NCBI GenBank assembly: GCA_017436865.1 | Contig: JAFSCH010000088.1 | Location: forward strand, 1-35,420 | DNA: 35,420 bases | Source of the DNA: Lachnospiraceae bacterium | Lineage (GTDB): Bacteria > Bacillota > Clostridia > Lachnospirales > Lachnospiraceae | Reading direction: 5' to 3' | In this document: positions 1 to 35,420 of the stretch, piece after piece | Layout: each line of letters opens with the position of its first letter | How positions within the stretch are numbered: the stretch's first letter is position 1 | The notes under the pieces: generated by a model | Databases searched by the model: none | Seen by the model: only the letters and a program-made list of their open reading frames with translations | What the model was told of the DNA's origin: nothing | Made by a program: the position numbers and the translations under genes

Positions 1-22
1 GGATAATCAAACTTCTTGATGG
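1..22 (+). repeat. Left terminal inverted repeat of the ISL3 element
   Basis: It begins GGATAATCAAACTT and pairs with 1793-1814 read in reverse complement (GGGTAATCAAGCTT). There are four mismatches in 22 positions. Confidence 0.85.
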
Positions 23-32
23 TTTGCCAAAC

Positions 33-130
33 TTTTTGAGGGTTTCTCGTGAGGGTTTACTCGATTTTTAAAACAAGTTCATGAGGGTTCTTCGTGAGGG
101 GCTAGTTTGAGGGTCAATGATGAGGGGCTG
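33..130. repeat. Left subterminal GAGGG repeat cluster
   Basis: Six short units of the type TTTGAGGG or (A/G)TGAGGG(G) occur within about 100 bp, just inside the left end. The mirror-image set (CCCTCA units) lies at 1724-1800 inside the right end. Such arrays are plausible transposase binding sites; that role is inferred. Confidence 0.7.
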
Positions 131-167
131 ACATTTGAAATGTCAGCTCCTTTTATAATGGGATTTT

Positions 168-1577
168 TTAGGTGTCATCATCTTCAAAATACAAAACAGG
201 ATTGTATTCTGATACACCATTTAATACAGGATTTTGTCTTGTGGCATATAGAAAGCGATTGCGGAAATGCTCGAAATTACGAAATCCTCTGCCTAATCTT
301 TTTAAGTCTTTGACTTTGCGATTGATGGATTCAATAGGACCATTTGATAATCGACTGTTATAGACTTTTCCTGCTCCATGTTTTTCAACCATGATAAAAG
401 AGTTGATGATATAATCTTCATACTTTTCAAGGAGGTCTCCAAAGTCTCTGAAAATTTCATGTTCACAAGTCTGGTACATGATAATGAGTTCGGAAAGTTC
501 TTCACGGGCTTTTATTGGGTTACCAGCGTTACGAGTGTTAAATTGGAGATAGGTTTCTTTTAAATCTCTAAAATCTTTGAGTTTTGGGTCAATGCGAAAT
601 AGAGCATCTTCATAGTCAAAGGTGTTCATTAAACAATGGAAATGTGAATCCATTCTTGGATCCGAATGATATTTAATGTTCGACTGACTTGCAAGAATTA
701 ACCAACGGTATTTTTGGAGCAAATATACTTCATCAGAAGGTGGAAGAGAAACAGGTTTTTGCTGTTCATAGGATAGCTGATCTTCCAGTTCTCTATCTCG
801 TTGTCGAAATTTCTTAAGCAACTGTCGGATATAATTATCAATTATTCTTGTTATCCATTGAATTACATGAAATGAGTCAACCACAGGGACAGCATTAGGA
901 AAGTATTTATCAACATAGGATATGTATTGGTTATACATGTCAGAAATAAGGTATCTTACTGCATTTCGTTCTTCAGTTGGAATGGAGACAAAGTAAGGCT
1001 CTGTTACATTGACTCGTCTACTTCTTAGCAGGTCGATAGGGTCTCCTGTGTGAAAGTCTTGAATAACTAAAGCGTATTTACAGTATTCGTCCATATCCAG
1101 ATATACTTCATCAATACAGATGGCATCTGTAAGTGGTAAACGATCCATTTTTACATAACGGTCAAATACTTCGTGTGCATGGGTGTCCGAGATATGAAAA
1201 CGGTTTGCAATAGAAACAGAGGTTTCCATAAGGTCACGATAAGCATAAACTATGAGCATATCAGTAGCGTTGGTGGTTCTTCTGCGTTTGTTGACAAATT
1301 TAAAAGAATCACTGATATCATAGTTGCATTCAGGATTTGTACATTTCCAGCGACGCTGCTTAAGAATTAGAATAAGCTCGTAATTATCTTGTAAGATAGG
1401 ATGTTTGATAGTTCGATTTTTAATACCTTTAGAATGCATTCGGAATCCACATGATGGACAATAATGAGAATAGAGTTTTGTCTCAAGAGTAAGGGTTTTG
1501 GTTGTGCCCTGAATGCTGATGTCAGAAATAAAAATATCAGAGTCTTCAAGGTTTAGTAATTCTGTGATACTATTCAT
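168..1577 (-). CDS. ISL3-family DDE transposase
   Basis: This 469-residue protein should cut and rejoin the ends of the surrounding element. The N-terminus holds a zinc-binding motif (C40, C43, C79, C84) followed by a helix-turn-helix region at about 100-140, as in the ISL3 family. The catalytic acidic residues are visible as D156 (in CIDEVY), D234 (in VVDSFHVI) and E416 (in SNGPIESINR), the last within the typical C-terminal signature before RGFRNFEHFRNR. Length fits the family and no frameshift is seen. The ATG is preceded on the minus strand by AGGAGG at a good distance. It is the only gene in the element. Confidence 0.93.
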   Translation of the reverse strand: MNSITELLNLEDSDIFISDISIQGTTKTLTLETKLYSHYCPSCGFRMHSKGIKNRTIKHPILQDNYELILILKQRRWKCTNPECNYDISDSFKFVNKRRRTTNATDMLIVYAYRDLMETSVSIANRFHISDTHAHEVFDRYVKMDRLPLTDAICIDEVYLDMDEYCKYALVIQDFHTGDPIDLLRSRRVNVTEPYFVSIPTEERNAVRYLISDMYNQYISYVDKYFPNAVPVVDSFHVIQWITRIIDNYIRQLLKKFRQRDRELEDQLSYEQQKPVSLPPSDEVYLLQKYRWLILASQSNIKYHSDPRMDSHFHCLMNTFDYEDALFRIDPKLKDFRDLKETYLQFNTRNAGNPIKAREELSELIIMYQTCEHEIFRDFGDLLEKYEDYIINSFIMVEKHGAGKVYNSRLSNGPIESINRKVKDLKRLGRGFRNFEHFRNRFLYATRQNPVLNGVSEYNPVLYFEDDDT

Positions 1578-1663
1578 TTGTATCCTCCTTTTTCTAAAAT
1601 ATAATCTGCAAACATATCATAAGAAAAGAAGGATAGAAGGACAATAGAGTCTCTTCAAAAAGG

Positions 1664-1697
1664 AAACCAGGGAAGTCTTTTGACAACCCTGGTTTTT
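1664..1697. terminator. Hairpin terminator inside the insertion sequence
   Basis: The arms AAACCAGGG (1664-1672) and CCCTGGTTT (1687-1695) are perfect complements, followed by a T-run on the plus strand. On the minus strand the stem is also followed by a T-rich stretch. It lies upstream of the transposase gene and may block read-through from outside. Confidence 0.7.
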
Positions 1698-1723
1698 CTA
1701 TTAAATCTTCAATTTTTCTATAA

Positions 1724-1800
1724 ACCCTCATGAGAAACCCTCAAACCAGCCCCTCACGAAAGTCCCTCAAATCAAACCCTCAAGAATGTAGCCCCTCAAA
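1724..1800. repeat. Right subterminal CCCTCA repeat cluster
   Basis: Repeated CCCTCA units, several as CCCCTCACGA or AACCCTCA, form the inverted counterpart of the left cluster at 33-130. They lie between the transposase promoter side and the right terminal repeat. Confidence 0.7.
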
Positions 1801-1814
1801 AAGCTTGATTACCC
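1793..1814 (-). repeat. Right terminal inverted repeat of the ISL3 element
   Basis: The reverse complement begins GGGTAATCAAGCTT and matches the left end at 18 of 22 positions. It defines the right edge of the element. Confidence 0.85.
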
Positions 1815-1841
1815 TATTATGGGAGTCACTTTAATCAATAG

Positions 1842-1875
1842 AGTAGAGGGAGATAGTTCTTCCTCTACTTTTTTA
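1842..1875 (+). terminator. Intrinsic terminator just right of the IS
   Basis: AGTAGAGG (1842-1849) pairs with CCTCTACT (1862-1869), followed by a T-run. It probably ended a transcript of the gene that lay upstream before the IS arrived. Confidence 0.8.
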
Positions 1876-1981
1876 TTTAGCGAGTGGAGTGTTTGCTTAA
1901 ATATGCTTTATACATGAATGTGTCATAAAATGAAAGCAATAAATTTGTAGGGAACTGAAACTCTAAATTTTAGAAAATTAA

Positions 1982-2009
1982 TTGAGCAAATATTGAAAAA
2001 TAGTATGAT
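1982..2009 (+). promoter_or_regulatory. Possible promoter of the EAL protein
   Basis: TTGAGC (1982-1987), a 16-bp spacer and TATGAT (2004-2009) lie about 77 bp before the start codon of the following gene. The match is moderate; the rest of 1876-2085 is AT-rich with no other clear signal. Confidence 0.4.
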
Positions 2010-2085
2010 TTGACTTACAATAATGAAGAATTGTAAAAAATAACATAAACATAATAGAGTTTTTGTTTGGGATGGTAAATGGGGT

Positions 2086-4299
2086 ATGAAAAAGAAAAAA
2101 GAAAAGAAAAATATATATGTGTTTATAGTGTATATTGTACTATTGGCTATTATTCCTGTAACCTTTGTTTTTTCAAACAGTGTTGGAGAAACAATGGATA
2201 AACACATTATCGACACTATGGAGAATTCAGCAGATTTATGTGTTGAATTGATAGAAGGTCGTTATGAAACTGATATGCAGATGATAGAGAGTTTGGCTAT
2301 GCAGTTATCGCTTTCTTTTGATAACCCTGAGCGTGCAATGGAACGTATGTCTTCTTTTGCGGAACGTTATGGAATGAAAAGAGTTGCCTTTTCTTATCCA
2401 GATGGTGTTACTTTAACTACAGATGGAAGTGAACTCAATATGAAGGGTGGAAAGAATTTTGAACTTGCCCTTCAGGGAGAAAGTGTATTATCGACGGCTA
2501 TAGTCGATAGAGCAGATGGAAAAATGATAAATGTATATGTATGTCCAGTATATCATAAGGATACGGATGAAATATTAGGAGTATTGGCATCTGTTTATCA
2601 TAGTGATATATTTGAAGATATACTGACAGCATCTTCTTTTGATGGAGAGGGATATACATACATTATTGATAGTGCAGGTGATATTATTATTAATTCTCAC
2701 CATTCTAATGCTATTCCAGAAATGGAAAATATATATGAGTATGTTAAAAAATATGATGATAATGCGGCATCTTCTTTAAAAACACAGTTGGAAAATCACG
2801 GAGAAGGCTTTTTTGAAATAAAAAGAGACGGACAACATAATTTATACACATACTATAAAAAAATAAGTGTTAGTGACTGGTATGTTTTTTGCACGGTTCC
2901 AGAAGAATTTGTAGAGGAAACAAAGATTGCAGTAATGAATCGTGTTTTAGGATATTGCATGGTGATGTTTGTTTGTGCTGTAGTAATTGTCCTTAGTATA
3001 CAATATGTATTAAAAGTAAAAAATAAGCAATTAGAGAAAGCATTATATGTAGATCCATTAACTGGTGGACGCAGTTATGAAAAGTTTTGTATTGATTGTA
3101 TGAAACGATTGAAAAAAGATTCCAATAAGAATGCTGCATTTATATTTTTAGATATAGATAATTTCAATCTGATTTCTACACTATACGGATATGAGGAAAG
3201 TGTAGAGAATATTCGTAGAATATATTCCATAATTCAGGATTGTGTAGGTGAAAAGGGTATTATTGGACGAAACAGTTCAGACCAGTTCTGTGTCATGTAT
3301 TTTTATGATGATCCAGAAGAATGTGAAAAAATTTTGAGAAACTTTTTCAAAAACATACATGATAATGCAAGATTTGAAACGATGCTTCGTCCATCCATGG
3401 GAATTTATATTGTGGAAGACCATGATGAAGATATTCATATTATGCTAAATAAAGCAAGAACTGCACACGAAACAGTTAAGTATACAGACGATTCAATTAT
3501 TGCTTATTATGATACTAGTTTCCGTGACAAGAAATATCAGAATAAACATATGGAAAAGAAGATGGAAGATGCTCTTGAGGCGAATGAGTTTGTTCCATAC
3601 TTTCAACCAAAATACGATGCAAAAACAGGTAAGATTTGTGGAGCAGAAGCATTAGTTCGATGGATTACTACAGAGGGTAATATAATTCCCCCTGGTCAAT
3701 TTATACCTTTGGCTGAGAATAACGGGTTTGTTCGTGAGTTAGATAAAACAATGTTTGTGCAGGTTTGCAATTTACAGAAAAAACTTATTGAAAATGGAAT
3801 TACACCGGTGCCTATTTCTGTAAATGTTTCAAGACAGTTGTTGTACGATAAGTCTTTTGCGGATTATTACTGTAATTATATGAAGGAAGTTGATATTCCA
3901 GCAGATTTGGTGGAACTTGAAATTACAGAAAGTGCATTTTTTGAGGATATTGATTTATTCCGTACTACACTAGAGAAACTTAGAAATTTTGGATTCAAAA
4001 TTCTTATGGATGATTTTGGAACTGGTTATTCATCTCTTATGATGTTACATTCGGTTCCTATTGATGTTATTAAGTTGGATAAAAGCTTTATTGATGATTA
4101 TGAAGATGAAAAGGGAAGCAGTATTATCCAATGTGTATTAAATCTTGCAAGTATGTTAAAACTTCCAGTTGTTGCAGAAGGTGTAGAAACAAAAGATCAG
4201 TATATTTATTTAAAAGATAGTGGATGTGATGTAATACAGGGTTTTTATTTTTCTAAGCCAATATCTGCTGAAGAATTTTATAAAAAAATAATTGAATAA
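2086..4299 (+). CDS. Membrane c-di-GMP phosphodiesterase (dCACHE-degenerate GGDEF-EAL)
   Basis: This 737-residue protein should hydrolyse cyclic di-GMP in response to an extracellular cue. A basic N-terminus leads into a membrane segment at 10-30, then an outside dCACHE-type sensor (about 35-280), a second membrane segment at 288-310, a GGDEF-like domain (about 320-480) and an EAL domain (490-737). The diguanylate cyclase signature is degenerate: RNSSDQF at 395-401 replaces GGDEF, so cyclase activity is unlikely. The EAL residues look complete: E521 of EAL, N580, E612, D642-D643, K663, E698 and Q718. It stands alone between two terminators. The nearby chemotaxis protein at 32202 fits a motile host, but no direct link is visible. 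Confidence 0.93.
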   Translation: MKKKKEKKNIYVFIVYIVLLAIIPVTFVFSNSVGETMDKHIIDTMENSADLCVELIEGRYETDMQMIESLAMQLSLSFDNPERAMERMSSFAERYGMKRVAFSYPDGVTLTTDGSELNMKGGKNFELALQGESVLSTAIVDRADGKMINVYVCPVYHKDTDEILGVLASVYHSDIFEDILTASSFDGEGYTYIIDSAGDIIINSHHSNAIPEMENIYEYVKKYDDNAASSLKTQLENHGEGFFEIKRDGQHNLYTYYKKISVSDWYVFCTVPEEFVEETKIAVMNRVLGYCMVMFVCAVVIVLSIQYVLKVKNKQLEKALYVDPLTGGRSYEKFCIDCMKRLKKDSNKNAAFIFLDIDNFNLISTLYGYEESVENIRRIYSIIQDCVGEKGIIGRNSSDQFCVMYFYDDPEECEKILRNFFKNIHDNARFETMLRPSMGIYIVEDHDEDIHIMLNKARTAHETVKYTDDSIIAYYDTSFRDKKYQNKHMEKKMEDALEANEFVPYFQPKYDAKTGKICGAEALVRWITTEGNIIPPGQFIPLAENNGFVRELDKTMFVQVCNLQKKLIENGITPVPISVNVSRQLLYDKSFADYYCNYMKEVDIPADLVELEITESAFFEDIDLFRTTLEKLRNFGFKILMDDFGTGYSSLMMLHSVPIDVIKLDKSFIDDYEDEKGSSIIQCVLNLASMLKLPVVAEGVETKDQYIYLKDSGCDVIQGFYFSKPISAEEFYKKIIE

Positions 4300-4338
4300 T
4301 CTTAAAAGAGAACGGTATTGTAAAATAAGAACTATTAG

Positions 4339-4379
4339 AGTCCTCTAAATCTAAACGGATTTAGAGGACTTTTTCTTTT
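4339..4379 (+). terminator. Intrinsic terminator after the EAL gene
   Basis: AGTCCTCTAAATC (4339-4351) pairs with GATTTAGAGGACT (4358-4370), followed by TTTTCTTTT. The same AAATC...GATTT stem core recurs in the terminators at 19730 and 24353. Confidence 0.92.
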
Positions 4380-4406
4380 CTTGGAATATGAGAAGTGGTA
4401 TAATTA
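4375..4406 (+). promoter_or_regulatory. Recurrent promoter block, copy A
   Basis: A 32-bp block containing TTGGAATATGAGAAG and ending in TATAAT (4399-4404) is identical to 12325-12356 and similar to 24395-24426. Each copy follows a terminator and precedes a new transcription unit. A -35 element at standard spacing is weak (TTTTCT), so the conserved TTGGAA part may be an activator site. Confidence 0.65.
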
Positions 4407-4470
4407 GATAAATTTTACAAAGTAAACTGAAATTCATGGAGAGTGGTAAAATATCAATTGTCTTGCAAAT

Positions 4471-5079
4471 ATGATTTTTGAGAATCTATTATTTATTAAT
4501 ATTATGGTTGGTTCTGAAATGGGAGTTGCTTTATTTGATAGTGGGGCACAGAAGACGGTTGTAAGTGAAAGTTTCCTTAGAAGATGTAACTGTGATTTTC
4601 TAACAGAAACTGTTAACGCAGGAAATAATAATGGTAATGTTATTCTATTGGGATATGATGTTATCAATATGTATAAATGGATATATAATCCAACAATGCA
4701 TACTCTTGATATAAGTGATTCGGATATGACAATAAAGGAAAACTTGGTTTGTTATGATGGTTTTCCTATAATTAATATTTCTTCGCATGGACAAAGTTAT
4801 AATGCGGGGATTGATACAGGACTCACAGAAACGATTTTAGGAAAGAATGTTAAGTGTGAAAATTGTAAACCAGTTTATATAGAAGATGATGTTGTAGGCA
4901 TTGGGACAGCTGAAAAGATGTATGTTCAAATGATACCTAAATTCAAGGTGGATTTTGAAGGGGCAGAAGTGGAATTACATAATATAACTATGCAAGATAA
5001 AATATATGGTGCTCCTGAAGGAATGGATATCTTATTAGGAATGGATTTTTTTGATGGAATAGTAAGATTTAAGAAATAA
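4471..5079 (+). CDS. Retropepsin-like aspartic protease with two D(S/T)G motifs
   Basis: This 202-residue protein has two copies of the clan AA aspartic protease pattern: LFDSGAQKTVVS with LLGYDVIN in the first half, and GIDTGLTETIL with LLGMDFFDG in the second. Each half therefore has an Asp-Ser/Thr-Gly active-site loop and the downstream hydrophobic-Gly motif. This suggests a pseudo-dimeric, pepsin-like fold in one short chain; substrate is unknown. No signal peptide is seen. The start is uncertain: the ATG at 4471 has no good ribosome binding site, whereas GGAGAG at 4438 points to about 4450. A short frame from ATG 4437 ends at 4474 and reads like the missing N-terminal strand, so a small indel is possible. 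It is followed 28 bp later by a Nudix gene. Confidence 0.78.
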   Translation: MIFENLLFINIMVGSEMGVALFDSGAQKTVVSESFLRRCNCDFLTETVNAGNNNGNVILLGYDVINMYKWIYNPTMHTLDISDSDMTIKENLVCYDGFPIINISSHGQSYNAGIDTGLTETILGKNVKCENCKPVYIEDDVVGIGTAEKMYVQMIPKFKVDFEGAEVELHNITMQDKIYGAPEGMDILLGMDFFDGIVRFKK

Positions 5080-5107
5080 ACATATTTTAATTTTGAGGTA
5101 TGGATAT

Positions 5108-5566
5108 ATGAATTATACACATTTTGTTTCTGTTGCAGGATTGGTAAGCAACGATAACGGAGAGATATTACTTATAAATAGTCCAAGAAGAGGTTGGGAA
5201 TATCCAGGCGGAATGGTCGAACCAGGTGAAACATTCCAAGATGCTTTAATCAGAGAGATAAAAGAAGAATCTGGTGTAGATGTTGAGATTACTGGCTTTA
5301 TAGGTTTATGCAAGAATGTTGAAAAGGATGTTGTGAATATAGATTTTTCTTGTAGATATCTGAGTGGTGAGCTCACTACTAGCAACGAAAGTTCTGAGGT
5401 TATGTGGGTAAGAAAAGAAGATGCTTTGGATATGGTAACATTTCCATTGACAAGAAAACGTTTACAGAATATGTTGTCAGAAAGTGATAAAGTTAATTGT
5501 TTTTGTTTTAAGAGAGAGCCTTTTGAGATTGTGGCTGAAGATAATTTTAATGTAGGAAAAAGATAA
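5108..5566 (+). CDS. Nudix hydrolase
   Basis: This 152-residue protein should hydrolyse a nucleoside-diphosphate-linked substrate. The Nudix box is complete: GMVEPGE, seven residues, then REIKEESGV, giving the G-x5-E-x7-R-E-x2-E-E-x-G pattern with its metal-binding glutamates. It is preceded by WEYPGG, the usual strand before the box. I chose the ATG at 5108 because GAGG lies at 5095-5098; an in-frame TTG at 5093 has no better signal. It lies 28 bp after the aspartic protease gene and just before a broken hydrolase gene, probably as one transcript from the promoter at 4375. The exact substrate cannot be read from sequence. Confidence 0.9.
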   Translation: MNYTHFVSVAGLVSNDNGEILLINSPRRGWEYPGGMVEPGETFQDALIREIKEESGVDVEITGFIGLCKNVEKDVVNIDFSCRYLSGELTTSNESSEVMWVRKEDALDMVTFPLTRKRLQNMLSESDKVNCFCFKREPFEIVAEDNFNVGKR

Positions 5567-5600
5567 ACGTAATAGTGTTGTTAGGAGGTATAGAGCAGTA

Positions 5601-6118
5601 ATGGGAAAGAAAGTTGTAATTTCATTTCCAGGTGGACGTGGATATGAGATTCCTGTTTTATATTTTGGAGCAAAGTATTATGAAGACCAAGGGTATGAGA
5701 AAGTGTTTATTCGCCATCCACGAAATGAAGGTGTGAGTTTGGTGTTTTATTAGATAATGCTGCTAAAATCATTTCTCAGATTGATTTTAGCGAATATGAT
5801 GACATTGTTTTTGTTGCAAAGAGTATTGGAACGGTAGTGGCATGTCAGATAAAAGAGAAATATCATATTCCTGCGACACTAATTCTTTTTACTCCACTTA
5901 ATGAGACTTTGCCATATATCCACAGTAAAAACGATATTAAACTGGTTGCAGTTGGAGATAAAGATCGATATATAGATGTGGAGATGCTTAAAAAGGTTTG
6001 TGATAAAGAGGGAGTTCTATGCCATGTAGAACAAGGTGTAGGTCATAGAATGGAAGTGTTGAGTGATTTAGATAAAAATCTCGATATAATTTCTAATGTT
6101 ATTAAAAGGCTAAATTGA
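5601..6118 (+). pseudogene. Frameshifted alpha/beta hydrolase
   Basis: An ATG at 5601 with AGGAGG upstream opens a frame (MGKKVVISFPGG) that stops at a TAG near 5752. The homologous reading continues in another frame from about 5740 (FGVLLDNAAKII) to 6118. The joined product is about 170 residues, small for an alpha/beta hydrolase. The likely catalytic residues all lie in the second part: Ser in AKSIGT, Asp in GDKDRY and His in GHRME. One small indel near 5735-5745 explains the break. Either it is a recent pseudogene, a sequencing error, or much less likely a programmed frameshift. It is the third gene of the protease-Nudix cluster. Confidence 0.75.
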
Positions 6119-6183
6119 TTTTGAGTGGTATGTGTTAGCAATGCTGGCACATAGGTTAATTAAGTGAATATGAGTATGTTATT

Positions 6184-6212
6184 AGCCGATTAGTGTATGC
6201 CAGTCGGCTTTT
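6184..6212 (+). terminator. Terminator-like hairpin, shared with module 2
   Basis: AGCCGA (6184-6189) pairs with TCGGCT (6204-6209) followed by a short T-run. The loop and 3' arm, GTGTATGCCAGTCGGCTTTT, recur almost unchanged at 13956-13975. Confidence 0.65.
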
Positions 6213-6289
6213 AATATCCCTTGAGGTAAGTTGATGGTAATTAAATTTTCATATTACGCTAGTTGTCAATTGAATAGGAATGAAGATGC

Positions 6290-6334
6290 TACCATAAATG
6301 GTACTATTTCATTTTTTATAGTGTTTGTTATAAT
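6290..6334 (+). promoter_or_regulatory. Palindromic operator and promoter of the AbiH operon
   Basis: In the 313-bp gap 6119-6431 a palindrome TACCAT-AA-ATGGTA (6290-6303) stands just upstream of a promoter with TATAAT at 6329-6334 and a weak -35 (ATTTCA at 6306). The same palindrome with AT in the middle lies at 14151-14164 before the McrBC-like operon. A dimeric regulator is the simple reading. Nothing else but the hairpin at 6184 was seen in the gap. Confidence 0.6.
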
Positions 6335-6431
6335 AATATGTGGAAGGATTATTGCTAGAAAATTTATTTGAAATTTTAATATATTTATGTAAAGGTTTTT
6401 ATACATTGAGTTACAAAAGGAGAATGTTATT

Positions 6432-7613
6432 ATGAAGATACTTGTTATTGGAAATGGATTTGATTTAGCACATGGATTACCTACGAAGTATACAGATTTT
6501 TTAGATGTAGTGGAGAGTTTTATTTCAATAACAAATACTCCTCATATCATGGCAAATGGGGGATTAAATAATGTAGCTAAACCTAAAAATCAATTCTTGG
6601 ATAGATTAATTTTTGAAGAACCTACTTTATGTCTCGAATTCAAAAAGATGATACAGAATAATTTTTGGATTGAATATTTTACGAAATGTGGGACTTATAC
6701 AAAAGAAAATTGGATAGATTTCGAGAGTGAAATATCAAGGATAATACAATTATTAGATGATATAAAAGTATTAACCGAGAATGGTGACAATGTTTGGTCT
6801 ATTGCAGATAATAGAACAACTATTATTAAAAATGTGGTAAATGTATCTAAAAAGAAACTAGAAGATGTTTTTTTAGATTTAGAAAAAATTAATGAGTTTG
6901 TAGTTGTTTTGGATAAAGATTTAAAACGATTAATCAGAGCATTAGAGATATATTTGTGTGAGTATGTTGAAAAAAGTAATTGTACTGTTATATCACCAGA
7001 TATTTCAAATATTCATTTTGATAAAATATTAAGTTTTAACTATACAGATATTTATAAAAGGCAATATGACCCAAAGGAAGAGTTGGATTATGACTATATT
7101 CATGGTAGGGCAAATGTTCAAAATTCAATGGAATCCAATAATATGGTATTAGGGATTGATGAATATTTGTCTTGTGATAGGAAAAATAAGGATACTAGTT
7201 TTATAACATTTAAAAAATATTATCAAAGAATACATAAGGAAACAGGATGTAAATATAAAGATTGGGTTGATAGTATTCGTGAAGATGCAAGTTATTTCTC
7301 TGGTGATAATAAGGTTGTTTTAAATAAACTTACATCAAGAAAGAATAATGGGAAGTATGAGTCATATAAAAAATACACACATGAAGTTTTTATCTTTGGA
7401 CATTCATTGGATGTTACAGATAGTGATATTCTAAGAGATTTAATTCTAAATGATAATGTATATACTACAATCTATTATTTAAATAAAGATGTAATGGGAC
7501 AACAGATTGCGAATCTTGTTAAAGTGATAGGGCAGGATGAATTGATAAGAAGAACTGGTGGCAATGCTAAAACAATAGAATTTAGATCTCAACAGGAGAT
7601 GGTGAAGATTTAG
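6432..7613 (+). CDS. abiH: AbiH-family abortive infection protein
   Basis: This 393-residue protein begins MKILVIGNGFDLAHGLPTKY, the diagnostic opening of the bacteriophage abortive infection AbiH family, with the family's C-terminal block FIFGHSLDVTDSDILRDL near residue 325. AbiH blocks phage growth in Lactococcus by an unknown mechanism. The length fits the family. The ATG follows AAAGGAG at a good distance. It is the first gene of defence-like module 1 and lies 12 bp before a CoiA-like gene, so the two are probably co-transcribed from the promoter at 6329. AT content is high like the rest of the module. Confidence 0.92.
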   Translation: MKILVIGNGFDLAHGLPTKYTDFLDVVESFISITNTPHIMANGGLNNVAKPKNQFLDRLIFEEPTLCLEFKKMIQNNFWIEYFTKCGTYTKENWIDFESEISRIIQLLDDIKVLTENGDNVWSIADNRTTIIKNVVNVSKKKLEDVFLDLEKINEFVVVLDKDLKRLIRALEIYLCEYVEKSNCTVISPDISNIHFDKILSFNYTDIYKRQYDPKEELDYDYIHGRANVQNSMESNNMVLGIDEYLSCDRKNKDTSFITFKKYYQRIHKETGCKYKDWVDSIREDASYFSGDNKVVLNKLTSRKNNGKYESYKKYTHEVFIFGHSLDVTDSDILRDLILNDNVYTTIYYLNKDVMGQQIANLVKVIGQDELIRRTGGNAKTIEFRSQQEMVKI

Positions 7614-7625
7614 GTGAAGATATTA

Positions 7626-8642
7626 ATGAAAAACCAAAATATGATATATGCCATTAAAAATGGAGAAATTGTACATATTTCAGAAGTCGAAAGTGGGTTA
7701 AAATGTGAATGTAGATGTCCAGCATGTGGGGAAACACTTATTGCTAGGAAGGGAAAAAAAGTTATTCATCATTTTGCACATAAAAGTACTGAGGAATGTG
7801 AATATGGTTATCAAACTTCTTTGCACTTAGCTGCAAAGGAAATAATAGCCGAAAATAAACAGATTAGTGTACCCGCACTATTTTTGACTCTACCTGGAAA
7901 TGGAAGAGAAGTATTAATTGAAGATGAAAAGGTAATTAATGTCTCTGATGTAATATTAGAAAAGAAAATTAATGATATAGTACCAGATATTTTACTAGTA
8001 ACAGATATCGGACAGATAATAGTTGAGATTTATGTGACACATGAAATCGATAATGAAAAAAAGAGAAAAATTAAACGAATAGGTATCCCTACAATAGAAA
8101 TTGACTTAAGTAAATTAGAGAGAAATATAACAAAGGAAGCATTATGTAAAGAGCTGTTATTTGAAAACGATAATAAAAGCTGGATATATAATGGAAAAAG
8201 AGAAATATCTTACAAAAAATTTCTTGATGTTTCAGATTGGAAGCCAATTATCGTAAGAGGATATGCTTCTCATGTTGATTATTGTCCAATTAAAAGAAGA
8301 GTATGGAAAGGAAAGCCATATGCTAATTTTCTTGACGATTGCTATGGATGTGATTATTTTGTAGGTTACAAAAGGAATAGAAATAAAGAGGATGAGCAAG
8401 ATCAAATATTATGCTCAGGAAAAAATAGAGTGGGTTCTTTAGAAGATTTTGATGTGCCATTAGAAAATAGACTTCAAGCATATAATATGAAAAGAGAAGA
8501 AGAGAAATACGAATTAATTGGACAAGGGATATGTCCGCAATGTGGGTATGATTTAAAAATAAGACAGGGAAAATTTGGTGAATTTTTTGGTTGTAGTAAT
8601 TATCCACATTGCCAATTTACATTTAGTTATGATGAAAAATAG
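7626..8642 (+). CDS. CoiA-like nuclease with topoisomerase-type zinc finger
   Basis: This 338-residue protein has an N-terminal cysteine cluster (C27, C29, C31, C34) and KVIHHFAHK, as in the competence CoiA-like family. Next comes a nuclease-like core with PD at 120-121 and VEIYVTHEID from 133, a PD-(D/E)xK variant in which the lysine is replaced. The C-terminus carries a four-Cys finger, GICPQCGYDLKIR ... FFGCSNYPHC, like those of bacterial topoisomerase I. I chose ATG 7626, since AGGTGA at 7612-7617 is well placed; a GTG at 7614 is possible. Its place after AbiH suggests an anti-phage role rather than competence, which is inference. Confidence 0.78.
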   Translation: MKNQNMIYAIKNGEIVHISEVESGLKCECRCPACGETLIARKGKKVIHHFAHKSTEECEYGYQTSLHLAAKEIIAENKQISVPALFLTLPGNGREVLIEDEKVINVSDVILEKKINDIVPDILLVTDIGQIIVEIYVTHEIDNEKKRKIKRIGIPTIEIDLSKLERNITKEALCKELLFENDNKSWIYNGKREISYKKFLDVSDWKPIIVRGYASHVDYCPIKRRVWKGKPYANFLDDCYGCDYFVGYKRNRNKEDEQDQILCSGKNRVGSLEDFDVPLENRLQAYNMKREEEKYELIGQGICPQCGYDLKIRQGKFGEFFGCSNYPHCQFTFSYDEK

Positions 8643-8667
8643 AGATAAATGGATATGGGGATAAGAT

Positions 8668-9285
8668 ATGGATTTTAGTGAATGGAGAAATAGATATAAA
8701 AATAGAAATGATATTTCCTCAAGGTTAACCCATTTAACAAAAGGCGATACATATGAAGATGCTTTTAAGAACTTGCTAAAAATACTTGAAGAGAAAACTA
8801 TAGTAGGTAGTACGACGGAAAGTGGGTTCATTATTGGAAATAAACCAGCAGTATGTCTGCAAGAAGCACCATTAAATGCAATAGCAGAGAATTTATTGTA
8901 TGAAAAGAAATTGCAAGAGCAGGAAGGAGGAAAAGTAAGATATTATGCTTTGGGATTACGATTTAATAAAATGTGGTGTTATAAAAAAGGCGGTAGACCA
9001 GTTATTTACGAAGAAAAGGAATTGATGAAATCATTATTGCCAGAAGAAGAATATTGGCGAATAGTTAATTATAATTTGTCGGACATGAAACATGTGATTG
9101 ACTGGACACATGAAAGAGAATGGAGAGTTCCAGAAAAATTAGAATTTGAATATAGTAATATTGAGGTTCTTGTCCCTTCTAATAAGTATTATAAGAGATT
9201 TATAGAATATTGCATTCAAGAGGACAAGTTGGATATGCTACAAGAAATAAATGGAATCGTTGTATTAAACACGATTTTTTATTAG
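8668..9285 (+). CDS. Uncharacterised protein, possibly ADP-ribosyltransferase fold
   Basis: I do not firmly recognise this 205-residue protein. Its layout resembles DUF2971 and DarT-like proteins of the ADP-ribosyltransferase superfamily: an early LTHLTKG with H22, then GFIIGNKPAVCLQEAP (about 53-68), GGRPVIYEEK (108-117), and a late IDWTHEREWRVP with E149 and E151, followed by a strand VLVP. In that superfamily a His near the start and a late Glu contribute to NAD binding and catalysis. No signal or membrane segment is seen. It lies 25 bp after the CoiA-like gene and 14 bp before a SEC-C-like mini gene, so it belongs to the AbiH operon. A role as an NAD-using effector is inference. Confidence 0.6.
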   Translation: MDFSEWRNRYKNRNDISSRLTHLTKGDTYEDAFKNLLKILEEKTIVGSTTESGFIIGNKPAVCLQEAPLNAIAENLLYEKKLQEQEGGKVRYYALGLRFNKMWCYKKGGRPVIYEEKELMKSLLPEEEYWRIVNYNLSDMKHVIDWTHEREWRVPEKLEFEYSNIEVLVPSNKYYKRFIEYCIQEDKLDMLQEINGIVVLNTIFY

Positions 9286-9299
9286 GAGAAAGGGTTGAC

Positions 9300-9443
9300 A
9301 TGTTTATTAGTGATAACGAAAAGTATCCATGTGGATCTAGAAAACAATATGAAGATTGTTGTAAACAGTATATTGACAGTTTATATGATGATTATAATGA
9401 GGCTATGGTATATAAAAGCATAAGTCTGAATTTATTATATTAA
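9300..9443 (+). CDS. 47-residue SEC-C-like mini protein
   Basis: The sequence MFISDNEKYPCGSRKQYEDC and onward contains the SEC-C zinc-motif pattern PCGS-x-K-x-Y-x-x-CC, but the first Cys of the usual C-x-C is replaced by Tyr. SEC-C motifs are often small tails on SecA and on defence-associated proteins. ATG 9300 follows AGGAGA at 9284-9289, which overlaps the stop codon of the previous gene, so translation is likely coupled. A longer frame from 9210 overlaps the upstream gene and is not needed. It may be a free-standing adaptor or the remnant of a larger gene; 100 bp of non-coding DNA follow. Confidence 0.6.
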   Translation: MFISDNEKYPCGSRKQYEDCCKQYIDSLYDDYNEAMVYKSISLNLLY

Positions 9444-9469
9444 GCCAGAATATCAATATATTTTATGTA

Positions 9470-9498
9470 TTGTAAATGAAGGGAATCTTTTATATAAT
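9470..9498 (+). promoter_or_regulatory. Promoter of the ATPase-nuclease pair
   Basis: TTGTAA (9470-9475), a 17-bp spacer and TATAAT (9493-9498) lie 48 bp before the ATPase start. This makes the following pair a separate transcription unit within module 1. Confidence 0.65.
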
Positions 9499-9545
9499 TT
9501 GAGTTATAAAATAATAGGATTTAATATTTTAAGGGGATGAATAGA

Positions 9546-10850
9546 ATGAGAAATGAAATCATTATACAAGATTTTGGACCAGTAAGAGAAGCAAAAATTG
9601 ATTTAAATAAAAATTTTCAAATATATATTGGGGCACAAGCGTCAGGAAAAAGCACTATTTGTAGAGTGGTTTATTTTTGCCAGAAAATTAGAGATTATAC
9701 GTTAGATTTTTTGATGAACGAGCAACAATTTACTGAAAATCATAAAAATGAATATTTAAATAATTATTTTAAGTATTTAACTAAACAATTTATGGGATGC
9801 TTTGGAAAAACAAAGCATATGCAAAAATTTACAATAAAGTATTTATTCGAGAATAAAAGAATAAGTATATTTTTAAATAAAGATGGGTATGTACGATTTT
9901 CTTTTGATGAAATTTTAAAAGAAGAATTATCAGAATTGATTGATGAGACTGCTGATATGTTTTTGAACAAGTTTGATAACGAAGTTGTATCCATCATGGA
10001 TAATATTAAAGCTATTGCAGTAATGAAGAAACACCTTAACGAAAGATTGATTTCTATTTTTGAGAATGAAAGAGAAATTATATATATACCTGCTGGTAGA
10101 AGTTTGTTGGCTACTATGTCTGAACAGTTGCAAGATGTGTCTGTTGATGAAATGGATTTAACAATGCAGGAATTCATTTTATTAATAAGGACCACAAAAA
10201 ATAAATTTGGAACAAAAATACCAGAAATGGTTAGAGATTATACGAAGACTGTAAAGGGACAAATTAATAATTTAGCGTTAGATCAAGCGTATGAATTAAT
10301 AAAGAAAATATTAAGAGCTGATTATACTAGTGAAAATGATGGAGAAAAGATTTATTTTGACGAATATCATTGGGTTAAATTGATGTATGGTTCATCAGGT
10401 CAACAGGAAGCATTATGGATTTTGATGTTAGCTTTTGCAATAATTTTAGAAAAAAAGAAATCATTTATTGTTATTGAAGAACCAGAAGCACATTTATTTC
10501 CTACTGCTCAAAAAGATATTATTAGTTTAATTTCTTTAATGGTAAATTCTACTAATAGTAAAGTAGTGATTACAACACATAGTCCATATATACTTACTTC
10601 TACGAATATTTTGTTATATTCAGATAAAGTTGAAAGTGCACATGTAAAACATGAAAAGACTATAATTCCTAGAAGTTTTAGAGTTGCATTTAAGTCTTTT
10701 GTAGCGTACAAAGTTGGCGACTTTGAAAATTCCATTGAATCTTTATTAGATGTAGAAAGTCATATGATAAATACAGATTATATTGATGAAGTGTCATCAA
10801 TTACGAATGAAGAGTTGGATGATTTAATTGATATGGAGATACAAGGATGA
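9546..10850 (+). CDS. ABC/OLD-like AAA ATPase (AAA_15/AAA_21 type)
   Basis: This 434-residue protein is an SMC/ABC-class ATPase. It has a Walker A (GAQASGKST, about 29-37), an ABC-like signature (YGSSGQQEAL, about 281-290), a Walker B (FIVIEEPEAHLFP, about 307-319) and an H-loop THSPYIL near 345. No TOPRIM domain follows, unlike OLD or GajA nucleases. I chose ATG 9546, because AAGGGG at 9531-9536 touches the ATG at 9537. The stop overlaps the ATG of the next gene (ATGA), so the two products are translationally coupled and probably act together. Similar ATPase plus partner pairs are common in anti-phage systems such as Septu; this pair is not one I can name. Confidence 0.85.
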   Translation: MRNEIIIQDFGPVREAKIDLNKNFQIYIGAQASGKSTICRVVYFCQKIRDYTLDFLMNEQQFTENHKNEYLNNYFKYLTKQFMGCFGKTKHMQKFTIKYLFENKRISIFLNKDGYVRFSFDEILKEELSELIDETADMFLNKFDNEVVSIMDNIKAIAVMKKHLNERLISIFENEREIIYIPAGRSLLATMSEQLQDVSVDEMDLTMQEFILLIRTTKNKFGTKIPEMVRDYTKTVKGQINNLALDQAYELIKKILRADYTSENDGEKIYFDEYHWVKLMYGSSGQQEALWILMLAFAIILEKKKSFIVIEEPEAHLFPTAQKDIISLISLMVNSTNSKVVITTHSPYILTSTNILLYSDKVESAHVKHEKTIIPRSFRVAFKSFVAYKVGDFENSIESLLDVESHMINTDYIDEVSSITNEELDDLIDMEIQG

Positions 10851-11389
10851 TTTGTGATAATTTGAAAAAATGTATAGATGGACAATTGGCATCAGTTCCA
10901 ATTAAGAATTGTAGTAATCATAATATTGGTAAATGCATCGAGTCATCAGATAATCGTTCATCGGTAAAGTGTGAAGAAAATAGAAAAAAATATGTATTTG
11001 AAAATACTAAAAAGAATCATGTGATTTCATATAAGATGGATGAGGGGATTGTTGTTGAGGATAGAACGGTTCCGTCTAATACGAATAAATGTGATTATCT
11101 GTTTGTGGTAAATGATTTAGAATTGACGGCAATTTTAACGGAATTAAAGGGGGTTAATGTTCAAAAATCATTAGAGCAAATAAACGCAACTTTATTATTA
11201 TATAAAGATGTATTTAAAAATTTTAAGCGAGTGTATGCTAGGTCTATTGTTACATCTTCAACGCCAAATCTTAAAGCAACTCCGGCATTTACAAATTTGG
11301 AAAGAATGTTGCGTCAGAACTATAATGGAAATATAAAAATATGTGAGAGGCAGTTTTTTGAAAAAGACATAGAGTTGGATAAAAAATAA
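10847..11389 (+). CDS. Putative PD-(D/E)xK nuclease partner of the ATPase
   Basis: This 180-residue protein overlaps the ATPase gene by four bases. The core reads KCDYLF (D83), then AILTELKG with E99 and K101, then LEQINATL with Q111. This D...ExK spacing with a following helix matches the PD-(D/E)xK nuclease fold. The N-terminal 50 residues contain seven Cys or His residues but no clear zinc motif. No signal peptide is present. The likely model is an effector nuclease kept in check or loaded by the ATPase, which is inference from gene coupling. Its stop codon lies two bases before the repeated leader of the HTH cassette, which is an unusually tight module boundary. Confidence 0.65.
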   Translation: MICDNLKKCIDGQLASVPIKNCSNHNIGKCIESSDNRSSVKCEENRKKYVFENTKKNHVISYKMDEGIVVEDRTVPSNTNKCDYLFVVNDLELTAILTELKGVNVQKSLEQINATLLLYKDVFKNFKRVYARSIVTSSTPNLKATPAFTNLERMLRQNYNGNIKICERQFFEKDIELDKK

Positions 11390-11446
11390 CTTGCAATCCA
11401 CCTCATTTAGAGTTATAGACACACCTAAGGAAGGGAGGTGTGTTCA
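11390..11446 (+). repeat. HTH-cassette leader, copy 1, with SD-masking hairpin
   Basis: The leader contains CACCTCATTTAGAGTTATAG and is near-identical at 19054-19111 and 24160-24215. ACACACCT (11419-11426) pairs perfectly with AGGTGTGT (11436-11443), and the 3' arm overlaps the GGGAGG ribosome binding site of the HTH gene. The hairpin could control its translation, or the palindrome could be a DNA operator. Confidence 0.75.
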
Positions 11447-11695
11447 ATGAACTCAGAAAACAAAATCTATCAGATTCCAGAATTCATAAGTGAGTATATT
11501 TCAGTAAAGGAAGCTGCCAGAATTATGGGTAAGGATTATCAATTTGTTTGGTTAGGACTAATTGAGGGGATTTTACCAATTGGTACTGCATATAAAATGA
11601 ATGACTCAAGTGTTTATAGTTTTTATATCAGTCCAAGGCTGTTCTGTGAGTACACGGGGTATGTGTATCGTGGTAAAAAAAGAGCAGTAAAATAA
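11447..11695 (+). CDS. Small phage-type HTH protein, copy 1
   Basis: This 82-residue protein has an excisionase-like helix-turn-helix core: ISVKEAARIMGKDYQFVWLG, then LIEGILPIGTA, then a wing ending FYISPRLFCEYTGY. Proteins of this pattern are common in phages and conjugative elements of Clostridia, where they act as small DNA binders; the target here is unknown. The ATG at 11447 follows GGGAGG, which is buried in the 3' arm of a hairpin. The protein is about three quarters identical by eye to that at 19112-19357, and a truncated third copy lies at 24216. It follows directly after the ATPase-nuclease pair. A hairpin at 11701-11724 follows its stop. Confidence 0.8.
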   Translation: MNSENKIYQIPEFISEYISVKEAARIMGKDYQFVWLGLIEGILPIGTAYKMNDSSVYSFYISPRLFCEYTGYVYRGKKRAVK

Positions 11696-11700
11696 GAAAT

Positions 11701-11724
11701 GGGCACTTGATTTCTCAAGTGCCC
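11701..11724. terminator. Bidirectional hairpin, likely end of the toxin mRNA
   Basis: GGGCACTTGA (11701-11710) and TCAAGTGCCC (11715-11724) are perfect complements. On the minus strand the stem is followed by a T-rich run (ATTTCTTATTTT), so it suits termination of the minus-strand toxin transcript. It also closes the HTH gene on the plus strand, but without a T-run. Confidence 0.7.
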
Positions 11725-11735
11725 TAGTATATAAT
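11707..11735 (+). promoter_or_regulatory. Promoter of the antitoxin RNA
   Basis: TTGATT (11707-11712), a 17-bp spacer and TATAAT (11730-11735) form a strong promoter that drives transcription into the 3' end of the toxin gene. No plus-strand gene follows before the terminator at 11843. Confidence 0.7.
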
Positions 11736-11741
11736 CTACTT

Positions 11742-11843
11742 AGAAAGGTGCTCGGAATTGAAGTTTCCGATTGCCCTCAGTATTGAATATCTATTTTGAA
11801 ATAGCATCCTCATCTTTAGGCGGAAGGGATGCTATTTCTTTTT
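11742..11843 (+). ncRNA. Putative cis-antisense antitoxin RNA
   Basis: A transcript of about 100 nt is predicted from the promoter at 11707-11735 to the terminator hairpin at 11798-11838. It holds no worthwhile reading frame. It is fully complementary to the last codons and 3' untranslated region of the minus-strand toxin mRNA, the layout of Gram-positive type I antitoxins such as RatA or SR4. Ends are inferred from signals only. Confidence 0.6.
11798..11843 (+). terminator. Terminator of the antitoxin RNA
   Basis: GAAATAGCATCC (11798-11809) pairs perfectly with GGATGCTATTTC (11827-11838), followed by TTTTT. The 3' arm also encodes the stop codon of the toxin on the other strand. Confidence 0.85.
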
Positions 11844-11918
11844 GTTATTATGATTGTCTATGTACGACAGTGCCGCGAAAATTACTAATAACAGAGTAAG
11901 TACTTCCATTACGTTCAT
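11832..11918 (-). CDS. Type I (holin-like) toxin peptide
   Basis: A 28-residue peptide begins MNVMEVLTLLLVIF, spans the membrane once (about residues 5-20) and ends in a basic tail with NNKKK. This pattern, a short acidic-hydrophobic start, one helix and a Lys-rich end, is that of the TxpA/BsrG/holin-like type I toxins of Firmicutes, which damage the membrane or envelope. The ribosome binding site AAGGGGGTG (minus strand, 11925-11933) is six bases from the ATG. A strong minus-strand promoter lies at 11998-12026 with a LexA-like box, and an antisense RNA covers the 3' end. The peptide is too short for ordinary gene calling. Family assignment is by pattern. Confidence 0.75.
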   Translation of the reverse strand: MNVMEVLTLLLVIFAALSYIDNHNNKKK

Positions 11919-11997
11919 GGGCATCACCCCCTTAAGTACTAGAGGGCATCTAACATCGGAAAATCGCATCCATCTTTCTGTTCAATTATATGAGTAT

Positions 11998-12026
11998 ATT
12001 ATAGCATATATCGAACATTTGTTCAA
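11998..12026 (-). promoter_or_regulatory. SOS-controlled promoter of the toxin gene
   Basis: On the minus strand TTGAAC (12021-12026), a 17-bp spacer and TATAAT (11998-12003) form a near-consensus promoter. A palindrome GAACAAATGTTC (12013-12024) overlaps the -35 and matches the Gram-positive LexA core GAACRNRYGTTY. LexA would repress the toxin until DNA damage; this is inferred from the site. The predicted 5' leader is about 70 nt. Confidence 0.75.
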
Positions 12027-12083
12027 GGCGTTTGTCTTTTTATTTAAGGTTAAAATGGGATTAAATTCTTATAAAAACAGACA

Positions 12084-12117
12084 TGCAATCCAATCTGTTT
12101 AGAGTTATAGAACATAC
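12084..12117 (+). repeat. Partial copy of the HTH-cassette leader
   Basis: GCAATCCAATCTGTTTAGAG and the following TTATAGA match the leader seen at 11393 and 19056, but no HTH gene follows. It is probably a decayed copy. The region 12118-12225 after it holds only the structured repeat described next. Confidence 0.5.
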
Positions 12118-12147
12118 ATAGCGATTAATGAAGTAACGGAAAGGAAG

Positions 12148-12190
12148 TTCTAGGAATTCTATAGTAGTTAGTGCTTAGAATTGGTGAGTT
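12148..12190 (+). repeat. Structured repeat, short form
   Basis: TTCTAGGAATTC and, 25 bp later, GTAGTTAGTGCTTAGAATT recur at 19573 and 19663-19683. The arms TTCTAGG and CTTAGAA can pair with one G-U; in the longer copy the same pairing is TTCTAAG with CTTAGAA, a compensatory change that hints at RNA structure. Confidence 0.45.
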
Positions 12191-12225
12191 GAAATTGATG
12201 AATTACAGTTGAAGAAATAATAAGG

Positions 12226-12267
12226 GAGTCATGTAAGTCACTTTGGTGACCTATATGGCTCTTTTTT
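12226..12267 (+). terminator. Intrinsic terminator
   Basis: GAGTCATGTAAGTCAC pairs with GTGACCTATATGGCTC with a few mismatches, followed by six T. A 55-bp stretch after it, slightly richer in G+C, has no recognisable gene. Confidence 0.8.
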
Positions 12268-12324
12268 CGTGGATTGGGACGTATTGTGGGAACTGCAACT
12301 GTAGCAGCGGGGGCGAGATTGGTG

Positions 12325-12356
12325 CTTTTCTTGGAATATGAGAAGTGGTATAATTA
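12325..12356 (+). promoter_or_regulatory. Recurrent promoter block, copy B
   Basis: These 32 bp are identical to 4375-4406, including TTGGAATATGAGAAG and a TATAAT at 12349-12354. The block precedes the small membrane protein gene at 12404. Confidence 0.65.
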
Positions 12357-12403
12357 AGTGAAAGTAGCAAAGTGTTGAATTTTGAGATAGGAGATAATTT
12401 ATT

Positions 12404-12583
12404 ATGGAAAAGTGGAGATATATTTTAGGGCTAGGATGTGTTTTAGGTATTGTTCTTACAGTTATTGATTATTTTATCATAACTATTCCTTATGTGATAA
12501 TTATTCCGCTTCAAATTGTGGCGATTATCTTGATTTTTACTGGGCTAGTTATTAGAAAAAATACTAAGTTGAACGAAAAATAA
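12404..12583 (+). CDS. Small two-helix membrane protein
   Basis: This 59-residue protein begins MEKWRYILGLGCVLGIVLTV and contains two hydrophobic segments (about 6-24 and 30-50) separated by a short turn, ending in a basic tail. I do not recognise a family. The ATG follows AGGAGA with about nine bases between. It is the first gene after the recurrent promoter block and lies 33 bp before a broken gene for a membrane-anchored protein. The two probably formed one unit acting at the cell envelope; nothing more can be said. Confidence 0.65.
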   Translation: MEKWRYILGLGCVLGIVLTVIDYFIITIPYVIIIPLQIVAIILIFTGLVIRKNTKLNEK

Positions 12584-12616
12584 TTAAATGAAATTCAATT
12601 TAGCGAGGTATATGTA

Positions 12617-12987
12617 ATGAAAAAGAGAAATATAATATTGCTTGTTGTTGTGTTTGCACTTACATTGTTGATTCTATGGATATTTAATCGACCAGAATCA
12701 TTAGTAATATAACACAGAAGTTTAATGAAGCAGCAACAAGTTCTGCTAATATTACTTTTTCTGGAGAAGCGAACGAAAGAATAAAGTTTTCCTTTAAATC
12801 TAATATAGAGTCAGGAGAATTAGATATCATCTTATATGATTCTACTGGAAATGTTGTGTACGAACTAGATAAAGCAAAAGAATTGGAAACATATTTTACT
12901 TTTGAAAAAACAGATACATATATTTTGAAAGCAGAATATGTTGATTTTGTAGGGGAATATAAAGTCGAAGTATATAAAGCTAATTAA
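12617..12987 (+). pseudogene. Frameshifted membrane-anchored protein
   Basis: The frame from ATG 12617 (MKKRNIILLVVVFALTLLIL) encodes a signal anchor, then stops at 12712. The reading continues in another frame from about 12693 (RIISNITQKFNEAATSSANI) to 12987, ending EYKVEVYKAN. The outer part of about 95 residues looks like a beta-rich domain (ELDIILYDSTGNVVYELD). The whole length of 371 bp is not a multiple of three, so one indel near 12690-12712 explains it. The function is unknown. It follows the two-helix membrane protein gene and precedes a methyltransferase gene. Confidence 0.65.
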
Positions 12988-13017
12988 TGCGATAAATTAG
13001 AAGTGTAGGATTTTATT

Positions 13018-13803
13018 ATGGAGATAATGGATAAAAAAATAGATGGAGGAAAAGCATTTGATTGGGGAAGGACTTCATCTGATTATGCAAAATATCGTGA
13101 TATATATCCGCAGGAGTTTTATGACAAGATACTAAGTCGCAAACTTTGCATAAAGGGACAGAATGTGTTAGATATAGGTACTGGAACAGGGGTTATTCCA
13201 AGAAATATGTATTCCTATGGTGCAAAGTGGATAGGAACTGATATTTCGGAGAATCAAATAGAACAGGCAAAGGCGTTATCAAAGGATATGGATATTGAAT
13301 ATTATGCCTGTCCAGCAGAGAATTTATTTTTTACGGATAATACATTTGATGTAATTACTGCTTGTCAATGTTTTTGGTATTTTGACCATGAGATGATTAT
13401 GCCTAAGTTACATAGGCTTTTAAAGGCAGATGGCCGAATTTTGATATTATATATGGCTTGGCTTCCTTTCGAGGATAAAATAGCAGGCGAAAGCGAAAAA
13501 CTTGTTTTGAAATATAGTCCGAATTGGAGTGGTGCGGGAGAAACTATGCATCCTATACATATTCCAGAGCTATATGATGAAAAATTCGAATTAGTATATC
13601 ATGAGGAATATAAATTAAATATACATTTCTCTAAGGATAGTTGGAATGGGAGAATGAAGGCTTGTCGTGGAGTAGGGGCATCTCTTACAAAAGATGAAAT
13701 TGCAATATGGGAGAAGGAACATAATACATTATTAGATAATATTGCCTCAGAAGAATTTGATGTTTTACACTATGCGGCAATTGCTGAATTGAAAAAGAAG
13801 TAA
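13018..13803 (+). CDS. Class I SAM-dependent methyltransferase
   Basis: This 261-residue protein has the SAM-binding motif I, NVLDIGTGTGVIPRNM, near residue 50. Motif II follows as GTDISENQIEQA near 78, and FDVITACQCFWYF near 115 is the usual acidic and aromatic stretch after the fourth strand. It resembles Methyltransf_11/25 enzymes of the UbiE/BioC-like group; the acceptor cannot be told. The start at 13018 has AGGA about eight bases away; a second ATG at 13027 is possible. It is the last gene before a long intergenic region, so it may be co-transcribed with the two genes before it. Confidence 0.88.
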   Translation: MEIMDKKIDGGKAFDWGRTSSDYAKYRDIYPQEFYDKILSRKLCIKGQNVLDIGTGTGVIPRNMYSYGAKWIGTDISENQIEQAKALSKDMDIEYYACPAENLFFTDNTFDVITACQCFWYFDHEMIMPKLHRLLKADGRILILYMAWLPFEDKIAGESEKLVLKYSPNWSGAGETMHPIHIPELYDEKFELVYHEEYKLNIHFSKDSWNGRMKACRGVGASLTKDEIAIWEKEHNTLLDNIASEEFDVLHYAAIAELKKK

Positions 13804-13946
13804 TGTTTCAGTTTGCTAGGGCAACAAAACCCCAGTATGCCAAAAAGAAAATTATCGAGAAGTGAATGGCAGAATGTATGATGCGATTACTTGGAGATTG
13901 GATTTATAATTGATGCAGGATAGTTAATTGAATATGGGTTTGTGAG

Positions 13947-13975
13947 AGCTGATTGGTGTGTGCCAGTCGGCTTTT
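13947..13975 (+). terminator. Terminator-like hairpin, second copy
   Basis: AGCTGA (13947-13952) pairs with TCGGCT (13967-13972) with one G-U, followed by TTTTC. It matches 6184-6212, including the loop GTGTGTGCCAG. The preceding TTAATTGAATATG is also shared with the region before 6184. Confidence 0.65.
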
Positions 13976-14012
13976 CTATTAGATATTTCTATTAGATATT
14001 TCTATGAGATTT
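13973..14012 (+). repeat. Short tandem repeat
   Basis: A 13-bp unit, CTATTAGATATTT, occurs twice in a row and is followed by a third, altered copy (CTATGAGATTTTTT). Its role is unknown. Confidence 0.7.
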
Positions 14013-14150
14013 TTTAAGTGATGGATAACCTAATATATTGATAAAGGGTAAAAAGGGGTGTGCAAGACTTATTTCGAGTTTTGACAGAAATGTCTGGAAA
14101 TAAATTTTTCAATTTACGGGTCTGTTTGCATCCTCAAGGTGTTTGATTAC

Positions 14151-14192
14151 TACCATATATGGTAAGCATAGAAGAAAATAAAGTGATAAAAT
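14151..14192 (+). promoter_or_regulatory. Palindromic operator and promoter of the McrBC-like operon
   Basis: A perfect palindrome TACCATATATGGTA (14151-14164) stands about 140 bp before the first gene, with a possible -10 TAAAAT at 14187-14192. It matches the palindrome before AbiH (6290-6303). The rest of the 500-bp gap 13804-14303 contains the hairpin at 13947, the tandem repeat and a minigene at 14238. Confidence 0.55.
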
Positions 14193-14237
14193 TAATGATA
14201 GCATTATTGTTAAATATAAAAAATGAGGAGGTTAAAG

Positions 14238-14249
14238 ATGAATATTTGA
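14238..14249 (+). other. Minigene in the McrBC-like leader
   Basis: GAGGAGG at 14225-14231 is followed at ideal distance by ATG AAT ATT TGA, a three-codon reading frame. It lies 54 bp before the start of the McrB-like gene. It may be a leader minigene or a relic of a deleted gene. Confidence 0.4.
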
Positions 14250-14303
14250 TAGGTAGTGGATGAATAATTTTACAAGAGTGAAAATAAAAAAGGAGAGAAG
14301 ATA

Positions 14304-16748
14304 ATGTATAGACATTTTTTGGGAGCTTTTGGAAATCGTAGTTTTATACGTCCTATATATGAAATTAGCGAGGATGGAAATTTATTTGAAGTAGGTGATA
14401 GTCGTTGGGAACTGTTTCCTAATGGTGGAACAGTGTCTTTGGCAAATTTGTCGGATGGTGATACTGATGACATAAAGAATAGATTGTTAAAATTTAGAAT
14501 TGATTTAAATAAGGATTTTCATCCTGGATATGATGCATATAGTGAAAATAGCAATAGGTATCAAATTTCTTTATCGGCAATTGATGATTTTGATAAAGAT
14601 GAAATAATTGAGATTATTGATATAGATTATTCAATTGAAGAATTTTTAAATGACAAGACAAAGAGAATAATACGTATTAAACACAAGCCTAATAAACAAA
14701 TATTATTAAGATATGGTCAAGAGTGTTATGGACCATTTGAGTTTATGATTTCTGATATCGAGGATACATATGGAGATGAAGCATATTATACAATTAAGGT
14801 GTTTGTAAATACTGGAACAATAAATAAATATAAAGCGTTTGATTTAGAAAGAATAATTCTAGATGGAAATTTTTCTATAAGAAGAAGTGATAAATTACAA
14901 TTTATTTTTAATTTGGATAAACTTAGTTGTGTAGAACCAGCAGAAAAAATTGAATATTTTGACAATGAAGAATTAGCTGATTTCTTTAAGGACATATTTG
15001 ATAAATCTCTTGCAATAGAAAATCTTGCGGATATTAGAGAACAATTTTTGCAGATAGCAGATTCTTTTTCAGAGGATGGACAATTAACGGATACTAGACT
15101 TCAAAGAATATGTGAAATATTACAAACATCTGTGGATTTAAGTGATTATAAAATGCGTTTGATGGAAGAATATTTTAGATTGCATCCAAATGCAAAGAAT
15201 GATAAAGAAGAATATTTGAGCACACATGAAGAGCTTTTAGATAATATGATTCGTGAAGATGTTCGTTATGATGAAAAGTTGAAACAGATAACGGAAGAGT
15301 TATTGTGTTTGAAAAATGAGAAGGAGCAACTTGAAGAGGAAATAGAAGATAAAAAGAAGAAACTTAGTGATAAACAAGCAGAATTAGATAAGTTAGGCGA
15401 GCAAGCAATTAATGAGAAAAGACAAGAAATAGAAAAATTGCAGCAAGATTTAGTAAAAGAAACTAAAGCACTTGAAAAGACAAAACTTGAATGCAAAGAT
15501 TTAGAACGAGCTCGAGACGTTTGGAAAAATGCAAGAGATGAGATGCAAGAGGAGTATAGAAAGGTTTCAAATGATTTAAATGCAAAAATAATTGAATGGG
15601 CAGCTGCTAATAGAAGTGCAGAAATTACTAAATTATTGGTATCACAACTTGAAATGCCAGAGGAAAACATAGAAGAGACTGTACCTAGTAGAATAGTTAA
15701 TTTAAATAATGATTTAACGGCAGAACAGATTGTAGATATTCTTTGTAAAAAAATGAGAGAAGCAGGGCGTTCAATTAAAAAAGATGATGCATACAACTAT
15801 CTAATTAGTGTATGTCAAAATTATATAACAGTATTTGCTGGAGAACCAGGGACAGGAAAAACATCTTTATGTAAATTATTAGCTAAAGCTTTAGGATTGT
15901 ATGATACAAGATTCGCTGAGATATTAGTTGAAAGAGGTTGGACTTCATCTAAAGACTTAGTTGGATATTATAATCCTTTAACAAAAGAAATTGAAAAGAC
16001 ACAACCTAGGTTCTTTGAATGTATGGAACAATTAAACATGGAAAGAAATAATAATATAGTTGAGGCTCCATATTTTGTATTACTGGACGAAGCAAACTTA
16101 AGTCCAATAGAATTTTATTGGTCTCATTTTAACTATTTTAATGATGACACATCACATCAAACAATATCTTATCCTAATGGCATAAAATTTGAATTTGGGT
16201 CTGAATTAAAGTTTTTAGCTACAATCAATTATGACCAAACAACATCCAATCTTTCGCCTAGATTTTTAGATCGAGCGTGGATTGTATCTATGGAATCAGT
16301 GTCAGTTGATGAGATTGTTAATGGACTGTCGGATGATTCCGTTGTGGAAAATAATTCCGAGATTATTTCATTAGAAGTTTTAAATCAAGTTTTTGATTGG
16401 CATAATGTTAGGGATAAGAAAATGAATCAAGTAACTAAAAATAGATTGGATAGAATTGTAGATAAGATGAGAGAAGGAAATCATATAATTAGTCCTAGAA
16501 GTTTGCATGCTATAAGTCATTTTTATCTTATTGCTGAGAAGTATATGTCATCAAAAGAAGTTGCCCTTGATTACGCAGTATCTCAAAAAATTCTGCCATG
16601 TATAAATGGTAGTGGAAAAAAATATGGTGAGTTTTTGAATGGATTGATGAATATTTGTAAGGAAAATCAGTTAAATAAAAGTGCTAATATAATTTCTAAA
16701 ATAATAGAAAGAGCTAATCATGAATTTTATGGTTTCTTTAGTATTTAA
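14304..16748 (+). CDS. McrB-like AAA+ ATPase with coiled coil
   Basis: This 814-residue protein is the motor of a McrBC-like restriction system. Residues 1-300 form an unrecognised, probably DNA-recognising part. Residues about 320-430 are a strong Lys/Glu-rich coiled coil. The AAA+ module runs from about 495: Walker A GEPGTGKTS (513-521), Walker B YFVLLDEANLS with D595 and E596, sensor 1 LATINYD with N642, and an arginine in SPRFLDRAW. McrB proteins normally use GTP; the nucleotide cannot be told here. The coiled coil between the N-terminal part and the motor is unlike E. coli McrB and recalls the coiled-coil McrB relatives called CoCoNuT systems. The ATG follows AAGGAGAG. The nuclease gene follows after 18 bp. 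Confidence 0.85.
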   Translation: MYRHFLGAFGNRSFIRPIYEISEDGNLFEVGDSRWELFPNGGTVSLANLSDGDTDDIKNRLLKFRIDLNKDFHPGYDAYSENSNRYQISLSAIDDFDKDEIIEIIDIDYSIEEFLNDKTKRIIRIKHKPNKQILLRYGQECYGPFEFMISDIEDTYGDEAYYTIKVFVNTGTINKYKAFDLERIILDGNFSIRRSDKLQFIFNLDKLSCVEPAEKIEYFDNEELADFFKDIFDKSLAIENLADIREQFLQIADSFSEDGQLTDTRLQRICEILQTSVDLSDYKMRLMEEYFRLHPNAKNDKEEYLSTHEELLDNMIREDVRYDEKLKQITEELLCLKNEKEQLEEEIEDKKKKLSDKQAELDKLGEQAINEKRQEIEKLQQDLVKETKALEKTKLECKDLERARDVWKNARDEMQEEYRKVSNDLNAKIIEWAAANRSAEITKLLVSQLEMPEENIEETVPSRIVNLNNDLTAEQIVDILCKKMREAGRSIKKDDAYNYLISVCQNYITVFAGEPGTGKTSLCKLLAKALGLYDTRFAEILVERGWTSSKDLVGYYNPLTKEIEKTQPRFFECMEQLNMERNNNIVEAPYFVLLDEANLSPIEFYWSHFNYFNDDTSHQTISYPNGIKFEFGSELKFLATINYDQTTSNLSPRFLDRAWIVSMESVSVDEIVNGLSDDSVVENNSEIISLEVLNQVFDWHNVRDKKMNQVTKNRLDRIVDKMREGNHIISPRSLHAISHFYLIAEKYMSSKEVALDYAVSQKILPCINGSGKKYGEFLNGLMNICKENQLNKSANIISKIIERANHEFYGFFSI

Positions 16749-16766
16749 TGCTGAGAGGATAGAAAG

Positions 16767-18968
16767 ATGAAATTATGCATTTTAAGTCCTGATAATCAAG
16801 TTTCAGAGGTGTTGATGAGTAATAAGCAACCGACACTTGATCGTATCAATAATGAGATATTATTGTTCGAAAATTATCGATATAAATTAATTATACATGA
16901 TGATATAAATTATGAAAGCATGGAGTTGTTTTTAGGTGATTATTCTATTCCATTACATCATAATACACATACAGATTGTTTTGAAACGGATGTAGATTTG
17001 ATTTTTGAAGGCTGCTATGATTTAGCATATATGACTATATATGTTGATGACAAATATGATGATGAAAATGTTTTCTTTACTGAGTATTTTAGGATTGCAA
17101 CAACAAAACAAACTACTAAACAAGTTGAGCTGATGTTACAAGAAATAGAAGAAAATTTGCCTAATTTTTTAGAAGTCTGTTTTAGCAAAAATAAAAAGAA
17201 ATCAGGCTTAATTAAAAATGATATGCGTTCAGTTTGGAATACTTTACATATTCTAGATGAAATCATAAATGCGTATGAAGAAAATTTTGGGAATTTTTCT
17301 AATCATAAAAAAGCAACAATAGAGCATGTTGCAACTATTGTAGATGCTCGTTCAATGAGAATAATCGATCAAGAAAGTTTGAGATGGATAGCATGTAATC
17401 CGGAAAATTTACATCTTACAAAAAAGAATACTGGAATAGTTATTAATGAGCAAAACTATATGCCATCTAAAGTTAAAACATATGTCTCAAAATATTCTTA
17501 TAATGTATATGAAAATCAAATTGTGCTAGGTTTTCTCCAAAACCTAATAAGTTATTTAGAAAATCAAATTGTCGGATTTGAACGAAAAATTAAAGAGTTG
17601 GAAAATATTCCAGAGGCCATTATTACACAATTACCAAATACACATGAACTAACAGGAAGATGTGTATATATTTATTATAAAGGAATAATGAAAAAATTTT
17701 GTAAGAGAAAAGAAATGCTTCAAGAAATTTATAATAAGTATGAAAGAATGTTAGATTGTTTACCATTAAAGGTGTATGGAATACCTCAACTCACGAATAC
17801 ATTTAAGCAAGTGTATCATTATAGGGTTTGTTATGAGTATATTGTAAAATGGTTTGAAGCAGGCGATTATACATTCGAGCATTTGAATTATTTGTTTAAA
17901 TTAAAGACATTAAGTCGGATTTTTGAATATTTTTGTTTAATAAAATTTCAAATAGCACTTTCTTCATGTGGCTATGTCTTAAATGAAGCAAATAGACTTA
18001 TTTATGATGACGAAGATAATGTTGAAGAAATAAATAATCAGTATATTTATAGTGGTAACGGTTATGAAATTACATTATTGTATGAGCCTACTATCTGGAC
18101 GAATAAGACATGTATTGGAATTAATTTGTATTCAACAGGCTATAATTTTTCAAAAGGTAAGTGGAGTGAAAAATGGACACCAGATTTTGTAATAAAGATT
18201 TTATATAATTCAAAAGAATATTATTATATTTTGGATGCAAAATTCTCTACTTTTAATAATGTAAGAAAATATTATATGGCAGAACTTGTTTTAAAATATA
18301 GTTCTCAAATAGCTTCCATAAATAAATGTTTTTCAGATGTTATTGGTATAGGTGCGGTCTATCCAAGTGATGAAGAAAAAATTTATCATTTTAAAAAGAA
18401 CAAAGTCTCAAGTAAACAATCTTTTCCAAAGTTTTTTTCTATGACAATCATTGAAGGTGAGAAGGGGAATATCGTTTTAAAAGAAAACTTAAAAGAATTA
18501 TTGGGACAGATAGAAGTTTTACAAAGTGAAAAAGAGGAAAACGGTTTTTCAATAGCAGAATATAAGAGAGAACAATTTGGTAATATTAATTTACAGCAGA
18601 ACAGCATAGGAGATATAAGAGCCACCCAAAATGAAAGTCATACTTTAGAGCAAGATTTTTTAGAAAAAGTTATTAATGAAAATGAATATTCGAGTAGCAA
18701 GATAAATGGGAAAAAATGTTTTTATTATGGAAAAAATCTTTGTATGTTGAAACGGGCTAGGTGTGACGCAGATGAAAAGGGGTGTAAAGATTATATTTCA
18801 AAAAGATCAAAAGAATTGTTAAAAAAGGAGGAATCATGTAGAAATTTTATAAAGTATACAAGGAGAGGTAAAGTGAGTAGAGTGGAATGCTCTGTATCTG
18901 GACTTGCGGGATGCGTTGGTCCTGATGTATGCAAATTTTGTATGCAAAAAAATAAAAGTAGATCTTAA
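16767..18968 (+). CDS. McrC/DUF2357-like nuclease with Cys-rich tail
   Basis: This 733-residue protein should be the DNA-cutting partner of the McrB-like protein. Its first 350 residues fit the DUF2357 type, with YSYNVYENQIVLGFL at about 243-257 as the characteristic motif. The nuclease core has P472-D473 and D490-A491-K492, the PD-(D/E)xK signature also found in McrC. After residue 645 the protein has an unusual tail with nine cysteines (C651, C659, C666, C673, C691, C708, C716, C722, C725), probably binding zinc. The ATG lies 18 bp after the McrB-like gene with AGAGG upstream. No terminator is obvious before the next HTH cassette. Confidence 0.82.
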   Translation: MKLCILSPDNQVSEVLMSNKQPTLDRINNEILLFENYRYKLIIHDDINYESMELFLGDYSIPLHHNTHTDCFETDVDLIFEGCYDLAYMTIYVDDKYDDENVFFTEYFRIATTKQTTKQVELMLQEIEENLPNFLEVCFSKNKKKSGLIKNDMRSVWNTLHILDEIINAYEENFGNFSNHKKATIEHVATIVDARSMRIIDQESLRWIACNPENLHLTKKNTGIVINEQNYMPSKVKTYVSKYSYNVYENQIVLGFLQNLISYLENQIVGFERKIKELENIPEAIITQLPNTHELTGRCVYIYYKGIMKKFCKRKEMLQEIYNKYERMLDCLPLKVYGIPQLTNTFKQVYHYRVCYEYIVKWFEAGDYTFEHLNYLFKLKTLSRIFEYFCLIKFQIALSSCGYVLNEANRLIYDDEDNVEEINNQYIYSGNGYEITLLYEPTIWTNKTCIGINLYSTGYNFSKGKWSEKWTPDFVIKILYNSKEYYYILDAKFSTFNNVRKYYMAELVLKYSSQIASINKCFSDVIGIGAVYPSDEEKIYHFKKNKVSSKQSFPKFFSMTIIEGEKGNIVLKENLKELLGQIEVLQSEKEENGFSIAEYKREQFGNINLQQNSIGDIRATQNESHTLEQDFLEKVINENEYSSSKINGKKCFYYGKNLCMLKRARCDADEKGCKDYISKRSKELLKKEESCRNFIKYTRRGKVSRVECSVSGLAGCVGPDVCKFCMQKNKSRS

Positions 18969-19053
18969 TAATAATTATTCTGTAGGATGATAAAATATAG
19001 TTGATAATAAAAATTAAGTTTTTGTAAAATTGGCTTAAGTACTAAGAAAATTC

Positions 19054-19111
19054 TACTTGCAATCCACCTCATTTAGAGTTATAGACACACCTAAGAAAGG
19101 AGGTGTGTCCA
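19054..19111 (+). repeat. HTH-cassette leader, copy 2, with SD-masking hairpin
   Basis: It matches 11390-11446. ACACACCT (19085-19092) pairs with AGGTGTGT (19101-19108), and the AGGAGG ribosome binding site overlaps the 3' arm. The loop differs from copy 1 while both stem arms are unchanged. The stretch 18969-19053 before it is AT-rich with no clear signal. Confidence 0.75.
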
Positions 19112-19357
19112 ATGAACTCAGAAAACAAAATCTATCAGATTCCAGAATTCACAGGCGAGAATATTCCGTTAAAGGAAGCTGCTAGAATTATGGGAAAGGA
19201 TTATCAGTTTGTTCGTATAGGAATCATTGAAGGTTTTTTACCAATCGGGACTGTATGTAGAATGCCTGGCTCAAACAGCTATACATTTTACATCAGTCCA
19301 AGGCTGTTCTGGGAATACACGGGGTATGTGTACCGTGGTAAGACAAAAGAACAGTAA
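19112..19357 (+). CDS. Small phage-type HTH protein, copy 2
   Basis: This 81-residue protein is a paralogue of the one at 11447-11695. It shares MNSENKIYQIPEF, the core KEAARIMGKDYQFV, EGFLPIGT and the C-terminal FYISPRLFWEYTGYVYRGK. Differences cluster around residues 14-20 and 35-58, while the helix-turn-helix stays intact, so both copies are probably under selection. The ATG follows AGGAGG, which is part of the leader hairpin. It lies after the McrBC-like pair in the same relative place as copy 1 after the ATPase-nuclease pair. Its DNA target is not known. Confidence 0.8.
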   Translation: MNSENKIYQIPEFTGENIPLKEAARIMGKDYQFVRIGIIEGFLPIGTVCRMPGSNSYTFYISPRLFWEYTGYVYRGKTKEQ

Positions 19358-19485
19358 AATTTGATAAGATAACTGGAAGATATGAGTAGACGAGAAAAGA
19401 AATATGTTTTCATTGGTTATGAAGTTCGGTGATTTGATATGAGGTGCCAGAAGGTGCCGAGAGGTAGTGAAAGGAAGCGCTGTTT

Positions 19486-19578
19486 ATGACCCATTTGCGT
19501 CCCAATATGCCCCAAAGCCTTGATTTTAGCGAAGTTGCTGAAGCTATCGAAGAAGCAGCAAAAGAAGGTAAGTTCTAA
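19486..19578 (+). CDS. 30-residue reading frame, possible gene remnant
   Basis: ATG 19486 is preceded by AAAGGAAG at good distance and encodes a short peptide ending DFSEVAEAIEEAAKEGKF. The end looks like the amphipathic helix of a real protein, so this may be a genuine small gene or the remnant of a larger one. It lies in the 532-bp gap between the HTH gene and the LytTR system, directly before the structured repeat. No family is recognised. Confidence 0.35.
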   Translation: MTHLRPNMPQSLDFSEVAEAIEEAAKEGKF

Positions 19579-19695
19579 GAATTTGCGCGAGTAGCGATGA
19601 GAATGCAATGCTTGCATATGCATTCGAGGAGCACCGTGGCAACATGAGAAACTTGTTTCTCATGTGTAGTTAGTGCTTAGAATTAGCGAGTTAGA
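19571..19695 (+). repeat. Structured repeat, long form
   Basis: The outer arms TTCTAAG and CTTAGAA match the short form at 12148-12190. Between them lie two further hairpins: AATGCA...TGCATT (19602-19624) and the perfect CATGAGAAAC-TT-GTTTCTCATG (19641-19662). The whole could fold as a multi-branched RNA. No function is known to me. Confidence 0.5.
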
Positions 19696-19729
19696 GCTTA
19701 ATAAAATTTAACTTTAATAAGTAAAATTG

Positions 19730-19770
19730 GAAGTTCCTTAAATCTGATGGATTTAGGGAACTTCTTTTTT
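19730..19770 (+). terminator. Intrinsic terminator
   Basis: GAAGTTCC (19730-19737) with AAATC pairs with GATTT and GGAACTTC (19757-19764), followed by six T. It closes the HTH region before the LytTR operon. Confidence 0.9.
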
Positions 19771-19788
19771 ATTTTAAACAAACATCTT

Positions 19789-19857
19789 ATTTCACAACAC
19801 AAAAAGGTCATTTCACAACAACTCCCTATCAATATCCCCCTCATATTCCGATATAAT
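19789..19857 (+). promoter_or_regulatory. LytTR direct repeats and promoter of the two-component operon
   Basis: ATTTCACAACA occurs at 19789-19799 and again at 19810-19820, exactly 21 bp apart. Two direct repeats two helical turns apart are the usual binding layout of LytTR regulators. TATAAT follows at 19852-19857 with a weak -35, as expected for an activated promoter. Confidence 0.72.
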
Positions 19858-19889
19858 ATCCGTATAAGAATTTCAAAGGAAGTGAATTT

Positions 19890-20597
19890 ATGCAGATAGC
19901 TATTTGTGATGATGAAAAGAATATCCGTGAATTAATTGGAAATAAAGTGCTTAAGCAATTCCCAGAAGCGGAAGTTAATTATTATTCTTCTGGTGAGGAA
20001 CTGCTTTTAGCAGACAAGCTTATAGATATATTGTTTTTAGATATTCAGATGTCAGGTAAGAATGGGATGGAAACAGCCAGGGAGCTTCGTAAGAAAAATA
20101 AGAAGACGATTATTATCTTTGTGACAGCATTGGAGGAGTATGTATTTCAGGCATTTGATGTGGGGGCATTTCACTATATCGTAAAGCCAATTGAAGATAA
20201 GAAGTTTACAGAGATTTTTTGCAATGCCGTGGATGAATTAAAAGCCTTATATACCTACACACCTGCACTAGAAGAAAGGCATCTGATGATTAACAATGGT
20301 GGTGTTCATATCAAAGTAACCATCGATGATATTGTTTATGCTGAGGTATTCAATCGCAAGGTTGTGATTCACAAATTGAATGAAACTATTGAGTATTATG
20401 GGAAAATGTCTGATCTTGAAGCTGTGGCTGGGGAAAACTTTTTCAGGCCACATAGGGCATATCTCATCAATTTCAAATATGTGGAGAAATATGATGCATC
20501 TACGATTTATCTAGAAAAGGGTACTGCGATTATGTCGAAGCAGAATTATCCTGAATTTGTAAAGAAATATATGAAATATATTCAGAGGAGAGGGTAA
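19890..20597 (+). CDS. LytTR-family response regulator
   Basis: This 235-residue protein has an N-terminal receiver domain with the acidic pair in ICDDEK (D7, D8), the phosphorylation site D51 in LFLDIQMSG, the conserved Thr in FVTALEE and Lys in IVKPI. A C-terminal LytTR DNA-binding domain spans about 135-232 and contains FFRPHRAYLIN, its typical signature. It is of the AgrA/VirR class. The ATG follows AAAGGAAG. Its gene lies six bases before the kinase gene. Its likely binding sites, paired TT(T/C)ACAACA repeats, lie before its own operon and before 22148. Confidence 0.93.
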   Translation: MQIAICDDEKNIRELIGNKVLKQFPEAEVNYYSSGEELLLADKLIDILFLDIQMSGKNGMETARELRKKNKKTIIIFVTALEEYVFQAFDVGAFHYIVKPIEDKKFTEIFCNAVDELKALYTYTPALEERHLMINNGGVHIKVTIDDIVYAEVFNRKVVIHKLNETIEYYGKMSDLEAVAGENFFRPHRAYLINFKYVEKYDASTIYLEKGTAIMSKQNYPEFVKKYMKYIQRRG

Positions 20598-20603
20598 CTG
20601 CGT

Positions 20604-21971
20604 ATGGAAAATATAGAAACTTATTGGGCGATAGTAAGCCATTCGACCGTCGTAATCAATTACATATTAGAAGGCTGGCTTGTTTACCGATATGTGAAGC
20701 CATTTATGAAGAATAAGCCACATATTGTAGGGATTTGCTACTCTGTTATAATGCTTTTATTTTTCTGCATACCCCAGCAGATTACATATCCAAATTTGCA
20801 AGGAGCAGTGGCGGCATGGATAGTCATGTGTCTATTAGAGAAGCGAAAAGTCAAACAGAAAGCATTTTTAGCTACCACAATGTATTTGTTCCGCTGGGTA
20901 GTGTACGGCGTGACTCTTGTGCTTAGAAACATGATGTTTGACGTGTTTATCAATACAGAATATCTGCTGTACCATCCATTACAGCAGGTAATTGTATATG
21001 GCATAGTGGAGATAATCTATTATGGCATTGCGATAACAGTTATGTATCTGGTAATCAAGCTGATTCATAAGGTGTATGTGAATAAAAAAGAAGATATCAC
21101 TGGGAAAGAGTTGTTATTACTTTTTGCTACATTATTTAGTGTTATGTTGGGGTATTTTACTTTTAATTTTCTCTCAAATGTGTATATAGAAGACATGCAG
21201 GTATATATTTGGGATGTGCATCAGGAATATACCTCGCTTCGAGTGGTATATCAGATTATTTCGTTTGCTGCGATACTCATTGCTTTAGCTGTTTATCAGA
21301 AAATGAAGGAAAAGCAGCGTGAGGAAAAAGAGAATATTCTTCTAGCAGAGCAGATAGAGAATACAAAACAACATATCAGCGAAGTGGAAAAATTGTATGC
21401 AGATATTCGTGCATTGAAGCATGATATGGGTAACCACATCTCTGTATTGGAACATCTTTTTCTGAAAAATGAAACGGAAGAACTAGAAAAGTATATGGCG
21501 CAGTTAAAGAAATCCTTAAGCGAAAGCGTGGCAGAAATCAAGACAGGAAATCCTGTTACAGATGTGATTTTAATACAGAAGCAAAAGGAGGCAGAGGAAA
21601 AAGGTATTCAGTTTGATTGCCAGTTCATATATCCAATGGAAACCAATGTCAATGCATTTGATATCAGTGTGATTTTAAATAATGCAATCGAAAATGCATT
21701 TGAGGGTGTGAGTGGTTGTGAGAATCCCTATGTTTCTATATCTGCTAATCGTAAGAAAAATGCGTACATGCTGGAAGTAACCAATTGCACTCTGAGTCAC
21801 ATAGAGCTGGATGATGAAACAGGACTTCCGATGAGCACAAAGGCAGATAAGAGTAGTCATGGATTTGGACTTTCGAATATTCGAAAAGTGGCACAGAAAT
21901 ACTATGGAGATATTGATATTAGTTTGGATGAAAATAAGTTTAATTTAATTGTAATGCTTATGGTGGAATAA
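20604..21971 (+). CDS. AgrC-like membrane histidine kinase
   Basis: This 455-residue protein begins with about six membrane helices (residues 12-235), followed by a linker helix and the phosphoacceptor His in LKHDMGNH (H273). A GHKL ATPase domain of the HATPase_c_5 type has its N-box at VILNNAIENAFEG (357-368) and its G-box at HGFGLSN (419-425). This is the architecture of peptide-sensing AgrC-like kinases. No agrB- or agrD-like gene is seen nearby, so the signal is unknown. The gene lies six bases after the response regulator, with AGGAGAGGG as ribosome binding site, and ends at a terminator. Confidence 0.92.
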   Translation: MENIETYWAIVSHSTVVINYILEGWLVYRYVKPFMKNKPHIVGICYSVIMLLFFCIPQQITYPNLQGAVAAWIVMCLLEKRKVKQKAFLATTMYLFRWVVYGVTLVLRNMMFDVFINTEYLLYHPLQQVIVYGIVEIIYYGIAITVMYLVIKLIHKVYVNKKEDITGKELLLLFATLFSVMLGYFTFNFLSNVYIEDMQVYIWDVHQEYTSLRVVYQIISFAAILIALAVYQKMKEKQREEKENILLAEQIENTKQHISEVEKLYADIRALKHDMGNHISVLEHLFLKNETEELEKYMAQLKKSLSESVAEIKTGNPVTDVILIQKQKEAEEKGIQFDCQFIYPMETNVNAFDISVILNNAIENAFEGVSGCENPYVSISANRKKNAYMLEVTNCTLSHIELDDETGLPMSTKADKSSHGFGLSNIRKVAQKYYGDIDISLDENKFNLIVMLMVE

Positions 21972-21981
21972 CGATAGAGGG

Positions 21982-22006
21982 CACAGTTTAGTACGAACTG
22001 TGTCTT
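21982..22006 (+). terminator. Terminator after the histidine kinase
   Basis: CACAGTT (21982-21988) pairs with AACTGTG (21996-22002), followed by a T-rich run. It separates the two-component operon from the following one. Confidence 0.8.
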
Positions 22007-22016
22007 TTTATTTTGC

Positions 22017-22046
22017 TTTACAACAGAATAAAGGCGGTTCACAACA
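22017..22046 (+). promoter_or_regulatory. LytTR direct repeats before the three-gene operon
   Basis: TTTACAACA (22017-22025) and TTCACAACA (22038-22046) are 21 bp apart, the same motif and spacing as before the LytTR operon. No good -10 is visible downstream, consistent with dependence on an activator. Confidence 0.7.
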
Positions 22047-22147
22047 AATCTATTTAGTATGAAGGTTTTAGGGACGAAATAGGAAGTAGCAGAAGTGTTT
22101 GTGAGGAGAAATGGAGTTCGAAGAAGTATATCAAGGAGGATAAGGTT

Positions 22148-23116
22148 ATGGTAATTTCATCAGTAAATAAATATAATGCGGGCGATACTAGTTTAAATGA
22201 GACAGATATGAAGCCGATACTTCAAACGATAAGAGTAGAGGAACAAGAAAAGAAATTAGTAGAAAAGAATCAAGAGAGAACTGGTGTAAGTTACGAGTCG
22301 ACCATTAGTGATTCAATGTCAGCAGGTCTTAAATTTATTCAAGGAATGGAAAAACAACTTGGTGGAACGAAGTTCTTTGTCGGTACAGTAAGCTATGGAC
22401 AGACCTATGGTAATTCTACTGATACGAATTTTGTAGTGAATCCAAATTTTTTAAGTAAGCTTGGAACAGATGAATCAACAAGAAAACAATTTGAAGAAGA
22501 TGTTAAATTTTTGCATGATTTTTCTAAAAACTTTAGGAAACAGCAATTGGCTCAAGGTCGAGAAATTATAAATCAAGGGTGGTTCTGTGATGAAAATGGA
22601 AATTGGGGTGGATGGTGCGTAAGCAGACCGACAAATCAAGGATCTGTGCTACAAGATATGTCTGATAATGCTGAAAAAATAAGAAAAGAAAAAATGGAAG
22701 AACGCAAAATGGTAGAAGAGAAACTAAAAGAACATTTTGGCGATCGTTTCAAAGGTTTTCAGGTTAAGTGGGAAGAAGAGATAATGCAGGAAGAAACTGA
22801 GAAAGTAGAAGCACAAGAGGAAGATTCTGAAACAGAAAGTGAGTCAATTGGTGGTAAGGTTGGTGTAAATGTTGGAAAAACTGCGAGAAAGATTGAAGCG
22901 GCTAAGACGAAAACTCAGCTTAGAGCAGTGATTGCTGAAATTTCAGGTGATATGCAGGAAGTAAAAGCAGGGATTGAAAAAGGCTGGTGTGATGAGTCTG
23001 AGATGGAAAAAGTTAATCAACTAATGGCTATGGCTCAGAATAAAATGGGGCAAGTAGAAGATAGAGAAGCAACACCAGAAGAAGAGAATATGTTTACTTT
23101 GGCTTCACTAATGTAG
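22148..23116 (+). CDS. Unknown protein 1 of the LytTR-linked operon
   Basis: I do not recognise this 322-residue protein. It begins MVISSVNKYNAGDTSLNE, without a signal peptide. Near residues 145-160 it has GWFCDENGNWGGWCV, with two Cys and aromatic residues. Residues about 180-240 are charged and likely coiled coil, and the C-terminal 70 residues are helical. The N-terminus resembles those of the two following proteins: a short M-x-I start and then a polar stretch rich in Asn, Ser and Thr. Such N-termini are seen in substrates of flagellar-type export, but that is inference. The ATG follows AAGGAGG. A pair of LytTR repeats lies about 100 bp upstream. Confidence 0.75.
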   Translation: MVISSVNKYNAGDTSLNETDMKPILQTIRVEEQEKKLVEKNQERTGVSYESTISDSMSAGLKFIQGMEKQLGGTKFFVGTVSYGQTYGNSTDTNFVVNPNFLSKLGTDESTRKQFEEDVKFLHDFSKNFRKQQLAQGREIINQGWFCDENGNWGGWCVSRPTNQGSVLQDMSDNAEKIRKEKMEERKMVEEKLKEHFGDRFKGFQVKWEEEIMQEETEKVEAQEEDSETESESIGGKVGVNVGKTARKIEAAKTKTQLRAVIAEISGDMQEVKAGIEKGWCDESEMEKVNQLMAMAQNKMGQVEDREATPEEENMFTLASLM

Positions 23117-23135
23117 ATTAAGGAGGATATGAAAT

Positions 23136-23612
23136 ATGTCAATTAACGGAATAAATACAATGCAGGCGATTATATCAGCAAGTTCAGCAATGACGATGGT
23201 ACAAAGACAGGGAAGTGTTGCTACGAGTATGAAAGGTAGAGAAGGGATACTTGAAACTGAAATAAAATTAGATTCAGCTCGTGGTGGAAACGTGGAGAAA
23301 AAACAGGAAGAACTCGAAGAAGTTCAGAAGAAACTCACGCAGGTACAAACTACACAGATGGATACATTATCGGATGCAAATAAACAGCTAGAAGAAGCTC
23401 GTAAGGAAGATCAGAAAGCAGAAGTAGATGCTAAGAAAAAAGCCGAAAAGAAAGAAAAAGACAAAGAAGTTAAGACGACAGAAAAGGTTAATAATGAGGA
23501 AATCAATGAAACTCAAGATACGAATATTCATAATGTTGAAATAGTAACAGATACGGTTAATGTAGCTAGCCAGGAAACTATAGCATATCCTCATGTTGAT
23601 ATTCGGTTATAG
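23136..23612 (+). CDS. Unknown coiled-coil protein 2 of the LytTR-linked operon
   Basis: This 158-residue protein begins MSINGINTMQAIISASSAM and then forms a long Lys/Glu/Gln-rich coiled coil (about 35-120), ending in a Val/Thr-rich polar tail. It is not a classical secreted protein, as no signal peptide is seen. By layout it recalls small FlxA-like coiled-coil proteins, without firm evidence. It lies 19 bp after the previous gene with AAGGAGG as ribosome binding site, and 11 bp before the third gene. It may be a structural or chaperone partner of its neighbours, which is a guess from position. Confidence 0.72.
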   Translation: MSINGINTMQAIISASSAMTMVQRQGSVATSMKGREGILETEIKLDSARGGNVEKKQEELEEVQKKLTQVQTTQMDTLSDANKQLEEARKEDQKAEVDAKKKAEKKEKDKEVKTTEKVNNEEINETQDTNIHNVEIVTDTVNVASQETIAYPHVDIRL

Positions 23613-23623
23613 GAGGTGTTTTT

Positions 23624-24157
23624 ATGATTATTAATCATGTTGGAGTTAATAACACTAATTTTAATACCTTGAGTAAAACTGGTAACCATAAGAATGTAAG
23701 AGAATATTCAAAATATTTGATGGATAAATACAGTTGTTTAACACCTGGAAATAATGTAGCTGTAACAGTTACACCTGGAATGTTGAAAAAAGCAATGACA
23801 GATGAAAAGACAGGGAAATGGCTTGAAAGAGAGTTAGGTAAAGCACCTGATTATATTAAACAATCACAACAGGCGGCTAGTGCAAGAGGTTCAAAATTAC
23901 TTTCTTGTACGATTGAGTTTGGAGAGGAATACACTACAATGTGTACTCTTACGGTTACAGATACTCCTGGTACTGATGAAGATATAGATAAATGGATAGA
24001 AAGAGTGAAGGAGAAGAAAGAGGAGCAAAAGAAATTGGAACAAAGATTAATTTTTAAAGGCAAAGATTTAAAGAGTGTTACAGAAAGTTTCGTTGAAGAA
24101 ATTTCTTCTGTTAATGCAATACATAGTTCTATAGCTGGATTTGATATGAAAGCTTAG
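23624..24157 (+). CDS. Unknown protein 3 of the LytTR-linked operon
   Basis: This 177-residue protein begins MIINHVGVNNTNFNTLSKTG, again a short M-x-I start and polar stretch. The middle (residues 25-125) has a helix with EYSKYLMDKYSCL, a VAVTVTPGMLKKAM segment and a strand-rich TMCTLTVTDTPG. The end is a charged helix. It may belong to an uncharacterised family seen in Lachnospiraceae; I cannot name a function. AGGAGG lies before the ATG. The stop codon is followed within a few bases by the third, broken HTH cassette, the same abrupt boundary as at 11389. Confidence 0.72.
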   Translation: MIINHVGVNNTNFNTLSKTGNHKNVREYSKYLMDKYSCLTPGNNVAVTVTPGMLKKAMTDEKTGKWLERELGKAPDYIKQSQQAASARGSKLLSCTIEFGEEYTTMCTLTVTDTPGTDEDIDKWIERVKEKKEEQKKLEQRLIFKGKDLKSVTESFVEEISSVNAIHSSIAGFDMKA

Positions 24158-24159
24158 TA

Positions 24160-24314
24160 CTTACAATTCACCTCATTTAGAGTTATAGACACACCTAAGA
24201 AAGGCGTTGTGTCCAGTGAAATCAGAAAACAAAATCTATCAGATTCCAGAATTCACAGGTGAGCATATTCCGGTAAAGGAAGCTGCCAGAATTATGGGCG
24301 AGGTTATTGAATAG
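24160..24314 (+). pseudogene. Truncated third copy of the HTH cassette
   Basis: The leader CACCTCATTTAGAGTTATAG at 24170 and the first 30 codons match copies 1 and 2, but the ATG is changed to GTG (24216) and the hairpin 3' arm is altered to GCGTTGTGT. The frame ends after KEAARIMG-EVIE at 24314, so the recognition helix and wing are missing. The coding part is 24216-24314. It marks the downstream edge of the LytTR-linked operon. Confidence 0.85.
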
Positions 24315-24352
24315 GGACGAATAAAGAGACGTAGATATATAAGTATGTATAA

Positions 24353-24386
24353 AAGCTCTTTAAATCTTAACGGATTTAGAGGGCTT
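24353..24386 (+). terminator. Intrinsic terminator
   Basis: AAGCTCTTTAAATC pairs with GATTTAGAGGGCTT with G-U pairs, followed by a T-run. The stem is related to those at 4339 and 19730. Confidence 0.85.
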
Positions 24387-24394
24387 TTTTATTG

Positions 24395-24426
24395 CTTTAC
24401 TTAGAATATGAGAAGTACTATAATTG
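24395..24426 (+). promoter_or_regulatory. Recurrent promoter block, copy C
   Basis: GAATATGAGAAGT and a TATAAT at 24419-24424 match the blocks at 4375 and 12325 with several changes. It precedes the rhodanese lipoprotein gene. Confidence 0.6.
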
Positions 24427-24475
24427 AATAAGTTTTAAGAAGAAAAATCTAATTAGAAAGTGATTGGATAAGATA

Positions 24476-24862
24476 ATGAAAAAATATATAATGATACTTG
24501 TATCAATTATTATGATTATGGGATTAACAGGATGTGAGAAAAAAGATATGAGTTATACACAAATTAGCATGGAAGAAGCTGTAGCTATGATGGCAACAGA
24601 AGAAAATTATATTATTTTAGATGTTCGAACAACAGAAGAATTTGCCGAAAAGCATATTCCAAATGCAGTTAATATTCCAAATGAGACAATTGGGAGTGAA
24701 GAACTAGCAGAACTTCCAGATAAAAATCAGTTGATTTTAGTATATTGTCGTAGTGGAAATCGTAGTAAACAGGCGTCAGAGAAATTGGCTGCATTAGGGT
24801 ATACCAATATTTATGAATTTGGTGGAATTAATAATTGGACAGGAGAACTAGAGAATGAATAA
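24476..24862 (+). CDS. Rhodanese-domain lipoprotein
   Basis: This 128-residue protein has a lipoprotein signal, MKKYIMILVSIIMIMGLTGC, with lipobox LTGC. After cleavage it would be anchored to the outer face of the membrane. A single rhodanese domain follows: ILDVRTTEEFAEKHIPNAVNI near 45-65 and the active-site loop VYCRSGNRS near 100, with the catalytic Cys intact. Such proteins move sulfane sulfur or act in redox chemistry; the substrate is unknown. I chose ATG 24476 because the upstream TTG at 24464 would disturb the signal peptide. The ATG of the following deformylase pseudogene overlaps its last codons. Confidence 0.9.
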   Translation: MKKYIMILVSIIMIMGLTGCEKKDMSYTQISMEEAVAMMATEENYIILDVRTTEEFAEKHIPNAVNIPNETIGSEELAELPDKNQLILVYCRSGNRSKQASEKLAALGYTNIYEFGGINNWTGELENE

Positions 24863-25090
24863 ACCTATCGTCAGAGACGTCCTTTTCCTAGGACAAAATC
24901 AGAGCCAGCAACAAAGGCAGATATGCAGGTTGCAATTGATTTGCAGGATACATTAAAAGCGAATCGTGCAGGTTGTATAGGCCTTGCTGCAAATATGATT
25001 GGCGTGAAAAAGAATATTATTATTGTAAATATGAGACCAGTAGATATTGTTATGTTTAATCCGGTGATTACGAAAAAGGATACAGATTGA
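24855..25090 (+). pseudogene. Peptide deformylase remnant
   Basis: From ATG 24855 the frame reads MNKPIVRDVLFLGQ, then shifts at an A-run near 24896 into a frame reading EPATKADMQVAIDLQDTL and GCIGLAANMIGVKKNIIIVN, the GxGLAA region of deformylases. It ends at a TGA at 25090, after ITKKD. The EGCLS and HEVDH zinc motifs are missing, so the gene is both frameshifted and truncated and cannot encode an enzyme. It overlaps the rhodanese gene end by eight bases. Confidence 0.85.
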
Positions 25091-25125
25091 TGAGCTTCCG
25101 ATGGATATGATGGGGTGAATGATTT

Positions 25126-25602
25126 ATGAAAAAGCAAGAAAAAACAAACGTAATGCGTACATTAGACCAAAAGAAAATTCCATATAAAAGTTACACATAT
25201 GATACAGAAGTTGCGATTAGTGGAATGGAAGTTGCTACGATTTTAGGGCAGAATCCCAATCAGGTATTTAAAACGTTAGTAACGATTGGGGCTTCTAAGA
25301 AAAACTATGTGTTTGTAGTGCCGGTATGTAGTGAACTAAATCTCAAAAAAGCAGCCAAGGCAGTTGGAGAAAAGAGCATAGAAATGATAAAATCCAAAGA
25401 ATTGCTTCCGTTGACCGGTTATATTCATGGTGGTTGTTCTCCAATTGGCATGAAAAAGCTATTCCGAACCGTACTTCACAAATCTGCAGAAGAATGGGAT
25501 GCCATTATTTTCAGCGGAGGCAAAATTGGATATCAAGTAGAAGTTGCACTTGAAAATTTGAAAAAGGTAATTCCATTTGAGCTAAATGATATATGTGAGT
25601 AA
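25126..25602 (+). CDS. ybaK: YbaK/EbsC-family Cys-tRNA(Pro) deacylase
   Basis: This 158-residue protein is a full-length YbaK-type deacylase, which removes cysteine wrongly attached to tRNA-Pro by prolyl-tRNA synthetase. Typical segments are the opening NVMRTLDQKKIPYKSYTYD, then NPNQVFKTLV near 45 with the catalytic-type Lys, KKAAKAVGEKSIEM near 80, and GYIHGGCSPIGMKK near 105, the conserved Gly-rich motif. It acts in the cytosol. The ATG at 25126 is preceded by GGGGTGA. It stands after the deformylase remnant, which may originally have been a co-transcribed neighbour. Confidence 0.92.
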   Translation: MKKQEKTNVMRTLDQKKIPYKSYTYDTEVAISGMEVATILGQNPNQVFKTLVTIGASKKNYVFVVPVCSELNLKKAAKAVGEKSIEMIKSKELLPLTGYIHGGCSPIGMKKLFRTVLHKSAEEWDAIIFSGGKIGYQVEVALENLKKVIPFELNDICE

Positions 25603-25633
25603 AGTGTATCTTCCCTATCATCCCGATAAATGA

Positions 25634-25639
25634 TATAAT
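25634..25639 (+). promoter_or_regulatory. Possible -10 of the DUF1292 gene
   Basis: TATAAT lies 49 bp before the start codon at 25688. A -35 at 17-bp spacing is weak (TTCCCT). Confidence 0.4.
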
Positions 25640-25687
25640 ATTTTGAAAATAATAATATAAATATGAAAAGTAACAGGAGCGCTAATT

Positions 25688-25972
25688 ATGGATTTTATGG
25701 GAAAGAAGCTAGAGGACATCGTTGTGACACTTCCATTTGCAGATGGAAGCGAAGTGGACTGTGGCGTGTATTCTTATTTTGAAGTAAACAACAAAAAATA
25801 TTTTGCATTACTTCCGCTGAAAGGGGAAAAGGAACTGGATTTTTCCCAGAGCTATATGCTTTATGAGGTGGAAGAGGACGAGGAAGGCAATCCTGTCGTT
25901 TTATATATCGAGAACGATTATGAATATGCGGTTGCAGCACAGTATTTCTCAAGGCAGTTAAAAGAAAAATAG
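25688..25972 (+). CDS. DUF1292 family protein
   Basis: This 94-residue acidic protein fits the DUF1292 family: a start rich in strands (DIVVTLPFADGSEVDCGVYS), then the family hallmark YFALLPLKG and a C-terminal acidic part with YEVEEDEEGNPVVLYIEND. The function of this common Firmicutes family is unknown; members often sit beside ruvX/yrzL-type genes, which is not the case here. The start has CAGGAGC upstream. It appears to be its own transcription unit. Confidence 0.85.
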   Translation: MDFMGKKLEDIVVTLPFADGSEVDCGVYSYFEVNNKKYFALLPLKGEKELDFSQSYMLYEVEEDEEGNPVVLYIENDYEYAVAAQYFSRQLKEK

Positions 25973-26000
25973 AATCGTATTTTTTGTTAATAAATGCCAA

Positions 26001-26029
26001 TTGACCGAACGCATATCTGGTGTTACAAT
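26001..26029 (+). promoter_or_regulatory. Strong promoter of a possible small RNA
   Basis: TTGACC (26001-26006), a 17-bp spacer and TACAAT (26024-26029) form a near-consensus promoter with no long gene downstream before the terminator at 26126. Confidence 0.65.
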
Positions 26030-26035
26030 GAAACA

Positions 26036-26126
26036 ACATAGAAAGAAGATGTGAGAAATTACATCGAACGGTCTTTTGGGAGAATATGGGGAAATAAAAT
26101 GGATGGCAGTAAGCCATCCATTTTTT
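26036..26126 (+). ncRNA. Possible orphan small RNA
   Basis: A transcript of about 90 nt is predicted between the promoter at 26001-26029 and the terminator at 26097-26126. It contains a short hairpin GATGT...ACATC (about 26048-26065). It does not look like SRP RNA, 6S RNA or tmRNA. A 31-codon frame from GTG 26051 runs through the terminator and is less likely. Confidence 0.45.
26097..26126 (+). terminator. Intrinsic terminator
   Basis: AAAATGGATGGC pairs with GCCATCCATTTT, followed by a T-run. It ends the possible small RNA. Confidence 0.92.
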
Positions 26127-26151
26127 GTGCCAAATTAAATTATTAAAAGTA

Positions 26152-26186
26152 AAAAAGACAGCTTTTTAAGTAAGGCTGTCTTTTTA
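26152..26186 (+). terminator. Second intrinsic terminator
   Basis: AAAAAGACAGC pairs with GCTGTCTTTTT. It is symmetrical enough to work in both directions. Confidence 0.85.
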
Positions 26187-26379
26187 GGAGAAGGTATTTT
26201 TACTATGGGGTTAGTAAAAACTATATATAATGTATTGGGGGGTTTTTACGTTTTATATAATAGCATCATTTTTAGTGGAAGTGTGCACAAACTTTTAAGA
26301 AATATGAAAATATTTTCGTATATTTTCGATAAAAAGATTTTTTATGTGACAAAAAAGTGGGGAAAAAGTGTCCAATTAC

Positions 26380-26408
26380 TTTACGTTTTTAGGAAAAAAC
26401 AATATAAT
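26380..26408 (+). promoter_or_regulatory. Promoter of the DUF362 gene
   Basis: TTTACG (26380-26385), a 17-bp spacer and TATAAT (26403-26408) place the transcript start near 26415. This rules out upstream in-frame ATGs as the start of the next gene. Confidence 0.7.
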
Positions 26409-26468
26409 TTAAGAAAGAAGTTCATGGAAACGGGCATAGAAATTGCCAAAACGTTGTTAGGAGGAATT

Positions 26469-27335
26469 ATGAAGTCAACTGTATATTTTTCAAGAGAAAT
26501 TACGCCAGAAAAGGTGTTAGAACTGTATAAACTTTTAGGCAAGAAATTAGAAGGCAATGTTGCGATTAAAGTACATTCTGGTGAAACAGGTAATCAGAAT
26601 TTCCTTCGTCCTGCCTTTTGGAAGCCATTAATTGAGTATGTGGGTGGTACAATCGTAGAGGCGAATACTGCTTATGAAGGAACCCGTAATACCACGACGA
26701 AGCACCTGATTACGATTCGTGAGCATGGATGGAATCGTGATTTTGATGTGGAGATTTTAGACGAAGAGGGTCCAGACGAGGTGTTTGAGATTCCAAATGG
26801 AAAAGTGATTCAGAAAAACTATGTTGGCAAAAATATCAAGAAATATGATTCATTACTTGTATTGTCGCATTTTAAAGGGCATCCAATGGGAGGTTATGGT
26901 GGAGCGTTGAAGCAACTTTCGATTGGCGTGGCTTCTTCGTTTGGAAAAGCCTACATACATGGTGCAGGTGTACCAGAAGACATCTGGACGGCAGACCATG
27001 ATAGCTTTCTTCGTAGCATGGCGGATGCGGCTTCTTCTGTTGTGGAATATTTCCATGGAAATGCGGTGTACGTAAATGTAATGAAAAATATGTCCGTAGA
27101 CTGTGACTGTTGTGCGGTTGCAGAAGATCCATGTATGAAGGATATTGGTATTTTGGTTTCTTTGGATCCAATCGCTATTGACCAGGCGTGTATTGATTTA
27201 GTTTATGCAGCGACGGATGACCCAGGACAGGCGCATCTGTTAGAACGTATCGAAAGCAGAAATGGTGTGCTGACGATTGAAGCAGCGGCAGAGCTGGGAT
27301 ACGGCTCAAGAGAGTATGAGTTAGTAGAGGTATAA
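26469..27335 (+). CDS. DUF362-family protein
   Basis: This 288-residue protein fits the DUF362 type: NVAIKVHSGETGNQNFLRP near 35 in the N-terminal part, GGTIVEANTAYEG near 62, LVLSHFKGHPMGGYGGALKQLSIG near 133, and a C-terminal part with CDCCAVAEDPCMKDIGILVS. Several Cys lie in the last block. The family is uncharacterised, and some members carry extra ferredoxin domains, absent here. The frame extends upstream to 26205, but I chose ATG 26469 because TAGGAGG precedes it, conserved sequence begins there, and the promoter at 26380 lies inside the extension. It is followed five bases later by an alkyltransferase gene. Confidence 0.85.
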   Translation: MKSTVYFSREITPEKVLELYKLLGKKLEGNVAIKVHSGETGNQNFLRPAFWKPLIEYVGGTIVEANTAYEGTRNTTTKHLITIREHGWNRDFDVEILDEEGPDEVFEIPNGKVIQKNYVGKNIKKYDSLLVLSHFKGHPMGGYGGALKQLSIGVASSFGKAYIHGAGVPEDIWTADHDSFLRSMADAASSVVEYFHGNAVYVNVMKNMSVDCDCCAVAEDPCMKDIGILVSLDPIAIDQACIDLVYAATDDPGQAHLLERIESRNGVLTIEAAAELGYGSREYELVEV

Positions 27336-27340
27336 TCACT

Positions 27341-27667
27341 ATGCAAAAATCCACCTTTGAACTCATCTATGACGTAGTCAAACAAATTCCATACGGCAAG
27401 GTCGCTACCTACGGTCAGGTGGCTGCACTTGCAGGCAACAGACGTTGGTCGAGAGTGGTGGGTTACGCTTTGCATTCCAATCCTGACCCTGAGCATATTC
27501 CATGTTATCGCGTGGTGAATCGATTGGGCGAGGTGTCGAAAGCCTTTGCTTTCGGCGGAGAAAATCGTCAGGTTGAATTGTTACAGGCAGAAGGTGTGGA
27601 GTTTGTCGATGGCAAAGTAGATATGAAAAAGTTTCAGTGGAATCGTGTGACGATGGAGATGATGTGA
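27341..27667 (+). CDS. MGMT-type DNA alkyltransferase-like protein
   Basis: This 108-residue protein consists only of the DNA-binding, active-site domain of O6-methylguanine-DNA methyltransferases. It has VVKQIPYGKVATYGQVAALAG, the winged helix opening, and the active-site loop IPCYRVVN with the acceptor Cys present. The usual His after it is replaced by Tyr. Alkyltransferase-like proteins lack the Cys, so this one might still transfer alkyl groups, but the Tyr makes that uncertain. Start ATG 27341 lies five bases after the DUF362 gene, so the two are probably co-transcribed. The next, broken gene overlaps its stop (GTGA). Confidence 0.88.
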   Translation: MQKSTFELIYDVVKQIPYGKVATYGQVAALAGNRRWSRVVGYALHSNPDPEHIPCYRVVNRLGEVSKAFAFGGENRQVELLQAEGVEFVDGKVDMKKFQWNRVTMEMM

Positions 27668-28062
27668 CATATTATTTAAGAAATGCCCAATATTATATTG
27701 AGATGGGAGACTTAGAATTAGGAAAATCCTATTTGGTAAAATTGTGTTGCGAGACGGTAGATAATTATGAGGAGTCGATAGGATTTCGTGAGTTGACACA
27801 TGTATGGGACAAGTATAGGCATTTGGTGGAAGGAAAGGTGCCAGCATCGATATCATGGAAAGCGTTGGAAGGCAAAGAAAAAGGCGATGGAAGAACTCGG
27901 AATAGAAAACGGAGTTCTTCTAATGGATAAGATTCGTAATAAAATGAAAAACGTATAGAAGATTTTGAAGAGGAAGAAACATTTTATTATCAATTTGTTG
28001 AAAAAGAATTGCTGGAAAAATTGTATCAATATGTAATGGAACACAAAGAAAGATTTCGATAG
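27664..28062 (+). pseudogene. Twice-frameshifted small helical protein
   Basis: A GTG at 27664 overlaps the alkyltransferase stop and opens a frame beginning VTYYLRNAQYYIEMGDLELG. After about residue 70 the sensible reading moves to a second frame (AMEELGIENGVLLMDKIRNK) and then to a third (RIEDFEEEETFYYQFVEKEL), ending at a TAG at 28062. The joined product of about 130 residues would be helical, somewhat like a tetratricopeptide or spacer protein, but I do not recognise it. Two indels, near 27885 and 27945, are needed. Confidence 0.6.
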
Positions 28063-28104
28063 AAATATAGTTAAGAAAAAATGAATGTAACTGGGGGAAA
28101 GTTT

Positions 28105-29760
28105 ATGAGAACAGAACAATGGTACAAAGACAAAGTGTTTTATCAAATATGGCCTCGTTCTTTTAAGGACGGTAATGGCGATGGAATGGGCGATTTATAT
28201 GGTGTATATGAGAAATTAGATTATATCAAGTCTCTTGGATGTGATGGAATCTGGTTTTCGCCTTTATATCCATCACCAGGGGTAGACTGTGGTTATGATA
28301 TCTCTGACTATATGGATATTGCAGAAGAATTTGGTGGGATGGAAGCGTTTAAGAAGGTGCTTGATGGTGCACATGCACGGGACATGAAGGTTATCATGGA
28401 TTTGGTAGTAAATCACACCAGTACAGAGCATGAATGGTTTAAAAAGAGTCGTGAGCGTATCGAGCCATATACGGACTATTATATCTGGCGTCCAGCGAAA
28501 CCAAATGGGAAATTACCAAATAACTGGGATTCACTCTTTGAAGGTAAGGCTTGGCAATGGGATGAAGTGCGTCAGGAATACTATATGCATTTATTTGCGA
28601 TTGAGCAGGCTGATTTAAATATGGATAATCCATTGGTGCGTGAAGAAGTAAAGAAAGTACTTCGATTTTGGCTTGATATGGGTGTTGATGGTTTTAGAGA
28701 AGATGTTATTACCTTTATTTCCAAAAAAGAAGGGCTTCCAGATGACTATATTATGCCGGCATCCAAAGGTTTTAACTATTTCAATCATGGGCCACATTTG
28801 CATGAATATCTGGAAGAGTTCCATCGTGATGTATTCTCAAAGTATGACTGTATGACATTGGCAGAAGCTCCTATGGTGACACCAAAAGTAGCGTTAAAAT
28901 ATATTGATGAAACCAATGCGCCTGTTTTGGATATGATGATTCAGTTTGCGACACAGGAAGCAGACTGTATGTTTACGGATTTTGTACATATGCCATTTAA
29001 TCTTCGTAAACTTAAGAAAGCATATTCGGATTGGCAGAATGGTTTGGAGGGTAAGGGATGGAATATGCTCTATATCGAAAACCATGATCATCCTCGAATG
29101 GTTTCTCGTTATGGAAGTGAAAAATTCCGTGAAGCAAGTGCGAAGATGCTGGCGGTATCCTATATGTTCTTAAAAGGTACACCATTTGTATATCAGGGAC
29201 AGGAAATTGGTATGAGTAACTGGTATCCATCTGACCCAGAAATGTACGAGGACGTACAGACACTTTGGCAGTACCATAATGTAGGCACTAAGAAATCACC
29301 AGAGAAAAGATTGGAAAGATTATGGCATGGTTCTCGAGATTCAGCACGTACACCTGTGCAGTGGGATAGTACGGAAAATGCCGGCTTTTCAACTATGACA
29401 CCATGGTTTTATGTAAATGATAATTATAAAGAAGTCAATGTTGCTATGCAGGAACAAGATGCAGATTCTGTTTTGAATTTCTATCGAAAAGTAATCAAAC
29501 TTCGTAAGGAATTATCCTGTGTAAGACATGGAAACTATACGGAATACAATAAGTCTTCTTCGAAATTATATGTATATGCAAGAGAAGACGAGAAGCAGAA
29601 AATTTTAGTGGTTTGCTCTTATTCCGAAGCAATGGAAGAGTTCAAGGCTCCTGCTGGTTTTGATTTGAGAAAAGCAGAACTTATTTTAAATAACTACGAT
29701 GGTGCTGCGACATCTGTTTTGAAACCGTATGAAACTAGGGTATATTTGTGGCAGAAATGA
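28105..29760 (+). CDS. GH13 alpha-glucosidase (oligo-1,6-glucosidase type)
   Basis: This 551-residue enzyme should cut alpha-glucosidic bonds of short maltose- or isomaltose-type sugars in the cytosol, as no signal peptide is present. It begins WYKDKVFYQIWPRSFKDGNG, typical of the family. The catalytic residues are the nucleophile D200 (in GFREDVI), the acid E254 (in LAEAP) and D328 (in ENHDHPR). MDLVVNHTS near 98-106 is the usual conserved region I. An early in-frame ATG at 28081 exists, but ATG 28105 follows GGGGGAAAG and starts the conserved sequence. The exact linkage preference cannot be read. Confidence 0.93.
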   Translation: MRTEQWYKDKVFYQIWPRSFKDGNGDGMGDLYGVYEKLDYIKSLGCDGIWFSPLYPSPGVDCGYDISDYMDIAEEFGGMEAFKKVLDGAHARDMKVIMDLVVNHTSTEHEWFKKSRERIEPYTDYYIWRPAKPNGKLPNNWDSLFEGKAWQWDEVRQEYYMHLFAIEQADLNMDNPLVREEVKKVLRFWLDMGVDGFREDVITFISKKEGLPDDYIMPASKGFNYFNHGPHLHEYLEEFHRDVFSKYDCMTLAEAPMVTPKVALKYIDETNAPVLDMMIQFATQEADCMFTDFVHMPFNLRKLKKAYSDWQNGLEGKGWNMLYIENHDHPRMVSRYGSEKFREASAKMLAVSYMFLKGTPFVYQGQEIGMSNWYPSDPEMYEDVQTLWQYHNVGTKKSPEKRLERLWHGSRDSARTPVQWDSTENAGFSTMTPWFYVNDNYKEVNVAMQEQDADSVLNFYRKVIKLRKELSCVRHGNYTEYNKSSSKLYVYAREDEKQKILVVCSYSEAMEEFKAPAGFDLRKAELILNNYDGAATSVLKPYETRVYLWQK

Positions 29761-29820
29761 TGCTAAAAGGAATGATTACGGAAGAATGATAAGTATTTAG
29801 TGGTTGGAGAGGAAATACAA

Positions 29821-31215
29821 ATGAAAAAAATACTAGCAATACTTCTTACTGCATGTATGTTATTATCCATGACGGCATGTGGCAAGACAGAGCCAAACGA
29901 TAATTCGCAAAATAACAATTCACAGAACGCAGGAACACAAAACGAGAATCAGCAGAATGAGGCACAAGGCGTTGAAACTGCACAATTCTGGTTAGACAAA
30001 CTGGGAAATGCAGATAAAGTGCTGCTAACATTAGAAGAGATTGAAAAAGAAAATGCGCTCATGAGACAGTACTGGGGGACGGATTGGAAAAGTGGATATT
30101 ACGATGTCAATTCCTTCCCAGAGACAGTGGACAAGGCTTGGTTACAGGATCGAATTGATTATCCACACGTGAAGGATTTAGGTCTGTACTGCAAGGGGGA
30201 AAAGATTACGGCGACTCAGTGGCAGGAGCGATACAAAAACTATAATTTCAATGGTATGCCAGCGACGATTCAGGTGAAATATGGTGTAATCGTACATCCG
30301 ACAGCAGGCTACGATTTTCCAACGAATGAGATTCACACAGATAGCAGCTTGGATGAGTCCGAAAATTTGTTGCAGCAAACCTTTTATCGCATGAATGAAC
30401 CTGTGGTAGTGCTTTGGGAAAGCAAGGATAAAGAATGGTACTATATCGTAGCAAATGAATTTGTTGGATGGATTGAGGCAAAGGATTGTGCATTGTTTGA
30501 AAGTCGTACACAGTGGACGGAATTTCAGCAGGATAAAGAGTTTTTGGTCGTAACAGAAGATGTCAAGTTGGAAGGTATAGAAGACACGGTATTTATGAGT
30601 ACCAAGCTTTATTTGGTAGATGAAAATGAACCACATGATTTGATACATGGGGATTATGTCGTGCGTGTGCCACAAAGGGGCGAAGATGGTAAGGTGCATT
30701 ATACGTACGCCGCAGTTGCGAAAGAAGACCCAGTACACGAAGGCTATTTGCCATATACGATAGAAAATGTTTTGAGCTTAGCATTCCAGGAAATGGGTGA
30801 TCCGTATGGCTGGGGAGGAATTGATGGCAAACGCGATTGTTCGATTTACATCAAGGACATTTACAATTGCTTCGGTTTTCAAATGCCACGTAACAGTCGT
30901 ATTCAGATGAATATTCCAGAAATGAGAACGAAGACAGAAGGTTTGTCAGTTGAAGACAGAGAAGCACTTCTTGATAAAACGAATCCTGGTGCGATTTTGG
31001 GAATCAGTGGACATGTTATGCTGTATTTGGGCGAAGAAGCAGGACAGCATTATGTTATTAGTATGCTCGGAAGCTATATTCCGGAGACGGTAACGGAAAA
31101 TTTTGGTGACCATGTTGTAAGCGCGCAGAAGGTTATGGTAAATACCTTGGATGTAAGACGTAGAAACGGAAACACCTGGTTACAGGAGATTATTTCGGTT
31201 GTCGATATCAAATAA
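29821..31215 (+). CDS. Lipoprotein with SH3 domain and NlpC/P60 peptidase
   Basis: This 464-residue protein has a lipoprotein signal, MKKILAILLTACMLLSMTAC, with the lipobox Cys at 20, then an Asn/Gln-rich linker to about 50. The middle has a SH3-like part (VVLWESKDKEWYYIVANEFVGWI) as in cell-wall hydrolases. The C-terminal NlpC/P60 domain starts near 310, with the active Cys in GKRDCSIY and the His in ISGHVMLYLG. It should cut peptides of peptidoglycan on the outer side of the membrane. ATG 29821 follows GGAGAGGAAA. It lies 11 bp before truA. Confidence 0.9.
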   Translation: MKKILAILLTACMLLSMTACGKTEPNDNSQNNNSQNAGTQNENQQNEAQGVETAQFWLDKLGNADKVLLTLEEIEKENALMRQYWGTDWKSGYYDVNSFPETVDKAWLQDRIDYPHVKDLGLYCKGEKITATQWQERYKNYNFNGMPATIQVKYGVIVHPTAGYDFPTNEIHTDSSLDESENLLQQTFYRMNEPVVVLWESKDKEWYYIVANEFVGWIEAKDCALFESRTQWTEFQQDKEFLVVTEDVKLEGIEDTVFMSTKLYLVDENEPHDLIHGDYVVRVPQRGEDGKVHYTYAAVAKEDPVHEGYLPYTIENVLSLAFQEMGDPYGWGGIDGKRDCSIYIKDIYNCFGFQMPRNSRIQMNIPEMRTKTEGLSVEDREALLDKTNPGAILGISGHVMLYLGEEAGQHYVISMLGSYIPETVTENFGDHVVSAQKVMVNTLDVRRRNGNTWLQEIISVVDIK

Positions 31216-31226
31216 AGGAGCAAATT

Positions 31227-31967
31227 GTGAAAAATTATAAAATTACCATCCAATACGATGGAACCCGTTACAAGGGCTGGCAGGTGCAGAAATCCACAGA
31301 TATGACGATTCAAGGAAAAATACAGGATGTGTTATCCGCTATGACTGGACAGGAGATTGAGGTTATCGGTTCCGGGAGAACGGACGCAGGGGTGCACGCA
31401 TTTGGGCAGGTGGCGAATTTTCATATTCCAGAGCATTTTTCCCAAGATGAGGTGCTGGAGTATCTGAATCATTATCTGCCAATGGACATTGCAGTGCTTG
31501 ATATAGAAGAGGTGGAGGAACGTTTTCATGCCAGATACCATGCGGTGAGTAAGACTTATGTATATCGCATCCATACGAGTACAATTCCAAATGTATTTGA
31601 GCGAAAGTATATGTATACTTACACGGAACCACTAGATGTCAGTAAAATGCGTGAAGCAGCAAATCGGATGCTTGGTACACATGACTTTATGGCATTTTGT
31701 AGCAATAAGAAAATGAAGAAATCTACAGTTCGTACCGTGACTGCGATTGATATCCAAGAAAAAGAAAATGAAATCCGGATTTCCTATACAGGAGATGGTT
31801 TTTTACAGAATATGATTCGCATTATGACAGGAACCTTAATAGAAGTAGGAAATGGTGCCAAAAAAGTAGAAGATATTTCACAAATATTAGAGAGTAAAGT
31901 AAGAGAGAATGCCGGCTATACCGTTCCAGCGGAGGGATTACTCTTGAAGTGTGTAAATTATGAATAA
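31227..31967 (+). CDS. truA: tRNA pseudouridine(38-40) synthase TruA
   Basis: This 246-residue protein is a typical TruA, which makes pseudouridine at positions 38-40 of tRNA anticodon arms. The start YKITIQYDGTRYKGWQVQ and the active-site stretch GSGRTDAGVHAFGQ, with its catalytic Asp (about residue 52), are classical. FMAFCSNKKMKKSTVRTV and GDGFLQNMIRIMTGTL near the end are also conserved. It begins with GTG at 31227, preceded by AAAGGAG at ideal distance. It lies directly after the NlpC/P60 gene and ends at a terminator. Confidence 0.97.
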   Translation: MKNYKITIQYDGTRYKGWQVQKSTDMTIQGKIQDVLSAMTGQEIEVIGSGRTDAGVHAFGQVANFHIPEHFSQDEVLEYLNHYLPMDIAVLDIEEVEERFHARYHAVSKTYVYRIHTSTIPNVFERKYMYTYTEPLDVSKMREAANRMLGTHDFMAFCSNKKMKKSTVRTVTAIDIQEKENEIRISYTGDGFLQNMIRIMTGTLIEVGNGAKKVEDISQILESKVRENAGYTVPAEGLLLKCVNYE

Positions 31968-31984
31968 AGGAATATTTTTTCTTG

Positions 31985-32024
31985 CCCACAGCGACTTGTA
32001 TACAAGATGTTGTGGGTGTTTTTT
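31985..32024 (+). terminator. Intrinsic terminator after truA
   Basis: CCCACA (31985-31990) pairs with TGTGGG (32011-32016), followed by a T-run. An inner perfect palindrome CTTGTATACAAG lies at 31995-32006. Confidence 0.85.
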
Positions 32025-32087
32025 GATTCAAGATAATTTTACACAATTTTATTTCTGCGAAAAATTGTCGAAATTGTCTATAAAAAC

Positions 32088-32116
32088 TTGAAAAGTTAAG
32101 AAAAAAGTAGTACTAT
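32088..32116 (+). promoter_or_regulatory. Promoter of the chemotaxis protein
   Basis: TTGAAA (32088-32093), a 17-bp spacer and TACTAT (32111-32116) lie 85 bp before the start codon. This looks like a housekeeping promoter, not a flagellar sigma-28 one. Confidence 0.6.
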
Positions 32117-32145
32117 TTATCTATAATTATTTCTAAGTACTCAGT

Positions 32146-32180
32146 AAAGGGGTGTTTTTGAGCTTTTCCTCAGCCCTTTT
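32146..32180 (+). promoter_or_regulatory. Hairpin in the MCP 5' leader
   Basis: AAAGGG (32146-32151) pairs with CCCTTT (32174-32179), with an inner TGAG...CTCA. A few T follow. It lies just before the ribosome binding site and could be an attenuator or an mRNA stabiliser. Confidence 0.45.
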
Positions 32181-32201
32181 GCTAGAAGAGAGGAGTAAAA
32201 T

Positions 32202-33944
32202 ATGGGAAAAGACAACAAACAAAAAAGTGGTTTACTAAACTTCAACTTTAAAGGATTACGAATTGAAGCTCGTTTGAGGAAAGCATTCAATATGATTATT
32301 GTAATCGCTTCTATCGGTTCGGTAGTAGGTATCATTGCATTGATGGTTGTATTAGGTCAGTTTAAAAATGCGATGAATAACTATGCATTGCCACAAGGTG
32401 ATATCGCGTTGTTTATGAATGAGTATGCAGAATGCCGTTCTAATATGCGTGGTATTATTGGTTACGAGGATCAGGAGTTGATTGATTCTCTGGTTGAGAA
32501 GCATGCAACTCGTAAGGCTTCTACTAAGGAACGTTTCGAAGCACTTCATGAGCATATTGTAACACCAGAAGGAGAAGCTGCATATAAGAAAATCGGTACG
32601 GCATTAGATGCATATTTTGCAAAAGAAGCAGAGGTTATTTCTCTTGGTGCTACTACAGATCAGGAACTTTGCCGTCAGGCACAGGAGATGGCAGTTGCAG
32701 AGATAACACCTCTATATGAAACGTTGGATAATGCAGCAATAGAACTTATGGATATCAATATCGAGAAGGAACATGAGATGGAAACTGTATGTAACATTCT
32801 TGAGATTGGTGCCATGATTCTTATGGTAGTAATTATTGTATGTGCATGTATTATTGCAAAGAATATTGCAGCTACGATTTCAAAAGGGATTGCTAAGCCA
32901 CTTGCAGAATTGGAAGACAGATTTGATAAATTTGCAGAAGGTGATATTAAGACTCCTTTCCCAACATCGGATGCAAAGGATGAGATCGCTGGTCTTATGA
33001 ATGCATCTCATGATATGGCAGAGAGATTACAGATGATTATCTTTGACGTACAGAGACTTTGTCAGGAAATGGGTGCGGGTAACTTCAATGTGCGTTCTGA
33101 TTGTGAAATCGCTTATGTAGGTGATTTGGAAGGCTTGTTAGTAGCTATGAAGACCATGAATGCAAATGTAAGTGATGCACTTCGTGAAGTAGAAGAATTA
33201 GCTACCCAGGTTAACGTTGGTGCAAACAACTTAGCAGAAGCAGCTCAGGATCTTGCAGAAGGTGCGACTGATCAGGCTGCATCTGTACAGGAAATGCTTG
33301 CAACTATGAATACAGTATCTGATGGATTAAAAGATAATTCCACAAGTGTAGGTGAAGCATATGAACAGGCACTTAAGTGTGCAAATGATGCTCAAACTAG
33401 CCGTGAAGAAATGGGTCACATGGTAGAATCCATGAATCGTATCAGCGAAACATCTAAGAAAATTGAAAACATCATTGCTGAAATTGAGAGCATTGCAAGC
33501 CAGACCAACTTACTTTCTCTCAATGCTTCTATCGAAGCTGCTAGAGCGGGTGAAGCTGGTAGAGGTTTTGCAGTAGTAGCAGATGAAATTCGTAACCTTG
33601 CTGACCAGAGTGCGAAGTCAGCAGTTGATACAAGAGAACTTGTAAGCAACACATTGTTTGAAATTGAAGAAGGTAGCAAGATTGCATATAGAACAGCAGA
33701 TGTTTTGGATGGTGTGGTAGATGCAATTCAGAAGATTGCAGATACATCTAAGAGATTGTCAGAAGATTCAGTTGACCAGGCTTATGCAGTAGAACAGGCA
33801 GATATCGGCATTGGACGTATTTCTGAAGTTGTTCAGTCTAACTCAGCGGCAGCTCAGGAATCTTCTGCAACTAGTCAGGAATTGTCAGCACAGGCGATGT
33901 CAATGCATGATTTGGTATCTAGATTCCAGTTATTACAGAACTAA
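32202..33944 (+). CDS. Methyl-accepting chemotaxis protein
   Basis: This 580-residue receptor has a cytoplasmic start of 28 residues and a membrane segment at about 30-52. An outer four-helix-bundle sensor (about 55-195) follows, then a second membrane segment (199-222), a HAMP domain (about 223-280) and a methyl-accepting signalling domain to the end. The signalling tip is visible as [22 protein letters not shown] followed by [16 protein letters not shown], which contacts CheA and CheW. There is no C-terminal pentapeptide for CheR. The ligand is unknown. The start follows GAGAGGAG. It is a single gene between two terminators. Confidence 0.95.
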
Positions 33945-33960
33945 AATTTTGTTGTACATA

Positions 33961-33994
33961 AATCGGATTCCTAATTTGGGAATCCGATTTTTTG
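33961..33994 (+). terminator. Intrinsic terminator after the MCP gene
   Basis: AATCGGATTCC (33961-33971) pairs perfectly with GGAATCCGATT (33979-33989), followed by a T-run. Confidence 0.95.
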
Positions 33995-34026
33995 ATTAAG
34001 AAATGATTGTTACTATGAGGTGAAAT

Positions 34027-35157
34027 ATGAAAAAATACGTAAGAGTACTTGCTGTTTTACTTGTATTTATGCTGGTGCTGACAGGCTGTGGACCAACAAA
34101 TTCTCAAAAGAATACAGAAGATAATAAGAATCCACAATCGGAAATGCAGTCGGAACAGAATAAAGAGACTGAGGGAACAGAAAATACAACCAAGGATACG
34201 CAGGAACAAGAAACGGAAGAGGATACACAGGATTCGCAAGTGGATAATGAGACTGAAATCAAGTTGTATGCCAAGACCAAGGTAAATGTACGTAGTTTGC
34301 CATCAACAAATGGGGAAAAACTTGGTGCATTAAGCATGAACCAGGAAGTGATTGCTTTAGGAGAAGCAGTAGATGGATGGCAGAAGATTCGTTATGAGGG
34401 TGATATTGCTTATGTATCTGCACAGTATTTGAGCAAAACAAAGGTGCAGAGCCAAAGCAGTCAGACTCAGATGCAGGTAGATGAAATTACCGCAGAAGAT
34501 TTGACTTTGCCAGCGGATTTTGATCCAGATGGTATCGTCGTAGTGATTGATGCTGGACACCAGGGCAAAATGAATAGTGGCAAAGAGCCGGATGGTCCGG
34601 GTTCCACTACCATGAAAACCAAAGTAAGTGCTGGTACAACCGGCTGTGCGACAGGAGTCAATGAATATGTCTTAAATCTTGAGGTTTCATTGAAACTGCG
34701 AGATGAATTAAAAGCCCGTGGGTATCAAGTGGTTATGATTCGCGAAGACCATAACATCAATATTAGTAATAGTGAAAGAGCAAAATTTGCAAATAAATTA
34801 GGTGCAGATGCTTTTATTCGTATTCATGCAAATAGTACGACGAGTTCATCTGTAAAAGGGGTAGAAACGATTTGTCAGACAGCGAATAATCCATATAATG
34901 CAAGCTTGTATCAGGCAAGTCGTAAGCTTTCCGATTGTGTGTTGGATGAATTTGTAAAGAGTACAGGTGCAAAGAAACGTCATGTTTGGGAAACAGATAC
35001 CATGAGTGGAATTAACTGGTGTCAGGTTCCAGTTACCATTTTAGAAATGGGCTTTATGTCAAATCCAGAAGAGGATCAGCTTTTGAATACTGAAGAATAC
35101 CAGGATAAAATGGTAGAAGGTATTGCGAATGGTATTGATAAATATTTTGGCAGATAA
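34027..35157 (+). CDS. N-acetylmuramoyl-L-alanine amidase lipoprotein with SH3 domain
   Basis: This 376-residue protein starts with a lipoprotein signal (MKKYVRVLAV to the lipobox LTGC, Cys 21), followed by a long Gln/Glu/Thr-rich linker to about 75. A bacterial SH3 domain (78-137) includes VNVRSLPSTNGEKLG and is likely to bind the cell wall. The C-terminal Amidase_3 domain (170-374) has its zinc ligands H178 (in IDAGHQG), E213 (in VNEYVLNL) and H267 (in RIHANS), and the catalytic E340 (in ILEMGFMSN). It should cut the bond between muramic acid and the peptide stem. GAGGTGA lies before the ATG. The gene is complete. Confidence 0.95.
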   Translation: MKKYVRVLAVLLVFMLVLTGCGPTNSQKNTEDNKNPQSEMQSEQNKETEGTENTTKDTQEQETEEDTQDSQVDNETEIKLYAKTKVNVRSLPSTNGEKLGALSMNQEVIALGEAVDGWQKIRYEGDIAYVSAQYLSKTKVQSQSSQTQMQVDEITAEDLTLPADFDPDGIVVVIDAGHQGKMNSGKEPDGPGSTTMKTKVSAGTTGCATGVNEYVLNLEVSLKLRDELKARGYQVVMIREDHNINISNSERAKFANKLGADAFIRIHANSTTSSSVKGVETICQTANNPYNASLYQASRKLSDCVLDEFVKSTGAKKRHVWETDTMSGINWCQVPVTILEMGFMSNPEEDQLLNTEEYQDKMVEGIANGIDKYFGR

Positions 35158-35261
35158 AGGCTCTGTCACATAAATATCAATTTGTCGACGCCCTTTCTTC
35201 ATGTCTTGAAATACAGATTCCGCTATCTCACAGACGCATTTTTGAACATTTAAGAAAAGGG

Positions 35262-35420
35262 CTACATTTTCTTGAAACATGGTTCCGACTTAAGTTTTGT
35301 GTCTTTCAACCATTTTACTATCTGCGAAGTATGCTCCGTTGCGAGAGAGACAGCGGTACATCCTTTCCTAGTTTCTCTAAGTACGGCGTCTTTATAAATG
35401 ATATTACATGTGCTGGCTTG
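35262..35420 (-). CDS. Partial unidentified minus-strand reading frame
   Basis: An open frame enters from beyond the window end and stops at 35262, reading DAVLRETRKGCTAVSLATEH and then KWLKDTKLKSEP. Another frame of the same strand is open for the first 33 codons, so the assignment is uncertain. A short frame just below it (MFQENVALFLNVQKCVCEIA, from 35280 down) could be the start of a transposase-like gene cut off near the amidase stop. I recognise none of them. The stretch 35158-35420 is probably a decayed or mobile region. Confidence 0.3.
   Translation of the reverse strand, partial: QASTCNIIYKDAVLRETRKGCTAVSLATEHTSQIVKWLKDTKLKSEPCFKKM

What the first reader, a model, noticed from the sequence alone, without database searches (positions are those of the whole stretch)
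11701..12026. SOS-controlled type I toxin-antitoxin locus
A 28-residue toxin-like peptide lies on the minus strand with its own ribosome binding site and near-consensus promoter. A LexA-type palindrome GAACAAATGTTC overlaps the -35. On the other strand a strong promoter and terminator predict a 100-nt RNA fully antisense to the 3' end of the toxin mRNA. The parts match the layout of txpA/ratA or bsrG/SR4, while the SOS control recalls tisB.
Basis: partly seen in the sequence, partly recalled or inferred. Interest (0 to 1): 0.74.

Follow-up and report, generated by a model that had tools for sequence, protein, structure and literature searches.

The report
DNA-damage-controlled toxin and RNA antitoxin
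A gut-type bacterium carries a tiny gene for a probable membrane-damaging peptide that looks set to be switched on by DNA damage and held in check by a small antisense RNA, and related copies in many relatives share the same layout.

Summary
The genome has 3 copies of the peptide gene; 70 of 397 genomes of the family have a match; 3 of 391 in a class-wide draw, all of the same family. An exact GAACNNNNGTTC sits at -115..-95 in 13 of 56 type A modules and 13 of 73 further ones, against 0.015 and 0.0 in shuffles. A matrix from the host's own lexA and recA sites ranks the toxin's box first in the window. 87 of 129 type A modules have no box, and 1 of 65 type B modules has one, so SOS control is optional. 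I read it as a new type I toxin-antitoxin family in its SOS-controlled form. Toxicity, transcripts and LexA binding are untested.

The parts
11832..11918 (-). 28-aa toxin-like peptide ORF (hydrophobic core, Lys-rich C-terminus), stop codon included
   Evidence: family match in 70 of 397 genomes
11927..11933 (-). Shine-Dalgarno AAGGGGG
11942..11948 (-). anti-SD element UGCCCUC in the 5' leader; can pair with the SD or with the 3'UTR
11998..12026 (-). toxin promoter TTGAAC-17-TATAAT with TG before the -10
12013..12024 (.). LexA-type palindrome GAACATTTGTTC on the -35
11696..11991 (-). predicted toxin mRNA (about 296 nt; start inferred from the -10)
   Evidence: fold z-score -6.0
11701..11724 (-). 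toxin mRNA terminator; its DNA also contains the -35 of the antisense promoter
11707..11735 (+). antisense RNA promoter TTGATT-17-TATAAT
11742..11843 (+). predicted antisense (antitoxin) RNA, about 102 nt; start inferred from the -10
11798..11843 (+). antisense RNA terminator, 13-bp stem and U5, overlapping the end of the toxin ORF on the other strand
11937..11991 (-). 5' arm of the predicted mRNA panhandle (leader)
11730..11782 (-). 3' arm of the predicted mRNA panhandle; overlaps the first ~40 nt of the antisense RNA and its -10

Best explanation
A type I toxin-antitoxin module of a family that in my whole-genome draws occurs only in this bacterial family (Lachnospiraceae by most titles of named relatives), in its SOS-controlled form. 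In undamaged cells LexA sits on the -35 and keeps the toxin promoter low, while the antisense RNA is made constitutively. Leaky toxin mRNA is silenced because the antisense RNA is fully complementary to its 3'UTR, and because the leader's UGCCCUC closes the SD in a hairpin. After DNA damage LexA is cleaved and toxin mRNA outruns the antisense RNA. Its 3'UTR, no longer captured, pairs with the leader and pulls UGCCCUC off the SD, and the peptide is made and acts on the membrane. Supported by computation: the parts, their conservation, the box and its register, the co-evolving arms across the family, the predicted exchange of partners of UGCCCUC. Inferred: transcripts, LexA binding, translation, toxicity, and the direction in which the fold-back acts.
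For: 3 copies in the genome, alike from the toxin terminator to the box with unlike flanks; all three have a box, one of them with one mismatch. Box exact in 13 of 56 and 13 of 73 type A modules at -115..-95 against 0.015 and 0.0 in shuffles; -10 hexamer at the same distance in 28 of 34. Host lexA and recA carry like sites, and the matrix made from them ranks the toxin box first. Antisense promoter in 120 of 125, terminators in 65 and 91 of 125. Leader/3'UTR duplex mean -44.3 kcal/mol against -21.0 for dinucleotide shuffles, none of 50 shuffles as good in 36 of 38 modules; own pairing beats all 20,000 permutations among 37 modules; type B likewise, 63 modules, own -47.1 against -37.2, none of 5,000 permutations. 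UGCCCUC pairs with the 3'UTR at 0.80 in the full mRNA and with the SD at 0.84 when the 3'UTR is masked, means of 37 modules.
Against: No expression, binding or toxicity data. 87 of 129 type A modules have no box within one mismatch between -125 and -20, and of 65 type B modules one (L128) has an exact one, at -118. In the own-against-others duplex test the window's module (-37.2 against -38.3) and the genome's other two copies (-35.3 against -39.3; -43.6 against -43.7) are among the 7 of 38 that do not do better with their own partner. The local SD hairpin is not more stable than shuffles in the window (z -0.1) and only weakly so in others. The SD stays mostly paired in every predicted state (mean unpaired 0.14 in the full mRNA, 0.03 masked; more open in the full mRNA in 32 of 37), so the switch model alone does not show translation. 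For the window's module UGCCCUC:SD pairing in the masked state is only 0.30. RNAalifold did not find the panhandle. Gene conversion between the arms could also keep them alike. Genome contamination is given as 7.68%, so lexA/recA and the window might not share a cell.
Confidence: 0.7

Rival explanations
1. Same toxin-antitoxin module, but the fold-back is inhibitory as in hok or aapA: the full-length mRNA is inert and must be cut (at the leader by RNase III acting on the panhandle, or elsewhere) before translation.
For: SD mostly paired even in the full-length fold (mean unpaired 0.14); very stable mRNA fold, z -6.0; H. pylori aapA mRNAs are inert through a 5'-3' interaction until 3' trimming (PMC6733600, passages).
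Against: The 3' arm carries an SD-like sequence that binds the anti-SD, not an anti-SD that binds the SD; an mRNA without its 3'UTR is predicted to be closed (UGCCCUC:SD 0.86, mean of 37), so 3' trimming would not open it.
Confidence: 0.35
2. The box binds another repressor (a LexA paralogue or an element's own regulator) and not the main LexA.
For: The genome has two further LexA-like ORFs below the family cut-off, one on contig C113 within 2 kb of the third module; other no-box modules share a different upstream element (TTGAGAAATAT..GTATTC).
Against: The sequence fits the host's lexA and recA sites and recurs across many genomes.
Confidence: 0.15
3. A small membrane protein with a regulatory function (for example growth or competence control) with antisense control, not a toxin in the killing sense.
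For: The main NCBIfam likeness is the competence inhibitor ComI: 16 of 32 members at E<=0.1, best 2.4e-4.
Against: The one score shown is far below the family cut-off (window 15.7 of 55 bits), and tight antisense and SD-closing control fits a harmful product.
Confidence: 0.15
4. Chance arrangement of an ORF, promoters and a palindrome.
For: In the window alone the palindrome occurs in 29 of 100 shuffles.
Against: Matches in 70 of 397 genomes and the counts.
Confidence: 0.02

Closest known systems
tisB/istR-1 (and dinQ/agrB, symE/SymR) of E. coli
   Same: LexA-controlled toxin with a constitutive antitoxin RNA, inhibitory leader structure; TisB has 29 aa, DinQ 27 aa (PMC8309996, passages; PMC5848175, passages)
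   Different: IstR-1 is recalled as acting on the tisB leader, here the antisense RNA covers the 3' end; the host here is of a Gram-positive kind; no sequence relation was tested
bsrG/SR4, bsrE/SR5 and txpA/RatA of B. subtilis
   Same: convergent pair overlapping at 3' ends (layout recalled), ~100-nt antisense RNA; SR4 also changes the structure around the bsrG RBS (PMC5848175, passages)
   Different: no LexA control named for them in those passages; the peptide does not pass the Hol_Tox model, which I recall as the Pfam home of such toxins
aapA/IsoA of Helicobacter and hok/Sok
   Same: 5'-3' long-distance pairing in the toxin mRNA and anti-SD elements (PMC6733600, passages)
   Different: the 3' arm binds the anti-SD, not the SD, and the antisense RNA resembles the leader
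ComI of B. subtilis plasmid pBS32 (NF052249)
   Same: model of 30 positions, weak profile likeness at the C-terminal half of the window peptide
   Different: window score far below cut-off; ComI's own toxicity and RNA control are recalled, not seen (the listings held no such paper)

Membership tests
Type I toxin-antitoxin system | small hydrophobic peptide ORF with RBS and promoter | tested here: met
   conserved
Type I toxin-antitoxin system | antisense RNA gene overlapping the toxin mRNA | tested here: met
   as predicted DNA elements only:
Type I toxin-antitoxin system | peptide is toxic and the RNA neutralises it | not testable with these tools
   needs expression
LexA (SOS) regulon | LexA-type operator on the promoter, like the host's own sites | tested here: met
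LexA (SOS) regulon | LexA binds and DNA damage induces | not testable with these tools
   needs gel shift and RNA
Hol_Tox (PF16935) | score above the Pfam gathering cut-off | tested here: not met
   window 11.1 against 23.3 bits; 2 of 32 members at E<=0.1, best 0.048
ComI (NF052249) | score above the NCBIfam cut-off of 55 bits | tested here: not met
   window 15.7 bits; 16 of 32 members at E<=0.1, best 2.4e-4 (bits shown for the window only)
Rfam antisense or toxin mRNA families | match at gathering score | tested here: not met
   0 in the window; one sub-threshold hit in 11600-12150, BjrC68, 19.6 of 39 bits
Fst/par | direct repeats that make toxin mRNA and antitoxin RNA complementary near their 5' ends (recalled) | tested here: inconclusive
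   the arms found are inverted, so the antisense RNA resembles the leader; no direct repeat of 20 nt or more inside 11700-12030 was listed; no comparison with Fst peptides was made

The most novel reading that the evidence does not exclude
The antitoxin RNA began as an inverted copy of the toxin's own leader and works as a decoy for it: leader and antisense RNA compete for the same 3'UTR, so capture of the far end of the mRNA decides whether the SD is open. LexA operators have been gained and lost many times in front of this cassette, plugging one RNA switch into or out of the SOS response. As far as my searches show, it would be the first SOS-controlled type I system outside E. coli and its relatives.
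Probability: 0.4. Interest if true: 0.8.

Novelty: new variant of a known kind. Interest (0 to 1): 0.64.

Why it matters
The passages that I read name LexA-controlled type I toxins only from E. coli (PMC6563280; PMC5848175; PMC8309996). A natural series of related modules with and without the LexA site would let one test what DNA-damage control adds to a type I system in gut bacteria. The co-evolving mRNA arms give a case for studying how an antisense RNA acts at a distance on a ribosome site. Named carriers with the box, such as Roseburia faecis M72 (locus L126), make it testable.

Tried and rejected
Chance palindrome: rejected, although the window alone would not reject it. Membership of Hol_Tox, ComI, PHROGs or Rfam families: not met or no match. 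A phage home: the one good 'phages' hit of two, MT835472, looks chromosomal around the module (phosphofructokinase-like and other housekeeping-type ORFs, a transposase-like ORF, my reading of ORFs, no family scan), so I do not use it as proof of phage carriage; one IMG/VR locus with the box, L235, has integrase-, HNH- and sigma-like ORFs (same caveat). Plasmids: no match. Exact GAACNNNNGTTC at -52 to -67 in seven modules I read as RNA hairpins in the leader, not operators, and did not count as boxes. RNAalifold of 38 modules found the SD hairpin, the 3'UTR hairpin and the toxin terminator but not the panhandle, nor the antisense-terminator stem, which I put down to alignment of variable stretches; pairwise duplex energies are the support instead. 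Papers: search listings (searches listed 20 of 43, 47 and 27); passages only were read; no paper was read whole.

Rows dropped before counts: one search made 87 distinct modules (25 bits or more) of 103 hits; one search used 86 of them (L085 has too little upstream sequence). One search used 108 of 112 new distinct modules (four too short upstream), 13 hits having been removed as already seen; two of its 13 exact boxes are from the viral and phage collections (L235, L237). One search found all elements in 40 of 86; two (L028, L067) were dropped, L054 also for the permutation, and L065 had no recognisable SD (37 used). One search scored 125 type A and 62 type B modules with enough 3' sequence, and 63 type B for duplexes. 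One search used 122 type A modules. Types A and B were sorted by a motif in a script, not by a tree. Sets 1 and 2 may hold the same species. The set includes some decayed or truncated copies.

Full report
What is there. On the minus strand at 11832-11918 lies a 28-codon ORF, MNVMEVLTLLLVIFAALSYIDNHNNKKK, with AAGGGGG before it. Its promoter, TTGAAC-17-TATAAT with TG before the -10, spans 12026-11998; on the plus strand TTGATT-17-TATAAT spans 11707-11735; the toxin terminator is at 11724-11701. The plus-strand RNA, about 11742-11843, folds at -31.6 kcal/mol (z -2.9) with a 13-bp terminator stem. The -35 of the antisense promoter lies within the DNA of the toxin terminator. The palindrome GAACATTTGTTC at 12013-12024 overlaps the toxin's -35 and is the only exact GAACNNNNGTTC in 35 kb, but 29 of 100 shuffles also have one.

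Is the box a LexA site of this host? The genome has a clear lexA (237 bits) and recA (572 bits). Upstream of lexA I read CGAACAGTTGTTTG, AGAACAGCTGTTTG and CGAACAAATATTTG; just before the conserved part of recA, TGAACGTTTGTTCT and CGAACAGATGTTTT. A matrix from these five sites ranks the toxin box first in the window, 16.6 bits against 11.0 for the next and 0.03 such positions per shuffled window. Genome-wide, CGAACNNNNGTTC occurs 6 times against 31 for the pattern read backwards, and 2 of the 6 are at copies of this module. The third copy has TGAACATTTGTTTG. Caveat: contamination of the assembly is given as 7.68%.

Relatives. The peptide has 3 matches in its own genome and matches in 30 of 200 and 70 of 397 genomes of the family (draws that overlap); in a draw from the class 3 of 391 match, all in the same family and all seen before. 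Of the 80 titles shown most say Lachnospiraceae or genera I place there (Roseburia, Kineothrix, Hungatella, Catenibacillus); a few say Clostridiaceae, Eubacteriaceae, Oscillospiraceae, Tenericutes or Alistipes, which I did not follow up and which may be mislabelled bins. I sorted modules by a script motif into type A (as in the window, GATGCC/GCATCC) and type B.

The box across relatives. In set 1, 13 of 56 type A modules have an exact box at -115..-95 from the start codon and 18 one within one mismatch; shuffles give 0.015 and 0.27; of the other thirteen 21-nt windows counted, twelve have no exact hit and one has one; type B has 0 of 30. In set 2, after removal of modules already seen, 13 of 73 are exact and 16 within one mismatch, shuffles 0.0 and 0.3, type B 0 of 35. 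Exact hits also lie in two other windows of set 2 (4 and 3 type A modules; L208 in both), which read as leader hairpins, and one type B module, L128, has an exact one at -118. Together 26 of 129 type A modules are exact and 34 within one mismatch at -115..-95, and 87 have none between -125 and -20; in 28 of the 34 the best -10 hexamer starts 21 bases after the box start. TTGAAC is then both -35 and half-site; the second half-site, which a promoter does not need, is what marks the operator. On a tree of 122 type A modules the box (32 of 122) changes 17 times (shuffled labels 28.2, minimum 21): it follows descent but has come and gone often.

Fold-back of the mRNA. The leader (TATAATTGAA..AGAAAG..GGATGCGATTTTCCGAT..TGCCCTC) reads like the antisense RNA and its -10 (TATAATCTACTTAGAAAG..TTTCCGATTGCCCTCAG). 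The leader is therefore complementary to the toxin's own 3'UTR. In 38 modules the duplex averages -44.3 kcal/mol, -38.7 with 3'UTRs of other modules and -21.0 with shuffles; own beats others in 31 of 38, and in 36 of 38 none of 50 shuffles is as good. The three copies of this genome are among the 7 that do not beat others (window -37.2 against -38.3), so the sign of co-evolution comes from the family, not from this locus. Among 37 modules own pairing (-44.9) is better than every one of 20,000 permutations (mean -39.5). Type B, with other letters, shows the same (63 modules, own -47.1, permuted -37.2, none of 5,000). The window's mRNA folds 6.0 sd below shuffles with these arms paired. Gene conversion between arms could also keep them alike, and RNAalifold on the alignment did not find the panhandle.

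A switch at the ribosome site. UGCCCUC in the leader can close the SD in a local hairpin, found by RNAalifold although its stability is near that of shuffles (window z -0.1), or pair with GAGGGCA in the 3'UTR. In predicted ensembles of 37 full mRNAs it pairs with the 3'UTR at 0.80 and with the SD at 0.19 on average; with the 3'UTR masked, as by the antisense RNA, SD pairing is 0.84; without the 3'UTR, 0.86. The SD itself opens only from 0.03 to 0.14, and the window's own module is less clear-cut (0.30 SD pairing when masked). Hence I infer, with moderate trust, that capture of the 3'UTR by the antisense RNA closes the SD, and keep the hok/aapA-like reading as the main rival.

Copies and cross-talk. 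The three copies share 27-29 nt of identical sequence in the antisense region, so one antisense RNA may act on more than one copy (inference). The module lies beside AbiH-, AriA- and McrBC-like genes (the McrBC likeness is my reading of an AAA protein beside a DUF2357 protein).

Comparison with print. The Clostridia review names SOS-inducible type I systems from E. coli only, in the passages I saw (PMC6563280); the yonT/SR6 paper likewise names LexA boxes for E. coli tisB, symE and dinQ (PMC5848175, passages). Searches for LexA-controlled type I systems in Gram-positive hosts or for Lachnospiraceae systems gave nothing on point in the titles and abstract starts listed. This covers one open-licence library and capped lists.

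Verdict. The finding is real and well read. It belongs to a type I toxin-antitoxin family, by layout, that I could not place in Pfam, NCBIfam, PHROGs or Rfam, and the window has its SOS-controlled form. What is firm is the anatomy and its conservation; what is open is toxicity, transcription, LexA binding and the sense of the RNA switch.

Noticed in passing
6432-11389 and 14304-18968: Defence-island look: AbiH-like ORF (Pfam AbiH 1.3e-40), AriA-like ATPase (PADLOC 2e-30), AAA protein like PDC-M26A (8.1e-33) beside a DUF2357 protein, McrBC-like in my reading.
   Followed up: partly
11430-11684 and 19095-19349: Two 84% identical 255-nt copies holding a short ORF of ~82 aa (excisionase-like in my reading; no Pfam match above cut-off), each with a 98% identical 46-nt stretch upstream (11389, 19055); a third, 63% alike stretch at 12081-12126 just beyond the toxin promoter.
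   Followed up: partly
L041:1438-1716 (genome contig C113): Short ORF like the LexA DNA-binding part (53.8 bits, below cut-off) within 2 kb of the third module copy.
   Followed up: no
L065, L066, L145, L157, L207, L211, L216 upstream of the toxin: A group of no-box modules shares TTGAG(A/C)A and a downstream ATTC between -35 and -10, perhaps the operator of another repressor (by eye).
   Followed up: no
L076, L120, L134, L148, L172, L206, L208 leaders: GAACnnnnGTTC hairpins in the leader just before the anti-SD element.
   Followed up: no
168-1577 minus: Large ORF that reads like an ISL3-type transposase (my reading; no family scan).
   Followed up: no
L039:923-1330 minus: LysM-like ORF divergent from lexA, resembling yneA in place (my reading), sharing its LexA-type sites.
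   Followed up: no
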